Shown here piece after piece: positions 1 through 64,000 of a stretch of 64,000 nucleotides of DNA. The notes below the pieces were generated by a model, which saw only the letters and a program-made list of their open reading frames with translations, had not been told where the DNA came from and searched no databases. The position numbers and the translations under genes are program-made. Source of the DNA: Thermoanaerobaculia bacterium. Its GTDB lineage: Bacteria > Acidobacteriota > Thermoanaerobaculia > UBA5066. The stretch covers positions 64,390-128,389 of the forward strand of contig JAJVIN010000029.1 in the NCBI GenBank assembly GCA_022071945.1, read 5' to 3'. The first letter of the stretch is position 1. Each line of letters opens with the position of its first letter.

Positions 1-1894
1 CGGCGAAGACACCGACGAGCGCCCCTCCCGCGATGAAGCCGGATGCGATCAGGGTTCCCTTCTCACTGCGCGCCGAGACGAGCTTCTCGTCCTTCGACGA
101 CCGCCTCAGGAGCCAGGCGACCGCGGCCCCTAGGACGAGGGGCGAGTTGAGGTCCATCGGTAAGTACATCCCGAGGGCGAACGCGAGACCCGAGACCCCG
201 CACATCTCGACCGCCACCGCAATCACCCCGCCCAGGGCGTAGAGGAACCACGGGGCGCCGCTGTCTCCCATCACCCCTCGAAGGACGGCCGCCATCGCGT
301 TCGGTTGCGGTGCCGGCAGCGGATTCGGATGCGCCGGACCCTCCGCGAACCCGTACACCTTCGCCATGAGCAGGATGACGGCCGTCGTCGCCGCCGAGGC
401 CGCCACGGAGCCGACAAGGTTGGAGATCTCGATCCGCTTCGGCGTCCCGCCGAGCCAGTAGGCGATCTTGTACTGCGTCACCAGCGACCCGCTCATCGAC
501 AGGGCCGTGCAGACGACACCGCCGATCAGGAGCACTTGCAGCATCCCGCCCGTCCCCGAGAGCCCGAGCGAGGCGAGCGCGATCGCGGTCACGATCAGGG
601 TTGTGAGCGTCATCCCCGAGATCGGGGTGATCGAGATCATCGCGATGGCCCACGCGGAGACCGAGGCAAAGAGGAACGCGATCAGGAGCGTCATCCCGGT
701 GGAAACCGCCGCCAGGTAGGTGGCCCTCGGCTCCGCCGCCAGGACGGAAAACCGGAAATAGAGGAAGACCAGGAGGCCGGCCCCCGCAATTCCCAGCAGG
801 ATCGTCGACATGTGAAGCGCCCTGTCGGTCCTGATGCTCTCCCCGCCGCCCCCCTTGCCCTTGACGAGGCGGACGAGTTCGCCGAAGGCCTGCCCGGTGG
901 CCTGGACGATCACCGGCGACATCTTGAGGATCGAGAGGATCCCCGCCGCGAAGATCCCGCCGATGCCGATCGGCCGGACATAGAACCGGAAGATGTCGTC
1001 CGCGGACATGGCGGAGAGCGCCACGGCTCCCGCCGTGATGGGCACGTGGATGTGTTGCCCGAGGTAGGCAAACACGGGCACCATGACGAGGAACGACAGC
1101 ATCGAGCCAGCCATGATGATCGAGGCGTAGTCGAGCCCCATGATGTTGCCGAGCCCCAGGACGGCGGCCGAGGTGTTCATCGAGAAGACCGCCTTGAAGC
1201 GGTTCGTGAACGGATTCAGCGCCTCGATGGCGGAGGTGGAGAAAACGTCCGACCAGGCCTTCATCGAGGGCCCCGCGAAATCGAAGAACGCGGCCAGGAG
1301 CGCGGAGTACGACAGGACGACGGCGCTCTTTCCTCCCCGCTTTCCCGCCACGAGGATCTCCGTGGTTGCCCGCCCTTCCGGAAACGGAAGCTTGCCATGG
1401 AGATCCCGAACGAAATATCGCCGGAACGGCGCCAGAAAGAAGACCCCCAGAAACGCTCCGAGAAGCGGCACCAGGAAGATCTGGAAGAACGAGGATCTCC
1501 CCTCGAGCCCCAGGATGTAGTTGGCGGGCATCGTGAAGACCGAACCACCCGCCACGATCCCCGAGGTGGCTCCGATCGCCAGGACGTTGACGTTCTCGAG
1601 GAGTGTCGAGGCGCGAGACTTCAGGAACCTGACGACGAAGACCGAGTAGCCGACCGCGAGGATCGAGATCGGGATCGCCGACTCGATTCCCTGTCCCAGT
1701 TTCAGGGCGATGTAGGTCGCGGCCGCCGAGAAGACGACCGACCAGAAGATGCCCTGCAGCATCGAGCGCGGGGTGACCTCGGCCACCGTGGAATCGGCCG
1801 GGATGACGGGGCTGTACGCCTCGCCCGGCTTCAGCTCGCGGAACGCGTTCTCGGGAAGGCGGATGTCCGGGGAGGAGCCGTCGGTCGAGTTCAT
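1..1894 (-). CDS. OPT family oligopeptide transporter, copy 1 (3' end cut off by window edge)
   Basis: Integral membrane transporter of the oligopeptide transporter (OPT) family, which imports small peptides or metal chelates. About 631 codons are visible; the frame stays open to the window edge. It matches the complete copy at 21453-23543 along its whole length (roughly 95% identical DNA in the stretches I compared), including the N-terminal signature around LPENAFRELKPGEAY. I start it at the ATG at 1894 because the first residues differ from copy 2 only before the shared IRLPENAF segment. Its 5' end abuts the defence island, whereas copy 2 is overlapped by an M1 peptidase gene, so this copy probably lost or never had that partner. 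Substrate unknown. Confidence 0.93.
   Translation of the reverse strand, partial: MNSTDGSSPDIRLPENAFRELKPGEAYSPVIPADSTVAEVTPRSMLQGIFWSVVFSAAATYIALKLGQGIESAIPISILAVGYSVFVVRFLKSRASTLLENVNVLAIGATSGIVAGGSVFTMPANYILGLEGRSSFFQIFLVPLLGAFLGVFFLAPFRRYFVRDLHGKLPFPEGRATTEILVAGKRGGKSAVVLSYSALLAAFFDFAGPSMKAWSDVFSTSAIEALNPFTNRFKAVFSMNTSAAVLGLGNIMGLDYASIIMAGSMLSFLVMVPVFAYLGQHIHVPITAGAVALSAMSADDIFRFYVRPIGIGGIFAAGILSILKMSPVIVQATGQAFGELVRLVKGKGGGGESIRTDRALHMSTILLGIAGAGLLVFLYFRFSVLAAEPRATYLAAVSTGMTLLIAFLFASVSAWAIAMISITPISGMTLTTLIVTAIALASLGLSGTGGMLQVLLIGGVVCTALSMSGSLVTQYKIAYWLGGTPKRIEISNLVGSVAASAATTAVILLMAKVYGFAEGPAHPNPLPAPQPNAMAAVLRGVMGDSGAPWFLYALGGVIAVAVEMCGVSGLAFALGMYLPMDLNSPLVLGAAVAWLLRRSSKDEKLVSARSEKGTLIASGFIAGGALVGVFA
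348..736. repeat. 389-bp tract identical to 21985-22373 inside the duplicated OPT genes
   Basis: Reading the two OPT copies side by side, I find no difference between 348-736 and 21985-22373, while the adjoining sequence differs at about one base in twenty (nine differences in about 190 bases just to the right). The two copies lie in the same orientation about 21.6 kb apart and bracket the defence island. A perfectly identical block in otherwise diverged paralogues is the usual mark of gene conversion. Confidence 0.85.
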
Positions 1895-2385
1895 TCCAGA
1901 ACCTCCATCCCGGCTCTCAGGACCGGGAGCGCCGCCGTGCGGGGCCAGCGGGTTTCGCGTCGCCAGTCTCGGAGCCGGCGCCGCTCCGGGAGAAAACCCC
2001 CGGACGCGGCGAGCCAGACGCGCGACGGACGGGACTCGGACCCGCTCCGAGCGCCTTCTTCATCTGCTGGTGGGCCGTCAGATGCAGGGACGTCGCGTTC
2101 GTCCTTTCGTAATACCCGGCGTCCACGGACGGGCGGGGAGAGAGCACACCGCCTTGGTCAACAGTGGCACGAGCACCGCCGGGGCGAGTGAAGCTTGGAT
2201 GGAGTGTTTGCACGCGGAGTAGTGACGGGCCTCTTTCCACGCCACCTACCGCGGTATCGCCACCTTCTCGGACCGCCGCTCCTCGACGGGCACCAAATTT
2301 GTTCTCGCGGCCAAACGGGCGTATTGTGCCGTCAGCTGGTGCGGCGTGCACCTGTGTGCACCCGTTCCCCGCGGAGCATCGCAAG
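1895..2385. other. Non-coding left edge of the defence island
   Basis: This stretch separates the start codon of OPT copy 1 from the first island gene. I find no convincing gene in it: the open frames have no recognisable protein pattern and lack ribosome-binding sites. It is the likely left junction of the island and carries the predicted promoter at 2299-2327. No tRNA fragment, integrase or clear attachment repeat is visible. Confidence 0.6.
2299..2327 (+). promoter_or_regulatory. Predicted sigma70-type promoter of the DISARM operon
   Basis: TTGTTC (2299-2304) and TATTGT (2322-2327) are spaced by 17 bases, matching four of six consensus positions each, 59 bases before the HTH gene. In this GC-rich context the local AT-rich patch stands out. 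Prediction only. Confidence 0.45.
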
Positions 2386-2673
2386 ATGATCGACGAGGTG
2401 CCGACCATCAAGGAGATCGCCGAGCGACTCAAGCTCGCTGAGAAGACCGTCTTTTCGATGGCGAAGCGGGGCGAGCTGTCGACGTTCCAGGTTCGCGGCC
2501 AGTGGGGCATACGCCATGCTGACCTCGACCGCCGGCTCGAGCAGCAGCCGAAGGGCCAGACGACGGGAACACCAGGGAGGGATGCCTCCTCGCAGAAGCC
2601 GGAAACCACGGGGCGGGGCGGCCGTGGCCGTTCGGGGGCCACGAGCGACTCCGCCAAGAGGAGGGCAGGGTGA
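2386..2673 (+). CDS. Excisionase/MerR-type helix-turn-helix protein, first gene of the DISARM operon
   Basis: Small DNA-binding protein of 95 residues. Residues about 5-50 (from PTIKEIAERLKLAEKTVFSM through the basic, Trp-containing wing) match the HTH_17 excisionase fold: a helix-turn-helix followed by a short wing and a helix. The C-terminal half is low complexity and rich in Gly, Arg and Ser. I chose the ATG at 2386 because the HTH begins directly after it; the open frame extends upstream but codes for nothing recognisable. The stop overlaps the GTG of the next gene in a GTGA, so the two are probably translationally coupled. It may control the island operon, or be a relic of an excision module; no integrase is visible. 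Confidence 0.8.
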   Translation: MIDEVPTIKEIAERLKLAEKTVFSMAKRGELSTFQVRGQWGIRHADLDRRLEQQPKGQTTGTPGRDASSQKPETTGRGGRGRSGATSDSAKRRAG

Positions 2674-4892
2674 GCCACGACAGCATGGTGCATCATGAAG
2701 CCGCCTTCCGCCCGCGAGCCCGCCTCGTCTCGATCCTCGGCGAGCACCTGATCAGCGACCAAGCAGTCGGTCTCGTCGAACTCGTGAAGAACGCGTACGA
2801 CGCCGACGCGACCCAGGTCGAGGTGGAGCTTCTCGATCTCGCGCGGCCCGAGAACACCACGGTCGTCATCTCCGACAACGGCAGTGGCATGACTGTGGAT
2901 GACGTCAGTACGAAGTGGTTGAGCCCGGCTGTCGATCACAAGGAACGCGACAAGCGCGAGAACCGGCGCACGCCCCTGGGACGGCTGCCGATCGGCGAGA
3001 AGGGAGTCGGGCGGTTTGCCGTGCACCAGCTCGGCCGTCGGCTGGAGATGATCACGCGCGCTGCCGGGCAGCCCGAGGTGGTGGTCGCCATCGACTGGGA
3101 TCGGTTCGACGCCGACGACGCCTACCTCGACAGCGTGCCCGTTGCGATCAACCTTCGTGAGCCCGATCGCTTCGCTGGTGACCGGAGCGGCACGGTCATG
3201 CGCGTGACCGGGACCCGCGCCTCGTGGACCCCGAAGCTCCTGAAGAAGGTCCACCGGACGCTCCGGCGTCTCCAGAGCCCGCTCGCAGAAGAAGAACAGC
3301 GGTTCCGCGTACGGCTTCGCTGCCCCGAGTCTCCCGAGCTCGAGGCGATCGATCCGACCGACATCCTGCCAAAGGCTCACTACGAGTTCCGCGCCTTGGT
3401 CCAGGAGACCGGGAAGTGCGACATCGAGTACGTGTGCCGGCATCCGGCCGTCGCCGGGCGCGAAGTCCCAGAGGGCGACGTCGACCTTGTGCCCCTCGCG
3501 CGAGACGAGATGCAGGGCGATGTCCCCGCGTGCGGCCCCTTCTGGCTGAACTTCTACGTCTGGGATCGGAGCAAGGACTACCTGCAAGCAGCGGGTGTCT
3601 CCCGAAACGAGCTTGATGCGCTCTGTGGCGTGTCGCTCTTCCGGGACGGCCTGCGGATCCTCCCATACGGCGAGCCCGGCGATGACTGGCTGCTCCTCGA
3701 TCAAGAGCGCATCCAGGCGCCCGCGGAGCGGATCGGCAACAACCAAGTCATCGGCCTCGTCCAGTTCGATCAGGCCGCCAACCTCCAGCTTCGCGACAAG
3801 ACCAACCGGGAAGGGCTCATCGAGAACGACGCGTTCCTCGATTTGCGCGCGCTCGTGCGGGCCGCGATCCGCCAGTTCCTGAAGTACTGGAAGAACGACC
3901 GTCCACCCGCCCGCGAGAGCGCACGGGCGCCGAAGACGGGAACGATTCATGGTGCGCGTACGGTCGCCACGGCGCTGAAGGACACGGCGAGCGACCAAGT
4001 CGAGGTAGAGGTGCCCGCGTCCGCGTTCCCGGGAGATTCAGGGGAAGTGCCCGATCCCCCGCCATCCGGACCGGACGGCGGCCAGGAAGTACGGGTGGTG
4101 AGCCAGCGCCGCGCGCTCGAGATCCTCCTCGAGCACATCGACGGGACCGAAGAGTCCATTCGTGAACGCGACCGCCGGCTCGACATCTTGCTACAGCTCG
4201 CGGGAACCGGCCTAGCCGCGGAGCGCGTCGTGCACGAGTTTGGCAGGCATGTGGTTGCGGCCTCGGAGTCCATCGGAGTCCTCCGGAAGATCGCATCGCG
4301 CGACGACTACGCCCGAGCCGCCGTCGCGGTCCTCGATGCCAGCATCGAGACGCTCCGGAACGAGTTCCGCGTTCTCGCGCCGTACGAGATGATGGGTCGC
4401 GCCGAGCGAGCACGGCCGGTGAGCGCTAACGGGCTCGCGCGCCTCGCGATCGAGCTGAACAGCGGCGCGCTCTCGACTGCTCGCGCAGAAGGAACAGTTC
4501 TGGGTGACGACTGGAGCCTGCACACGAGGCCGACGCCCGTTCTTCAGATCCTCGACAACCTCGTTCACAACGCCTGCACCTGGCTCGTCGGGATGCCGGA
4601 GGGAACACCGCGTCGTGTTGGAGTGGTGCTCGTGCCCGACATGTCGAGAGTCCTAGTGGTCGACTCCGGTCCCGGCATCGACGACGAGGCCGCGCCCCAC
4701 GTCTTCGAGCCGTTCTACAGCATGAAGGCGGGCGGCAAGGGACTCGGCCTGTACATCTCCTCGGAGCTTGCTGCGCGACTCGGCGGGGAGCTCCGCCTCG
4801 CGGACGACGAGGATCGGCAGGACATGCCTGACTGGGCCACAGGCGCGGCTTTCGTGCTGGAGTTCAGCCCAAGCCCTGAGCGGGACGAGTAA
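2670..4892 (+). CDS. Protein with two GHKL ATPase domains: MORC/HSP90-like at the N-terminus, histidine-kinase-like at the C-terminus
   Basis: Cytosolic, 740 residues, GTG start. The first GHKL (Bergerat) ATPase spans about residues 10-200: N-box ELVKNAYDADA (near 37), DNGSGM (near 68) and GEKGVGRFA (near 108), a pattern shared by HSP90, MutL and prokaryotic MORC-type ATPases. The second spans about 505-735 and looks like a sensor kinase core: an H-box-like VVHEFGRHV (near 519), N-box LDNLVHNAC (near 627), VDSGPGID (near 664) and GKGLGLYIS (near 689). There are no transmembrane segments, no sensor domain that I recognise, and no response regulator nearby. It overlaps the HTH gene by four bases and lies nine bases before drmA. 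GHKL proteins of this sort are known in restriction-type loci, but not as a standard DISARM part. Whether the His is phosphorylated is unknown. Confidence 0.85.
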   Translation: MSHDSMVHHEAAFRPRARLVSILGEHLISDQAVGLVELVKNAYDADATQVEVELLDLARPENTTVVISDNGSGMTVDDVSTKWLSPAVDHKERDKRENRRTPLGRLPIGEKGVGRFAVHQLGRRLEMITRAAGQPEVVVAIDWDRFDADDAYLDSVPVAINLREPDRFAGDRSGTVMRVTGTRASWTPKLLKKVHRTLRRLQSPLAEEEQRFRVRLRCPESPELEAIDPTDILPKAHYEFRALVQETGKCDIEYVCRHPAVAGREVPEGDVDLVPLARDEMQGDVPACGPFWLNFYVWDRSKDYLQAAGVSRNELDALCGVSLFRDGLRILPYGEPGDDWLLLDQERIQAPAERIGNNQVIGLVQFDQAANLQLRDKTNREGLIENDAFLDLRALVRAAIRQFLKYWKNDRPPARESARAPKTGTIHGARTVATALKDTASDQVEVEVPASAFPGDSGEVPDPPPSGPDGGQEVRVVSQRRALEILLEHIDGTEESIRERDRRLDILLQLAGTGLAAERVVHEFGRHVVAASESIGVLRKIASRDDYARAAVAVLDASIETLRNEFRVLAPYEMMGRAERARPVSANGLARLAIELNSGALSTARAEGTVLGDDWSLHTRPTPVLQILDNLVHNACTWLVGMPEGTPRRVGVVLVPDMSRVLVVDSGPGIDDEAAPHVFEPFYSMKAGGKGLGLYISSELAARLGGELRLADDEDRQDMPDWATGAAFVLEFSPSPERDE

Positions 4893-4901
4893 GGGGGCGA
4901 C

Positions 4902-7900
4902 ATGGCCGAACGGGATGATCTGGTTGCTGCCCTGACTGCGGAGGTCCTCGGCCCACGAGGCGGTGTCCGCGAGCGCCTGGAGGCGCCACCTCATCGGGCA
5001 GGCGAATTCATCACTCCGCTGGAGGAGTACATCACCGGAGTGCTGGCTCCGCGCGATGCACAGCCCTCCTCCGACATGGCCATCGATGCCTCGGACGACC
5101 TCTTGGGCGAGGATGATGAATCGGCTGACGACCAGGGAGACGCCGGCGCGCCCGTGGTCCCGCCAGGAGCCACGCCGATAGCGGGGCCCGGTCGTTCGCC
5201 ATCGCTCGATCCGAGGTCGCGCCCGTGCTCCATTGGGCTGTCAGTCCTCATCGACGGGCCGCACCCCAACATCGACATCTGCTCTACGTGGGCGTGGTAC
5301 GAACTCGCTGGTACAACGGCATGGCAGCGCGAACCTCGGTACGACATCTGGACCGGGGTCGATTGCACGCGTCCTCGGGACGCGCGTGTCGTTGCTGAAC
5401 CGGATGGTGTTCGCCGGGTGAGTATCGAGGTGCGATGCCGCCCCTCTGGGGGAGTCTGGCGCGTCTCCGTCTTCCTCCTGAACTCAACCAACGCGCCCCG
5501 ACCTGGACCGGAACACCACGTGTACCAGCCGCAGGTCCGGGTTCGGATTGGCGAGCACTGCCGACTGCTGCCTCTGGATGACGACGCACCTCCTAGCGAT
5601 GCGGAGGCAGCGTCTCTCGCACTGTTGTACTCGCGTCGAAGGGCACTCGCGCGTGGCCATCTCTGTGGGGCCATGTGGCGAGACGTCGATCCCGAGCAGC
5701 CGTTCCTTGGCATTCAGTCCGCGGGCCCTCCCTTGGTGTGGCTGGACGGGTCGGTCCTTCCGCCAGGTGCCGCACCGGATTTCTCTCCGCCCGATGCGCG
5801 CACGGAGCTGGTCCCTTGCTACCTGATCCAGGCGCCGCGCCTCAATGCCTCGCCGCTGCACGGGTCGGCCGTGTTCGATCCGGAGTTGCTGTCCGAGACG
5901 TGGGATGCGACGGACCTGCGCAACGCACTGACGCCCCTCGCCGATGCATACCAGAGCTGGATCACGCTTCAACAGCAGGGCGCCCAGCAGCTTCCGCCAC
6001 AGCATCAGGCCGCCGCCTCCGGCCATCTCCAGCAGTGCCAGAAAGCCCTTCGACGCATCCGCGAGGGCATCGACCTCCTGTGCACTGATGACGCAGCTCG
6101 TCTGGCGTTTTGCTTTGCCAACAAGGCAATAGCAGTCCAGTCGCGCTGGACGCGCGATGGCGTGGTCTCTCCCTGGCGCCCGTTCCAGCTGGCATTCCAG
6201 CTCGTCAACATGACGGCGATTCGGCGGGCCCAGTCGCCCGAACGGCTCGTCTGCGATCTCCTGTGGGTACCCACCGGAGGCGGCAAGACGGAGGCGTACC
6301 TTGGTCTGGCGGCTTTCACCTTTGCCCTCCGCCGTCTCGATGCACGGGCATCGGGATCGGGAGATGGCGGTGGGGTGTCGGTTCTTTCACGGTACACGTT
6401 GCGGCTCCTCACGATCCAGCAGTTCCGCCGCGCCCTTGCCCTGATCACGGCGTGCGAAACGCTGCGGGTGTCGCGATCGGGGAACGCCAGGGGCTGGCGT
6501 CCGAAGGAATGCCACGAGCCCGCCGACCAGTTGTGGGGCGGCTCTCGGTTCGCCATCGGGCTCTGGGTCGGCGGCAACGTCACTCCGAATGGCCTGTTCG
6601 ACATTCCGCTCCCGCCGCCCCACGAGAGGATCCGCGGGGCACTCTCCATTCTGCGGGGTGAGTCGGGCGACGGCGAGCCGGCCCAGGTTCTCACGTGCCC
6701 TGCGTGTGGCTCCGTCCTGGCTGTGCCCCCAGAGGGGTTCTCGCAGGGGCGTCCGGCGACCGTACATCTGGTCATCGAGTGTCAGAACCCCAACGCAGTA
6801 GCCGCCGCGTCGATCTCGGGTCCGATGCAGCCAGGCAGGGGAGGTGCGGCACCGGCTCCGCTCTTCGCAGTGACCGCCGTGCAACTGACCACGCACGCCA
6901 ATGCTGACTACCACACGCTGTCCATCTCTTTCGTTCCTGCCCGGGACGTGTCCCCGGCCGACGTGGATCGCTGGGCTGTCAATCAGATCCTCCCTGCATG
7001 TGGTCGCCGCGCCCGGCTTGCGTGTGCTCGTGCATCGCGGCCGGGCTATTTCTTCCGGACCGCACCGTTCCGCGGCGGACGGGTCAACGACGTCGACTTC
7101 GAGGTGTTCTGCCCGCGTCCAGACTGCACCCTCAACACAGGTCAGTCGTGGTCTGAGGATACACCGCTCGGACCCTTTCCGATCCTCCCCGCATTCGAGT
7201 CCGGTCCCGGTCGGTGCTCACGCGTTCCGGTATCGGCGCTCACCGTCGATGATCAGGTCTACCATCGATGCCCGACGATGGTCGTTTCAACCGTCGACAA
7301 GTTCGCCCGGCTCGCATTCGAGCCGCGTGCGGCATCCCTCTTCGGGGTGGTCGACCACTACTGCGACAGGCACGGGTACTACCGGGCCGGCTGCCCTCCC
7401 ACGCGAGTCCCGCCAACCAGTCCGACCGACCACCCGCAGGGGGTCACCCCCGTCCCTGTTCAGGGGTTCGCTCCGCCCGACCTCATCTTGCAGGACGAGC
7501 TGCATCTGATCGAGGGCCCCCTGGGGAGCATGGTGGGCCTCTACGAAACCGCGATCGAAACGCTTGCGTCCCGAACGCTCGGGGGCGCGAGGATGCGTCC
7601 GAAGTACATCGCGTCGAGCGCCACGGTACGTCGTGCGGCGGACCAGGTGCAGTCGCTCTACGACAGGAGTCTCGCCCAGTTCCCGCCGCCGGGTCTCAGG
7701 ATCGACGACAACTTCTTCTCGTCTGGCGGCGAGACGCATCCGCTTGACGCCGGACCGCCGGGCCGCCTGTACGTCGGCATATGTGCGCCCGGGCGGGGTG
7801 CCCAGACCCCCATCGTTCGCATCTGGTCGCGACTCCTTCAACAAGTGGAGGCGCGCAGGCAAGCCGGGGTTCTCTTGCAGGACCTCGATGGCTTCTGGAC

Positions 7901-8846
7901 GCTCGTGGGGTACTTCAATGCCATTCGTGAGCTTGCAGGCGCGGTAGCACTTGCCCGGCAGGACATCCCGGAGCGCATGGCGTTCATCTCGCCAGCGCCA
8001 AGGTCGTGTCCGGAGGACGAACCCCTCGACCTGTCCAGCCGAGCAAGCTCCCTGGAGCTGCCGGGGATGCTCGAGCGGCTCGGTGAACGCCTCGGCGTCG
8101 GGAATCCCGTAGCCACCGTCGTATCCACGTCCATGTTCGGTACCGGCGTTGACGTGCCACGCCTCGGGCTCATGATCGTACACGGGCAACCGAAGACTTC
8201 CTCTTCGTACATTCAGGCCACGGGTCGTGTTGGTAGAGAGCGAGGCGGCCTCGTCGTCACGTTCTACCGCGCTTCGAGACCGCGCGACCTGAGCCACTTC
8301 GAGTTCTTCGTGGGCTACCACCGCGAGCTGTACCGGCACGTCGAGCCGATCTCGGTGAACCCCTTCTCGCCACGAGCGCGGGACAGAGCCCTCGGACCCG
8401 TCTCGGTGGCAATCCTGCGGCAGGGCTCCGAGATCCCGGGGGCCACTCCCGTTCAGATCCAGGGGAAATGGAGGATCCAGCAACGGTTCCAGGGCGGTTG
8501 GCGCTGCCGCGCCGGCGACATGGCAGCCGCGCAGGCCTTGCCGGAGGTCGCGGCACTCGCGCCCGTGTTCGAGGCTCGTGGTATTGCGCAGCCGCCGGGG
8601 CGGCGGCCTCAGCCCGGCGTCGTGGGTGGCGAGGCAAATGCTGAGGTCGCACGATGGGCGCAGCTTGCAGCTCTGGCCGGCCAAGCGCTCCTCTACCACG
8701 AGTCATCGATGATCTCACCACCGTCCAACATGGTCGTACTCGGGGACCTTGCCCACGAGACGCGAGGGCTCCCGGTCGCCTTCGAGAACGCGCCGACCTC
8801 GCTGCGAGAGGTGGAGTCCACGACAACGTTCAGGGGGCGGCCGTGA
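4902..8846 (+). CDS. drmA: DISARM helicase DrmA
   Basis: Large (1,314 residues) superfamily 2 helicase, the core motor of the DISARM antiphage system, thought to act on incoming DNA with DrmB. Visible motifs: Walker A VPTGGGKTEAYLGL (near 456), motif II QDELH (near 863), motif III SSAT (near 904), GTGVDVPRLG (near 1080) and motif VI QATGRVGRERGG (near 1104). Cysteine pairs (CPACGS near 598, and others near 700-750) in a long insertion between the two helicase lobes suggest zinc binding. The N-terminal ~400 residues are the DrmA-specific part. A GGGGGC ribosome-binding site precedes the ATG. The stop overlaps the GTG of drmB. Length and gene order fit the family well. Confidence 0.95.
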   Translation: MAERDDLVAALTAEVLGPRGGVRERLEAPPHRAGEFITPLEEYITGVLAPRDAQPSSDMAIDASDDLLGEDDESADDQGDAGAPVVPPGATPIAGPGRSPSLDPRSRPCSIGLSVLIDGPHPNIDICSTWAWYELAGTTAWQREPRYDIWTGVDCTRPRDARVVAEPDGVRRVSIEVRCRPSGGVWRVSVFLLNSTNAPRPGPEHHVYQPQVRVRIGEHCRLLPLDDDAPPSDAEAASLALLYSRRRALARGHLCGAMWRDVDPEQPFLGIQSAGPPLVWLDGSVLPPGAAPDFSPPDARTELVPCYLIQAPRLNASPLHGSAVFDPELLSETWDATDLRNALTPLADAYQSWITLQQQGAQQLPPQHQAAASGHLQQCQKALRRIREGIDLLCTDDAARLAFCFANKAIAVQSRWTRDGVVSPWRPFQLAFQLVNMTAIRRAQSPERLVCDLLWVPTGGGKTEAYLGLAAFTFALRRLDARASGSGDGGGVSVLSRYTLRLLTIQQFRRALALITACETLRVSRSGNARGWRPKECHEPADQLWGGSRFAIGLWVGGNVTPNGLFDIPLPPPHERIRGALSILRGESGDGEPAQVLTCPACGSVLAVPPEGFSQGRPATVHLVIECQNPNAVAAASISGPMQPGRGGAAPAPLFAVTAVQLTTHANADYHTLSISFVPARDVSPADVDRWAVNQILPACGRRARLACARASRPGYFFRTAPFRGGRVNDVDFEVFCPRPDCTLNTGQSWSEDTPLGPFPILPAFESGPGRCSRVPVSALTVDDQVYHRCPTMVVSTVDKFARLAFEPRAASLFGVVDHYCDRHGYYRAGCPPTRVPPTSPTDHPQGVTPVPVQGFAPPDLILQDELHLIEGPLGSMVGLYETAIETLASRTLGGARMRPKYIASSATVRRAADQVQSLYDRSLAQFPPPGLRIDDNFFSSGGETHPLDAGPPGRLYVGICAPGRGAQTPIVRIWSRLLQQVEARRQAGVLLQDLDGFWTLVGYFNAIRELAGAVALARQDIPERMAFISPAPRSCPEDEPLDLSSRASSLELPGMLERLGERLGVGNPVATVVSTSMFGTGVDVPRLGLMIVHGQPKTSSSYIQATGRVGRERGGLVVTFYRASRPRDLSHFEFFVGYHRELYRHVEPISVNPFSPRARDRALGPVSVAILRQGSEIPGATPVQIQGKWRIQQRFQGGWRCRAGDMAAAQALPEVAALAPVFEARGIAQPPGRRPQPGVVGGEANAEVARWAQLAALAGQALLYHESSMISPPSNMVVLGDLAHETRGLPVAFENAPTSLREVESTTTFRGRP

Positions 8847-10582
8847 TTCACCAGCAGATCCGTCCCTCCCAGTTCATCACAACGTACGGCCCGGGGAGCA
8901 TAGTGGAGACGAGTTCGGGCCCAGTTGTCGCGTGCTCCGCGGAGCGCGTCTTTCTCGACAACGGTCTGGCCCTCCCTGACTTCGAAATTCGCGACGCGCG
9001 CCTCGCCAGAGATCCGGCTATCAACGGTGCCGGGATCGTCCGGATTCCGTCCAACGCGGAAGTGGGTCGCGAGGACCAGTATCCCCTCTATGCCTCGGAG
9101 GCCTTGCCGTACTGGTCGTTGTGCGTGGACCACAGGATCCTGTACATGGCAAGAGCTGGATGCCCGCAGTGTCCGGCAGCCGGATCGATTCGCGGTGCCA
9201 GGGAGAAGGCTGGCCGCGAGGCCATCCGCTTCGTTCGGGCCTGCGCTGCGGGTCACCTGGACGAGGTCGACTGGAACTACGTGGTTCACGGCGGCGCGGC
9301 CTGCGCGCAGCAGCCCGGCTACTACCAGTGGATCGGGGGAGGGGGCTCGCTACGAAACGTCGAACTCCGGTGTCCCAACTGCCCTGCGCGGGTGAACTTC
9401 GGCACGGTCTACAGCCGGGACTGGCGTTGCTCAGAGCGCTTTCCGGAACGAGGGCCACGACCCGTCCAGTCGTCCTGCACCTCGCCGGCCCGGATCCTCC
9501 AGCGTGGCGCCGCGAACCTGCGTACACCGTCGGTGATCTCCGCGCTGACGATACCGCCGCTTGCTTCTCGGCTGCACAACATCCTCCAAGACAGCCGGAT
9601 CATGACCCTTTGCAGCACGCTGCGAGGGTTGAACCTGCTCACCGAGCCGAACTTTCGACAGGGGCTGGCCAACATACAGCCTCCTCTCGGGGCATCGGTT
9701 CTCCAGTTCCTCCAGCAGCGGTCATGGGCTGAGATTCAGACCGCAATCGCCCAGGTGGCAGCGCAGGCGACGGCGGCGACGCGGTCCCTGAAGGACGAGG
9801 AGTTCGAGTCTCTTCGGTTCGCGGCGACGAATGGCGCTCCGCCGGTGCCATCACCGCATGTGGGCGTTCCGCCGCTCTTCGAGGTGCGCCTGGCCGATGT
9901 TCGACGATTCTCGGGCCCCGCAGGGCGCCTCACCTTTCGTGTCGTACCGGTAAGCAGGCTCAGGATGGTGCTCGTTCAGCTCGGCTATCGGCGGCTGGAC
10001 CCGACGAACGCACCGGTGCTGTCCGTCGCCTTCCAGTCGGCTGGTCGCACCTGGTACCCGGGCGTGGAACTCTTCGGTGAGGGCCTGTACCTTGACGTGG
10101 AGGATACAGTCCAGAACCTCATCGGGGACCGCGCGCTGTCGTGGTTGAGCTCCTTCCAGCAGGCGACTCAGCCGGACGAGACGCTGCACCCCATTCACGT
10201 ATGGTGGCACACCTTGTCGCATCGCCTGCTCAGGGCGCTCTCCCTCGATTCGGGCTACTCCTCCGCCGCGATCCGCGAGCGCGTGTACCTCAGCACGGAG
10301 CCGGGGCAACCCCCGCGAGGAGGAGTCCTCCTGTACACGGTGCAGCCCGGAGGTGACGGAACGCTCGGCGGCCTGATCGGTCTGGTACCATCCTTCGGCC
10401 GGGTCATCGCGGCCGCTCTCAGAGATCTTGCGAGCTGCTCGAACGATCCCTTGTGTGAGGAGACTGTGCCGAATGGCGTGAACGGTTCAGCATGCTACTC
10501 GTGTCTTCTCGCCTCGGAGACGTCGTGCGAGCAGCGCAATGTTCACCTCGACCGCGGTCTTCTCCTTCAGAACTTGCCGTGA
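8843..10582 (+). CDS. drmB: DISARM protein DrmB (DUF1998)
   Basis: DUF1998-domain partner of DrmA, 579 residues; in studied DISARM systems DrmA and DrmB form a DNA-binding complex. It opens with the family hallmark QFITTYGPGSIVE and ends with the DUF1998 cysteine motif CYSCLLASETSCEQ followed by LDRGLL. Further CxxC pairs near 109 and 176 suggest zinc ribbons. I start it at the GTG at 8843, which shares bases with the drmA stop (GTGA), because the family N-terminus begins right there; the longer upstream frame lies inside drmA and is not coding. DrmA/DrmB order and overlap are as in canonical DISARM. Confidence 0.95.
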   Translation: MIHQQIRPSQFITTYGPGSIVETSSGPVVACSAERVFLDNGLALPDFEIRDARLARDPAINGAGIVRIPSNAEVGREDQYPLYASEALPYWSLCVDHRILYMARAGCPQCPAAGSIRGAREKAGREAIRFVRACAAGHLDEVDWNYVVHGGAACAQQPGYYQWIGGGGSLRNVELRCPNCPARVNFGTVYSRDWRCSERFPERGPRPVQSSCTSPARILQRGAANLRTPSVISALTIPPLASRLHNILQDSRIMTLCSTLRGLNLLTEPNFRQGLANIQPPLGASVLQFLQQRSWAEIQTAIAQVAAQATAATRSLKDEEFESLRFAATNGAPPVPSPHVGVPPLFEVRLADVRRFSGPAGRLTFRVVPVSRLRMVLVQLGYRRLDPTNAPVLSVAFQSAGRTWYPGVELFGEGLYLDVEDTVQNLIGDRALSWLSSFQQATQPDETLHPIHVWWHTLSHRLLRALSLDSGYSSAAIRERVYLSTEPGQPPRGGVLLYTVQPGGDGTLGGLIGLVPSFGRVIAAALRDLASCSNDPLCEETVPNGVNGSACYSCLLASETSCEQRNVHLDRGLLLQNLP

Positions 10583-10592
10583 GGGGGAAGGA

Positions 10593-11264
10593 TTGCTCGA
10601 CATCACCCGCACCATCGAAGAGATCGTCAGTCAGCGAGATGATCGGGGCGCGTCCGCCGAGGCTCGGGTGACCCACCTTGCATCCGAGTTCCGCGCTTGC
10701 GGCACGAGCGACCCGGCCCTCCTTGCCCGTCTCCTGCATGAGCGCCTCGTGGAGGCGGCTCGTCGTATCGATCGAACGTCGCTGGCAGTGACCGGGCTGG
10801 CGTGGCTAGGCTCGGGGGCCCCGTCGGTCGATCAGGAGATGATGGGGCTCGTGAAGGGTACGCGTCGCGAGATCGCGCTTGCCGCGTATTCGGTCACCCC
10901 TGGCGCAAAGGCGCTACTAAGGGAGATGCGGGAGGTGGTTGCTCAGGGCGCGACCGCCACGTTGATCGTGAACAGCCTGGGTCGGCAGCCGGCGGAGGTG
11001 CAAGCGTTCCTGCGGGAGACGGCGCGCGACTTGGGCGATCGCTGGCGGCTACTCGACTTCGTCCCGCGCGGAGTGCAGTCCGAACTGCATGCCAAAGTCC
11101 TCGTCGTCGACAGGATGATGGCCCTCGTCGGTTCGGCTAACCTGAGCTACCATGGCATGGTGTCGAACCACGAGATGGCTGTCGTCATACGGGGCCCGAT
11201 GGCAGAGTCCATCGCTGCCCGGCTCGACATGCTCGCCCAGGGACCACACGTTCGGGCCGTTTGA
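10593..11264 (+). CDS. drmC: DISARM phospholipase D-like protein DrmC
   Basis: Phospholipase D superfamily protein of about 223 residues, the third DISARM core gene; possibly a nuclease. The single HKD motif HAKVLVVD is followed by GSANLS and NHEMAVVI, which is the normal PLD active-site layout for an enzyme working as a dimer. The start is uncertain: an in-frame ATG at 10539 lies inside drmB with no good ribosome site, while the TTG at 10593 comes right after an AGGGGGAAGG sequence and after the drmB stop, so I prefer TTG. The gene ends 28 bases from the converging helicase gene. Confidence 0.9.
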   Translation: MLDITRTIEEIVSQRDDRGASAEARVTHLASEFRACGTSDPALLARLLHERLVEAARRIDRTSLAVTGLAWLGSGAPSVDQEMMGLVKGTRREIALAAYSVTPGAKALLREMREVVAQGATATLIVNSLGRQPAEVQAFLRETARDLGDRWRLLDFVPRGVQSELHAKVLVVDRMMALVGSANLSYHGMVSNHEMAVVIRGPMAESIAARLDMLAQGPHVRAV

Positions 11265-11292
11265 TCTTGAGCACCGCGACAGGGAGGTGCGT

Positions 11293-13074
11293 CTACCCGT
11301 TCGCCTTGGCCCAGTACTCCGTGTACTGGGTCGCGACGGTCTCTAGTCGGCGTCCATTCAGGTGAACAAGGTTGTCGTCGACATCGATCACGAGGCACTC
11401 GTCAGTACCGCCGAACCTCACGCCGCGCATGCCCCTGCCGATCATCTGGTCGTACAGGACGCGGCTCGCCGTTGGACGCCCGATGACGACAGCCCGCACC
11501 CGGGGGGCATCGAAGCCAGTGGTCAACACGCCGTAGTTGCAGAGCACTTGGATCTCTCCGCGGCGAAACGCGCGGACGAAGTGACGGCGGGTCGCCTCTC
11601 TTGTATCGGCGGTGACGGCTTCCGCAGCTCGTCCTCGCCTGCGCAGGATGACCTTGACGCCCTCCGCATGCTGAACCGAGCAGCCGAAGAAGAGGACGGG
11701 CCAGGTAGGATCCAGGGCCAGGATGGCCTCGACGATTTGCCGATTCCTGTCCCGCTCTTGGCCGAGCTGGATCAGGACGTCGGGATGAAGCTCCTTCCAC
11801 TCTTGGAGGTACGCCTCCTGTTCCTCCGTCATCCGCACGGCGCGATTCGTGGGCGGGAGGAGCCTGTGGGTAGGGCGGGAGAGCACCTGCCTTGACCGGA
11901 GTTCCGCGAGCACTTCCGCCGGATCCTCGGGGAGGTTCCGGGGACGCAGCAGTCGATTATAGAACCGACGGGCGAGCCGGAGCGTCTCGTCATGTTGACT
12001 GCGGAGTGGGGTGGCGGTCAGCCCAAGGACGGGAACGGAACTCTTCGCCGCCGACGTGAACTCGATGCCGACGGCTGCCAGCACCTTGCGGTAGCTCGGG
12101 GCCTCGGCACGATGTGCCTCGTCGATGACGACGGCGCCGATGCTCGGTACCAGTCGGCCCACGGTCTCGCGGCAAACGCCGCCATCTCCGTCCACAAGCA
12201 CGCTGCGCAGCTTGTCGACGGTCGAGACGATGACACCGGCCCCATCTTCGTCTGGAACGGATCGTCGCCCGCCCCAGAACCGGTACACGTGAAGGGGCTC
12301 CCGGACGCCTCGCGGCGGATCGCCGCTGTCTATCCAGACCTCCTTGAACGCCTGCACCGCCTGCTCGCACAGCTCGTCGCTCTGCGCGACCCAGAGGATG
12401 AAGTCACCGCCGCGCTCCCCCAGCCACCAATCGGTGAGCGCCTCGACGGTGGTCCTGGTCTTGCCCGCTCCGGTGGGGAGCGTGAGAATGGCGCGGTTGC
12501 TGCCAGGACCAGCCCGCAGCAGGTCGACGACTTGGGCCCGCAGATCTTCCTGGAAGTCCTCCAAGTCGGGCAGTGGAACATGTGGATCGACAGCTTCGAG
12601 ATCCGGACCGCCGGGCTCGCCTACGATTCCCGCGAGTTCGGGCGGGAACCCGAGCGTGGAAACGAAGTGGCGTGCCCACCGCTTGCCAGGATGCCAGTTA
12701 CGCTCGGCCACGCACCGGGCGATGCGCTCCGCGCTGACGCCCCGAGCCCGCGCCGCGCCCGGGAAGTCGTGGAGCCGGTCCAGCTCGTCGTCTGTAGCCC
12801 GGAGCGCCAGCACATTCCTGAGGTGCCTGCACGCGAGAAGGTCCGGCCCCGCGATGTCGACGATGAACCGCGACAGGTCGGCGTCGTCGACTCGAGTCCG
12901 GAGCAGTCGTCCCGCGTTCTCGGCCTCGGCCACGATGCGTTCAACGCTCTTCTGACCGCGACGGGCATGGTCCATTTCCCGCAGCACAGCCTTGAGGTCC
13001 CCGGCAGGGAGACGACTCCTGAGGATCTCGGCCGTCTTCTCCATCACGTGGCGGTCTGCAGCACGCGCGCTCAC
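11293..13074 (-). CDS. Superfamily 2 DEAH-box helicase (SSL2/RadD-like) in the methyltransferase operon
   Basis: ATP-dependent helicase or translocase, 593 residues, GTG start. Walker A LPTGAGKT (199-206), motif II DEAH (318-321), LTATP (about 352-356), motif V GVLTTGFDAP and motif VI MIGRGMRG (about 555). The first ~170 residues are mostly helical and I do not recognise them; no nuclease domain is visible. It is the last gene of the minus-strand operon small protein, methyltransferase, glycosylase, helicase, 36 bases after the glycosylase. It differs from the DISARM helicases DrmA and DrmD (the latter is SNF2-like and longer). Likely roles are DNA repair or restriction together with the glycosylase; this is inference. 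Confidence 0.87.
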   Translation of the reverse strand: MSARAADRHVMEKTAEILRSRLPAGDLKAVLREMDHARRGQKSVERIVAEAENAGRLLRTRVDDADLSRFIVDIAGPDLLACRHLRNVLALRATDDELDRLHDFPGAARARGVSAERIARCVAERNWHPGKRWARHFVSTLGFPPELAGIVGEPGGPDLEAVDPHVPLPDLEDFQEDLRAQVVDLLRAGPGSNRAILTLPTGAGKTRTTVEALTDWWLGERGGDFILWVAQSDELCEQAVQAFKEVWIDSGDPPRGVREPLHVYRFWGGRRSVPDEDGAGVIVSTVDKLRSVLVDGDGGVCRETVGRLVPSIGAVVIDEAHRAEAPSYRKVLAAVGIEFTSAAKSSVPVLGLTATPLRSQHDETLRLARRFYNRLLRPRNLPEDPAEVLAELRSRQVLSRPTHRLLPPTNRAVRMTEEQEAYLQEWKELHPDVLIQLGQERDRNRQIVEAILALDPTWPVLFFGCSVQHAEGVKVILRRRGRAAEAVTADTREATRRHFVRAFRRGEIQVLCNYGVLTTGFDAPRVRAVVIGRPTASRVLYDQMIGRGMRGVRFGGTDECLVIDVDDNLVHLNGRRLETVATQYTEYWAKANG

Positions 13075-13110
13075 GGCGTCCGGTCCTCCAGAACGTAGAC
13101 AACCGACAGG

Positions 13111-13935
13111 TCAGCCACGACGACCCCTCCCGAGCGGCGGTCCGAGCCGCGCAGTTCCGTACGCACACCTCGACGCCAACACGCACGCTTCGCATGCGGG
13201 AGCAGCCGCCCGGCAGACGGTGCGCCCGTGCGCGACGAGGTTCACGTGCAGGCCGTAGCGGAGGTCAGGCGGCATGGCATCCTCGAGCGCCCGCTGTCGT
13301 TCCTTGTGCCCCATCGGCAGCAACTCGATGCCGATCGTGCGCAGGCAGCCGAGACGAGCCAGAACGCGCCCGACATGGGCATCGACGGGGAACACGGCCC
13401 GACCAAAGCTGTAGAGCATCACGCACCGAGAGCTCTTTGGCCCCACCTCCGATAGGCCGGACAGAAACGAGGACAGGGTCTGATCGTCAAGGTCCCTGGC
13501 CCGGGCGAGGTCGGCAACTCCGAACCGCTCCGCGATGGCCGTCAGGCCGGCCACGATCGCCCGTGCCTTCTTCTCCTCGAGCCCGCCTCCGTGAATGAGG
13601 TCGGCGATGTCTCCCTCTCCGAGGCGGCGAACCTGCTCCCAGGGACCGGCCCGGCGGAGCGCCTCAAAGGCTCGCAGATACGCTCTCTCTGCCGTCTTCC
13701 TGGACAGAACGATGAAGACGAACTCGTCAGTCGGATCGGCGAGGTTCCCCAGATGCGGCGTGCCGTGAAGAGCGTGCAACTGTGCCGCGATCCAGCGGAG
13801 GTTCTTCTCGAAGTCGGCGACGAGGCGCCGGGCGCGCGCGCCGCGATACTGCGAGCGAAGCGCCTCGACCATGTCCGCGCGCCATCGCTCGATCGTGCGC
13901 ACGCCGACTACGGGCGGGCGAGCATGGTCTTCCAT
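13111..13935 (-). CDS. HhH-GPD DNA glycosylase/AP lyase with [4Fe-4S] cluster (endonuclease III-like)
   Basis: 274 residues, DNA base-excision enzyme of the endonuclease III/MutY superfamily. The helix-hairpin-helix LSEVGPKSSRCV aligns with the EndoIII one and keeps the catalytic Lys; the catalytic Asp is in VDAHVGRV. Near the C-terminus four cysteines have the exact C-x6-C-x2-C-x5-C spacing of the EndoIII iron-sulfur cluster. About 85 N-terminal residues precede the usual domain. I take the ATG at 13935, which overlaps the methyltransferase end by 28 bases. Next to a cytosine methyltransferase it may repair G:T mismatches left by 5-methylcytosine deamination, as the Mig.MthI glycosylase does beside its methyltransferase; alternatively it may act as a restriction effector on modified DNA. 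Confidence 0.88.
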   Translation of the reverse strand: MEDHARPPVVGVRTIERWRADMVEALRSQYRGARARRLVADFEKNLRWIAAQLHALHGTPHLGNLADPTDEFVFIVLSRKTAERAYLRAFEALRRAGPWEQVRRLGEGDIADLIHGGGLEEKKARAIVAGLTAIAERFGVADLARARDLDDQTLSSFLSGLSEVGPKSSRCVMLYSFGRAVFPVDAHVGRVLARLGCLRTIGIELLPMGHKERQRALEDAMPPDLRYGLHVNLVAHGRTVCRAAAPACEACVLASRCAYGTARLGPPLGRGRRG

Positions 13936-15365
13936 CCGACGTCCCACGCCCGAGGCGAGTGCTCTGCTCTGCCGTCCACCTTCGCCAGCAGTCCGCGCAC
14001 TGCGCCCCCGATCTCGCGCGCCAGAAGGGGCGGTACCGCATTCCCGATCTGCCGAAACGCATCGCCTGTGTTGCCCGTGAACGCGAACGCGTCTGGAAAG
14101 GACTGGAGCCGTGCTGCCTCGCGGATTGTGATGGCCCGCCCTTGCGCGGAATCGAAGTGAATGTGCGAGTACGTGTCCTTCCCAAGATGCGCCGTGATCG
14201 TCCAGGACGGCGCCTCCGCTACGAGCTTCCGCCACTTGTCCGGGAAGCTGTCGACCGGATAGGGCGGAATGAACTCCTTGCGTGTCGGGCGCTGTCCACC
14301 TCGGCGGCGCCAGCGCGCGACTGCCTCCTGGAATCTCTCTTCGGCGATCTCGATGGCCCTGGGATACCGGTCCCCAGGTTCCATGCGCGCGAAGGTCTCG
14401 AAATCGCGCGGCGTCCAGCGACAGAAGTGGTCCGTCACCTCGGTGCTCTGCAAGCGGTCGTTCCACGCCCGCATCTTGAGGCAGTACCAGTTCCGAGGAG
14501 CGTGGGCATAGCCTGTGGGGCCAAACTCGGAACGAAGCGGTCGGTACTTCCTCCCGTTCCCGAGTGAGGCCAGGTGGCCGGTGAACGGCGGCAGATCATC
14601 GAACGCCTCGGCGACGGTCACCGCCGGCCCCGCTGGGAAGACGATCGGGAGGGTCCTCGGGTCTACGAAGTACTTCGGGCTTCTCCAGATGCGTCGGTCC
14701 AGTTCCGCTCCGGACAGGTGACCGCGGCTCAGGGTCGCGTGAAAGCGCCTCGGGGGAAACGCTGGCTCGATCCCGAGATCGCTCCGCGCGCCGATGATGA
14801 TGATCCGCTCGCGCAACTGTGGAACGCCGTACCACACGGCGTTCAGCAACGTGCACCGGACATCGTATCCGGCTTCCGCCACCGCATCGCAAACGTCCTC
14901 CGCGACGTTCCGGCCGCGAAGATGGAGCATGCCCGACACGTTCTCGAACACGAAAAAGCGAGGCTGCAGATCACGAAGGATCCGGACTGCATGAACGTAG
15001 AGCTCGTTGCGCCTATCGACGGCGAAGGAACCTGGCCCGGAGTTGATCGAGTCCAGCTTCGCGCGCCCTGCTCGCGAGAAACCCTGACATGGTGCGCCAG
15101 CAACCAAGAGGTCGAGTTCCGGCACGCCGACCCGGCGAAACCGCCGCCGGAGCGTGCTTGCACTGATCTTCCGGACATCACCGACATCAGGGCCGAGAAA
15201 GCTGGCTGGGCGCTCGCCGAAGTTCTTCGCGAAGGTGGACGAGGCGACCGGGTCCACTTCGATTGCGCCCAGGCAGCGAAAGCCAGCCTCCTCAAGGCCA
15301 AGCGTAAAACCACCGGCGCCCGCGAACAGCTCGATCGAGGTGTAGTCTGACCGCAGCGCCATCAT
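13908..15365 (-). CDS. drmMII: DNA (cytosine-5-)-methyltransferase, probable DISARM DrmMII
   Basis: Transfers a methyl group from S-adenosylmethionine to cytosine C5, 485 residues. Motif I ELFAGAGGFTLGLEEAGF, motif IV with the catalytic Cys in GAPCQGFSRAGR, motif VI FENVSGML, motif VIII QLRERIIIIG and motif X GNAVPPLLAREI are all present, so it should be active. The target-recognition region between VIII and X determines the site; I cannot predict it. I choose the ATG at 15365 because it forms an ATGA overlap with the upstream small gene; another in-frame ATG lies at 15386. Class 2 DISARM uses such an enzyme (DrmMII) to mark self DNA. Here it sits opposite the drmABC operon with a glycosylase and helicase behind it. 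Confidence 0.93.
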   Translation of the reverse strand: MMALRSDYTSIELFAGAGGFTLGLEEAGFRCLGAIEVDPVASSTFAKNFGERPASFLGPDVGDVRKISASTLRRRFRRVGVPELDLLVAGAPCQGFSRAGRAKLDSINSGPGSFAVDRRNELYVHAVRILRDLQPRFFVFENVSGMLHLRGRNVAEDVCDAVAEAGYDVRCTLLNAVWYGVPQLRERIIIIGARSDLGIEPAFPPRRFHATLSRGHLSGAELDRRIWRSPKYFVDPRTLPIVFPAGPAVTVAEAFDDLPPFTGHLASLGNGRKYRPLRSEFGPTGYAHAPRNWYCLKMRAWNDRLQSTEVTDHFCRWTPRDFETFARMEPGDRYPRAIEIAEERFQEAVARWRRRGGQRPTRKEFIPPYPVDSFPDKWRKLVAEAPSWTITAHLGKDTYSHIHFDSAQGRAITIREAARLQSFPDAFAFTGNTGDAFRQIGNAVPPLLAREIGGAVRGLLAKVDGRAEHSPRAWDVGWKTMLARP

Positions 15366-15568
15366 TCGAGTCGCCTCTTCTGGCACGACGGCGGAGGCGC
15401 CTCGGCAGCGACGTGCACAGATCCCTGGCGGGTCGGCAGGTACGCCTCGTCTCGCTTGCGAAACCAGTCGCTGTGAGTCGTTCGATCGAGGCGTAGCGCA
15501 GCGTAGAGTACCTTCTTGAGTTCCGACTCGACCTCCACCACGCTTATCCCGCTTGGACCTCGTGACAT
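15362..15568 (-). CDS. Small 68-residue protein leading the methyltransferase operon, function unknown
   Basis: I do not recognise this family. The ATG at 15568 has an excellent ribosome site (AAAAGGAG, nine bases upstream), and the stop overlaps the methyltransferase ATG as ATGA, so it is very likely translated and coupled to that gene. The middle (VESELKKVLYAALRLDRTTH and then SDWFRKRDEAYL) is predicted helical and charged, and could be a short DNA-binding or regulatory domain; the C-terminal third is Pro/Ala-rich and looks disordered. Its position as first gene before a methyltransferase recalls the controller proteins of restriction systems, but no helix-turn-helix is certain. Confidence 0.7.
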   Translation of the reverse strand: MSRGPSGISVVEVESELKKVLYAALRLDRTTHSDWFRKRDEAYLPTRQGSVHVAAEAPPPSCQKRRLE

Positions 15569-15878
15569 CGAAGATGGCTCCTTTTCTCCAAGTATACGTC
15601 CCGCTGGAGGGTCAGCGGCAGTCGGCTCGGCGAGCGGCTGAGCCAAGGCCTAGGTCGGAACGAGGCCTCCATGGTGATCGCGGAAGCCCGCCGAAGGAAC
15701 GGACAACAGTATGTACATCCAGCCCGGCAGGCTGCCGTCGACTGCGTCGACGAGAAGAGCGCGAATCAGGCTTTGGACGGTCCTGATCCGGTGCTCCCCC
15801 TTTCGCCCGACCGGATGAAACGTCACGAGGCAATCCCACCGGCTCCGAAAGTGCGGCATGATCTACGAGGAGGGCTGC
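15569..15878. promoter_or_regulatory. Divergent promoter region between the methyltransferase operon and the large helicase gene
   Basis: No gene in this 310-base stretch. On the minus strand TATACT (15591-15596) is a good -10 box just before the small gene, with no clear -35. A perfect inverted repeat lies at 15736-15752. Open frames here have no supporting features. Confidence 0.5.
15736..15752. promoter_or_regulatory. Perfect inverted repeat, candidate operator
   Basis: CGTCGAC, three bases, GTCGACG: a perfect 17-bp dyad at the middle of the divergent region, where one regulator could control both operons. Short GC-rich palindromes also occur by chance, so this is a candidate only. Confidence 0.35.
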
Positions 15879-18800
15879 ATGGCCTACTACTCGTACATCA
15901 CCGAGGCCTGCCGGCGCGACGCGAACGTCCACGGAATGCTCCACGAGGTCGAGAAGCTCGCGCAGAAGATCGAGCAAGACCAGACCCTCATGAGCCTGGA
16001 TCGGTTCCCGCCGCCGTACCTGAAGAAGAGCCTCGGAGCGCGGCGCGTGATCATGGAAGAGCGGTTCGTCGGGAACGCTGACAACGTTGTCGTCTTCCTC
16101 GCGGCGTTCTTTCGAGGCGACAGCGACTACGACAGGTTCCTCGACCAAGATCCGGTCTATATCAGAGGGTTTCGCGCCGAGCGCTCTCCGGACAACGCGA
16201 CGCTGACCGCGTGGCTCACGGAGCGGAGCGAAAAGGGCATCGAACCGCTTCCCGAACCGTCGGCGATAGAGCTGGGATACCTGCAGCCGCCGGCAATCGG
16301 CCCGCAGGAAGGGTGGATGGTGTACGAGTCGCGCGTCTGGACCGACCGCGTTGCGCGGCCGGATGCCCGCCCGTGGCTTGTGAGCCTCTCGGAGCTCGTC
16401 CAAAAACTCGGGTTCGTCTCAAGTGCGTCGCCGTCTGGTCTCCAATGGTTCCAACATCCGACGCAGCCGGATCTGCACATCGCCTACCAAGTCTTCCCGC
16501 ATGCGGAGCGCATCCTCCTGCTAGTGCCGGTGCTCCCGGGCGAGTCCCGCGAGGGGGTCGCACTCGCCGCGTTGCAGACCGGTTCGCTCGCGGATGTCAG
16601 CTCGGAGGCGACCGACGACGCGCTCCTCGCGGTGAGCGCGCGGGCATATCCGGACTACATCACGCTCGATCGTGACGTGTGGCTCGCGACGCAAGAGACG
16701 ACGGGGCGCGCGAATCTCGCGCTCTCGCCGGAAGAGGCATCGCTCCTCCGGGGCATGCTCACGACGACCCCGACCGAACGCCGGGTCTATCCGCTCTTCA
16801 TCAACGGCCGCCCGGGGAGCGGCAAGAGCACGATCCTGCAGTACCTCTTTGCGGAGCACCTGCACTTCCACCTTCGGCAGGCGCCCGAAGACCGCACCCC
16901 GCATCCGCCGCTTTACCTGACCTACAGCGAGCCGCTCCTCAAGCGTGCGCGCGAGGAAGTGCGGTCCATTCTGCGCTGCGATGCAAGGAAGAACGCTGCG
17001 GGAAACGGCCGCATTGACGAGCGGGACTTGGAGGAAACGACAGATCAGGCCTTCAGCGAGTTCCGCGTCTTCCTCCGCCAGCTCCTCCCCGAGCACAAAC
17101 GTCGGGACTTCGACGCCCAGCGTTTCATGGGCTTCCTCCGATTCCGGCAGGGCTGGGTCCCGCGTGCGCAACGCTCCGCGAGCCCGACAGTCCGCCAGAT
17201 CACGCCCGAGATGGCGTGGCACGTCATTCGGACGTATATCAAGGGGATGCGGCAAGAGGCCGCGGACTACATCAACCCGGACTGGTACGCAGAACTCCCG
17301 AAGAAGCACCGTACCGTCACGGAGGAGCGATTCCGCGAGATCTACAAGCACGTATGGGATGACTGGTACCGGGAGCTGTGCGCTAAGGACAAGTGGTGGG
17401 ACGACCAAGACCTCGCGCGGGCCGTCCTCGACTTCGAGTCCCTCGACGTCGCCCGGTACCCAGCGATCTTCTGCGATGAAGCGCAGGACTTCACGAAGGT
17501 CGAACTCGAACTCATCCTCCACCTCTCACTCTTCCATAGGCGGATGGTCCCGGACTTCCACCTCCACCGCGTACCGTTCGCCTTCGCCGGTGATCCATTT
17601 CAGACGCTCAACCCGACCGGGTTCAACTGGGAAGCGGTCAGTGCGAGCTTCCACGACAACATCGTCAAGCAGCTCGCGCGGGCGCGCGACACGCGCCTCG
17701 AGTTCAACTACCAGGAACTCGCATTCAACTACCGGTCCAATAGCGGCATTGTCGGCATCGCGAACCTCGTGCAACTCATACGCGGCGTGGTCTTCGATAT
17801 ACCGAAACTCCACCCGCAGAAGGCGTGGAGCGTTGGTGCGTCCGCCGCGCCCGTGTGGTTCTCGACGCAGGATCCGGATACCCGAACCGGACTCCGCGAG
17901 AACCCGGACCTCGTCATCCTCATCCCGTGTCAGGAAGGCGAGGAGAAGGAGTGGGTAGCGAGCGACCCGATCCTCCGGGAGATCGCCTTGGAGGACGGGC
18001 AGGTGACCCGCTACGTCCTGAGTCCCGTCCGCGCGAAAGGCTTGGAGTTCTCTCGCGTCGTCCTTTATGGGTTCGGCGAGGCCTGCGCTCGCGAGCATCC
18101 GATGCTTCTGACGCTCCTCGGAAACGAAGGGAAGACGGTCGACGCGGATGCTTGTCTCCCGCTGCAGTACTTCCTGAATCGCCTCTACGTTGCCGTCACG
18201 CGCGCCCAAGAGCAACTCGTCGTAGTCGATACGCCACGGGGCATCAACCATTTCTGGCAGCACGCGCGGGATGGCGGGCCGGAGGCGCTCCTCACGCGGT
18301 ACGGCTCGTCGGCCTGGCGCCATGAGGACCTCATTCGCCTCGTCGACGGCACGCTCGACGCATGGCAGCAGCACCGGCAGGAGCCGGAAGGCCTTGCAAA
18401 GCAGTTCCTCGAGGAAGCGCTCGCGAAGAACGACTCCTACCTCTTCGCGCTCGCTGGGGCGAACTTCCGTGCAGCCGGCGACGAGCCTCAGGCGCGGTAC
18501 TGCCACGCTCTCGGGCTGCGGGCCGAAGGGCGCCTCCCCGAAGCCGGGCAAGCACTTGACGGGCTCGGGCGGTCCGACGAAGCGCTCGTGTGCTACTGGA
18601 TGGCCTCGGCATGGAAGGAGATCGTCGCGCTTGGGGAGGGGAAGCCGACGATTCGAACCCGTCGCGAGCACGACGTCGCGTGTGCCCTCGTTGGAGCACC
18701 GAAGGCTGCCGACGCGCTCCGCACCATCGAACTCCTCCAAGCCGACGTCCTCGATTCGACGAAACTAGATCGCTACCTCGCGGACGGGCGATGGGGCGAG

Positions 18801-20477
18801 GCGCTCGCAGAGCTTGTCCGCCGCGCAGCGGATTGGCCGAAGGAGGTGCTCCCGGACCGGGCGAACGCCGTCGCAGCGCTCTCGCGACTCGACTCACTCG
18901 AGCGTAATGGGTTCCCTGTGCCGTCGTGCGTCGGTCTCGTGCGTCTCGCCGTGCTTGCCGGACAGCCTGACCGTGCTGTGACCACGTGGCGCGAACTCGC
19001 GAATCCAGGCGTGGAGCCCGACTGGCTCCTCGACGCGCTCTGCGAGAACGAACCGTACCCGCAGCGACTCCTCTGGCTCCAGAAACGACAGCGCCCGAAC
19101 GACATCATCCGGGCCTACGAGGAGCACAAGGCGGAACGGCTGAGCGAGAGCGACATAGGCCTTGTCTTCCGGGCGTATGTAAAGGCGAACCGGGCGGCTG
19201 ATGCCGTCGACGTCGTACTCGCTACCGGCATGGAGAGCCTCGTCTCCGACGCCTTCGGTGCCGCGTCGCGCGCACGCGACGGCGGCGCGGAACAGCGCCT
19301 CGCCGACTGGCTGCTCCGCCACTACGTGCGGACCGGTCGTTGGAGTGAAGCGATCACGCTCGCGACACAGCGGGCTGTGCAGCGTGAACGTTCGGGCCGC
19401 CTCGAACTCTCCACTGCGGTCCGGAAACCGGTGCTCGCGACCGCACTCGTTCGGGAGATCGCCGGGGCGGAACACCTCGCCTCGGCGCCGGACGCGACAA
19501 AGCGGCAGATCGCGGATTTCCTACGGGCGCACCTAGTCGATGGGGCCTGGACTGACGCTCCGGACGTCACACTCCTCGTCGCTGCGCGGGCGCTCGAGCG
19601 CTCCGGGCGATTCAACGAAATCCTCCCGTTCTATGAGCGACTCATCGAGGTCGGTGGTAAACAGCAGAAGGAGATCGTGCGGTTTGCGCGCGAGCGGTGG
19701 CTCGTGAACAAGCGGCGCCAGATCGACGTGCTCACCGATGACCGGAGCCGGCGACGGGCGAGCGAGGATGTGCAGGCGCGATCGCACGAGTGGCGGATCA
19801 CGCTCGATACCTTGATTGATTGGCCGTCGGAGTCCAGCGACTGCACAGAGGTGCGGGTCCGCACCCTCGTAGATAGAGGAAGGCACGGCAAAGACGAACG
19901 GGCGGAGCAGCAGTTCCTTGCGCCGCTCTTGGGCGGCAAGGGGCAGGCCACGAAGCAGAGTTCCGTTCCGCTCGGGCTTTCGACGCTGCCAGCGGATCTC
20001 GGGCCAAAGCCCTGGGATTCCCCGACGACGGGGAGTCCTAGCCTCACTTCCGTTGCCGTACCGGCCGCTCCGCCAACGACGGTTGTTGTAGCGGCGCCGA
20101 TCCCGGGTGCCACGCCGCCCGCGACGCCGACGCTGCCGGCAGAGGCCAGGCCTTCCGAGGACGGACGCTACGTATCGTTCGAGACGAGCATCCGGTTGGG
20201 CGACCTCGACCTCGGTGTCGCGCTCGAAGGAGCGCGCCATCGGTTGCGGATCGTAAACCGGCAGACGAACGACACGGTCTCGGTCTACCGCGTAACGTCT
20301 GGGGCGAACGGCCACGTCCGCACGACGGATGAGGGCCTTGCGATTGGCCCGGCCGATGGCGAGCAGACGTACACCGTGAGTCCGTGGGGAATCACTGTGC
20401 GGCTCATTGAGTCAGCGGGCGATTTCGTCGTCCGCGTGAGTGGCGCAAACCGAGAGACCTTCTTGATTGGGATCTAA
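15879..20477 (+). CDS. Giant superfamily 1 (UvrD-like) helicase with helical-repeat C-terminal half
   Basis: 1,532 residues. The ATG at 15879 has a GAGGAGGG site five bases upstream. Helicase motifs: GRPGSGKST (near 309), IFCDEAQDF (near 531), AFAGDPFQTL (near 569), FNYRSNSG (near 615), SPVRAKGLEF (near 718) and YVAVTRAQEQL (near 769), as in UvrD/Rep enzymes. Residues about 1-100 form a compact region (PPPYLKKSL...VVVFLAAFFRGDSDYDRFL) whose size and pattern recall RelE/ParE-type toxins; this is only a resemblance. Residues about 830-1370 are a long run of Leu/Ala-rich helices resembling TPR or other solenoid repeats. A Pro/Ala/Thr-rich linker and a beta-rich domain (about 1430-1532) follow. 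It is divergent from the methyltransferase operon and forms the right end of the island. Not a known DISARM gene. Confidence 0.82.
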   Translation: MAYYSYITEACRRDANVHGMLHEVEKLAQKIEQDQTLMSLDRFPPPYLKKSLGARRVIMEERFVGNADNVVVFLAAFFRGDSDYDRFLDQDPVYIRGFRAERSPDNATLTAWLTERSEKGIEPLPEPSAIELGYLQPPAIGPQEGWMVYESRVWTDRVARPDARPWLVSLSELVQKLGFVSSASPSGLQWFQHPTQPDLHIAYQVFPHAERILLLVPVLPGESREGVALAALQTGSLADVSSEATDDALLAVSARAYPDYITLDRDVWLATQETTGRANLALSPEEASLLRGMLTTTPTERRVYPLFINGRPGSGKSTILQYLFAEHLHFHLRQAPEDRTPHPPLYLTYSEPLLKRAREEVRSILRCDARKNAAGNGRIDERDLEETTDQAFSEFRVFLRQLLPEHKRRDFDAQRFMGFLRFRQGWVPRAQRSASPTVRQITPEMAWHVIRTYIKGMRQEAADYINPDWYAELPKKHRTVTEERFREIYKHVWDDWYRELCAKDKWWDDQDLARAVLDFESLDVARYPAIFCDEAQDFTKVELELILHLSLFHRRMVPDFHLHRVPFAFAGDPFQTLNPTGFNWEAVSASFHDNIVKQLARARDTRLEFNYQELAFNYRSNSGIVGIANLVQLIRGVVFDIPKLHPQKAWSVGASAAPVWFSTQDPDTRTGLRENPDLVILIPCQEGEEKEWVASDPILREIALEDGQVTRYVLSPVRAKGLEFSRVVLYGFGEACAREHPMLLTLLGNEGKTVDADACLPLQYFLNRLYVAVTRAQEQLVVVDTPRGINHFWQHARDGGPEALLTRYGSSAWRHEDLIRLVDGTLDAWQQHRQEPEGLAKQFLEEALAKNDSYLFALAGANFRAAGDEPQARYCHALGLRAEGRLPEAGQALDGLGRSDEALVCYWMASAWKEIVALGEGKPTIRTRREHDVACALVGAPKAADALRTIELLQADVLDSTKLDRYLADGRWGEALAELVRRAADWPKEVLPDRANAVAALSRLDSLERNGFPVPSCVGLVRLAVLAGQPDRAVTTWRELANPGVEPDWLLDALCENEPYPQRLLWLQKRQRPNDIIRAYEEHKAERLSESDIGLVFRAYVKANRAADAVDVVLATGMESLVSDAFGAASRARDGGAEQRLADWLLRHYVRTGRWSEAITLATQRAVQRERSGRLELSTAVRKPVLATALVREIAGAEHLASAPDATKRQIADFLRAHLVDGAWTDAPDVTLLVAARALERSGRFNEILPFYERLIEVGGKQQKEIVRFARERWLVNKRRQIDVLTDDRSRRRASEDVQARSHEWRITLDTLIDWPSESSDCTEVRVRTLVDRGRHGKDERAEQQFLAPLLGGKGQATKQSSVPLGLSTLPADLGPKPWDSPTTGSPSLTSVAVPAAPPTTVVVAAPIPGATPPATPTLPAEARPSEDGRYVSFETSIRLGDLDLGVALEGARHRLRIVNRQTNDTVSVYRVTSGANGHVRTTDEGLAIGPADGEQTYTVSPWGITVRLIESAGDFVVRVSGANRETFLIGI

Positions 20478-21432
20478 CTATCCCGGGAGCCGACGAGATG
20501 CCGGCGCTCCAAGGCGGGGTCTCTCATCTCCGGAACTCGCGCGAAGCCGCCAAGCGCCGCCGGTCCCAGCTGCCGGCGGCCGGGCCCGGATCATCGATGC
20601 GTCCACACTCCGCGCCGAGATGAACTCTTCGTCACCGCCGCTGGTTCTCGACGCGAGGTCCAGGGGTGACTTCGAGGCGGGTCACATTCAGGGTGCCCGG
20701 CCCGTCGACTGGAGGGACTTTGCCGCCGTCCGGCCGAGCGCCGGAACGTACTTCTTCGGCGACCCTTCCCGCTGGGGTCTCCTTGCCGAACCGGGTCCGA
20801 AGCTCGTCACCCGGCTCCGCGATCTCGGTCTTTCGCGCGGGCGTTCTGTCGTCGTCACCGGCGATCCTGGCGGATGGGGTGAGGAGGGACGGATCGCCTG
20901 GATGCTCCTGGCCCTTGGCGCGAGCGACCTCGCTCTCCTCGATGGCGGGTACCCCGCCTGGCGAGACCTTCCCGGAATCTCGATCGAACGGGGATCCGTG
21001 AACGCCATCGGACCGGGCGATTTCGACCCGGTTCCACAGCCGGGACGGCGCGTCCGTCTCGAGGGACTTCGCTCCCTGCTCGCCGAGGGAAGGCGCCCCG
21101 TTCTCGATGCCCGGACAGAAGAAGAGTTCGAAGGGAAGACGCTTCGTGGGCAGAAGCGGGGCGGACATATTCCCGGCGCCCGGCTCGTGCCCGCTCTTTC
21201 TCTTCGTGACTCCAGCGGCCGGTACGTTTCCGCGGAGGCGCTTTCCCGGCTGACCGGTCCCGTCGTGCCCGACGCGCCCCCGATCACCTACTGCACCGGC
21301 GGAGTGCGGTCCGCTCTCCTCGCCGTCCTCATCGAGGCTCGCCTCGGAATCGTGGTGGCCAACTACGATGGCTCGCTCTGGGAGTGGAGCGCGCACCCAG
21401 AGCTTCCCCTAGCGACCGGACCGACCCGCTGA
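20467..21432 (+). CDS. Tandem-rhodanese sulfurtransferase with disturbed 5' end
   Basis: Thiosulfate/3-mercaptopyruvate-type sulfurtransferase with two rhodanese domains. The second has the catalytic loop YCTGGVRSALL, so the persulfide Cys is present; the first has VVVTGDPGGWG where the Cys should be and is the usual inactive domain. Homology already begins at about residue 41 (RIIDASTLRAEM), yet the only in-frame start before it is a TTG at 20467 inside the helicase gene; the next, an ATG at 20620, cuts off the first strand. No ribosome site precedes either. The natural start was therefore probably lost when the island arrived. Convergent with OPT copy 2. Confidence 0.82.
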   Translation: MGSNYPGSRRDAGAPRRGLSSPELARSRQAPPVPAAGGRARIIDASTLRAEMNSSSPPLVLDARSRGDFEAGHIQGARPVDWRDFAAVRPSAGTYFFGDPSRWGLLAEPGPKLVTRLRDLGLSRGRSVVVTGDPGGWGEEGRIAWMLLALGASDLALLDGGYPAWRDLPGISIERGSVNAIGPGDFDPVPQPGRRVRLEGLRSLLAEGRRPVLDARTEEEFEGKTLRGQKRGGHIPGARLVPALSLRDSSGRYVSAEALSRLTGPVVPDAPPITYCTGGVRSALLAVLIEARLGIVVANYDGSLWEWSAHPELPLATGPTR

Positions 21433-21452
21433 GAGCCGGCCCGCAGCGTCTC

Positions 21453-23543
21453 TCAGGCCTCCTCGACCCTTTCCCGGTGCGAATCCCAGTAGACAAAAGC
21501 CGACAACACGAGGAAAGCCCCGAGCCCGAGCCAGTTTCCCCAGCTCGAGAGCCAGGCGCCCATTCCCAGGGTCGTCAGCTTCGTCAGGTCGGGGATGATC
21601 GTGACCTTGAAGCTGTCCTCGAGGAACTTCAAGAGGGCAGCGAAGACGCCGACGAGCGCCCCTCCCGCGATGAAGCCGGATGCGATCAGGGTTCCCTTCT
21701 CACTGCGCGCCGAGGCGAGTCTCTCGTCCTTCGACGACCGCCTCAGGAGCCAGGCAACCGCGGCTCCGAGGACGAGGGGCGAGTTGAGGTCCATCGGCAA
21801 GTACATCCCGAGGGCGAACGCGAGACCCGAGACCCCGCACATCTCGATCGCCACGGCGATCACGCCGCCGAGGGCATACAGAAACCACGGAGCGCCGCTG
21901 TCTCCCATCACCCCTCGAAGGACGGCCGCCATCGCGTTCGGCTGGGGCGCCGGCAGCGGATTCGGGTGGCCGGGGCCCTCCGCAAACCCGTACACCTTCG
22001 CCATGAGCAGGATGACGGCCGTCGTCGCCGCCGAGGCCGCCACGGAGCCGACAAGGTTGGAGATCTCGATCCGCTTCGGCGTCCCGCCGAGCCAGTAGGC
22101 GATCTTGTACTGCGTCACCAGCGACCCGCTCATCGACAGGGCCGTGCAGACGACACCGCCGATCAGGAGCACTTGCAGCATCCCGCCCGTCCCCGAGAGC
22201 CCGAGCGAGGCGAGCGCGATCGCGGTCACGATCAGGGTTGTGAGCGTCATCCCCGAGATCGGGGTGATCGAGATCATCGCGATGGCCCACGCGGAGACCG
22301 AGGCAAAGAGGAACGCGATCAGGAGCGTCATCCCGGTGGAAACCGCCGCCAGGTAGGTGGCCCTCGGCTCCGCGGCCAGGACAGAAAACCGGAAATAGAG
22401 GAAGACCAGGAGCCCGGCCCCCGCGATCCCCAGCAGGATCGTCGACATGTGAAGCGCCCTGTCGGTTCTGATGCTCTCCCCGCCGCCCCCCTTGCCCTTG
22501 ACGAGGCGGATGAGTTCGCCGAACGCCTGCCCGGTGGCCTGGACGATCACGGGCGACATCTTGAGGATCGAGAGGATCCCCGCCGCGAAGATCCCGCCGA
22601 TGCCGATCGGCCGAACGTAGAACCGGAAGATGTCGTCCGCGGACATGGCGGAGAGCGCCACGGCCCCGGACGTGATGGGCGCGTCGATGTACTGCCCGAG
22701 GTAGGCAAACACGGGCACCATGACGAGGAACGACAGCATCGAGCCCGCCATGATGATCGAGGCGTAGTCGAGCCCCATGATGTAGCCGAGCCCCAGGACG
22801 GCGGCCGACGTGTTCATCGAGAAGACCGCCTTGAAGCGACTCGTGAACGGATTCAGCGCCTCAATGGCGGATGTGGAGAAGACGTCCGCCCAGGCCTTCA
22901 TCGAGGGCCCCGCGAAATCGAAGAACGCGGCCAGGAGCGCGGAGTACGACAGGACGACGGCGCTCTTTCCTCCCCGCTTGCCCGCCACCAGGATCTCCGT
23001 GGTTGCCCGCCCTTCCGGGAACGGCAGTTTCCCGTGGAGATCCCGCACGAAGTACCGGCGGAAGGGCGCCAGGAAGAAGACCCCCAGAAACGCTCCGAGG
23101 AGCGGCACCAGGAAGATCTGGAAAAACGAAGACCTCCCCTCGAGCCCCAGGATGTAGATGGCGGGCATCGTGAAGACCGAACCGCCCGCCACGATCCCCG
23201 AGGTGGCGCCGATCGCCAGGACGTTGACGTTCTCGAGGAGAGTCGAGGCTCGAGACTTCAGGAACCTCACGACGAAGACCGAGTAGCCGACCGCCAGGAT
23301 CGAGATCGGGATCGCCGACTCGATTCCCTGACCGAGCTTCAGGGCGATGTACGTCGCCGCGGCGGAGAAGACGACCGACCAGAAGATGCCCTGCAGCATC
23401 GAGCGCGGGGTCACCTCGGCCACCGTGGAATCGGCCGGGATGACGGGGGTGTAAGCCTCGCCCGGCTTCAGCTCACGAAACGCGTTTTCGGGAAGGCGGA
23501 TGTCCTGTGCGCCGGCGGCGTCGGGCGTCGTGCCCTCGCTCAC
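21453..23543 (-). CDS. OPT family oligopeptide transporter, copy 2 (complete)
   Basis: Complete 696-residue multi-pass membrane transporter of the OPT family. Hydrophobic segments run from about residue 45 to the end, with conserved stretches such as VFTMPAIYILGLEG and GLDYASIIMAGSMLSF. The GTG start at 23543 overlaps the stop of the M1 peptidase gene (GTGA), so peptide uptake or efflux and peptide hydrolysis are translationally coupled. Near-identical to copy 1 at the left window edge, with which it forms a direct repeat around the defence island. Substrate could be di/tri/oligopeptides or a metal-chelating peptide. Confidence 0.95.
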   Translation of the reverse strand: MSEGTTPDAAGAQDIRLPENAFRELKPGEAYTPVIPADSTVAEVTPRSMLQGIFWSVVFSAAATYIALKLGQGIESAIPISILAVGYSVFVVRFLKSRASTLLENVNVLAIGATSGIVAGGSVFTMPAIYILGLEGRSSFFQIFLVPLLGAFLGVFFLAPFRRYFVRDLHGKLPFPEGRATTEILVAGKRGGKSAVVLSYSALLAAFFDFAGPSMKAWADVFSTSAIEALNPFTSRFKAVFSMNTSAAVLGLGYIMGLDYASIIMAGSMLSFLVMVPVFAYLGQYIDAPITSGAVALSAMSADDIFRFYVRPIGIGGIFAAGILSILKMSPVIVQATGQAFGELIRLVKGKGGGGESIRTDRALHMSTILLGIAGAGLLVFLYFRFSVLAAEPRATYLAAVSTGMTLLIAFLFASVSAWAIAMISITPISGMTLTTLIVTAIALASLGLSGTGGMLQVLLIGGVVCTALSMSGSLVTQYKIAYWLGGTPKRIEISNLVGSVAASAATTAVILLMAKVYGFAEGPGHPNPLPAPQPNAMAAVLRGVMGDSGAPWFLYALGGVIAVAIEMCGVSGLAFALGMYLPMDLNSPLVLGAAVAWLLRRSSKDERLASARSEKGTLIASGFIAGGALVGVFAALLKFLEDSFKVTIIPDLTKLTTLGMGAWLSSWGNWLGLGAFLVLSAFVYWDSHRERVEEA

Positions 23544-25330
23544 GCCGCGTCATCCTTCGGATACTTCTCGATCAGCCCCGCCACGATCCGGCGCGACAGT
23601 CCGTGATAGCCGGGCGAAGCTTCCGCGAAGATCTCCCGCGCAAGCGCCCGGGTTCTGGGCGTGGCGCCGAGCGCCCCGTAGAGCGGCCTCAAGTACTTCA
23701 TGCGGCCGACCCGGATGAGCACCTCTTTCAGCCGGACGAAGGCGGGCTCGTAACCCGACGCGGCGGCAATCGTCAGCCACTCGACGAGGATCTCGTGGTT
23801 TCCCTGGTCGTTCAGGTGGAAGACGAAGTCGAGCCAGTCGAGATCGGCCGCCGGGAGGGGCCTTCCGAGCCGCTGCAGGTAGACGAGTTTCTGCGACGGG
23901 CTGAAGGTCTTCCATTCCGCGAGTTCTGGCCGGACACCGGTGGTGAAAGCAGCCGCCAGTTCGGAGACGCGGGCGAGCGGGGCCTCCGAGAAGACCGGAG
24001 CGTTGGCGGGCATACCCGGCTCGTAGAGCCAGGCGTGGGCGTCCACGGCCGAGGCGGCTCCCGGCAGCTCTCCTTCCAGAAAGACGAGGAACTCCTCCGT
24101 CGTGATCGAGGTGAAGCGATAGCGATTCATATAGGCGCGCAGGAAGGCATCGAACCGCTCGCGACCCGCGTAGCGTTCGAGGCAGACGAGGAACCTCGCC
24201 CCCTTCTCGTACGGGATCGAGGAAAAGACCTCGTCGGGATCCACGCCCTCGAGGTTCGTCCTCAGGCAGGTGTGGGACGACTCCGCCCCGAACCTCTCGA
24301 TCGCCTGATCGAGAGCCTTCTGGCCGATGGCCCACTGCAGAGCCGCTTCCTGCTCCCCCCACACCGCCTCGACGATCCGGCGTTCCGCGTAGACCGTGAA
24401 CCCCTCGTTCAGCCAGAAATGCTCGGCGGTGGCGTTCGTGACGAGGTTGCCTGTCCAGGAATGGGCGAGCTCGTGCGCCACGACGGCGACGAGGGACCTG
24501 TCGCCCGAGAGGAGCGTCGGGGTCAGGAACGTCATCCGGGGGTTCTCCATCCCGCCGTACGGGAAAGAAGGCGGCAGGACCAGCATGTCGTAGCGATCCC
24601 AGTCGTAGGGGCCGAAGAGGGCTTCGGCCTTGACGATGATGGGCTCGATCTCGGCGAACTCCCATGCGGCCGCGCCGGCGATCTGGGGCTCGGCCCACAC
24701 TCGCGCCCGCCCGCTCAGGTCCCGGCCCACGAGGTCTCCGGCCGCCAGGGCCAGGAGATAGGGCGGGATCGGCTGCGGCATCTCGAAGAGGAACGTCCTT
24801 TTCCCGTCACCTGCCGGCCTTTCGCCAGAGGGGCCGGCGGACATGACGGCCGTCAACGCCTCCGGAACGGTGATCTCGGCGTCGTAGGTGATCCGGCGCC
24901 TCGGGGTGTCCTGCAGGGGGACGAGGGCCCGGGCGTGAATCGCCTGGCACTGGCTGAAGAGAAACGGGTGGGTCTTGCCGGCCGTCTGTTCGGGCGAAAG
25001 CCACTGCAAGGCGGAGGACTCGGGCGACGTCTCGTAGGCAATCGTGATCGCCGGCGTTTCCTCCGAAAGGCTCAGGCGAAGACGGGACCCGAGGATCGGA
25101 TCTTCCGCCTCGAGCTGCCAGGGGATGGCGGATCCCCTTTCGTTCGTGACCGACCGGATCGTCAGCCCGCGGGTGTCGAGATCGAGCGCCCCGGAAGAAG
25201 GACCGGCAAAGCGCAGGAGTGCCGAGCCCCTGACGACCTTCGTATCGAAGTCGACGTTCGCGCGAAGTGAGAGGTGCTGGACCTTCGGATGCTCGGAGTC
25301 GGTGTACGAGTGCGGATCGAGTTGCGTCAT
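23540..25330 (-). CDS. M1 family zinc aminopeptidase, leukotriene A4 hydrolase-like
   Basis: Cytosolic metallopeptidase, 596 residues, releasing N-terminal amino acids from peptides. The exopeptidase motif GGMEN and the zinc site HELAHSWTGN...NEGF (HExxH-x18-E) are intact. The N-terminal beta domain, catalytic domain (about 200-440) and the helical LTA4H-type C-terminal domain are in the usual order and total length. No signal peptide is visible. The stop overlaps the OPT transporter start, so the enzyme probably digests peptides that the transporter brings in. LTA4H-like bacterial members are aminopeptidases; epoxide hydrolase activity cannot be inferred. Confidence 0.95.
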   Translation of the reverse strand: MTQLDPHSYTDSEHPKVQHLSLRANVDFDTKVVRGSALLRFAGPSSGALDLDTRGLTIRSVTNERGSAIPWQLEAEDPILGSRLRLSLSEETPAITIAYETSPESSALQWLSPEQTAGKTHPFLFSQCQAIHARALVPLQDTPRRRITYDAEITVPEALTAVMSAGPSGERPAGDGKRTFLFEMPQPIPPYLLALAAGDLVGRDLSGRARVWAEPQIAGAAAWEFAEIEPIIVKAEALFGPYDWDRYDMLVLPPSFPYGGMENPRMTFLTPTLLSGDRSLVAVVAHELAHSWTGNLVTNATAEHFWLNEGFTVYAERRIVEAVWGEQEAALQWAIGQKALDQAIERFGAESSHTCLRTNLEGVDPDEVFSSIPYEKGARFLVCLERYAGRERFDAFLRAYMNRYRFTSITTEEFLVFLEGELPGAASAVDAHAWLYEPGMPANAPVFSEAPLARVSELAAAFTTGVRPELAEWKTFSPSQKLVYLQRLGRPLPAADLDWLDFVFHLNDQGNHEILVEWLTIAAASGYEPAFVRLKEVLIRVGRMKYLRPLYGALGATPRTRALAREIFAEASPGYHGLSRRIVAGLIEKYPKDDAA

Positions 25331-25392
25331 GCCTTGTATCTCCCGTCAGTCGAAACGTGCCACGGATTCAGAAGGTAGGGGGAGCCCCGCCT

Positions 25393-26169
25393 CTAGCGGC
25401 TCGCCCACAACAGCAGTCGCTTGAACGTGAAAAAGAACGGGCGGTCGTCCGGGAGTTCCGCCAGGAGCCTGAGGCGATACTCCGCGAGAAAGACCTCGAA
25501 GGTCTCCGGCTTCATCCGCGCCTTGTGCTCGTTGAGGAACGAGCCCTTCACCCACTCGACGACTTCCTCCGAGGACGCCAGCCGGTGACCGTAGACCTGC
25601 AAGCGCACGTGCTGATGAGGCAGGCCGAGCCGGTGGAAGAGGACGGCGTACTCCTCGGGAAGGAGGCGGCTGTCCGGGATCGTGTACCCGCCGAGTTCGG
25701 ATGCGAACGGTTCCTCGCGCGACAGCTCCGCCGCGATCCGGTGGGTCGGATAGTCCTGGTTCGCTGGCAGGTGTACCGCGATCTGTCCGCGCGGAGAGAG
25801 GTGTTCGACGAAGAGGTGAAACAGGTCCGGATGGCCGGGGACGAAGTGGAGAGCGGCGTTTGAGAAGATGAGGTCGTACTCCCCTTCCGGGTGCCAGTCC
25901 TTGATGTCGCCCGGGACGAATCGCAGCCCCTCGCGAGCAAAACCGGCGCTCTTCTTCAGCATCGACTCCGAGCTGTCGATTCCCGTCGTCTCCTTCGCGG
26001 CGAGCGTCTCGTGCAGCCGGGACGTCAGTTCACCCGTGCCGGAACCCAGGTCGACGACCCTCATCTCCGGGTCCTTTCGGACCAGGTCAAGGAGGTCGAA
26101 GAAGGGAAGACTCCGTTCGCGCAGGAACTTTTCGTACTGGGCGGGATCCCATTCGGCTTTTGCGTTCAT
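25393..26169 (-). CDS. SAM-dependent methyltransferase, trans-aconitate 2-methyltransferase-like
   Basis: 258 residues, class I methyltransferase fold. Residues near 40 carry the SAM-binding motif VVDLGSGTGELT; GDIKDWHP and YDLIFSNAALHF follow in order. The overall pattern (WDPAQYEKFLRERSLPFFDLL at the start, LPANQDYPTH in the middle) matches Tam, which methylates trans-aconitate formed spontaneously from the citric-acid-cycle intermediate cis-aconitate. I use the ATG at 26169; a TTG precedes it. It may be co-transcribed with the peptidase but is 62 bases upstream. Substrate assignment is by family resemblance. Confidence 0.82.
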   Translation of the reverse strand: MNAKAEWDPAQYEKFLRERSLPFFDLLDLVRKDPEMRVVDLGSGTGELTSRLHETLAAKETTGIDSSESMLKKSAGFAREGLRFVPGDIKDWHPEGEYDLIFSNAALHFVPGHPDLFHLFVEHLSPRGQIAVHLPANQDYPTHRIAAELSREEPFASELGGYTIPDSRLLPEEYAVLFHRLGLPHQHVRLQVYGHRLASSEEVVEWVKGSFLNEHKARMKPETFEVFLAEYRLRLLAELPDDRPFFFTFKRLLLWASR

Positions 26170-26231
26170 CAAAAGCCGGTATACGCCGGGCTGGCGGAGG
26201 CATCAAGTGGTTTCGGAACCGGTCACACCGC

Positions 26232-29200
26232 TCACTTCTTCTTCTTCTCGGCGGTGAAGGAAAACGTGAACTTCCCGTAGCCGCTCCGGATGCGGATCCC
26301 GTTCGAGAAGCGGCTGATGAGCCGCTGCCAGCCGGTGACCTCGAACGAATCCTCGCCCTCGAATCCCGAGGTCAGAAAGACGCTCGGGCTCAGCGATCCT
26401 CCGATGGGGCGCGTCTCCGGAACGGGATTGCCCACCTGCTTGCCATCCACAGCCGTGAAGAGCGGCATGTACATGTCGCGGCCCCAGCCGCCAACGGTCG
26501 CCGTCCCGTTTGGCGCGTTCATCCTCATGTCGAGCGTCAGTTTCCTGTACCGCCCCTCGTCCTTTCCGAGCTTCACGGAATAGGCAGTCTCGACGAAGAC
26601 CGCAAACGACCGTGCGCTACCCGCGCAGGCCTTGATCGACGCCAGCCGGTCTCCCGCGAAGTTGATGACCGTGCAGGGTCTCCCGCACGGACAACGGTCA
26701 GGAGTGATGACGGTCCGTCCGGCCGTTCCCAAGAGCGCCGGGGCCTGCAATTGCACTTCCTGGTTCCCCGAGACGTCGTAGATGCTCTCGAACATGTTGC
26801 CGACCGAGAATCCCGCCCGGAACCGCTTGTTTCTTGGATTGCTGGGATCCCCGTCGCTCTTCAGGAGGACCTCGAACTCACCCAGGATCTGGCGAGTGGC
26901 CGAATAGCCTCCGGCCACGTCCAGGTTCTCGAACACCAGCATCCTTCCGCGGAGCGGCTGCAAGGCCCAGGTGTCCTCGCCCGCCATGTACGGTCCCTGC
27001 TGCAGAAAAGCGAAGAACTTCGGATCGGACGACTCGGTGTACTTGATGTAAGTCCCGAAGACGGGATCCCGGTCTCCCCTCGAGACGAAGTAGTAATCGA
27101 AGAAATCCGCCCGGCAAACCGGGACCTTGCGGGCCTCGGCGCTGATTCCTCCGAGGTTCTCGGAAAGGCGCTGGACGTGCTCCCTCAGACCCTTCCGTTG
27201 CCGGGCGAGAACCTGCCTAAGGGCATCGGCGGCCTGGCCCCTCAGCGAGGCCGGGAGTTTTCGCGTGAACTTCGTCGTGACGATCCGGACGAACCTCGAC
27301 TCGAGGTAGTCCGCCAGGGCCGCGGAGGTCACGGCGTTCTCGAGGTAGGCATCGAATCTGATGTTCGCCCCTCCCGGCGGGATATTGTTCCCGTGTTCGG
27401 GGTTGAAAGGGATGAAGTTCTTCGTCCAGACTGGAATCGCCGGGCAGTGGGCCCGCGCGGACTCCACACCGGCGATCCAGTGAGAGAGAAGGGTCCCGAG
27501 TCCCGTCCGGACGAGTTCGGCGATCACCTCCCCCGGCGCGCCGAGCCGTAACGCCGTCGAGATCCCGTTCGCGACCCAGTCGATCCAGCCATCGATGTCT
27601 ATCGAGTGGGAGGCGAGACACTCGCAGACCAGGGGGTCGCTTGCCGCGCAGCCGGATTCCGTGCACGGGATCGCGGACTGAGATGGTGAACGTCTGGCAG
27701 CACCGCCGAACGTGCCGATACTCGCGTTCATGTTCGTCATCAGGGCGACGAAACGCGAAAGATCGGCTCGGGTCACCGTCACGAGAGGAGGCGACGGCTC
27801 ACCCTGGGACGGCAAGTCGGACGGCATCTGGGCGGAGTCCGACACCGCCAGGTCATCCGCGAGCTTCGAGAGGAGGGCGAGATAAGAGTCGAAGAGCGCT
27901 TCCTGAGTGGCGGTTGCCGAAGTCATCCCGGGGAGCCCGCGCTCTTGCTGGAACACGGCTCGCATGTCCGCCGTGCGCTGACCTAGGAAGGTCCGGAATG
28001 CCGCGACGGGGTCGCCGCTGAACGCCAGGGGCTTGATCGTGATCATGGCCTTCACGGACGGAAGCTGAGGGTCGTCCGAAACGATCGACGCCACACCGGT
28101 CCGATAGCCTTCGGGACTCCCCGAGTCGGGGATGTAGGGCATGAGGAAGGTGAAGACTCCGGGAGTGGAGGTCGGGTGAAGGTCCAGGCCGAAGCGCCAG
28201 CCATCCGCGAACTCGAGAGTCAGGTCGGAGTAGCGGCCGGGCTCGAAGATGTTCGCGAAGCGAACCTGGCCGGCCGCGAGGGGCGCCAGTTCTGACGGGG
28301 TCAGCCCGAACGCCGGAGTTCCCGCGGGAACGGTGACCGTGCGGCTCACCGATCCGCACGGACCCGCGGCGGTGATCTTGACGACACGAGGAGCGGTCGC
28401 CGGCTCGATGTTGAAGCGGCCGAATCCGTACGGCACGATTCCCGCCGAGGGCTCGACTGAGACGGAGGTCGCGCCGGTCGAATCGACGTCGAGATTCCCG
28501 TAGTTCCCTGGCGTGACGAACCCGGGCCAGAGGGTGACGGCAGAAATCGCCGGTCTTTGGCACGTGGATGCCTCGTCGTGGTCCACGGGCGACACGACCG
28601 CGTCGCCGGTCTCGTTGTCGATCACGCTCGAGTAGGCGTCCATCGAGCCTTCCAGCACGTCGATGAAGAGCGAGGATTCCGCGGGGATCTCGACACCAGG
28701 GAAGAGAGAACCGAGTCCGGGCTGGCGCCAGGAAGAAGGCTCGAGCCGCAAATCAGGGACGCTCCCCAGGATCTCACCCGACGGTCCCCGGAGCGTCAGC
28801 TGGGCGAGCGCTCCGTCCGGGCCCGCGAGGAGACCGATGTTGGTCCGGTACCCGGGCCGGTCCGAGGACTGAACGAGTCCGGCGAAGATTCCCGTGTCTC
28901 CTTCGATCAGGAACGCGTCTTCGGGAACGCCCGCCTGGAAGGCGCCGAACGTACCGGGCTCCCCCGATCGCTTGACGTTCGAGGTCCGAGCCACGACGAG
29001 GATGGGCTGGTCACTGTCGAGCCGCAACGCGCCCGTCGTTCCCTCGGGCGCCCCGAAAAGCGAGCCGAGCACATCCGTGATCTCGCGTAGCTCCCCGGGC
29101 CGGAGACTGATCTCCACGGCGGAGGCCACAAACCCGATCGGCGTCACGCGGACCTTGACGGTGGGCGACAGGTCGTCGAGGTTCATGAGCCGAACGTCTG

Positions 29201-30038
29201 TCCGGTAGAAGGTCTCGCCGAGCCCGCTCGCTTTCGCGACTCCGTTGACGTAGACCGTTCTCGCGCTGACGGGCGCGAGCGTCGCCGGGACGGCGATGCC
29301 GTCGCCCGTCACGTTGTCCACGACGCTCGCGAAGGCCAGCCCGCGCCCGTCGAAGTTCTGCAACTCGGCCCACGCCTTTCCCAGATCCGCGGTCTCCCCT
29401 TGCAGCATGTCCGCGACCGAGAACTGGACCACGCGTGCCGACTCGGCGCTGTCGACCTGGCGGGACCAGTACCCGTTCGGCGTTCGCAGCCCCACGGAGG
29501 CTCCCGAGTAGGGTGTCGCGAAGAAGACGAGGAGGTTCGTCCGGTAGTCCCTCGCCGGATCAGCGGAGTGCGAGACCCACGGAATGTAGAAGAAGGGCGC
29601 GACGGAATCCGTGTTCTCGAGCAGCTGGTCATGGCGAACGGCCGTGAGAGCGGTTCCGAACGTACCGGGCGGAGCCGCATCGTTGTACGTGCTGGCACGA
29701 AATGAGAGGGGCTCTTCCGATTCGATCTCGAGGACCCCCGCGCCCTCAATTCCCCACAGCTCGGCAAGGGCGTTCTTCATCCCGATCGTCCCTCGCGCGG
29801 CCAGTGGCCTCGACGTCTCGGGAGGAGTCTCTCCGGTGAACGGCACGAAGCGGAACCGGACGGTCGTCGCGACATCCCCCCTGCTCAGGATGTGAAGCTC
29901 GGTCGAGAAGTGCGTTCCGCGCGCACCCGGTGCATTCGCCGCTCCCCCGAGATACCAGACAGCCGCTTCCGCGTGCGCGACGAAGCAGACGGCAAGACAA
30001 GAGACGAGGCCGCAAGAGAACTGTCGCCGCGACGTCAT
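26232..30038 (-). CDS. Large secreted protein with repeated beta domains, function unknown
   Basis: 1,268 residues beginning with a Sec signal peptide (hydrophobic SCGLVSCLAVCFVAHAEA). From about residue 30 to 480 four related modules of about 110 residues alternate, each with phrases like YRTNIGLL, GSVPDLRLEP, SLFG and SVIDNETGDAVV; the second half is different and mostly helical, with cysteines (CTESGCAASDPLVCECLASH) near 790. The C-terminus ends in AEKKKK. I recognise no catalytic motif. Such module series occur in surface or extracellular proteins of Acidobacteriota-type genomes, and an adhesive or structural role is possible. Flanked by non-coding gaps of 62 and 180 bases, so probably transcribed alone. 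Confidence 0.75.
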   Translation of the reverse strand: MTSRRQFSCGLVSCLAVCFVAHAEAAVWYLGGAANAPGARGTHFSTELHILSRGDVATTVRFRFVPFTGETPPETSRPLAARGTIGMKNALAELWGIEGAGVLEIESEEPLSFRASTYNDAAPPGTFGTALTAVRHDQLLENTDSVAPFFYIPWVSHSADPARDYRTNLLVFFATPYSGASVGLRTPNGYWSRQVDSAESARVVQFSVADMLQGETADLGKAWAELQNFDGRGLAFASVVDNVTGDGIAVPATLAPVSARTVYVNGVAKASGLGETFYRTDVRLMNLDDLSPTVKVRVTPIGFVASAVEISLRPGELREITDVLGSLFGAPEGTTGALRLDSDQPILVVARTSNVKRSGEPGTFGAFQAGVPEDAFLIEGDTGIFAGLVQSSDRPGYRTNIGLLAGPDGALAQLTLRGPSGEILGSVPDLRLEPSSWRQPGLGSLFPGVEIPAESSLFIDVLEGSMDAYSSVIDNETGDAVVSPVDHDEASTCQRPAISAVTLWPGFVTPGNYGNLDVDSTGATSVSVEPSAGIVPYGFGRFNIEPATAPRVVKITAAGPCGSVSRTVTVPAGTPAFGLTPSELAPLAAGQVRFANIFEPGRYSDLTLEFADGWRFGLDLHPTSTPGVFTFLMPYIPDSGSPEGYRTGVASIVSDDPQLPSVKAMITIKPLAFSGDPVAAFRTFLGQRTADMRAVFQQERGLPGMTSATATQEALFDSYLALLSKLADDLAVSDSAQMPSDLPSQGEPSPPLVTVTRADLSRFVALMTNMNASIGTFGGAARRSPSQSAIPCTESGCAASDPLVCECLASHSIDIDGWIDWVANGISTALRLGAPGEVIAELVRTGLGTLLSHWIAGVESARAHCPAIPVWTKNFIPFNPEHGNNIPPGGANIRFDAYLENAVTSAALADYLESRFVRIVTTKFTRKLPASLRGQAADALRQVLARQRKGLREHVQRLSENLGGISAEARKVPVCRADFFDYYFVSRGDRDPVFGTYIKYTESSDPKFFAFLQQGPYMAGEDTWALQPLRGRMLVFENLDVAGGYSATRQILGEFEVLLKSDGDPSNPRNKRFRAGFSVGNMFESIYDVSGNQEVQLQAPALLGTAGRTVITPDRCPCGRPCTVINFAGDRLASIKACAGSARSFAVFVETAYSVKLGKDEGRYRKLTLDMRMNAPNGTATVGGWGRDMYMPLFTAVDGKQVGNPVPETRPIGGSLSPSVFLTSGFEGEDSFEVTGWQRLISRFSNGIRIRSGYGKFTFSFTAEKKKK

Positions 30039-30218
30039 GAGGACCTCCCCGGGTTCGACTCGAAGTTGAGAACGGATCTTATCTCGCGGGCCCGGGAAAG
30101 CGAGGCGTCCTCGTCACCACGTTCGCCGGCAAGAGTGCGGAGACCGGGAACGCGGATGGGCCGGGAGACGAGGCCGGCACCTCTTCAAGCCGAAGGACCC
30201 ATCAGGCCCCCCAGGTCA

Positions 30219-30770
30219 TCAGATTGAAGGCGACCGAGGCGGTAGGGAGCGCTCCTCTCGCTCGAGCCACCGGCGGAACTCGGACTCGACCTGGAGCAGC
30301 GTCGCGAGTTCGAGGGAGCGCGGCCGCACTTCCGGGTAGCGTCTCACGAGCCGCGCGACGTCCCAGAGGTCCTTCGGCCCTCCCGCCTCCAGCTTGAGAC
30401 GGATCAGGTCCGCAAGGCTGACCACCGGAATGGCGGCTCCCGCAAGTTCCGGCGGAGAGATCTCGACCGTGGAAAACGGGCGCGCCCCTCGAGGCGCCAG
30501 GATCTGAAACGGGACTCCCTCGAGTTCCCCCTGAACCACCCAGGGAAGGTCTCCGCTCAGAGGGTCGCCGACCCGGGTCTCGAACGTGAGGCCGGCACTC
30601 CGCAGCATCTCTTCCACGTTCTCCCGGGGTTGGGTGGTCACGAAATCGACGTCACGAGTCGCCCGGATCTCCCCCCAGGCCGCCACCGCAAGTCCGCCCG
30701 CAAGGCCGGATCCTCTTCCCAGAAGTCCGGCGAGCTTCTGCGCGACCCGAACGAGACGGCCCGGCTTCAC
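30219..30770 (-). CDS. Nucleotidyltransferase, AbiEii/AbiGii toxin-like
   Basis: 183 residues with the minimal nucleotidyltransferase core: GGLAVAAWGEIRATRDVDFV supplies the Gly-rich helix and the metal-binding Asp pair (DVD), and SLADLIRLKLEAG.KDLWDV is the typical downstream helix of AbiEii-type toxins. These enzymes transfer nucleotides to tRNA or other targets and often act in toxin-antitoxin or abortive-infection pairs. I start at the GTG at 30770, which overlaps the stop of the small upstream gene (GTGA); the longer frame upstream is coding in another frame. Lacks the long C-terminal domain of full-size AbiEii, so it is a short version. Confidence 0.75.
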   Translation of the reverse strand: MKPGRLVRVAQKLAGLLGRGSGLAGGLAVAAWGEIRATRDVDFVTTQPRENVEEMLRSAGLTFETRVGDPLSGDLPWVVQGELEGVPFQILAPRGARPFSTVEISPPELAGAAIPVVSLADLIRLKLEAGGPKDLWDVARLVRRYPEVRPRSLELATLLQVESEFRRWLEREERSLPPRSPSI

Positions 30771-30934
30771 CGTGGAAGGTCCTCGGGGGGGCCCGGCTCG
30801 CGACTCCCGCCGGTCGCAGCCAGCCCCTCCGCCAGAAGTTCGCACTCCTCCAGGAGTTCGTCCGCCAGGCACATGTTCTCCCACATCGAGATGGGGTCGA
30901 TCCGGCCCGGCGCCGGGGCGGAGTCCTCGGCCAT
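30767..30934 (-). CDS. Small acidic protein coupled to the nucleotidyltransferase, possible antitoxin
   Basis: 55 residues from the ATG at 30934, which has an AGGGAG site just upstream; an in-frame GTG lies at 30955. Acidic helix WENMCLADELLEECELLAEG with two flanking Pro-rich ends. I do not recognise it. It overlaps the nucleotidyltransferase start by four bases, the arrangement of toxin-antitoxin pairs, but it lacks an evident DNA-binding domain. Confidence 0.6.
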   Translation of the reverse strand: MAEDSAPAPGRIDPISMWENMCLADELLEECELLAEGLAATGGSREPGPPEDLPR

Positions 30935-31067
30935 TTGCTCTCCCTTGCTGGCCACGAATCCAGTTTCTCATGGGGTCCGGGAAAGAGCCGTACCCCCCTC
31001 GCTTCTGCAGTGATCGCCATCACTGTCATCGATCCCGGGCGGCCCTATTCTTCTTGTGGAGGACACG

Positions 31068-31916
31068 ATGTTCCTGCGGCAGCGAACGGCTACGAGGACG
31101 GGTTCGTTCGGAGCTCTGTTCGTCTCCGTGGTCCTTTGCTCCTCGACACCCCTTCACGCGGACCGGCGCGACCAGCGCTCCGCCGATTCCTACAGCGACG
31201 CGGTCTCGCTGATCGTCCGCGGAAAGAACCAGGAGGCCATACCTCTCCTCCTGGGCGTGCTGTGGAGAGGCGCGCGCGAACCGAACGAGAGTCAGGGATC
31301 ACAGACCCGGTTCCTCGTCTACCGGTACGACCCTTACTACTGGCTGGGGATCGCGTTCATGGAATCGGGAGACGACGAACGGGCTCTCCTGTGTTTCGGC
31401 AAGTCCGAGCTGTACGGCGTCATACGGAAGTGGCCGGACTGGTACGCGGACCTCGCCAGGCGCCAGGAGGAGCTGCAGCGCCGCTTTCCGGCCCCGATGA
31501 GCGGGCCGCCGCCCCTGCCCACCTGTATCCGTCGCGAGCGGGAGCGGTTTGACTCCTCCTGCCTTTCCATCCTGTCGGGGATCTTCGGGGACCATTCGTT
31601 CGCGACACCCGCTGAGGAGCTCTTCGTCCAGGGCGAGCTTGCCTTCCTGGCGAGGCGCAACCACCTCGCCGCGGGCTTCTTCAGGCAAGCGCTCGAGGAG
31701 GATTCGAAAGAGACCCTGGCGAGCTTCAGGTACCGGGCATTGAGCGCGGAAGACTACCTGCCCCACTTCTACCTCGGACTGGCGCTCGCCGAGCTTGGCA
31801 GTAAGGACGAGGCCCGAGCGGAGCTCGAGGAATCGAGACGGCAAATCGTCTCGCTTCACCGTCCCGCGGTGCGGCGGGTCCTGGAGAAGGCGCTGACGCG
31901 GGTTGGCGGCACGTAG
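31068..31916 (+). CDS. Secreted TPR-like protein, function unknown
   Basis: 282 residues with an N-terminal signal peptide (SFGALFVSVVLCSSTPLHA). Residues about 40-110 and 190-275 contain helix pairs in the style of tetratricopeptide repeats (YYWLGIAFMESGDDERALLCF; PHFYLGLALAELGSKDEAR), so it is probably a periplasmic scaffold binding other proteins. The ATG at 31068 has GGAGG five bases upstream; a GTG at 31056 is less likely. The middle holds a Cys-containing segment (CIRRERERFDSSCLSIL). No partner can be named. Confidence 0.72.
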   Translation: MFLRQRTATRTGSFGALFVSVVLCSSTPLHADRRDQRSADSYSDAVSLIVRGKNQEAIPLLLGVLWRGAREPNESQGSQTRFLVYRYDPYYWLGIAFMESGDDERALLCFGKSELYGVIRKWPDWYADLARRQEELQRRFPAPMSGPPPLPTCIRRERERFDSSCLSILSGIFGDHSFATPAEELFVQGELAFLARRNHLAAGFFRQALEEDSKETLASFRYRALSAEDYLPHFYLGLALAELGSKDEARAELEESRRQIVSLHRPAVRRVLEKALTRVGGT

Positions 31917-31984
31917 GCATCCACGGACCGAACATCCGCGAGGGTCCGGACATGCATCCCTCGATTCTGTGTAACCTTGGGGGC

Positions 31985-33181
31985 ATGTCCCAACCCGCGT
32001 ACGAGAGAGAGCCCTACCGGCAAGAGTTCGTTTCGACCCTCCAGCGAACCGGAACGGAGAAGAACCGTCCCTTCGCGGTCCTCGCCGACACGATCTTCTA
32101 TCCCGAGGGCGGCGGCCAGCCCGCTGACCGCGGGGCCATCAACGGAATCGCCGTGACGGACGTCCAGAAGCGCGAGGGGGAGATCCGGCACTACCTCGCG
32201 GCGCCCATGGAGGCTGGCGTGGCCGAGCTGAAGCTGGATTGGAACCGCCGGTTCGACCACATGCAGCAGCACACGGGGCAGCACTTGCTGACCGCCGTCG
32301 CCCAGGACCGGTTTTCCCTGGCGACGACGGCCTTCCACCTCGGCGAATCCACGTGCGACATCGAGGTCGACAGTGCGTCCGTCGACCTCGGTGTGATGGA
32401 GGAACTGGAAGAGGCGGTCGCGGCAGAAATTCGCGCGGCCAGGCCCGTCTCCATCCGCTACGTCAAGCCGGAAGAAATGGAGTCCGCGCACGTTCGGACG
32501 CGAGGCCTTCCGGAGGGTTTCACCGGAGATGTCCGGCTCGTCGAGATCCGTGGAATCGACATCAACACTTGCGGTGGGACCCACCTCTCCTCCACATCCG
32601 AGATCGAGATGGTGAAGCTCCTCGGGAAAGAGTCGATCCGGGGCGGAACGCGGCTCTTCTTTGTCGCGGGTGGTCGCGCAAGGCGACGGCTCTCGGCCCA
32701 CGAAGTCAGAAACTCCGAACTCCGCAGCCTTCTCGGAGTCGCGGACGCGGACTTCGCCGGCACGGTCCGCGGAAGGCTCGAGGAGATCCGGCAGCTCTCC
32801 CGGTCTGTGCGAAGCCTGGAAGAAGAGCTGATCGCTCTGCGCGTCGAGTCCCTCCTTTCCAGTCCGAACCTCCTCCAGATCTCCGAGTTCGAACAGCGAG
32901 ACGGAGCCTTCCTGCAGAAGCTCGGGAGAAGCTACTCCGAGAGGGCTCCCGAAGACCGCGTTCTCTTTGCGACCTCCGTCGCGGAGGACAGCGTCTTCTT
33001 CGTCCTCGCGCTCGGCAAGGGCTCGAAACGCGAAGGGACCAGGCTCGTCAAGGAAGTGGCCCCGCTTCTCGGGGGCCGCGGCGGCGGCTCGGGACTCGTC
33101 TTCCAGGGCAAGGGCATTCTTGCCTCGGGCGTGGAGCAGGCCCGGAAGCTCCTCGCGGACCTGCTCGGCTCGGCCGGCTGA
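31985..33181 (+). CDS. Alanyl-tRNA editing protein AlaX-like, with DHHA1-type C-terminal domain
   Basis: 398 residues. Homologous to the editing part of alanyl-tRNA synthetase, which hydrolyses Ser-tRNA(Ala) or Gly-tRNA(Ala). The zinc-binding motifs HMQQHTGQH (HxxxH) and CGGTH are complete. After residue about 230 a coiled-coil-like linker (RGRLEEIRQLSRSVRSLEEE) leads to a DHHA1-type domain ending in GGRGGGSGLVFQGKG. This is the long AlaX layout. Start at 31985 follows a TTGGGGGC sequence; an earlier ATG at 31952 adds residues unlike the family. Confidence 0.92.
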   Translation: MSQPAYEREPYRQEFVSTLQRTGTEKNRPFAVLADTIFYPEGGGQPADRGAINGIAVTDVQKREGEIRHYLAAPMEAGVAELKLDWNRRFDHMQQHTGQHLLTAVAQDRFSLATTAFHLGESTCDIEVDSASVDLGVMEELEEAVAAEIRAARPVSIRYVKPEEMESAHVRTRGLPEGFTGDVRLVEIRGIDINTCGGTHLSSTSEIEMVKLLGKESIRGGTRLFFVAGGRARRRLSAHEVRNSELRSLLGVADADFAGTVRGRLEEIRQLSRSVRSLEEELIALRVESLLSSPNLLQISEFEQRDGAFLQKLGRSYSERAPEDRVLFATSVAEDSVFFVLALGKGSKREGTRLVKEVAPLLGGRGGGSGLVFQGKGILASGVEQARKLLADLLGSAG

Positions 33182-33454
33182 CCTCTCCGCGCCCTTCCGG
33201 GGCGGTAGTACGAGCCGCCAACCCTGTCTCCCCTTTTCCCGCACGTAACCGGCCTGAATCTTCTTCACGTTGTCCAGGTCGCCGGAATTCATGAGCGGAG
33301 TCCGGAAGGCGGCGAGGGCAAGTTCTGTCTCGGCATGGATCACCCTGGTGATTCCCCTTACCTATTCGAACTCTCCACGGAGCGGCGCTGCGCTACCGCG
33401 ACTCAAGAACGGTGCCTCTGGGAATGGCGCGGAATTGGCCTCTTCTCCCTTCCG

Positions 33455-34885
33455 TCACTCCTCGGATTCCGCCTGGGCCTGCACCTTCCCCGCATGCACG
33501 GCGCGTTTCAGAGCTGCGTGGTCTTTCTCGTTCTGGTCGGCGTAGGCCTTCGAGAAGGCGGTCACGGCCTCGTCGAAAACGTCGCTCTTGCCGAGGTAGC
33601 CGCTGAGGGCGACGGCAAGCCCCGAGCGGGAGTGTGACAGCGCGAGGGCCCGGCCACACCACGCGGCGTAGCTCCCCATCTCCACCGGCCCGAAGTTCTC
33701 CACCCTGAGGCTGATCTTGATGTCCCTCAGCTGGCGCACGAAGTAGTGAAGCCCCTCTTGCCCCTCCGTCCAGCCGAGGAACATGTCGCTGGCGGGCTGC
33801 ATCAGGCGGTAGCCGTTCACGACGCGCTGGCCGTGGTTGGGGAAGGGGCTCGCCCCGGCGAAGGGTTCCAGGACCGAGGCCCGAGCTTCTTTCACCTGAA
33901 GAAAGAGGGGGTCCCCCTCGCCCGCGGTGAAGAGGATGACCCAGCAGCGGGTCCCCACGCTCCCGATGCCCACCACCTTGATGGCCACGTCGAGAATCCG
34001 GTAGCGGTCAAAGAGGGACTGGTAGGAGGCCGGGAGGGTGCTCCTGTACATCTCGATCGCGGCCGACACGGACGGAGTGATGACCCCTGGGGGGACTTCC
34101 TGCGCGTGGAAGATGGTGGGCAACTGGTCCTTGATGAACGGCTGGTCGCCCCTGTGCTCGACGAGCTTGGGGAAGAGATCCTCGGCGATGGACTTCGCCC
34201 GCTCCTTCTGGAGGCGATTCTGGGCCCTCTTCCTGATGCTCGGATCCTGGATACCCGCCACCAGGTCATCAGCCCTCATGCTCGTGTACCACAGTTCGAG
34301 CGTCCTGAAGGTGGAGAACTCGGCCACCGACTCTCGGTACGTTCTCACGCAGGTGCGAACCGCGTCCGCCGCCTGGGCATCGCTCATGCCGTTGTCCCTG
34401 CAGGCCACCACGAAGCTCGCCGCAAGTCGCTTCACGTCCCATTCCCAGGGGGCCGGGAGCGTCTCGTCGAGGTCGTTGATGGAGAAGATGACGTGCCGCT
34501 CCGGGGTGGCAAAGCCCCCGAAATTGCAGAGGTGGGCGTCGCCACAGCACTGGACGCGCAGGCCAGAAACAGGAGTCGTCGCGAGATCCGACGCCATGGT
34601 CAGGGCCGCTCCCCGGAAGAAGGTGAAGGCAGACCGAACCATGCGCCCGTGGCGAAGCGGGAGGAGATCGGGAACGCGCCCCTTCTCGGCCTGCAAGACC
34701 AGTTCGACGGCGTCAGGCCGGCCCGCCGGGGCCTTCCAGGCGGCGTGGGAGGTCCGAGGACACTTCTCACGCAGGGCCTTCCCAGCAGCATAGCGCTCCG
34801 CCCGGGAAGGAATGGCCTCCCGAACTGCTGGCGACTCCGGTGCGGGCGTCCTTGCCACGCGACTCTTACGTGCTCTCGCGGCCAT
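33455..34885 (-). CDS. DUF2252 family protein (kinase-like fold), function unknown
   Basis: 476 residues. Matches DUF2252: FPPLRHGRM-type N-terminal segment (LLPLRHGRMVRSAFTFFRG), the central VQCCGDAHLCNFGGF and SINDLDETLPAPWEWDVKRLAAS, which resemble the catalytic loop region of aminoglycoside phosphotransferase-like folds, and WTEGQEGLHYFVRQLRD near the end. The role of the family is not established. I start at the ATG at 34885, which follows GAGGAGG by five bases. The N-terminal 20 residues are basic and Ala-rich, like many actinobacterial and acidobacterial cytosolic proteins. Stands alone. Confidence 0.88.
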   Translation of the reverse strand: MAARARKSRVARTPAPESPAVREAIPSRAERYAAGKALREKCPRTSHAAWKAPAGRPDAVELVLQAEKGRVPDLLPLRHGRMVRSAFTFFRGAALTMASDLATTPVSGLRVQCCGDAHLCNFGGFATPERHVIFSINDLDETLPAPWEWDVKRLAASFVVACRDNGMSDAQAADAVRTCVRTYRESVAEFSTFRTLELWYTSMRADDLVAGIQDPSIRKRAQNRLQKERAKSIAEDLFPKLVEHRGDQPFIKDQLPTIFHAQEVPPGVITPSVSAAIEMYRSTLPASYQSLFDRYRILDVAIKVVGIGSVGTRCWVILFTAGEGDPLFLQVKEARASVLEPFAGASPFPNHGQRVVNGYRLMQPASDMFLGWTEGQEGLHYFVRQLRDIKISLRVENFGPVEMGSYAAWCGRALALSHSRSGLAVALSGYLGKSDVFDEAVTAFSKAYADQNEKDHAALKRAVHAGKVQAQAESEE

Positions 34886-35302
34886 GGGATCCTCCTCGAA
34901 GTGCGTCCTGTCCACGATGGTGCCGCGACAAGTGCCGCGGCGCCACGAAGGGGCTGAGCAGATTCGAGCCGATGTTAGCGAGTTTCGCGTCGGGGTGGTG
35001 TTGAACACCGAGACGGGGTCTCCTGCCATGGGGGCATTGCAGATCCCGTCGAGTCCCCGCTCCTGGTCTGCCCTGCCCACCTGGTCAGCCCTGGGCTCCG
35101 CCTCTCCCTCGAACGGTCCCGTCCGTCCGTCACCGCCACTCTTTGCCGGTCGCTCCCGCCCTTACCCGTTCGCGATCCTTCCCTCGCTCTCGGACGAGGG
35201 AGCGGGGGCGAGCGACGATAGACTGCGGAGACTTGATCTCCTCGCGGATGAACGAGGACGAGACCTCGAGACCTCGCAAGCGAGGCTGAAGGAGGATGTC
35301 CC
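34886..35302. other. Non-coding divergent region between the DUF2252 and glycosyltransferase genes
   Basis: 417 bases with no gene I can support. It should hold promoters for both flanking genes. GC-rich with short self-complementary patches; no repeat or RNA motif that I can name. Confidence 0.5.
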
Positions 35303-36424
35303 ATGAAAGTTCTGCTCGTCTCCGCCTCGGCCGGCGCTGGTCACGCTCGCGCCGCCTCTGCTCTCGAGGAGGCCTTCGCCGTCGCCCACCCCGACTGGAA
35401 CGTCAAGCACATCGACATCCTCGACTACGCGGGCAAGGCCTACAAGAAGGCCTACGCCGGGAGTTTCCTCCAGATGGTGAACCACGCCCCCGCTCTCTGG
35501 GGCGCGCTCTACGAGTCGAGCGACGTCGTCAAGGCCGAGAGGAAGCGGGATCGCTTCATCCAGTTCTTCGACAAGCTCCAGTTCGCCGGGTTCCGCGAGT
35601 ACCTCCGGGACTTCGGTCCCGACCTTCTCGTCAGCACGCATTTCCTGACCGGACAGGTCCTGGCGCCCTATCGAAAGAAGGGGCGGGACACGTACCCGCT
35701 GGCGGTCGTCGTCACCGACTTCGACGTCCACGCCTTCTGGGTCCAGCCGCTTGCCGACAGGTTCTTCGTCGCGAGCGAGGAAGTGAAGTTCATCCTCGCC
35801 GCGCGAGGCATCCCTCAAGAAAAGGTCCAGGTGTCGGGCATTCCGATCTCACAGCAGTTCCTCGCTCCGTGGGACAGGGGCCAGATCCGCAGGGACCTCG
35901 GTCTGTCCGAGGAGCTTCCGGCCATCCTGGTGATGTCCGGAGGCGCCGGGGTCGGAGCGATGAGAGAGGCGGTCGAGGCCGCTCTCGAGGGACCACCCGT
36001 CTCCGTGCTGGCGATCAGCGGCAAGAACGCCGCCCTCAAGGCCGATCTCGAAACGGTCAAGGTGCCACCAGGGTCGAGGCTCGTGGTCTTCGGATTCGTG
36101 ACCGACATCGCACGCTTGATGGCTGCTTCGGACCTCGCGATCACGAAGTCGGGGGGCCTGACGACCTCCGAGTGTCTGGCCATGGGCCTGCCGATGCTCG
36201 TGAGGGACCCCATTCCGGGTCAGGAGGAGCGCAACGCGGACTACGTGGTCGAAGCGGGCGCCGGCGTTCGCGTGAACGGCCCGCACTCGCTCCGCTTCAA
36301 GCTGCAACGGCTCCTTTCGAACCCGGAACGTCTGGCGGCGATGAAGGCGGCGGCCCGCGAGGCGTCCCACCCGGCGGCCGCCAACACGATCGTGGCGGCC
36401 CTCGCATCCGAAAAGGCGCGCTGA
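35303..36424 (+). CDS. MGDG synthase/UgtP-like glycosyltransferase (GT28 family)
   Basis: 373 residues, GT-B fold glycosyltransferase that adds a sugar to diacylglycerol or a related lipid at the inner face of the membrane. The N-terminal SASAGAGHARAASALEEAF loop is the MGDG-synthase-type acceptor region, and the C-terminal SGGAGVG and KSGGLTTSECLAMGLPMLV form the nucleotide-sugar site of the GT28 family. A GAAGGAGG site precedes the ATG. It ends seven bases from the converging cyclase-like gene. Could produce membrane glycolipids; sugar and acceptor cannot be told from sequence. Confidence 0.9.
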   Translation: MKVLLVSASAGAGHARAASALEEAFAVAHPDWNVKHIDILDYAGKAYKKAYAGSFLQMVNHAPALWGALYESSDVVKAERKRDRFIQFFDKLQFAGFREYLRDFGPDLLVSTHFLTGQVLAPYRKKGRDTYPLAVVVTDFDVHAFWVQPLADRFFVASEEVKFILAARGIPQEKVQVSGIPISQQFLAPWDRGQIRRDLGLSEELPAILVMSGGAGVGAMREAVEAALEGPPVSVLAISGKNAALKADLETVKVPPGSRLVVFGFVTDIARLMAASDLAITKSGGLTTSECLAMGLPMLVRDPIPGQEERNADYVVEAGAGVRVNGPHSLRFKLQRLLSNPERLAAMKAAAREASHPAAANTIVAALASEKAR

Positions 36425-36431
36425 GGCGGCG

Positions 36432-37079
36432 TCACTCCTCCGCGGAGAGCCAGGCCCGGTACTCGACGACGTAGCTCGTCTCGGAGCCCGCCACCGGCAC
36501 GTCTCTCTCGGCGAACCGGACTCCCGGGAACTCCCCGATGGCCTCGCGAGCATCGAAGGTGAGGAGAATCTCTCCGCTCTTGGCGATGTCCTCTCCCAGC
36601 TTGGAGGCCGAGTTGACCTCCTGACCGTAGACATCCTCGTCGCCGATCTTCAAGAGCTCGCCGTACCCGATTCCCACGCAGAGGTGAATCTGCTCCTCGG
36701 GGACCCTCACGAGGTTGTAGACGTTGGAGACCTTCTGCATTTCGATGGCGCACTGCAAGGCGCGGCCGGGCTTTCTGAAGACGACGAGCAGACTGTCGGC
36801 CTCGATCTTGATGAGGATGCCGTCATTCCTCTCGATGATGGGAGCGAAGAGCTTCTTGTGTTCCTGGATGATCTGCAGGAAGTGCGTGATGCCGAAACTG
36901 GCGACCTGGCGGGAGAAGCCGGAGAGATCGCTGTAGAGAATCGCCCAGGTCTCTCCGAAGAGGTTCCAGATCCGGCGGTCGATCGCGGCCTTGTCGGCGC
37001 CGTCCTTCGCCCGTGCCTCGATGAGGCGCCAGAGCCTCGCGGCGGATCCCTTCAGTTCGGCGTCGATCGGGTCGCTCAT
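36432..37079 (-). CDS. Class III adenylate/guanylate cyclase homology domain protein
   Basis: 215 residues, soluble. The cyclase domain covers about residues 45-190: first metal Asp in LYSDLSGFS, second Asp in KIEADSLLVVF, and HLCVGIGYGELLKIGDEDVYG. In VNSASKLGE the Arg that normally stabilises the transition state is Lys, and the strand before the second Asp reads EAD rather than the usual GD, so activity is uncertain. A helical N-terminal extension of about 45 residues may mediate dimerisation. No sensor or membrane part. It may make cyclic nucleotide or only bind nucleotides. Confidence 0.83.
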   Translation of the reverse strand: MSDPIDAELKGSAARLWRLIEARAKDGADKAAIDRRIWNLFGETWAILYSDLSGFSRQVASFGITHFLQIIQEHKKLFAPIIERNDGILIKIEADSLLVVFRKPGRALQCAIEMQKVSNVYNLVRVPEEQIHLCVGIGYGELLKIGDEDVYGQEVNSASKLGEDIAKSGEILLTFDAREAIGEFPGVRFAERDVPVAGSETSYVVEYRAWLSAEE

Positions 37080-37176
37080 GCCGATGGATGCTGACCCGAA
37101 ACATCGAGAGGGTCAACCTGGGCAACCTGGCTGGCGGATAATGTAAAGGGAGAGTCCTCGCGAAAAGGAGGGCGAA

Positions 37177-38334
37177 ATGGGAGATCCCAAAGACTCGAAA
37201 CTGACGGATTCCTCCGGAACCCACAGTGCCTATGCGCCGAGTTCTCCGTTCCACCCTCTGAAGTCACCAGGATCCCTCGGAGTCAACGATTACTCCGACC
37301 CGAACTCGGGCTGGGGCACCGCGGAGGAGAGCCTCTCGCTGAAGACGCCCGCGGAACAGAAAGCCTGCTATCCCAGGACACCCGGCCCCACGGGCTTGAA
37401 GGACCGGGCGGACCCGAACCCTCCGATCAGCCCTCCGAGCCCGCCCCTCCCTCATGTCCGGATGGTGATCCTCGACCTGCCGAACGTGCTGAGGCTCCTG
37501 AAATCGGCGGCCCTCGCCCGCTCCATGGCCGTGCACACGACCGCCCGCTGGGTGGAGTACAACGACAGCACGGTCATCAACGCTCTCTACACCGTCTTCT
37601 TCTGGAAGGAGAAACCGGGGGCCGTCGAGGTGGACACGGGAAAGCGCGAGGACGTTCAACGCGACTCCGCCCGGTTCTACGGGGATTTTCGCGAGACCTT
37701 CTTCGACAAGCTGAAGGGAGGCGCGGCGGCGGCCTTCAACTTCCTCGAGCACGCCGAACAGATCCGCCGCGCGAGTCTCGACCAGATCCAGTCGACGTTT
37801 CGCGATGCCCAGAAGATCAACCAGGAAGTGGCGGCAGAGACGACGACCTTCATTCAAGTGGCCTCGGTCGTCAAGCTCGCCTCCGACCTCGTGATCAAGG
37901 TCGGAGCCCCTCCCTACATCTCCATTCCTTACAGCATGACCTGCTCGATCATCAAGGACTACTACGCGGCCAAGGACGCCAACGTCATCGCCTTCAACAC
38001 CGGCATGGAGCCCGCGAAAGAGGCCGGCAAGGAGGCGGCCGAGAGAGGGGCCCGGTCCCTGGCCGGGCAGGCCAGCGCCCTCCAGCGCGCCATCGACGTG
38101 GCCGACGCCGAGATCGCCTATGTCACCGAACGCCTCGGCATCCAGAGCAGCCTGAAGGGGCGGCTTCGCAAGCTGACTCAGCGCCTCAACATGGCAGAGG
38201 CGCAGAAGGCCGCGGGCGCCAGGCGCCTCGTCGCGACCAACGCCGCCAAGTGGGGCCTGAAGGGGATCGCCTTCGGCTTCGTCGCATGGGACGTGAAGGA
38301 GTCGTTCGAGGAGTTCGCGGAGAACATCAAGTAG
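37177..38334 (+). CDS. Unrecognised protein with Pro-rich N-terminus and repeated (S/T)PG..G..D..DPN motif
   Basis: 385 residues, no family recognised. The first ~95 residues are Pro/Ser-rich, apparently disordered, and contain two related motifs about 45-50 residues apart: SPGSLGVNDYSDPN and TPGPTGLKDRADPN. The remainder is helical: an amphipathic region (LLKSAALARSMAVHTTARWV), a segment rich in Ala and long helices (about 190-300), and a mildly hydrophobic stretch (SVVKLASDLVIKVGAPPYISIPYS). No signal peptide. A GGAGGGCG sequence lies just before the ATG. The N-terminal motif layout is reminiscent of proteins loaded onto secretion machineries, but no secretion genes are in this window. Confidence 0.7.
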   Translation: MGDPKDSKLTDSSGTHSAYAPSSPFHPLKSPGSLGVNDYSDPNSGWGTAEESLSLKTPAEQKACYPRTPGPTGLKDRADPNPPISPPSPPLPHVRMVILDLPNVLRLLKSAALARSMAVHTTARWVEYNDSTVINALYTVFFWKEKPGAVEVDTGKREDVQRDSARFYGDFRETFFDKLKGGAAAAFNFLEHAEQIRRASLDQIQSTFRDAQKINQEVAAETTTFIQVASVVKLASDLVIKVGAPPYISIPYSMTCSIIKDYYAAKDANVIAFNTGMEPAKEAGKEAAERGARSLAGQASALQRAIDVADAEIAYVTERLGIQSSLKGRLRKLTQRLNMAEAQKAAGARRLVATNAAKWGLKGIAFGFVAWDVKESFEEFAENIK

Positions 38335-38481
38335 CCATCGGGGCTGGCGATCGCAGACGTCCTCGACGCAGCTCCCGGCGCAAGACGAGGAGGCGGTGGA
38401 TCGAAACCACACACGGCTCGGCAGTCGCTGTCGCCACGGCCGGGTTCCCCCTGAATGCTGCTCCGCCACGGCTCCGACCGC

Positions 38482-39075
38482 TCATCGGGAAGGCGGCTCC
38501 GCTTTCTTCGCTAATCTGCGCTCGACGCGCCGGTAGGGTCCCCAGAGTCTCGTGTGTCCCTCACTCCAGAGCCAGGCCATGACCTCGATGGCGTGATCGG
38601 GGTTGAGAGGAGAAAACCTGGCGCCGGGGACGATGAGTCCAAGGCGTTTCATCTGGGCGACGCCTCTTTGAAAAGCCACGAGAGTGAACTGCCCGATTCC
38701 AAGGTACCGGCCGCAGGGTGACCTGGCGCCAGGAACGAGACGGCTCTCTTCCCACAGAACGTAGTACATCGCGAGGGCCTTGCTGGTCACGCCATAGCGT
38801 TCGCTGTGCTTGCAGACCAAGTTCCAGATCTCTGCCTCGTGTGCCGTCCTGAGCGGAGGTGTGTGGACCGGCGGGCTCGCGGGACGGACGCTTTCGAGCG
38901 AATTCTGGGGTATCGGCTTCGACGGGGCATCGGGTTCGGCCTGGGCCCTCGAGCCAAGGCCTGCCACCCAGGCAAGGACCAGCAGGAAGACGAATCCTGG
39001 GCCGGCCTGTCGCAGCCGGTCGAAATGGCCGCAACAGACATCCAGAGTCTTCTCGGGTTCCCGGTGTGAATGCAT
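38482..39075 (-). CDS. Secreted lytic-transglycosylase-like protein
   Basis: 197 residues. N-terminal signal sequence (FVFLLVLAWVAGLGSRAQA), a Pro-rich linker, then a compact domain from about residue 85 with the SLT-type signature: the putative catalytic Glu in YVLWEESRLVPGA, followed by GRYLGIGQFT, and NPDHAIEVMAWLW. Lytic transglycosylases cleave peptidoglycan between MurNAc and GlcNAc. The domain is short and divergent, so this is a fold-level call. The start is uncertain; the ATG at 39075 gives a long basic n-region. Confidence 0.72.
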   Translation of the reverse strand: MHSHREPEKTLDVCCGHFDRLRQAGPGFVFLLVLAWVAGLGSRAQAEPDAPSKPIPQNSLESVRPASPPVHTPPLRTAHEAEIWNLVCKHSERYGVTSKALAMYYVLWEESRLVPGARSPCGRYLGIGQFTLVAFQRGVAQMKRLGLIVPGARFSPLNPDHAIEVMAWLWSEGHTRLWGPYRRVERRLAKKAEPPSR

Positions 39076-39323
39076 GGTTTCTCTCAGTATTCCGTGGATT
39101 TTCGGGGCGTCTCCCCGAACAGCCAGCGGGCCGCGGTGGAGGACTCACCCTTGCGGGACTCGTTCGACCGCCGCCCAGTTCCGGAAAAAGAGAGTTCCGC
39201 GAGCCTCGGGGACGGAAGCTGTTCACCGCAGCAACGAGCAAGAAGGGACGAACCCTCTCGCAAGCCCAGCCACCCTACTTTGGGTGGTTCCCCCTGTCAA
39301 CCAGACCCGGTTTGCGACCGATC

Positions 39324-40463
39324 TCAGCTCTCCTCGGTCTCGACCTCCAGGACGTCGATCCCCGTACCGAGCCGTGCGATCAGGGACATGGGGTCTCCCT
39401 TGAGCAGGCGCTGCCAGATGGGCCGGCGGACCTTTCCGAAGAGAGCCATCGTCACGCCGTTCTCCCTTGCGAACCTCAACAATTCCCGCCGTGGATCCGT
39501 CCCGGTGAGCCAGATGACCTTGGCCCCGAGTTCCATGGCGAGGACGACGTTGTCCATCAGGAGCCGATGCTGGGTCGCCGTCATCCGCTGGGGGCTCTCG
39601 GCGGGCGTGCGGACATAGACCGCGAACCAGTTCGTGTTCAGCCTCCCCGCGACCGCGGACCCTTTCCTGAGGAGGAGGCGCGTCGTGTCGGGGTTCGACG
39701 ACATCGCGACCATGAGCTTCGTCCCGACGGGCTCGGGTTCGCCGCCGCCCAACTTCGGCCGGCGGGCCGCTTCGAGCTGGTCAGCCGTGCACCGAAGAGC
39801 CAGCTCCCGCAGCGAGGCGAGGTTCTCTTCCTTGAAGAAGTTCGAGAGCGCGGCCTCGATTCTCTCCGCCGGGTAGATCTTCCCGTCGCGGAGCCTCTGG
39901 ATCAGCTCCTCGGAGGGGAGATCGACGTTGATGACGGCATCGGCGTGCGCGAGGAAGCGGTCGGGAATTCGCTCCCGCACCTCGATCCCGGTCACGCGGG
40001 AGACGACCTCCTGGACCGACTCGAAGTGCTGAACGTTGACCGTGGTCATGACCGAGATGCCCTCCTTCAGAATGTCCTCGACATCCTGGTAGCGCTTCTC
40101 GTTCCTCGAACCCGGAACGTTGGTGTGCGCCAGCTCGTCGACCAGGACGAGGGCGGGATGCCTCTCGATAATGGCATCGAGATCCATCTCCTCGAGAATC
40201 CTGCCCTTGTATTCGATCCTCCTTCTCGGCACCATCTCGAGCCCGTCGGCCATCTCGGCGGTCTCCGCGCGGCCGTGCGTTTCGATCAGGCCGGCGACGA
40301 CGTCAACGCCCTGTTCCTTGAGGGCGTGCGCGTCCTCGAGCATCTGGAAGGTCTTGCCGACTCCGGCCGCGTGTCCGAAGTAGATCTTCAGCCGGCCGCG
40401 CTTGGCCCGCTCGATGAGCTGGAGGAACTCGTCGGCGGACGGTCTCTTCGCCTCGGGAGTCAC
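39324..40463 (-). CDS. kdpD: KdpD N-terminal sensor part as a separate protein (KdpD domain + Usp)
   Basis: 379 residues, GTG start. Residues about 20-230 are the KdpD N-terminal domain with the Walker-like FGHAAGVGKTFQML and LVDELAHTNVPGSRN; residues about 245-370 form a universal-stress-protein domain. The transmembrane and kinase parts of normal KdpD are absent; a separate gene at 45874-47310 supplies them. It is the last gene of the kdp operon, 30 bases after kdpC. In full KdpD this part senses potassium and binds small ligands; as a free protein it may regulate the kinase half or the pump. Confidence 0.93.
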   Translation of the reverse strand: MTPEAKRPSADEFLQLIERAKRGRLKIYFGHAAGVGKTFQMLEDAHALKEQGVDVVAGLIETHGRAETAEMADGLEMVPRRRIEYKGRILEEMDLDAIIERHPALVLVDELAHTNVPGSRNEKRYQDVEDILKEGISVMTTVNVQHFESVQEVVSRVTGIEVRERIPDRFLAHADAVINVDLPSEELIQRLRDGKIYPAERIEAALSNFFKEENLASLRELALRCTADQLEAARRPKLGGGEPEPVGTKLMVAMSSNPDTTRLLLRKGSAVAGRLNTNWFAVYVRTPAESPQRMTATQHRLLMDNVVLAMELGAKVIWLTGTDPRRELLRFARENGVTMALFGKVRRPIWQRLLKGDPMSLIARLGTGIDVLEVETEES

Positions 40464-40493
40464 GAGTCCTCGGCAGGCGGAGTCATCACCGCC

Positions 40494-41072
40494 TCATCTT
40501 GCCGTCAGGCTCCGGTCGAAGTCCAGATTCGTCAGCAAGACGTTGACACGAGGCTCACCCAGGAGTCCGAGCGTCCGGCCCTCGACATGACGCTCGATCA
40601 CGTCGAGGACGGCCTTCTCGGCGACACCGCGTGCCGCGGCGATGCGCGCGGCCTGCCACCGCGCCGCGTCCGGCGAGAGGTGCGGGTCGAGCCCGGAGGC
40701 GGAAGTCGTGGCGAGATCCGCGGGAACCGCGCCGGACCTGCCGGGCGCCTCCAGGCGGGCCTTCTCGACGCTGGCGGCGATCGCCTTTGCCAGGCCGTCG
40801 CTCGTCGGGCCCTTGTTCGTTCCGCCGGAGGACGTCCCGTCGTAGCCGTCCTTCCCCGCGGCCGATGCTCGCGGGCGCAGGTACTTCGGCCCGGTAAAGT
40901 TCTGCCCGATCAACTCGGACCCCACGACGCGGCCGTTCGCCTCGACGAACGAACCGCGGGCCTTGCCGGGCCAGAAGACGAAAGCCAGGCCCGTCACCAC
41001 GAGGGGGTAGACGACCGAAAGCAGGATCGTCGTGGCGACGACGTAGAGAGAGGACTTCAGGATCAGCTTCAC
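40494..41072 (-). CDS. kdpC: Potassium-transporting ATPase subunit KdpC
   Basis: 192 residues, one N-terminal transmembrane helix (YVVATTILLSVVYPLVVTGLAF) and an extracytoplasmic domain with the family phrases GSELIGQNF, YDGTSSGGTNKGP and SASGLDPHLSPDAA. KdpC stabilises the KdpFABC complex and raises potassium affinity. Ten bases after kdpB. Confidence 0.96.
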   Translation of the reverse strand: MKLILKSSLYVVATTILLSVVYPLVVTGLAFVFWPGKARGSFVEANGRVVGSELIGQNFTGPKYLRPRASAAGKDGYDGTSSGGTNKGPTSDGLAKAIAASVEKARLEAPGRSGAVPADLATTSASGLDPHLSPDAARWQAARIAAARGVAEKAVLDVIERHVEGRTLGLLGEPRVNVLLTNLDFDRSLTAR

Positions 41073-41082
41073 TCCGGCCTCC

Positions 41083-43110
<2,028 letters not shown>

Positions 43111-43121
43111 CTCTCGTTTCC

Positions 43122-44849
43122 TCAGAACAGCTGGCCTTCGGACATGAGGAGATGCTCGACGACGGGGCCCAGCGAGAAGGCCGGGAAGAAGGTGAGCGCT
43201 CCGACGATGAGGACGATCGAGACCAGGAGGACCGTGAAAACGGGCCCGGTCACCGGGAAGGTCCCGGCAGAGGCGGGCAGCTTTCGCTTCCCGGCAAGAG
43301 ATCCCGCGATCGCCAGGATCGGGATCAGCATGAAATAGCGCCCCAGGAACATGTCGATCCCCAGGGTGAGGTTGTAGAAGAGGGTGTTGGCGGAGAGCCC
43401 CGCGAAGGCAGAGCCGTTGTTACCGGCTCCCGAGGTGTAGGCGTAGAGCATCTCCGAGAAGCCGTGCGGACCCTTGTTGTTGAGGCCGGCAAGGCCCGCT
43501 TTCGTGACAGCGGCCAGCGCCGTGAATCCCAGAATCGCCACGGTCAGGACGAGGACGGAGAGCATGGCGAGCTTGACCTCGTGGGCCTCGATCTTCTTTC
43601 CGAGGTACTCCGGGGTCCGGCCGACCATCAGCCCGGCGATGAAGACCGTCAGGACGATGAAGATGAAGATCCCGTAGAGTCCGGCCCCGACACCCCCGAA
43701 GATCACCTCGCCCGTGGCCATGTTCGCGAGGAGAACCAGCCCTCCGAGAGGAGTGAAGGAATCGTGCATGGAATTGACCGCCCCGCAGGAAGCGTCGGTC
43801 GTGACCGTGGCGAAGAGGGCCGAGTCGGTGATGCCGAAGCGGACCTCCTTGCCCTCCATGTTGCCGCCCGTCCCGCCTTCGGTGGGAGCGGAGGCGACAC
43901 CGAGCTTCTGGTGGACCGGGTTCCCCGCCTGCTCCGCCCACGCGGCGGCGAAAGCACCCGAGAGGAACAACAAGGCCATCGCCGAAAAGACCGCCCAGCC
44001 GTGCCGGGGACTGCCGGTCATCAGTCCCAGGGTCCTCGTGAGGGCCGCGCCGATGGCGAAGATCAGGACGGTCTGTACGAAATTGGTTCCCGGAGTCGGG
44101 TTCTCGTAAGGGTGCGCGGAGTTCGCGTTGAAAAAGCCCCCTCCGTTCGTTCCGAACATCTTGATCGCCTCCTGCGAGGCCACGGGTCCCTGGGCGATCT
44201 TCTGGCCGGCTCCCTCGACAGTCGTGATGGTGACGTCTTTCTGGAAATTCTGGACGACGCCGCGAGAGACGAAGAAGAGCGCGGCCAAAAGCGAGACGGG
44301 CAGGAGGACCCAGAGGAGGGCGCGTGTGCAGTCGACGAAGAAGTTCCCGATCCCCTTCGCCTTCTCTCGCGCCAGGCCCCGGATGACGGCGACGGCCACG
44401 GCGATTCCCGTGGCGGCGGAGAGGAAGTTCTGAAAGGCGAGCCCCACCATCTGGGTGAAGTGGGACAGGGTGCTCTCGCCCGAGAACGACTGCCAGTTGG
44501 TGTTGGTGGTGAAGGAGACGGCGGTGTTCCAGGCCAAGTCCGGCGCGACGGCGCCGAACCCGTTCGGGTTCAGCGGGAGAAATGCTTGAAGCCTCTGGAT
44601 GACGTAGAGCGCGACGAGCCCCGCTGTGTTCACCGCGAGCATGGCGATCGTCCACGTCTTCCACGACTGATCCTCGTCCGGGTCGATTCCAGTGACCCTG
44701 TAGATCAGATTCTCGGCAGGCAGGAGCACCGGATCGAGGAACGTCTTTTCTCTCGAGAACACCCGCTTCATGAACGCGCCGAGGGGCGGGGTGAGGGCGA
44801 GGACCACGCCGAAGAAGACGAGGATCTTGGAGATGGCGAGCACTGTCAT
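43122..44849 (-). CDS. kdpA: Potassium-transporting ATPase channel subunit KdpA
   Basis: 575 residues, about ten membrane helices, forming the selectivity filter of the Kdp pump; filter-like loops are visible as [28 protein letters not shown], and [13 protein letters not shown] start at the ATG at 44849 ([13 protein letters not shown]), which fits the family and comes directly after kdpF; the longer frame upstream covers kdpF in a different frame. Confidence 0.97.
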
Positions 44850-44853
44850 GGCT

Positions 44854-44943
44854 CTAGACCTCTTCCGCCCGGACCATCGACCAGAACAAGTAAGCGAGGA
44901 GACCACCCATGACAACGAGACCGAGGATGTCTTCCCAACCCAT
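44854..44943 (-). CDS. kdpF: KdpF, small membrane subunit of the Kdp ATPase
   Basis: 29 residues (too short for usual gene callers): MGWEDILGLVVM, a hydrophobic helix continuing GGLLAYLFW, then the short polar tail VRAEEV. Position directly before kdpA, single transmembrane helix and the AYLFW...E pattern are those of KdpF, the lipid-like stabilising subunit. Four bases separate its stop from the kdpA start. Confidence 0.85.
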   Translation of the reverse strand: MGWEDILGLVVMGGLLAYLFWSMVRAEEV

Positions 44944-44954
44944 GACAGCCTCCC

Positions 44955-45038
44955 CTAAACCTCGTCGCACCCGTGGACGTACCGGACCGCGGCCAGGAAA
45001 AGGACGAGAGTGAGAACCAGGAAAAGTGCGTCCTGCAT
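44955..45038 (-). CDS. 27-residue membrane peptide preceding kdpF
   Basis: MQDALFLVLTLVLFLAAVRY followed by VHGCDEV: one transmembrane helix and a short tail with a Cys-Asp-Glu end. It is the first open frame of the kdp structural operon, 11 bases before kdpF. I recall similar tiny proteins ending in (R/H)GCD next to kdp genes in other bacteria, usually left unannotated, which supports its being real. Possibly a second small subunit or regulator of the pump. Confidence 0.65.
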   Translation of the reverse strand: MQDALFLVLTLVLFLAAVRYVHGCDEV

Positions 45039-45068
45039 GAGGGAAATGTAAGGACGCGCCATAAGGAA

Positions 45069-45189
45069 GTCCGGACGAGGTCCGAATAGAGTTCGGATGA
45101 AGTTCGAACGAAGTTCGAAGGAGGTTCGAACGAAGTTCGAAGGAGGTTCGAACGAAGTTCGAAAGAGGTCCGAAGGGAATCCGAAGGCC
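45069..45189. repeat. Eleven tandem 11-bp repeats upstream of the kdp operon, candidate KdpE operator array
   Basis: The region divides exactly into eleven consecutive 11-base units with consensus GTTCGAANGAR. The central six or seven are nearly identical and alternate between GTTCGAACGAA and GTTCGAAGGAG; the ends decay (GTCCGGACGAG at one end, ATCCGAAGGCC at the other). It fills the gap between the kdpE stop and the start of the kdp transcription unit. OmpR/PhoB-family regulators, to which KdpE belongs, bind direct repeats with an 11-bp period, each with about seven conserved bases and a four-base spacer, exactly this format. Confidence 0.9.
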
Positions 45190-45193
45190 GGGG

Positions 45194-45877
45194 CTACTCG
45201 CCCGTCACGAACCGGTATCCCACCCAGGGCTCCGTCCGGATCAGCCTGGGCTGGTCAGGGTTCTCCTCGATCTTCCGGCGGAGGCTTCCGATCTGGACCC
45301 GCAGGGCGTCGCTCGTCGCGCCATCGGCCGAGCCCCAGACGGTCGCGATCAGCTGCCGGTGCGTCCAGACGATTCCTGGACGGCTGAGAAAGGTCTTCAG
45401 GAGGGTGAACTCGGTGGGAGTGAGCCGCTGTTCCTGTCCGCCCCGCTCGACCCGGCGAGCCGCGAGGTCGATCGCGAGGCTCCCGATCTGGATGACCTCG
45501 CCCGCTTCCCTGACCCCGGTCCGGCGCCTCAACACGGTCCGGGTCCGGGCCAGGAATTCGGCGAGTCCGAAGGGCTTGACGATGTAGTCGTCGGCCCCGG
45601 CGTCCAGAAGCCTCACCTTCTCCCGTTCCTCGCCACGGACCGTGAGGATCAAGACCGGGACGTCGGACTTGTGCCGGATCGAACGGAGCAAGGAGAAGCC
45701 GTCCTTCCCTGGCATGGCCAGGTCGGTGACGACGAGGTCGAAGGTCTCGGAGAGAAAGGCCTCCATCGCCTCCTCTCCGTCGGCGGCCGTGACGACCTCG
45801 TGCCCTTCCCGGATGAGGGCATCGCGGAGTCCCTTTCGAATGGCGATGTCGTCGTCGACCACGAGGATCTTGCTCAT
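45194..45877 (-). CDS. kdpE: KdpE response regulator (OmpR family)
   Basis: 227 residues. Receiver domain 1-115 with phospho-acceptor Asp in LVVTDLAMPGKDGF, the DD pair near residue 8, and Lys in YIVKPFG; winged-helix DNA-binding domain about 130-225 (LTPTEFTLLKTFLSRPG, RVQIGSLRRKIE, VGYRF). It activates the kdp operon when potassium or turgor is low. The start overlaps the kinase stop by four bases (ATGA). The operon it controls begins just past the 11-bp repeat array. Confidence 0.95.
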   Translation of the reverse strand: MSKILVVDDDIAIRKGLRDALIREGHEVVTAADGEEAMEAFLSETFDLVVTDLAMPGKDGFSLLRSIRHKSDVPVLILTVRGEEREKVRLLDAGADDYIVKPFGLAEFLARTRTVLRRRTGVREAGEVIQIGSLAIDLAARRVERGGQEQRLTPTEFTLLKTFLSRPGIVWTHRQLIATVWGSADGATSDALRVQIGSLRRKIEENPDQPRLIRTEPWVGYRFVTGE

Positions 45878-47310
45878 GCGGCCACCGGCAGACTGATCTC
45901 GAAGGAGGTCCCGCCCAGCGGGGAGGCCCCGAGGCTGACGGTCCCTCCGTTCAGTTCGACGAGAGTCCGGGCAATGTAGAGTCCGAGGCCGCTTCCGGGC
46001 GTCTCGGTCCCGCCGAGCCGGACGAACTTCTCGAGCGCTCTCTCCCTCTCGGGCGCCGGAATCCCGGGTCCGGAGTCCTCCACCCTGAGAACGACCCCGC
46101 CCTGCCGGGAAACTGCCGTGAGACGAACCCGGGCTCCATTGGGAGAGTAGCGGGCGGCGTTCTCCAATCCCAGCCCGAGAGCCTCCGTCACCTGAGCGGG
46201 ATCGACGTCCACGTACCAGTCCGCTCGTGGCATCTCGACCTGGAATGTGTGCTCGATCAGGAGCTCGCCGAACCGGGCCACGGCCGCTTCCAGGATCGCG
46301 TTGGCGGAAACCCGCTCCCTGGCAGCCTTCGCCGTGCCGGACTCCAGGCGGACGACGTTCAGCAGGTCGTCGATCAGGCGGGTCAGCCGCTCGATCGCCT
46401 CCCGCGCTTCGCGCGACTCCTCCGACCCGCCGGTCCGCAGATCGAGGTTCTCCACGGCCATCCTGGCCCCCGTCACCGGGGTCTTCAGGTCGTGGGCGAG
46501 GGTTGCCAGGAGCGTGGACTTGATCTCATCCCTGGCCCGGATCTCTTCCGACGTTCTCGCGATCCGGACGAACTTCTCGCGCTCGAGCGCGACGGCCAGG
46601 AGCGCGGCACATCCCTCCACCATCCGCTCGCTCACGTCGACTCCGTGAGCCACCAGGGCCCCGATCGGCTGGACCCCGAGCCGGATGGGTAGATAGACAT
46701 CCTGCCCCCTCCCCTCGGACGGGAACGTCGCGGACGTCCCCTGCCTGTAGGCGAGATCGCGCAGCTCCTGCTTGATCTCCTTTTCTTCGCCGGAGGACGC
46801 GGAGAGAGTGAGCCGGCCTGTCTCATCGGCCAGGTAGACACGCACGGAGGAGCACTCGAAGGCCTTGCGGAGCCGCTCCGCGGCCACCGCCAGAAGGGAC
46901 TCCCGGTTCGTGTCGGTCAAGAACGCCTGCGAGAGCTGGGTCAGGGTGATCAGATCCCGCCTTTCGGCCTCGACCTGTCGAAGCCTCAGCCGGGATGTTG
47001 CCGAGAGCCGGCCGATGACGAGAGCGACCCCGAGGAACACCAGGAGACCAACGACGTTTCTCGGATCCTCGATGGTGAATGTGTGGATGGGGGGGAGGAA
47101 GAAGAAGTTCAGGCCGAGAGTCGCCAGGACGGCTGCCAGGGCCCCGGGCCCGCTTTCCCACACCCGGGCGATGGTGAAGACCGCGACGAGAAGGACGAGA
47201 GCGTGCGTGGCGTCCGTCAGCGCGGGAAAGAGCCGGAGCAAACCGATCGTGACGCACACGAGAATGGCAGCCGCCGGGTAGCCGAGCCGGGGAGAGAGGA
47301 GGCGCTTCAC
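45874..47310 (-). CDS. kdpD: KdpD-type sensor histidine kinase half (DUF4118 + GAF-like + HisKA + HATPase)
   Basis: 478 residues, GTG start. Four membrane helices (about 12-108) form the DUF4118 domain of KdpD, with LGLNFFFLPPIHTFTI; a GAF-like region follows (about 140-250), then HisKA with the phosphorylated His in LAHDLKTPVTGARMA, and the ATPase domain with ENAARYSP, DSGPGIP and GSGLGLYIA. The cytosolic N-terminal KdpD and Usp domains are missing and are encoded separately at 39324-40463. Together the two genes rebuild a whole KdpD. Coupled to kdpE. Confidence 0.94.
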   Translation of the reverse strand: MKRLLSPRLGYPAAAILVCVTIGLLRLFPALTDATHALVLLVAVFTIARVWESGPGALAAVLATLGLNFFFLPPIHTFTIEDPRNVVGLLVFLGVALVIGRLSATSRLRLRQVEAERRDLITLTQLSQAFLTDTNRESLLAVAAERLRKAFECSSVRVYLADETGRLTLSASSGEEKEIKQELRDLAYRQGTSATFPSEGRGQDVYLPIRLGVQPIGALVAHGVDVSERMVEGCAALLAVALEREKFVRIARTSEEIRARDEIKSTLLATLAHDLKTPVTGARMAVENLDLRTGGSEESREAREAIERLTRLIDDLLNVVRLESGTAKAARERVSANAILEAAVARFGELLIEHTFQVEMPRADWYVDVDPAQVTEALGLGLENAARYSPNGARVRLTAVSRQGGVVLRVEDSGPGIPAPERERALEKFVRLGGTETPGSGLGLYIARTLVELNGGTVSLGASPLGGTSFEISLPVAA

Positions 47311-47360
47311 CCGAGTTCATTCTATTGTCTGGAGGGTCCTCGGGCCTCTTTCTCGAGGAC

Positions 47361-47444
47361 TCACAGCTCCCGGTCCCGATCCAGTAGCGAGAGGACGAAT
47401 CTCCTGACGCTGGCGATCCGGACGAAGAGCCCGAGTTCAGCCAT
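47361..47444 (-). CDS. 27-residue peptide A upstream of the kdpD kinase gene
   Basis: MAELGLFVRIASVRRFVLSL then LDRDREL. Amphipathic/basic, clearly a relative of peptide B at 47523-47606 (MA[ED]LGL..., VLSL[LM]DR...EL in the same positions, same length). Its ribosome site is degraded (CCAGAGAG) compared with peptide B. Possibly a decaying duplicate. Confidence 0.5.
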   Translation of the reverse strand: MAELGLFVRIASVRRFVLSLLDRDREL

Positions 47445-47522
47445 CTCATCTCTCTGGAGCGTCGCGGTCCGGGGCTTGTGGAGGGGCAGCGGCGTGGCGA
47501 GCAAGGCCCGGTCCCCAACGAT

Positions 47523-47606
47523 CTACAACTCGCCGCCCCGGTCCATGAGCGAGAGAACGACCTTTCCGATGATGGCGATGAGTGCCAGGAGCCCGAGGTC
47601 TGCCAT
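47523..47606 (-). CDS. 27-residue hydrophobic peptide B upstream of the kdpD kinase gene
   Basis: MADLGLLALIAIIGKVVLSL then MDRGGEL, with a GGAGG site seven bases before the ATG. The central 17 residues are hydrophobic and may cross or coat the membrane. A paralogue (peptide A) follows in tandem. Too short for normal gene callers; the matching reading frame and length of the two copies argue for real translation. Function unknown; a small regulator of the kinase or a type I toxin-like peptide are options. Confidence 0.55.
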   Translation of the reverse strand: MADLGLLALIAIIGKVVLSLMDRGGEL

Positions 47607-47728
47607 GTTGTGCCTCCGGAGCGCCGCAGACTGGCTGGACCGCTCCGAATAGAGAATGGGGCGGACCCGCGAAGGAAGTCCGGAGCGCTTTCTAAGGGAA
47701 TGCTAAGAATCGCGCGGGCAGGAAGCGG

Positions 47729-48964
47729 TCACCCCTTGACGCACACCACCTGCTTGAGGGTGTGGACGACTTCCACGAGATCGCTCTGCGCCGAGAGCAC
47801 GGCCTCGATCGGCTTGTAGGCCGCCGGAGTCTCGTCGAGGACACCGGAGTCCTTGCGGCATTCGACCCCTTCCGTCGCCCTCATGTGGTCCGAGATCGAG
47901 AAGCGGCGCTTCGCCTCTCCTCTCGACATCGCCCGGCCCGCGCCGTGGCTGCAACTCTCGAAGCTCTCGGGATTCCCCTTGCCCCTGACGATGTAGCTCT
48001 TCGCTCCCATGCTGCCCGGGATGATGCCGTATTCCCCCTCGCGCGCCCTCACCGCGCCCTTGCGCGTGACGAAGACCTCGCGCCCGTAGTGGACCTCTCG
48101 CTCGACGTAGTTGTGATGACAGTTGACGGCGACCACCCCCGCGGAGAAGGGAGGGAGACCTGGAACCCCAGAAACGGCTTCCACGACGCGCTGCATCATC
48201 AAGGTCCTGTTGAGCCGCGCGAAGTCCTGGGCCCAGGCGACCGCGAAGACGTAGTCGGAAAAGTGCTTCGTGCCTTCCTCGAGATAGGCAAGATCGCGGT
48301 CGGGCAGGTTCTTCACGTGGCCGCGCATGTCGTCTCGCGCGAGCTCGATGAAGTACGTGCCGATCTTGTTGCCGACACCCCGCGAGCCGCTGTGAAGGAG
48401 AAACCAGACGGCCTCTTCCTCGTCGAGACAGACCTCGATGAAGTGATTGCCCGTCCCCAGCGTCCCGAGGTGGGTCACGTGATTCGCCTCGGCGATGGCG
48501 CGGTGCTTCTCGACGATTCTGTCGAAGCGATCCGAGAGCTCCTGTTCCCAGAGTTCGAGAACCGTTGCGGGCGGACGTCCCCAGGCCCCACGGTCGCCGC
48601 GTCCGCCGTTGTGGGTCCTGCCGTGAGGAACGGCTGCCTCGATCGCGAGCCGGAGCGGCTTCAGATCGTCGGGAAGGTCCCTTGCGAGAAGGGTGGTCCG
48701 GCTGGCGATCATCCCGCAGCCCAGGTCGACGCCCACGGCGGCCGGGATGATGGCCCGGATCGTCGGGATGACGGCACCCACCGCCGCCCCGATCCCGAGA
48801 TGGATGTCGGGCATCGCGGCGACCCACTTGTAGATGAATGGGAGGCGAGCCACGTTCTTCAGCTGCGCGAGCGCCTCTGCCTCGAACGGCACGCCGCGGG
48901 TCCACGCCTTCACGGGCAACCCGCCCGGGACCTCGATCAGGTTGTAGCGAGGCTTTTCTGACAT
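47729..48964 (-). CDS. rtcB: RNA ligase RtcB
   Basis: 411 residues. tRNA-splicing/RNA repair ligase joining 2',3'-cyclic phosphate (or 3'-phosphate) to 5'-OH RNA ends with GTP and Mn2+. Metal ligands are visible in GVDLGCGM, LGTLGTGNHFIE, LLHSGSRGVGN and VNCHHNY; the guanylylated His lies in CSHGAGRAMSR. I start at MSEKPRYNLIEV (48964) because the upstream extension is low complexity. No archease or RtcA gene is adjacent. Confidence 0.95.
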   Translation of the reverse strand: MSEKPRYNLIEVPGGLPVKAWTRGVPFEAEALAQLKNVARLPFIYKWVAAMPDIHLGIGAAVGAVIPTIRAIIPAAVGVDLGCGMIASRTTLLARDLPDDLKPLRLAIEAAVPHGRTHNGGRGDRGAWGRPPATVLELWEQELSDRFDRIVEKHRAIAEANHVTHLGTLGTGNHFIEVCLDEEEAVWFLLHSGSRGVGNKIGTYFIELARDDMRGHVKNLPDRDLAYLEEGTKHFSDYVFAVAWAQDFARLNRTLMMQRVVEAVSGVPGLPPFSAGVVAVNCHHNYVEREVHYGREVFVTRKGAVRAREGEYGIIPGSMGAKSYIVRGKGNPESFESCSHGAGRAMSRGEAKRRFSISDHMRATEGVECRKDSGVLDETPAAYKPIEAVLSAQSDLVEVVHTLKQVVCVKG

Positions 48965-49700
48965 GCGATAGCTGACGGCTCGGACCGCTCTGGTCCTTGA
49001 TTCTCGCTCACCCGGGGGCTCAGGCGCGGGGCCTCCGCGTGACGCTGATGTATCACTCAAAAATGAGCCATTTGAATCATCGACAGGGCGGGCGGGCGAG
49101 AGCAGACTGAGTGTGGAAAGTTCGGGTGGGGCTCCTGCGCTTTCCGGCTCCGGCGGCCTCCTTTTACCAGAGCACGCGCTCTGGGTTTTCTCAGCCGGGG
49201 CTCATCGAACACCCCTCGGGCTGGGTTCGCCCAGGGGAAAAGCTCCGGGACCGGAGAATCCAAAATCTGGTCCCGGAGCCGGTCTTTGAAACAACGTGCT
49301 GATCTCCTCTCCCCCTCGAGACCAGTTTTCTGGGTGCCCGGCGTCACCGCCCTCAACCATCCCACCCGGCGGTTCATGCCTTGCCCACGTTCCCTGCCAG
49401 GCGCCGGGCACCTATTTTTTCCCTCAGAACGAACAAGCAGTATTCCCCTCCGCCGATGGTGCGTTTGACGCGTCCAGGTGTTGGGATCGGGATTGGGCAG
49501 GGGCAGGGAGGGACAGGCAATTTCAACGAACGACTCAACGAAGTGCGGCGTGGCGCGAACGTATCGGGGAAGAACGAATCCCGTCGGGACGGGCTCAGCG
49601 TGACGCGGGGAGCCGGGGGCGGCGCGCCGCGCAGCGGCGCTGGGCCCCGGCTAATCTCCCGTCGCCCCTTCCGGGGCTCGAAGAGCTGAAAGAGAGACCG
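48965..49700. other. 736-base region without a recognised gene
   Basis: Lies upstream of rtcB and downstream of the rubrerythrin-like gene. I find no protein with family features. It holds the perfect stem-loop at 49243-49278 and a short hairpin GCCCC-TTCC-GGGGC near 49667-49680 just past the rubrerythrin stop. An unannotated RNA or a long rtcB leader is possible. Confidence 0.5.
49243..49278. other. Perfect 10-bp stem-loop in the non-coding region upstream of rtcB
   Basis: CTCCGGGACC and GGTCCCGGAG are exact reverse complements separated by 16 bases. There is no T-run on either strand, so it does not look like an ordinary intrinsic terminator. It could be an RNA structure or a protein-binding dyad. 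Confidence 0.5.
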
Positions 49701-50222
49701 TTACTGGGCGACCGGCTCGTCGGCGAATTCGCTCGGGTCGAGATCGGACTCGGGAGGCAGCTTGGCCATTTCCTGCCTGACGAGGTCCTTGTGGTGCTCC
49801 TCCTCGCCGAGGAGTTCCTGGAAGATCTCCCGGACTCCCGGGTCGGAGACGTACTCGAGGGCCTTCTCGAAGAACTCGTAGGCCTTCGTCTCGGATTCCA
49901 TCGCGACTTCCAGGGCCTGCCGAGGCGTCATGAAGGCTCTCGCCTTGTCGTATTCCGGAGCCTCGACGTCCCAGATCATCGAGCGCTTCACCCGCCTCGG
50001 CGCCTCGCCGAACATCTGCTTGCGGCGGACGCTCAGTTCCTCTCCGTGCTTGGACTCGTTGGCGGCCATGAACTTGTAGAACTCGGCCGCCTCGCTCGTG
50101 TGGTGGACCTCCATCTGGTCGGCGAACTCCTCGTAGCGCTCCCTCGCCTCCTCCTCGATGAGGATGGCGAGGTCGAGGGCGTCCATCAGGGTCAGGGTCG
50201 AGAAATCCACGTTCACTTCCAT
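49701..50222 (-). CDS. Rubrerythrin/ferritin-like di-iron protein
   Basis: 173 residues forming a four-helix bundle. Iron ligands in EEEARERYEEFA, ANESKHGEEL (ExxH), AMESETKAYEFF and LLGEEEHHKDLV (ExxH) follow the rubrerythrin erythrin-domain pattern. No rubredoxin CxxC domain at the C-terminus, so it is a rubrerythrin-type core only. Likely peroxide reduction or iron handling. Transcribed alone, upstream of a long gap. Confidence 0.9.
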   Translation of the reverse strand: MEVNVDFSTLTLMDALDLAILIEEEARERYEEFADQMEVHHTSEAAEFYKFMAANESKHGEELSVRRKQMFGEAPRRVKRSMIWDVEAPEYDKARAFMTPRQALEVAMESETKAYEFFEKALEYVSDPGVREIFQELLGEEEHHKDLVRQEMAKLPPESDLDPSEFADEPVAQ

Positions 50223-50402
50223 CGAGTGTTCCTTTCGTTTCGAGCCGCGGAGATTTTAGCCCGCGCCGAACCGGCAAGAAGGGCCCGGCCGGGACTTTCC
50301 GCGCGAAACCTCCTCCCGCTCGATCCGTACCTGGGTAGTGGGGGTTTGTGTCTTCGAACATCCTCCCCACAACAAGCGACGGGTTTGGGAAAGGGGACCT
50401 TG

Positions 50403-51959
50403 ATGGCTGAGAATCCAGGAATGACACGACGGAAATTGATCGGACTGGGAACGGCGGCGGCGGCGGGGCTCGTCTTGCCAGACGCCCTTCTCACAACCGG
50501 GGAAGCCCTCGCCAAGCCGGCGGGCGCCACCCCGGGAATCGGGTACTTCGGCCGGTTCGGCGTGACGGAAAAGCTGATCCGGGACACGCTTTCCGCCGCG
50601 ATGTCGCGCGGAGGGGACTTCGCCGACATCTTCTTCCAGCACCGCGTCGCCAACAGCTTCGGACTCGAGGATGGCGCCGTCAATCGCGCCTTCTCCGCGG
50701 TCCAGCTCGGCGTCGGCGTGAGGGTCGTCAAGGGCGACCAGACGGGGTACGGATTCACGGAGGATCTCTCCCCCGCCTCCCTGAAGAAAGCCGCCGAGAC
50801 GGCGGCCGCCATCGCCGAGGGCCCCGCGCAACCCCTGGCGAAGAAGTTCCGCGTCGAGAGCAAGGGGGCCTCGCGCTACCCGGTCAAGGTCCGCTGGGAC
50901 GAGATCGCGCCCGCCAAGAAGCTCCCCTTCCTCACGGGCCTGAACGAGCGGGTCTTTTCGGCCGATTCGCGAGTGAAGAAGGTGAACGTCTACTTCGCCG
51001 ACGAGAGCAGCGTCGTCCTGATCGCCGACTCCACCGGACGCATGGTCGAGGACTTCCAGCCCATGACGTCCCTCGGCCTCAGCTGTGTGGCCGAGGCGAA
51101 CGGGAAGAAGGAGCAGAACGGCTACAACGTCGCCTCCAGGGGCGACCTCGCGTACTACTCGCAGGAGAGACTCGACCGGATCGTGAGGGAAGCCGTCTCC
51201 CGGACGATGATCCTCTTTGACGCCGAACCCGCGCCCGCCGGGGAAATGCCCGTCGTCCTCGGGGCCGGAGCCTCCGGCATCCTCTTGCACGAGGCCATCG
51301 GCCACGGCATGGAGGCCGACTTCAACCGGAAAAACGTCTCCATCTACTCGGACAAGATCGGGAAACCCGTCGCCAAGCCCTTCGTCAACATCGTCGACGA
51401 GGGAACTCTCGAGGGGGCCCGGGGCGCCCTCAACGTCGACGACGAGGGGAATCCGGTCGGAAAGACGATGCTCGTGGAGAAGGGGGTCCTCACGACGTAC
51501 CTTCACGACACGATCTCCGCCAAGCACTACAAGGTCAAGCCCACGGGCAATGGCCGCCGCGAGAGCTACCAGCACACGCCGATGCCTCGCATGCGGGCCA
51601 CGTACATGCTGCCGGGACCGCACAAGAAGGACGAGATCATCGCCTCGGTCAAGAAGGGGCTCTTCTGCACGAACTTCTCCAACGGCCAGGTGCAGATCGG
51701 CGCCGGGGACTTCACCTTCTACGTCAAGAACGGGTTTCTCATCGAGGACGGCAAGCTCACCAAGCCGATCAAGGACGTCAACATCATCGGCAACGGCCCG
51801 AAAGTCCTCGAGATGATCGACATGGTCGCCGACGACCTCGTCATCGACGAGGGCGGCTGGACCTGCGGCAAGGACGGACAGAGCGTCCCGGTCTCGCAGG
51901 GGATCCCCACCGTGCGCGTCTCCTCGATCACGGTCGGGGGACGCGGGGCGAAGGGCTGA
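50403..51959 (+). CDS. tldD: TldD-type metalloprotease with Tat signal
   Basis: 518 residues. N-terminal twin-arginine signal (TRRKLIGLGTAAAAGLVLP), unusual for TldD, which is normally cytosolic. Catalytic zinc motif HEAIGHGMEADF (HExxxH) is intact, and the C-terminal half matches the TldD/PmbA fold (PRMRATYML, GQVQIGAGDF). TldD with TldE forms a protease cleaving unfolded or modified peptides. The tldE gene follows 12 bases later. Confidence 0.92.
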   Translation: MAENPGMTRRKLIGLGTAAAAGLVLPDALLTTGEALAKPAGATPGIGYFGRFGVTEKLIRDTLSAAMSRGGDFADIFFQHRVANSFGLEDGAVNRAFSAVQLGVGVRVVKGDQTGYGFTEDLSPASLKKAAETAAAIAEGPAQPLAKKFRVESKGASRYPVKVRWDEIAPAKKLPFLTGLNERVFSADSRVKKVNVYFADESSVVLIADSTGRMVEDFQPMTSLGLSCVAEANGKKEQNGYNVASRGDLAYYSQERLDRIVREAVSRTMILFDAEPAPAGEMPVVLGAGASGILLHEAIGHGMEADFNRKNVSIYSDKIGKPVAKPFVNIVDEGTLEGARGALNVDDEGNPVGKTMLVEKGVLTTYLHDTISAKHYKVKPTGNGRRESYQHTPMPRMRATYMLPGPHKKDEIIASVKKGLFCTNFSNGQVQIGAGDFTFYVKNGFLIEDGKLTKPIKDVNIIGNGPKVLEMIDMVADDLVIDEGGWTCGKDGQSVPVSQGIPTVRVSSITVGGRGAKG

Positions 51960-51971
51960 GGGGGAATGACG

Positions 51972-53300
51972 ATGTCAAAGAACCCTCTCCTCGAAACCGC
52001 CCAGAACGCCATAAAGATCGCGCTTGCCAAGGGGGCCAAGGAAGCAGCCGCACGGGCCTACACGGTCCGGGACGTGGAAGTCCGCTGGCGCGATGGCAAG
52101 GTCGAGAAGGTCCAGGAGGCCACGACCAAGGGTCTGGGGCTTCAGCTCTACGCGGACGGACGGTACTCCTCCGTCACCACGAGCGACCTGAGGCCCGAGG
52201 CTGTCGAGAAGTTCATCGCCGACTCCCTGGCCATGACGAAGGTCCTGACCGTCGATCCGTTCCGGTCTCTTCCCGATCCCGAGCTCTACAAGGGCCAAGC
52301 CGCCATCGACCTGTTGCTGGAAGACCCGAAGTACGCCGACATCACGGCCCCGGCCCGGCGGCAGATCACGAGGGATCTCGAGGCAGCGGCCCGCAACGTG
52401 CCGGGCAGCTCCGCGATCCTGTCCGTGACGACCTCGTTCAACGACACCCTGGCGGAGTCCGTCCGGGTCCACTCCAACGGCTTCACCGGATCCCGCCGCG
52501 ACACGTCCTTCTGGGCCGGTACCGAAGTGAGCGTGAAGGACTCGGACGGGAGAAGGCCCGAGGACTACTCGTTCGCCGGATCCCGGTTCTTCTCCTCGCT
52601 TCCCGCCATCACCGCGACCGGGGCCGAGGCCTCTCGCCGGGCGCTTTCCCGCCTCGGCGCAAAGAAGGGTGAGACGGCCGTCCTGACCATGGCGGTGGAG
52701 AGCCGTTCCGCCGGAAGACTCATGAGCACCCTCCTCGGACCGCTCTCCGGAGCCTCGATCCAGCAGAAGCGTTCGTTTCTCGAGGGCAAGACCGGGACCC
52801 AGATCGGGAGCCCGCTCCTGACGATCTCCGACGATCCGCTCATCCCGAAAGGGTTCGGGTCGAGGCTCTTCGACGGCGAGGGTCTGGCCGCGAAGGTCCT
52901 GCCGGTCTTTGATCAGGGCGTCCTGAAGAACTACTTCATCGACACCTACTATGGGAAGAAGCTCAAGGCCGCCCCCACGACGGGCGGAGTCTCGAACCTC
53001 TCCTGGAAGCTCGGAACCAAGGGCCAGGAAGAGCTCCTCTTGGACATGAAGGACGGCATCCTGGTGACCGGGTTTCTCGGGGGGAACTCCAACGGCACGA
53101 CGGGTGACTTCTCGCTGGGTGTCCAGGGGTTCCGCGTGAGGGGCGGAGCGATCGGAGAACCCGTCTCGGAGATGAACATCTCCGGGAACCACCTCGAGTT
53201 CTGGAAGCGGCTCGCGGCGGTCGGGAACGACCCCTACCCGTATTCGACGCTCCGGACGCCGACTCTCGTTTTCGAGGGTGTCCAGTTCGCCGGTCTCTGA
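51972..53300 (+). CDS. tldE: TldE/PmbA-like protease partner
   Basis: 442 residues of the TldD/PmbA family lacking the HExxxH motif, as expected of the non-catalytic TldE subunit. Conserved parts: GLGLQLYADGRYSS, LFDGEGLAAKVLPVFDQGVLKNYFIDTYYGKK and MNISGNHLEFW. Starts at 51972 with GAGGGGG eight bases upstream; another ATG at 51966 is too close to it. No signal peptide is visible, although its TldD partner has one. Followed by a terminator. Confidence 0.92.
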   Translation: MSKNPLLETAQNAIKIALAKGAKEAAARAYTVRDVEVRWRDGKVEKVQEATTKGLGLQLYADGRYSSVTTSDLRPEAVEKFIADSLAMTKVLTVDPFRSLPDPELYKGQAAIDLLLEDPKYADITAPARRQITRDLEAAARNVPGSSAILSVTTSFNDTLAESVRVHSNGFTGSRRDTSFWAGTEVSVKDSDGRRPEDYSFAGSRFFSSLPAITATGAEASRRALSRLGAKKGETAVLTMAVESRSAGRLMSTLLGPLSGASIQQKRSFLEGKTGTQIGSPLLTISDDPLIPKGFGSRLFDGEGLAAKVLPVFDQGVLKNYFIDTYYGKKLKAAPTTGGVSNLSWKLGTKGQEELLLDMKDGILVTGFLGGNSNGTTGDFSLGVQGFRVRGGAIGEPVSEMNISGNHLEFWKRLAAVGNDPYPYSTLRTPTLVFEGVQFAGL

Positions 53301-53326
53301 GAACGGATTTCGAAGAAACACGCTTC

Positions 53327-53355
53327 GGCCCGGGGCTCGTGCTCCGGGCCTTTTT
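53327..53355 (+). terminator. Intrinsic terminator after tldE
   Basis: GGCCCGGGGC, loop TCGT, GCTCCGGGCC (one G-T pair), then TTTTT. Ends the tldD-tldE operon. Confidence 0.88.
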
Positions 53356-53448
53356 CGTTCCGGCTTTGTCGCCACCCTAAATGCCCGTAGACTAGGGAAA
53401 AAGCACCCGGTTTTCGATTCTTCCAAAACTCAAAGCCGGAGGAGAGAC

Positions 53449-54345
53449 ATGAACTACCACATCGTCGGAAGCGACGGCAACGAATACGGGCCGTACAGCG
53501 CCGAACAATTGAAGGGCTACGTCGCCGAGGGCCGGATCAGCCTGACGACGCAGGCCCGCCCCGCCGAAGGCGGGGACTGGAAGCCCCTATCTTCTTACCC
53601 CGAGTTCGGCGGGGCACCGGCGGCGGCGCCGTCCGCCCCCGCTCCCGCCCTCCCGACCCCTTCCTATTCCGCTCCGTCGTATGGAGCGCCGGCCTACGCG
53701 GCGCCCTCTGCCGGCGGGTTCCCGTGGGAACTCCGCCAGACGCTCGGCTTCATGCCCGCCCTCACCGAGAGCGTCCGGATGCTGGCCCTCAGTCCGAAAG
53801 AGGCCTTCTCCAAGATCCAGGAGAAGGGGGACTTCGTGTCCCCAATGCTCTTCGGCCTCCTGGTGTCCTGGGCGGGAATCCTCGTTTCCTCGATCTGGCA
53901 GCTTCTGTTTGGAGCGTCCATGCAGTCTTTGATGCCCTCCGGCATGCGTGGCCAGATGGCGGGATCGGCCGTCCAGACCGTGGCGATCCTGGTCCTTTGG
54001 CCCATCATCTACGTCATCGCGTTGTTCATCGGCGCCGGCATCAATCACCTATTCCTTATGCTGTTTGGTGCGCTCAACACTTCTACGTCGGGCTTCGAAG
54101 GTACACTTCGGACCAACGCCTACTCGATGATCGCCTATCTGGCGTCAGTCATACCGGTGCTGGGTGGCCTCGCCACCCTGATCTGGGCACTCATCCTAAT
54201 GGTCATCGGCGCTCAGGCCATGCACAAGTGCAGCCAAGGGAGAGCGATCGCTGGTATCGTCGTGCCCTATGCGCTCTGTTGTGTGTGCATGTTCGCCGTG
54301 ATGTTCTTGGGCGTAGCCGCCATCATGGGCGCCGCCGGCCGCTGA
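53449..54345 (+). CDS. GYF_2-Yip1 domain membrane protein (complete copy)
   Basis: 298 residues. GYF_2 domain at 1-52 (YHIVGSDGNEYGPYSAEQLKGYV), a Pro/Ala/Tyr-rich linker to about 95, then a Yip1-type membrane domain with about five helices (MLFGLLVSWAGILVSSIWQL, PIIYVIALFIGAGINHLF, VIPVLGGLATLIWALIL, CVCMFAVMFLGVAAIMGAAG). A GGAGGAG site precedes the ATG. Yip1-family proteins in eukaryotes organise membranes for transport; the bacterial role is unknown. First gene of the module that recurs at 56905 and 59486. Confidence 0.88.
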   Translation: MNYHIVGSDGNEYGPYSAEQLKGYVAEGRISLTTQARPAEGGDWKPLSSYPEFGGAPAAAPSAPAPALPTPSYSAPSYGAPAYAAPSAGGFPWELRQTLGFMPALTESVRMLALSPKEAFSKIQEKGDFVSPMLFGLLVSWAGILVSSIWQLLFGASMQSLMPSGMRGQMAGSAVQTVAILVLWPIIYVIALFIGAGINHLFLMLFGALNTSTSGFEGTLRTNAYSMIAYLASVIPVLGGLATLIWALILMVIGAQAMHKCSQGRAIAGIVVPYALCCVCMFAVMFLGVAAIMGAAGR

Positions 54346-54364
54346 CCGGGCAGAAACTTGTGTG

Positions 54365-54399
54365 GAGCCCCTCGCGCGATCCGCCGGGGGGCTCTTTCT
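54365..54399 (+). terminator. Hairpin between the Yip1 and DUF2752 genes
   Basis: GAGCCCC...GGGGCTC with a 16-base loop and TTTCTC directly after, ending one base before the ATG of the DUF2752 gene. It could be a terminator or a translation-masking structure; an equivalent hairpin lies at 60084-60114. Confidence 0.65.
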
Positions 54400-54400
54400 C

Positions 54401-54817
54401 ATGTTGAAGCCTCCGCCATTCCCAACGAAGCGGCCCGGATTCGGTGCTGTCTGGGCCATGGCTGCGTTCTCGGCCCTCCTCGTGGGGCTTCTTGCCGCCT
54501 CCACTTCCCTCAGGGGGCTCCTCCACCTTCCGATACCCTGCGCTTTCAAGTCATTGACCGGCTTCCCGAGCGCCGGGTGCGACTCGATGAGGTCTGTCAG
54601 AGCGTTCGTTGCCCTCGACCCATGGGCGGCCTTCATCGCCAACCCGCTCTTCTCCCTGGGTCTCGTGCTCTTCGTCGGCGGCGGGCAGCACTCCCTCGTC
54701 TCGCTTCTGGCTGCGAGAGCGGTGAAGACGCCAGCAACTCCCCTATCGTGGTTCCGCTGGACCCTCGTGGCGACCGTAGGCTTGACCCGGGCCTGGATGA
54801 TCTTCGACAGGCGCTGA
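54401..54817 (+). CDS. DUF2752 membrane protein, copy 1 (motif degenerated)
   Basis: 138 residues with three hydrophobic helices. DUF2752 proteins carry a conserved PCAGCGSTR motif; here it is FPSAGCDSMR, having lost the first Cys and the Gly-Ser-Thr core that copies 2 and 3 keep. The rest (DPWAAFIANPLFS, WFRWTLVAT) is similar to the other copies. The loss suggests relaxed selection. Function of the family is unknown. Confidence 0.85.
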   Translation: MLKPPPFPTKRPGFGAVWAMAAFSALLVGLLAASTSLRGLLHLPIPCAFKSLTGFPSAGCDSMRSVRAFVALDPWAAFIANPLFSLGLVLFVGGGQHSLVSLLAARAVKTPATPLSWFRWTLVATVGLTRAWMIFDRR

Positions 54818-54891
54818 CATCGACGATACCTTCAGATGGGGACTCGCGCCGATGGGTTCCAGCCCTCCACCCCAGGAGAAGCTTGGCGATT

Positions 54892-55554
54892 CTATCTGGG
54901 CCTAGGGTCGAGAGCACCGTTCAGCATAGAACGGTTCAGATCCCCAGTCGACAAGCGTTTCTCGACGCGTCGGGCAGCGGCGAGCACCGAGGATGGCATG
55001 GCAGCACCCATCAGGAGTCCCCAGACGCCGCCGTACAGAGGGTTTCCAATGACGGCGCCGAAAACAACGGCCCAGCCGCCAGTCGAGTAGCAACCAGAAT
55101 TGTGCATCTCTTCCTGTACGCGCATAGAGAAGTAGACAGCGCCAAACCAGGGAAGAAGTACAAGCAACTTAAGTGGCGTCAGGATGGGCGCGAGGACAGC
55201 TGCGAGATCGGGGTCGATCACCCTGGCCAGGATCCAAAACGAAAGCTGAAGAAGCAGGACGCCGCCATAGCTCAACCCATAACGCCGGTACCACTTCCTC
55301 AACTCCGCTTTCGCCACAAGCCATGGGATCTGCGGCGGCGGAATGAGGTGGGCATCCGGAGGAGTTGTGACTTCGGAGGACTTGAACACTTCTGGAGAAT
55401 TCGAGCCAATAGCAGGTTGCGACGATACGGCGTCCTTCGGAGGTGGAGGAGGTGCGCAGGGAGCCATACCAGCCGTGGGACAGCCGCAGTGTGGACAGGC
55501 CAGCGCTTTCGTCGAGACGGAGTGACCACATTCCAGACATGCGATGATTGACAT
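54892..55554 (-). CDS. Zinc-ribbon membrane protein, function unknown
   Basis: 220 residues. N-terminal zinc ribbon CLECGHSVSTKALACPHCG, Pro-rich linker, then three or four hydrophobic helices from about residue 95 (LSYGGVLLLQLSFWILARVI, LKLLVLLPWFGAVYFSM, GWAVVFGAVIGNPLYGG). Lower GC than the neighbourhood. The end of this gene resembles sequence near 57850, as though part of it was copied along with DUF2752. Confidence 0.75.
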   Translation of the reverse strand: MSIIACLECGHSVSTKALACPHCGCPTAGMAPCAPPPPPKDAVSSQPAIGSNSPEVFKSSEVTTPPDAHLIPPPQIPWLVAKAELRKWYRRYGLSYGGVLLLQLSFWILARVIDPDLAAVLAPILTPLKLLVLLPWFGAVYFSMRVQEEMHNSGCYSTGGWAVVFGAVIGNPLYGGVWGLLMGAAMPSSVLAAARRVEKRLSTGDLNRSMLNGALDPRPR

Positions 55555-55703
55555 CGTCGGCCTCGTCTATTCAGCGGTTCCAAGCAGCGCACACAGTGGG
55601 ATGACTTATAGTATCGATCATACTTCTCCTCCTGCCACCATGGTGGGCGCCAACCCTCATGAAGTCTCCAGTATCCCTGGCAAAGTCATGACCGGCGAAG
55701 TGG

Positions 55704-56396
55704 CTACACAGGAGGCAGAGGCTGAATAGGCGGAATCCTCGCGAATTCCATGCGTCGTCCGAGCGCGCACCATGCAGGTTCTCCCGGTCTGTAGGAAAGA
55801 GTGTTGAGATCTATGCGGCGTTCGGATAGCCACTTCCGGATGACTTCTCCGTCGACCGGGCCATACGGCTGCCCGCCGTTCACTACGAGATAATAAGGGA
55901 GGCCTACAGGGTGCGGCGCTGGCAGACCGGCTCGAACTAGTAGTGTACTCCCCCACCCGCCGGCGAAGGAGGCGGCTCGCTGCGATCTGATCCGCTGGTT
56001 GACCATCTCGCACTCTCCGTACACGCTGACCATCCCCCAGATCCAGAGGCCGAAAAGGGGCAAGAGGAACACGCAAGTAAACACAGCCAAGGGAAGGCAC
56101 AAGGTGTAGACGATCACGAGGGCAATCCCCCGAGAGACCTGCCCAATGTAGATGTTTCCTGCGCCGGTCCACAGGAAGTTCAGCAGAACGGCGATTGCTG
56201 GATCTCGCTCGCGCTCGTGCAAACCGGAGACGCCAGCGGGTGGCAAGATCGCGCTTGCCGCATGCGGGGGGGGCGGGGGAGGCGGAGGTGGTGTCCCGTT
56301 CGAGGGCGAGTTCGTCAAGCCAGTTGGCCGAGTGTATCCGCACGAGCATCTTCCGGAGTCCGATGGCGGTTCCTGGTTGCAGTTTGGACACGGCAT
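55704..56396 (-). CDS. Zinc-ribbon/TM2/GYF domain membrane protein
   Basis: 230 residues. Zinc ribbon at the start (CPNCNQEPPSDSGRCSCG), a run of prolines, a TM2-like pair of helices (AIAVLLNFLWTGAGNIYIGQ, VIVYTLCLPLAVFTCVFLLP) and a C-terminal GYF_2 domain (YYLVVNGGQPYGPVDGEVIRKWL). The parts match those of the neighbouring Yip1 protein in a different order. Probably a membrane-anchored protein-interaction factor; role unknown. Confidence 0.82.
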   Translation of the reverse strand: MPCPNCNQEPPSDSGRCSCGYTRPTGLTNSPSNGTPPPPPPPPPHAASAILPPAGVSGLHERERDPAIAVLLNFLWTGAGNIYIGQVSRGIALVIVYTLCLPLAVFTCVFLLPLFGLWIWGMVSVYGECEMVNQRIRSQRAASFAGGWGSTLLVRAGLPAPHPVGLPYYLVVNGGQPYGPVDGEVIRKWLSERRIDLNTLSYRPGEPAWCALGRRMEFARIPPIQPLPPV

Positions 56397-56904
56397 ACGT
56401 CACCTCGCTCGGAGCATGCTAGGTCTCGAGATTGCCCACAGTGGCCTTCCGGCGGCACTACCTACCCTCCGCTTCGCTGAGTCTGCCGAAAGGGTCGGCG
56501 CGCTGCCCAGGGGACGACCCATCCGAGCGCCGCGCCGGTGAAGACCGCCCTGCCCTGACTTTGAGACTGCTGGGATCTGCCGTACCCGAGCGATCTGCAG
56601 GGTTCCACTGATCTTGCAGACAGAAGCCGACTTCCGGACTCCCGTCACGCTGTTTCGGAGCCTGGTTCGATAAAGTACATAGAGACCGCTGCGCCCGCTA
56701 AACGCCATTCTATCGGCTGCAGTGCATGCGGCATTAGGTGATCCCTTATCCCGCGATTCGCTTCGTGACGGAGGCCAGCGGTCATTGCTAGAGATAGCCC
56801 TCACCACTAGTCGAGTATAGCCCAGCGCGCAGGTTGCGATGCCCTGGAACATCTCCACACCCCCGCTCGCCTGAGTGGCGTTCCGAGCCGAGCATGTCAC
56901 CGTC
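56397..56904. other. Spacer of about 500 bases without a supportable gene
   Basis: Open frames here (for example on the minus strand) show no family features. The base composition is mixed and lower in GC. It lies just before the Yip1 pseudogene and may be old mobile or degraded sequence. Confidence 0.45.
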
Positions 56905-57240
56905 AGGTCTCGAAGGTCCAGGAGAAGGCGGACTATGGCTCCCCGATGTTCCTCGAACTGGTGATGCCGTGGGCGGGGCTCATCGCCTCGTCGATCTGGC
57001 TGCTCGCGTCCGTCGCCCGGTGGCAATCGATAATCTCCCCTCGATGCGCAGCGGCATGGCCGCCGTCGGCGTTCCGGCCGCCATGAAGGTCAGAATGATA
57101 CTCAGCTACCCGATCATTTGGGCTATGGGCTTCCTCATCGGAGCCAGAATCCCTCACAGCCGCTTCATGATCGTGGGGGGCTGACCAACTTCACGTCGGG
57201 GATCGAGGGAAAACTCCGGCTAACGGTTCCTCTTGCGGCT
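56905..57240 (+). pseudogene. Broken Yip1 gene copy
   Basis: Translating in all three plus frames recovers the Yip1 sequence in pieces: KVQEKADYGSPMF and MPWAGLIASSIW in one frame, then after a shift YPIIWAMGFLIGARIPHSRF and IVGG, then after another shift LTNFTSGIEGKLRL. These correspond in order to KIQEKGD, WAGFIASSIW, YPIIYAIGLFIGAGI and LTNSTSGFEGTLRL in the copy at 59486. The C-terminal third is deleted. It cannot give a working protein. Confidence 0.88.
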
Positions 57241-57297
57241 GTGGCCTGGTTTGCTATCGTCGTGCCTCGCTCCCCGTGCGAGGGGCTCTTCTCTTTG

Positions 57298-57717
57298 ATG
57301 ACGCCAACCGCTCCCCCGTTCCCCACTCGCAAGCCGGGCTTCGGATCCGTCTGGGCACTCGCGACGGTCTCGGCACTCGTGCTCGCCACCCTCGCCGCCT
57401 TCACGCCGCTGAAGCGGCTGCTCCACCTCGGAATCCCCTGCACGTTCAAGGCGCTGACGGGAATCCCCTGCGCGGGGTGCGGATCGACACGCGCTCTTCG
57501 AGCCTTTCTCGGTCTCGACCCGTGGACCGCGTTCGTCTCGAACCCACTCTTTTCCACCGGGGTTGTGCTCTTCCTCGGAGGGGGCCTCTTCGCCCTCGGT
57601 TCCGTCCTCGTGGGCCGCGAGATGAAGGAGCCCCCCACGGCTCCAGCCTGGGTCCGCTGGGTCCTCCTCTTCGCCGTCGCCGTCAACTGGGCCTGGTTGA
57701 TCTTCGACGGACGCTGA
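57298..57717 (+). CDS. DUF2752 membrane protein, copy 2
   Basis: 139 residues with the intact motif IPCAGCGSTRALRAF and three helices. Much more similar to copy 3 than to copy 1. Its upstream Yip1 partner is the pseudogene. A weak hairpin precedes the ATG. Confidence 0.88.
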   Translation: MTPTAPPFPTRKPGFGSVWALATVSALVLATLAAFTPLKRLLHLGIPCTFKALTGIPCAGCGSTRALRAFLGLDPWTAFVSNPLFSTGVVLFLGGGLFALGSVLVGREMKEPPTAPAWVRWVLLFAVAVNWAWLIFDGR

Positions 57718-58269
57718 CATCGACTATGGTGCTAATAGACGGGGGGAATCGCTGACCGGTTCCAGCCTCCCAACCAAAAGTGAATCTTGTGGTGACGTCA
57801 TCTGGGTTTTGCGTCCCGCCCGACCTTGCGCCCAGGTGGATCCAAATCCCCGGTTGACAAGTGTTGCTGATCGTGGAGGAGTGAGGGTCTCTGGTCAAGG
57901 GTCCGCAGGGCGGTTGGTGGAGGCGGGAACGGAAGGGAGCTTTGAGCGGAGATAGGGGACTTGGGCGGATCCCTCCCCCTTTCTCCACTGATTTCCGTTA
58001 ACCGAATGTCTCATTCTTGTTGACACGCTCCGGCTCCGTTTCTGTCTCACGGATTATTGGCACGGAGGGCGGTGCCTGCGGACGCTCTGCCGGTATCGGG
58101 GATCAGGTGGGAAGTGGTTGGGCGAGCCGCCTGGCGAGAAGAAGCCGGAGCCCCAAATCCCGATGCTAGGTGAAGCGAGATCCTGCGCTCCGAGGCGTGG
58201 ATCCTGGTTCCGAGTTTCAGGATCGTGGTTGGCTTGGCGATGCTAGACGAATGGCGACATCGCACAAGA
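57718..58269. other. Non-coding region with relics of the duplicated module
   Basis: 552 bases. The first ~150 resemble 54818-54975 (shared phrases around GGTTCCAGCC and CCCCnGTYGACAAG), so the copied unit once included the end of the zinc-ribbon gene. Beyond that nothing recognisable. Confidence 0.5.
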
Positions 58270-59076
58270 CTATTTCCTCTTCAGGGCCGACTCCGGATAA
58301 CGGACGAATTCTCCATCCATGAACACGATGTCGGCGGCGTGGGAGCGGGTCGCGCCCTTAGGATAGTCCCTTGCGGAACTCCGTTCCCAGTTGCCGTCTT
58401 CGCCGGCGCTGGAAATGCTGTAGTTGCTGAGGCCCTCGCCCCAGACTTCGTAACGCAAGGGCTGGTCCCATCCATCGGAGATTGGCATGACTTTGATGTA
58501 GGTCGGGAAGAGGTACTCCCGGAGTTCCGTGGCCGACCTGGCCGGGGGATAGCGGTTGTTGTCGACCGCGTAGGACTCGACGGCAATCGCGATGGATCTG
58601 ATGTCTCCCATTGTCCGGCGCTGCTTGGACGCTTGGATGCGGTCAATCAGTTCCCGATTGAGGTAACCGATGCCGACGTTCAGGATGCCAATCCCGATCA
58701 CTGCGAGCGCGATCCAGAGTCCAATCGATCTTGCAGGCCGACGAGCCGCGGGTGAGCTTTGGGCGGGGGGCGCAGAGGCTGGTACGGACTGAGTAATCAA
58801 GGGGGGCGGGAACGGGGCATCATCGGCGGTGCATTGAGGAATCAGCCGAGAGTATGCTCTCAGGTCGAGCACATAAGTACCGAGGCTCAGGATATCGGCC
58901 GAACGGACGGTCGCTCTTTGCACACGGTAGCCGTTTACAAATGTCCCATTCTCACTGCCCATGTCGATGATCTCGTACACGTCGCCCCCGAGATGGCGAA
59001 TGCCGACGTGAGAAGCGGAGACTTGCGAATGAGGGACTACAATATCAGCTGGCTGTTGGCGCCCGATGACAATCAT
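58270..59076 (-). CDS. FHA domain fused to a GspG-like pseudopilin domain
   Basis: 268 residues. The first ~75 form an FHA phosphothreonine-binding domain (GRQQPADIVVP, SASHVGI, SENGTFVNG). A Pro/Ser linker leads to one transmembrane helix (IGLWIALAVIGIGILNVGIGYL), then RRTMGDIRSIAIAVESYAVD and NNRYPP, the signature after the helix in type II secretion major pseudopilins, and a C-terminal domain with YEVWGEG and SAGEDGNWE. The prepilin peptidase site (GFTLIE) is not present. Probably a membrane protein with a cytosolic FHA and an external pilin-like head. Confidence 0.82.
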   Translation of the reverse strand: MIVIGRQQPADIVVPHSQVSASHVGIRHLGGDVYEIIDMGSENGTFVNGYRVQRATVRSADILSLGTYVLDLRAYSRLIPQCTADDAPFPPPLITQSVPASAPPAQSSPAARRPARSIGLWIALAVIGIGILNVGIGYLNRELIDRIQASKQRRTMGDIRSIAIAVESYAVDNNRYPPARSATELREYLFPTYIKVMPISDGWDQPLRYEVWGEGLSNYSISSAGEDGNWERSSARDYPKGATRSHAADIVFMDGEFVRYPESALKRK

Positions 59077-59140
59077 TGCTGGCTCCCTTGGTGAGTGCCA
59101 AGCCCAATCAGTGCCAAGACGAAGAGGACGCGGGATTGCG

Positions 59141-59419
59141 TTAAGGCTGTTGACCTGGAAGTGCGGCGTCAGGCCGGATGGTCGTAAACCGGTAGAGCAT
59201 CACAGGTGTGAGCCAGTCGATGGCCTCATCGAAGAGGAGCCGGGGCGCAGTCGCGGATAGATGCATCTCGATCCTGTCTCGAAGGCGACGGCTGAAACAC
59301 TGGTCGGTTTCAGAGGCGGGCATGTCGAGGGTCCGATCGTCGGATGAGAGGAAGACGCCGACATTCTCCCATTCGGCTTCCTCCATGGTGCTTCGGCGTT
59401 TCACGTACACATGCGTCAT
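59141..59419 (-). CDS. Small hypothetical protein
   Basis: 92 residues, soluble, no family recognised. Has a charged N-terminal half (KRRSTMEEAEWENVGVF) and a mixed C-terminal half. Lies 64 bases after the FHA gene start region on the same strand and may share its transcript. Confidence 0.55.
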   Translation of the reverse strand: MTHVYVKRRSTMEEAEWENVGVFLSSDDRTLDMPASETDQCFSRRLRDRIEMHLSATAPRLLFDEAIDWLTPVMLYRFTTIRPDAALPGQQP

Positions 59420-59485
59420 GAGATTCCCCCTAGGGGTCCAGAGTTGGAATCATACAATGGGGTTTGCCCAGAAACACTGGCAAGG

Positions 59486-60064
59486 GTGAGCCCAAGCCGA
59501 GCAGAACGCCGAGCCTTCTCGAAGATCCAGGAGAAGGGTGACTACGTCTCTCCGATGCTCTTCGGCCTTCTCATGTCGTGGGCAGGCTTCATCGCCTCGT
59601 CGATCTGGCAACTCCTCTTCGGCGCCTCGTGGCAGTCGATGATGCCTGCCTCCATGCGGGGCGGGATGAGCGGCGCCGGAGCCTCGGCCGCCATGACCAT
59701 CGGGATGATGATCATCTACCCCATCATCTACGCGATCGGGCTCTTCATCGGAGCCGGCATCCTGCACGTCTGCTTCATGATCGTCGGAGGCCTGACGAAC
59801 TCGACCTCCGGTTTCGAGGGGACCCTCCGGCTGACGGCCTACTCAGGCGTCGCCCAGCTGGCCAACGTCGTTCCGTTCCTGGGAGGTCTCGCGGCCGCCG
59901 TCTGGGGATTGATCCTCCTCGTGATCGGAGCCCAGACCCTTCACAAGACGACACAGGGCAAGGCGATAGCCGCCGTCCTGATCCCCGTCGCGATCTGCTG
60001 CGTCTGCGTCATCATCGCCATCATCGGGGGCGCCGCCGCCATCATGGGCGCCGCGGGCCGCTGA
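59486..60064 (+). CDS. Yip1 domain membrane protein, copy 3, lacking its GYF domain
   Basis: About 192 residues. Homology to the protein at 53449 begins abruptly at AFSKIQEKGDYVSPMLFGL; the GYF domain and linker are gone. Five membrane helices as in copy 1, ending in the same IMGAAGR. The GTG at 59486 is my preferred start; an in-frame ATG at 59411 lies inside the opposing gene. Followed by a hairpin and DUF2752 copy 3, the same order as copy 1. May still work as a membrane protein without the interaction domain. Confidence 0.8.
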   Translation: MSPSRAERRAFSKIQEKGDYVSPMLFGLLMSWAGFIASSIWQLLFGASWQSMMPASMRGGMSGAGASAAMTIGMMIIYPIIYAIGLFIGAGILHVCFMIVGGLTNSTSGFEGTLRLTAYSGVAQLANVVPFLGGLAAAVWGLILLVIGAQTLHKTTQGKAIAAVLIPVAICCVCVIIAIIGGAAAIMGAAGR

Positions 60065-60083
60065 GCAAGAGCCGGTCGTTCCG

Positions 60084-60114
60084 AGCCCCTCGTGCCTCGC
60101 GCCGGGGGGCTTTT
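60084..60114 (+). terminator. Hairpin between Yip1 copy 3 and DUF2752 copy 3
   Basis: AGCCCC...GGGGCT then TTTT, a few bases before the TTG start of the DUF2752 gene; same position as the hairpin at 54365-54399. Confidence 0.65.
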
Positions 60115-60119
60115 GCTTC

Positions 60120-60533
60120 TTGAACCCTCCACCTTTTCCCTCCCGGCGGCCCGGCTTCGGCGACATCTGGGCCCTCACGACCGTCCTCGCCCTTCTTCTC
60201 GGCGTTCTTTTGGCCGTCACACCGCTGCGGCGTCTTCTTCACCTCGGAATCCCCTGCACGTTCAAGTCCGTCACGGGCATCCCGTGCGCGGGATGCGGCT
60301 CCACGCGGGTGCTCCGGGCTTTCCTCTCGCTCGACCCCTGGGCGGCCCTCATTGCCAACCCGTTGTTTGCCCTGCTCGCCCTTCTCTTCGTGGGGGGCGG
60401 ACTCTTCGCGCTCTTTCGAGTTTTCGCGGGCAAGCCGCTCTCCGAGCCGGCCACGCCTCCGGCCTGGTTTCGCTGGGCCCTCATCACGGCCGTGGGTCTC
60501 AACTGGCTCTGGCTCGTCATCGACGGACGCTGA
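60120..60533 (+). CDS. DUF2752 membrane protein, copy 3
   Basis: 137 residues, TTG start. Motif IPCAGCGSTRVLRAF intact; DPWAALIANPLF and three hydrophobic segments as in the other copies. Closest to copy 2. Confidence 0.88.
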   Translation: MNPPPFPSRRPGFGDIWALTTVLALLLGVLLAVTPLRRLLHLGIPCTFKSVTGIPCAGCGSTRVLRAFLSLDPWAALIANPLFALLALLFVGGGLFALFRVFAGKPLSEPATPPAWFRWALITAVGLNWLWLVIDGR

Positions 60534-60664
60534 AACCTCCCAGTTCCCTTCGCCTCTGCTCCGGGGCATGATTGGCGTCGAGCCCAAGACCGTAGGCCCC
60601 GACCTCTCACCCGAACAACTGCAGGCGTCCTCGCTTTTGGCGACCCTGCCCAAGGAGGTACACG

Positions 60665-62980
60665 ATGCCCCGTTCTCGTTCCCGCCTGACCCACCTCGGA
60701 GAGGCGTTCCTTCTCCTGACGATTCTCCTGGTCCCCTTCAGTCTCTTGGCTGACTCCTCACCCTCCCTTCAGCGCCAGGCCAAGAGCGTTCCCCACTACC
60801 CGCGGCTGACGGGCGCCCTCGAGCAGGTCCTCGAGAGCCCGGACCCCCTCGAGGCCGCTCCGCGTAGCGGCTTCCGCGTGTTCGAGAACCGGATCCAGGT
60901 CCACATCGATTGCACATCAGAAGAAGCGGCCCGCTCCGTCGTGCGGGTCCTCGAGATGGGCTCGGCCGACTCGATCCTCAACCTCGACCGGCGCGTGCAG
61001 GCCTGGGTTCCCCCCTCTCTCCTCCACACGCTCGCCGCCCTCGAGGGGATCACCAGAATCGACCGGCCGGTCTACTTCACCCGGCCGCCGGTTGCGCCCC
61101 TGGCCACCCGGCGGGCGCTCGATCCGGCTCCGACCGCCGGGAGCTACATGACAGAGGGGTTCGCCGCCATGAACGGTCCCGCCTGGCACACCGCGAGCAT
61201 CACGGGCCAGGGTGTGAACGTCGGGATCATCGACAGCTTCTGGGGATACGAGAACCTCCTTGGCGGAGACTTGCCGCCCTCCTCGAAGGTCGAGTTCACA
61301 AAGGTCGGGGGCGGGGCCCGGGACCAGTCACCCCACGGGACCGCCTGCGCCGAGATCATCTATGACATCGCCCCCGGGTTGAACCGCATGTACCTGATGG
61401 AGATCTCCTCGATTCTCGACGCGGAGAACGCCATCCAGTCGCTTCAATCCAAGGGCGTCAGGCTGATCTCGGCGTCGATCGGCTTTGACAACGTCACGCC
61501 CATGGACGGGAACGGTCCGCTCATCACGGCCCTCGCCAACTTCAAGAGTGCCGGAGGCCTCTACGTCGCGGCCGCCGGCAACGAGCGGAAGAAGACCTGG
61601 TGGGGGACCTTCCGCGACCCCAACGGCAACGAGGCGACTTCCTTCAGCTCGACCAGCAACGACGAGGTCAACGAGTTCGTCCTCGAGGATGGCAACACGA
61701 TCGACTACCCGGCCGGAAAAGCGATAGCGGTCAAGCTCACCTGGAACCAGTGGAGCTCGCCCCAGACCGACCTCGACCTGTGGCTCGTGAGGCTCGACAC
61801 CAGTGACAACCAGTGGAAGGCCGTGGCGAAGTCGGAGGAATACCAGACGGGACAGTCCACCCAATCTCCGTTCGAGAAGATCGAGTACACGACCGACCGG
61901 TCTGGGCGCTACGGCATCGTCGTCTGGCGCACCAACTCGGGCCCGTCCAACGTCGACATGCACCTCTACTTCACGCAGAGTTACTCGGACGTGAGGATGA
62001 AGTACACGACCGCCAGCATGTCGCTGAGCTACCCCTCCGACGACGCCAACACCTTCGCCGTGGCCGCGCTCGACGCCAAGAGCCCCTACAACCTCGAGTC
62101 CTACTCGTCGGCCGGCCCGACCGCCGGTTCGGGTGGGTCGATCTCGGGGGGCCGGCGCAAGCCCGACATCGCCGGGTTCGCGAACGTCTCCACGGCTTCC
62201 TACCAGTCCCTCTTCAACGGCACGTCCGCCGCCACACCCCACGTCGCGGGCGCGTCTGCCTTGACATGGTCCGCCAACCCGGGCTGGACCGCAACACAGG
62301 TCCGGTCCTTCCTCGAGGGCCGCGTGGTCGACATGGGTACCGCGGGTGCCGACAACGACTACGGCTATGGACGCCTGTGGCTCGGCTCGCCTTCCGCCAC
62401 CACCACGCGCACCTTGACGGTCTCGAAAGGCGGTTCGGGCTCCGGAACGGTCTCCAGCAGCCCGGCCGGGATCAGCTGCGGCGGAACATGCAGCGCCAGT
62501 TTCTCGGACGGCACCGCCGTCACCCTGACGGCAACTTCATCCTCGGGTTCCACCTTCGCGGGCTGGGGCGGCGCCTGCTCGGGAACCGGCAGCTGCCAGG
62601 TTTCCATGACCAGCGACCGGACGGTCACGGCCACCTTCAACGCCTCGGGTGGCGGCGGCCAGGAGATGTTCCTCTCTCAGGACCGCGTGGCCATCAGCCT
62701 GACATGGCGCAACCACTACAACGGCGCCAGCGGAAACGGGACGCCCGTCAAGCAAATGGACCAGTACGGGTACTTCTGGTTCGACTCGGCGACCAACCCG
62801 GAGGTCTTCGTCAAGGTCCTCGACTTCGGCGGGACGAACTATCTGGTCTTCCACAGCGCCCTGTCGGACCTCGAGTACACGGTGAACTTCAGGGTGATCC
62901 GGACGGGCCAGGTCTACTCGTTCAACCGGCCCCCGGGCTCCGTCTGCGGCCTTGCGAACGGCGACACGGTCCGCAAGTGA
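60665..62980 (+). CDS. Secreted subtilisin-like serine protease (S8)
   Basis: 771 residues with a signal peptide (LGEAFLLLTILLVPFSLLA). Catalytic triad: Asp in GIIDSFWG (near 190), His in SPHGTACAEI (near 223) and Ser in NGTSAATPHVAG (near 520). A prodomain-like region precedes. Between His and Ser an insert (about 320-440) resembles a small beta domain. After the protease come a bacterial repeat domain (about 580-660, GGTCSASFSDGTAVTLTA, GWGGACSGTG) and a C-terminal beta domain (LSQDRVAISLTWRNHYNG...GYFWFDS). Extracellular degradation of proteins is the likely role. Confidence 0.92.
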   Translation: MPRSRSRLTHLGEAFLLLTILLVPFSLLADSSPSLQRQAKSVPHYPRLTGALEQVLESPDPLEAAPRSGFRVFENRIQVHIDCTSEEAARSVVRVLEMGSADSILNLDRRVQAWVPPSLLHTLAALEGITRIDRPVYFTRPPVAPLATRRALDPAPTAGSYMTEGFAAMNGPAWHTASITGQGVNVGIIDSFWGYENLLGGDLPPSSKVEFTKVGGGARDQSPHGTACAEIIYDIAPGLNRMYLMEISSILDAENAIQSLQSKGVRLISASIGFDNVTPMDGNGPLITALANFKSAGGLYVAAAGNERKKTWWGTFRDPNGNEATSFSSTSNDEVNEFVLEDGNTIDYPAGKAIAVKLTWNQWSSPQTDLDLWLVRLDTSDNQWKAVAKSEEYQTGQSTQSPFEKIEYTTDRSGRYGIVVWRTNSGPSNVDMHLYFTQSYSDVRMKYTTASMSLSYPSDDANTFAVAALDAKSPYNLESYSSAGPTAGSGGSISGGRRKPDIAGFANVSTASYQSLFNGTSAATPHVAGASALTWSANPGWTATQVRSFLEGRVVDMGTAGADNDYGYGRLWLGSPSATTTRTLTVSKGGSGSGTVSSSPAGISCGGTCSASFSDGTAVTLTATSSSGSTFAGWGGACSGTGSCQVSMTSDRTVTATFNASGGGGQEMFLSQDRVAISLTWRNHYNGASGNGTPVKQMDQYGYFWFDSATNPEVFVKVLDFGGTNYLVFHSALSDLEYTVNFRVIRTGQVYSFNRPPGSVCGLANGDTVRK

Positions 62981-62986
62981 ATTCGT

Positions 62987-63014
62987 GGCCCGGGCGGAAA
63001 CGCCCGGGCCTTTT
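62987..63014 (+). terminator. Strong intrinsic terminator after the subtilase gene
   Basis: GGCCCGGGCG, loop GAAA, CGCCCGGGCC, then TTTT: ten perfect pairs with a stable GNRA-type tetraloop. Confidence 0.93.
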
Positions 63015-63027
63015 CCCTCGAGGCGGT

Positions 63028-63546
63028 CTACTTCGACGGTATCAGCTTCAGCGAGGCGGAGTTCATGCAGTAGCGGAGCCCCGTGGGCTGCGGCCCATCC
63101 GGGAAGACGTGGCCGAGGTGGGCGTCACACCGGGCGCAGAGGACCTCGGTCCTCTTCATCCACAGCATGCTGTCGTCCTCTTCCTTCACATTGAGAGCGT
63201 CGATGGGGGCCCAGAAGCTCGGCCAGCCGGTTCCCGAGTCGTACTTCGTCTTCGCGTCAAAGAGAGGGAGATCGCAGCAGACGCAGACATAGACACCCGG
63301 CGTCTTCGTGTGGGCGTACTCGCCCGAAAACGCCCGCTCCGTCCCCTTCTTGCGCGTCACCTGGTACTGGAGGGGCGTCAGCTGCTTCTTCCATTCCTCG
63401 TCGGTCTTCACTACTTTCTGCATGGTCCTGCTGCTTCCTTTTGCCGGAGCGGGGGTTTCCGCCGGAGCGGGGGCTGACTCGACGGGACCGGCACATCCCG
63501 CCATCACCAGGAACCCGCCCATCATCAGAGTCGCGAACCTTCTCAT
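63028..63546 (-). CDS. msrB: Lipoprotein peptide-methionine (R)-S-oxide reductase MsrB
   Basis: 172 residues. A lipobox (GGFLVMAGC) marks it as an outer-surface or periplasmic lipoprotein, unlike the usual cytosolic MsrB. Zinc cysteines are in [11 protein letters not shown] and [12 protein letters not shown]; the catalytic Cys lies in [11 protein letters not shown]. Reduces methionine-R-sulfoxide in proteins, so here it repairs envelope proteins. ATG at 63546 with a GGAAGGTG site. Confidence 0.93.
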
Positions 63547-63683
63547 ATCACCTTCCAGCGCCCGGGGGCGTCTTGGGGAGCTCCGGATCCCCGGTACCTG
63601 AAGGGATGGCGATCGGGGCTCATCGGTTACACGCCCGAAGCCTTCCTCCATCCCCGGAGGCTTCTTGCTACGATGACCGGGCC

Positions 63684-64000
63684 GTGACGGATCCCAGCCC
63701 CCTCTACCTCAGCCGGCGGTTGGATGTCACCACCCGGGGCCGCGGCCTGTACGAGATCACGTCCGACGTCGTTCGTTTCGTTTCCGACAGCGGGATCCGG
63801 ACAGGACTCTGCGTCGTGTTCTGCCGGCACACCTCCGCGAGTCTCCTGATCCAGGAAAACGCCGACCCCTCGGTGAAGACCGACCTCCTCGACTGGCTGG
63901 CCCGCGTGGCTCCGGACTCGGAATCTCTCTACCAGCATGACAGCGAGGGCCCGGACGACATGCCTTCGCACATCCGTTCCGCCATCACCCGGACGAGCGA
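63684..64000 (+). CDS. YjbQ/UPF0047 family protein, 3' end beyond window
   Basis: GTG start; about 105 residues visible. [37 protein letters not shown] and [14 protein letters not shown] are YjbQ hallmarks. The family is small (about 140 residues), has weak thiamine-phosphate synthase activity in some members, and otherwise unknown function. Divergent from msrB. Confidence 0.92.

What the first reader, a model, noticed from the sequence alone, without database searches (positions are those of the whole stretch)
45069..45189. Eleven-unit 11-bp repeat array as a multi-site KdpE operator
The region is built of consecutive 11-base units without a break. OmpR/PhoB regulators bind direct repeats of exactly this period. 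Two such units make one usual dimer site; here there is room for five or more dimers, all on one helix face, just upstream of the kdp transcription unit. Such a long operator could give a steep, cooperative response. The alternating unit types suggest growth by 22-bp duplications.
Basis: partly seen in the sequence, partly recalled or inferred. Interest (0 to 1): 0.8.

Follow-up and report, generated by a model that had tools for sequence, protein, structure and literature searches.

The report
Eleven-unit KdpE operator upstream of kdpFABC
An acidobacterium carries, just ahead of its emergency potassium-pump genes, eleven tandem copies of what is very probably the landing site of its potassium-stress regulator KdpE, where related species carry three, which makes a natural test of what extra regulator sites do.

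Summary
The array is real: eleven 11-bp units fill 45067-45187 (minus strand), between kdpE and kdpFABC, and no other place in the 6.17 Mb genome matches two adjacent units of its core. The operator reading is well supported by phylogenetic footprinting. Relatives in the same class (phylum inferred: Acidobacteriota) carry the same element at kdp loci: three 11-bp half-sites, [CTTTMGNNNTT][CTTTCGNNNTC][CTTCCGGACTT], then 17 bp, then a -10-like hexamer. A strict three-unit pattern hit 25 places in 149 genomes, 23 of them at kdp loci; the reversed control hit none. This genome also has an ordinary three-unit copy ahead of kdpDE. The window array is that operator expanded from 3 to 11 half-sites, with the promoter-proximal unit kept. 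KdpE binding is likely but inferred, not measured. A steep cooperative response is plausible and untested; neutral expansion is not excluded. "All on one helix face" is overstated: at 11 bp per unit the face drifts about 170 degrees over the array. It is a new variant of a known kind: multi-repeat operators of OmpR/PhoB regulators (up to six repeats in the Streptomyces PhoP cases read here).

The parts
45067..45187 (-). Eleven tandem 11-bp KdpE half-sites (expanded kdpFABC operator); unit 3 (45155-45165, CTTTCGAACTT) is identical to the distal half-site of several relatives, unit 11 (45067-45077, CGTCCGGACTT) is the conserved promoter-proximal half-site
   Evidence: weight matrix built from relatives only scores the best triple here at 38.8 bits against at most 9.8 elsewhere in the window
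45045..45050 (-). Putative -10 hexamer TACATT of the kdpFABC promoter, 16 bp after the GGACTT of unit 11 (17 bp in relatives)
   Evidence: position of a conserved -10-like hexamer in relatives; in the window it is 1 bp closer
44955..45038 (-). Small membrane-peptide ORF (MQDALFLVLTLVLFLAAVRYVHGCDEV) ahead of kdpF; its ATG lies 6 nt after the -10, so its mRNA may be leaderless
   Evidence: sequence; similar small ORF at the same place in most relatives
44854..44943 (-). kdpF
   Evidence: sequence and position
43122..44849 (-). kdpA
   Evidence: Pfam KdpA, 7.9e-241
41083..43110 (-). kdpB
   Evidence: E1-E2 ATPase and HAD hydrolase domains
40494..41072 (-). kdpC
   Evidence: Pfam KdpC, 7.6e-62
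39324..40463 (-). Separate KdpD sensor-domain protein (split KdpD)
   Evidence: Pfam KdpD, 4.5e-96
45194..45877 (-). kdpE, OmpR/PhoB-family response regulator
   Evidence: Response_reg and Trans_reg_C; best solved relative E. coli KdpE 4kny, E 2e-51; residues aligned to E. coli R193, R200 and T215 are identical
45874..47310 (-). Kinase half of KdpD (DUF4118, HisKA, HATPase_c; no KdpD domain)
47676..47708 (-). Ordinary three-unit KdpE operator (TCTTAGCATTC CCTTAGAAAGC GCTCCGGACTT) upstream of kdpDE, with CATTCT at the standard distance
   Evidence: only other exact match to the operator pattern in the whole genome; sequence, aligned

Best explanation
The array is the KdpE operator of the kdpFABC promoter. 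The standard layout in its clade is three 11-bp direct half-sites, the last overlapping the -35 region, 17 bp from a -10 hexamer, as expected where an activator stands in for a good -35. In this lineage the operator grew from three to eleven half-sites, partly by 22-bp duplications, with the promoter-proximal unit kept. Under potassium limitation KdpD would phosphorylate KdpE; KdpE~P would bind the units head to tail (five pairs plus one), the proximal pair contacting RNA polymerase. The extra units would raise occupancy and local concentration of KdpE~P and so lower the threshold or steepen the response compared with the three-unit operator that the same genome has ahead of kdpDE. Shown by sequence: the array, the three-unit operator in relatives, its fixed link to a promoter and to kdp loci. 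Inferred: binding by KdpE and activation. Guessed: the effect of the extra units. The confidence given is for the operator identity and its expansion; for the functional effect of the extra units it is about 0.4.
For: Three half-sites of the same motif, register and place in about two dozen genomes of the class. Strict pattern: 25 hits in 149 genomes, 23 on the same contig and within about 5 kb of kdpE or kdpA, 0 reversed-control hits. Fixed spacing to a -10-like hexamer (A at position 2, T at position 6) in 26 of all 32 distinct matches and in 23 of a cleaned set of 25. A matrix trained without the window picks the array at 38.8 bits. The only other site in the genome is upstream of kdpDE. 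KdpE keeps the three residues found important for DNA binding in E. coli KdpE (PMC3264566). The E. coli KdpE site also has an 11-bp period: 6-bp direct repeats separated by 5 bp (PMC3264566). In a family of the class whose KdpE has a different recognition helix (L196, L197) the kdp upstream region shows a different 11-bp repeat, TTGAC/TTGAT (L023, L024).
Against: No binding or expression data. The isolated E. coli DNA-binding domain showed no significant cooperativity between half-sites (PMC3264566). Variation within the array does not prove selection on the extra units. The window's -10 is 1 bp closer than in relatives. Position 2 of the unit, mostly T in relatives, varies in the array.
Confidence: 0.82

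Rival explanations
1. Neutral expansion: slippage or unequal crossing-over multiplied a three-unit KdpE operator; only the two or three proximal units matter, the rest is passive.
For: Perfect 22-bp copies among the inner units; most relatives manage with three units; only one genome with eleven is seen.
Against: The outer units have diverged by several bases, yet all eleven keep the core T-Y-C-G-R-A in register and no indel has broken the phase; this is weak, because that many invariant positions are not unusual by chance with so few mismatches.
Confidence: 0.4
2. KdpE sink: the extra sites mainly titrate KdpE~P, delaying or buffering the response of kdpDE autoregulation or of other targets.
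For: Eleven half-sites compete with a three-unit operator at kdpDE in the same genome.
Against: The array abuts the promoter in the standard activating position; eleven sites would hardly deplete a regulator present in more than a few dozen copies (general knowledge).
Confidence: 0.1
3. RNA element: in read-through transcripts from kdpE the array folds into a long hairpin that insulates or processes the kdpDE-kdpFABC mRNA.
For: RNA fold -41.7 kcal/mol, z -5.8; the array starts 6 nt after the kdpE stop.
Against: Stability does not depend on unit order (mean -38.0 for shuffled order against -38.4 observed), so it follows from the self-complementary TTCGAA core, which is already in the half-site of relatives. 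No U-run terminator at the end of the hairpin.
Confidence: 0.06
4. An unrelated 11-bp minisatellite with a TTCG core, of the kind common in Bacteroidota, that happens to lie here.
For: TTCG arrays of period 11 are widespread.
Against: Relatives have the same motif, register and promoter spacing at the same place; none of the fetched arrays from elsewhere has kdpA or a close kdpE beside it.
Confidence: 0.02

Closest known systems
E. coli KdpE binding site of kdpFABC (PMC3264566)
   Same: Direct half-sites with 11-bp period just upstream of the kdpFABC promoter; cognate response regulator with the same DNA-contact residues
   Different: E. coli has two AT-rich half-sites (TTTATA, TTTACA) within -72 to -50; here eleven TTCGAAC-type half-sites that reach the -35 region
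Complex PhoP operators of Streptomyces (11-nt direct repeat units; PMC7866108)
   Same: OmpR/PhoB-family regulator, consecutive 11-nt direct repeats, some overlapping -35, several EMSA complexes, extra weaker repeats that fill later (pitH2: four core plus two)
   Different: Phosphate regulon; at most six repeats in the cases read here, eleven in the window, for KdpE
E. coli PHO box and PhoB (PMC4415409)
   Same: Head-to-tail 11-nt units; activator stands in for the -35 element (the latter from general knowledge)
   Different: Two units per box, different regulator and motif

Membership tests
KdpE operator of a kdpFABC promoter | Direct repeats with 11-bp period upstream of kdpFABC | tested here: met
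KdpE operator of a kdpFABC promoter | Motif conserved at kdp loci of relatives and specific to them | tested here: met
   25 hits in 149 genomes, 23 at kdp loci, 0 control hits
KdpE operator of a kdpFABC promoter | Fixed geometry to a promoter | tested here: met
   -10-like hexamer at fixed distance in 26 of 32 matches; in the window 1 bp shorter
KdpE operator of a kdpFABC promoter | Cognate KdpE with conserved DNA-contact residues encoded next to it | tested here: met
KdpE operator of a kdpFABC promoter | KdpE binds it and activates under K+ limitation | not testable with these tools
   needs footprint and reporter
Complex multi-repeat operator of OmpR/PhoB regulators (Streptomyces PhoP type) | More than two consecutive 11-nt repeats, one overlapping -35 | tested here: met
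Complex multi-repeat operator of OmpR/PhoB regulators (Streptomyces PhoP type) | Stepwise or cooperative occupancy of the repeats | not testable with these tools
   needs EMSA or footprint
RNA hairpin element | Structure beyond what the repeated palindromic core itself gives | tested here: not met
   stable, but independent of unit order

The most novel reading that the evidence does not exclude
The lineage lengthened a three-half-site KdpE operator to eleven so that KdpE~P assembles head to tail along 121 bp, giving kdpFABC an ultrasensitive or lowered-threshold switch while kdpDE in the same genome keeps ordinary three-unit control; unit number would be an evolvable tuning knob.
Probability: 0.3. 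Interest if true: 0.65.

Novelty: new variant of a known kind. Interest (0 to 1): 0.45.

Why it matters
It gives a likely KdpE operator and promoter architecture for a little-studied phylum. It also offers a natural pair inside one genome (3 and 11 half-sites for the same regulator), and a 3/6/11 series among relatives, to ask whether operator length sets the threshold and steepness of a two-component response.

Tried and rejected
A class-wide pattern search with a one-base spacing slip before the third unit gave 0 hits; the corrected (and slightly looser) pattern gave 25, so the slip served as an accidental phase control. A search of 396 genomes of the phylum for five TYCG units found arrays in ten other genomes, none with kdpA or kdpE in the fetched flanks. 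Variation within the array as evidence for selection: four positions (T3, C5, G6, A8) never vary, but with about 13 mismatches over 11 positions about three untouched positions are expected by chance (hand estimate), so I dropped it. A simple sigma-70 consensus scan found no promoter, as expected for an activator-dependent one. RNA hairpin: see rivals. A key paper on Streptomyces direct repeats (PMC2275107) is not held, so the largest repeat number known there is not settled.

Full report
Observation. On the minus strand, which is the coding strand of the whole kdp cluster, eleven 11-bp units run without a break from 45187 to 45067. They fill the gap between the kdpE stop codon (45194) and the small ORF, kdpF and kdpA. 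The periodicity is far beyond chance: 76 of 100 positions match at lag 11, while shuffles of the same stretch reach at most 45. In the whole 6.17 Mb genome the two-unit core TTCGRAYN4TTCGRAY occurs only here, eight times overlapping, with no control hit. The inner units alternate with a 22-bp period.

What it is. I compared kdp loci of the class. Just after kdpE, upstream of kdpFABC or of other genes at these loci, relatives carry three half-sites with 11-bp period, for example CTTTCGAACTT CTTTCGAAATC CTTCCGGACTT (L179) or CTTTAGAGACT CTTTCGACCTC CTTCCGGACTT (L015). A weight matrix built from eleven such operators, without the window, scores the window array at 38.8 bits for its best triple; the best place in the window outside the array scores 9.8. 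A strict pattern for three units, TYMGN7TYMGN7TYCGGACTTC, matched 25 places in 149 genomes of the class. By contig and position 23 of them lie within about 5 kb of a kdpE or kdpA found; the other two (L239, L242) lack the promoter geometry and may be chance. The reversed pattern matched nowhere. In the window's own genome the pattern has just two exact matches: the proximal end of the array, and an ordinary three-unit operator at 47676-47708, upstream of kdpDE.

Promoter. Of the 32 distinct operator matches aligned on the proximal half-site, 26 have A at the second and T at the sixth position of a hexamer 17 bp after GGACTT. In a cleaned set of 25 (window array, probable chance hits, phase-broken or degenerate cases and near-duplicates left out; the genome's own kdpDE operator included) it is 23, against at most 3 at any other offset tried. 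The genomes are related, so these are not all independent. This is the pattern of a sigma-70-type -10 element. It puts the proximal half-site over the -35 region, at about -40 to -30 if transcription starts 7 nt after the hexamer. In the window the corresponding TACATT (45050-45045) is 1 bp closer, and the array covers about -29 to -149.

Regulator. The neighbouring gene encodes an OmpR/PhoB response regulator whose best solved relative is E. coli KdpE (E 2e-51). The residues aligned with R193, R200 and T215, found important for DNA binding in E. coli (PMC3264566), are identical. One family of the class has a KdpE with a different recognition helix (HYVRVYVAQLRRK instead of DTVRVHVGSLRRK); its kdp upstream regions lack this motif and show a different 11-bp repeat, CTTGACATTTT CTTGATGTCGA in L023 and CCTTGACCTTT CCTTGATTCCG in L024. 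This fits a regulator and its operator changing together, but rests on few cases seen by eye.

Unit number. By the matrix count nearly all relatives have three consecutive units (a few score four with a weak end unit), G023 (L014) has six degenerate units, the window eleven. Among 396 genomes of the phylum only the window has five or more TYCG units at a kdp locus. So this is an expansion of a standard three-unit operator. Unit 11 still has the proximal type (CGTCCGGACTT) and unit 3 equals the distal type of several relatives (CTTTCGAACTT), so the promoter end was kept while the array grew.

How it probably works. The array most likely binds phosphorylated KdpE along its length, with the proximal units doing the activation. 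That extra half-sites steepen the response or lower its threshold is a reasonable guess from complex PhoP operators of Streptomyces, where extra repeats fill as protein rises (PMC7866108). It is not shown here. The isolated E. coli KdpE DNA-binding domain bound its two half-sites without significant cooperativity (PMC3264566), so cooperativity would have to come from elsewhere, such as the receiver domains. At 11 bp per unit and about 10.5 bp per turn the binding face turns about 17 degrees per unit, about 170 degrees end to end, so the units do not all lie on one face.

Rivals. Neutral expansion fits the 22-bp copies and cannot be excluded; the invariant positions within the array do not prove selection. 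The RNA of the array folds well (z -5.8), but shuffling the order of the units leaves the energy unchanged, so the folding is a by-product of the self-complementary TTCGAA core. TTCG arrays of period 11 are frequent in Bacteroidota and other groups, but those fetched are not at kdp operons. The number of units rests on one assembled contig; an assembly error in a short array cannot be excluded here.

Origin. The phylum is inferred to be Acidobacteriota: a same-phylum genome (G473) carries at the same contig coordinates the same sequence as a record named Acidobacteria bacterium S012_49 (L096 and L204). No name for the window's own species was available.

Noticed in passing
window 39324-40463 and 45874-47310: KdpD is split: the KdpD sensor domain is a separate protein at the end of the kdpFABC operon, and the kinase half (DUF4118, HisKA, HATPase) sits upstream with kdpE.
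   Followed up: partly
window 47361-47606 (minus strand): Two similar tiny ORFs (MADLGLLALIAIIGKVVLSLMDRGGEL and MAELGLFVRIASVRRFVLSLLDRDREL) lie between the three-unit KdpE operator and the kinase gene; they look like paralogous micropeptides.
   Followed up: no
window 44955-45038; same place in most kdp loci of the class: A conserved small membrane peptide is encoded just before kdpF; one family has a further tiny ORF before it. In many of these promoters the start codon lies about 6-8 nt after the -10-like hexamer, which suggests leaderless mRNAs.
   Followed up: partly
L078, L087, L034, L064, L103, L135, L097, L121, L063: Long degenerate 11-bp arrays with a conserved TTCG (up to 19 units), mostly in Bacteroidota, intergenic or beside TonB-receptor-like and other genes; function unknown to me, no description found in one literature search.
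   Followed up: partly
L190 (G008:C64:1-8000): Three KdpE-like regulators and several three-unit operators within 8 kb, beside kdpA: a duplicated kdp regulatory cluster.
   Followed up: no
L014 (G023), from 1088: Six consecutive degenerate KdpE-type units upstream of kdp, an intermediate between 3 and 11.
   Followed up: partly
L023, L024 (G057, G030): kdp upstream regions with a different 11-bp repeat (CTTGAC/CTTGAT) in a family whose KdpE has another recognition helix.
   Followed up: partly
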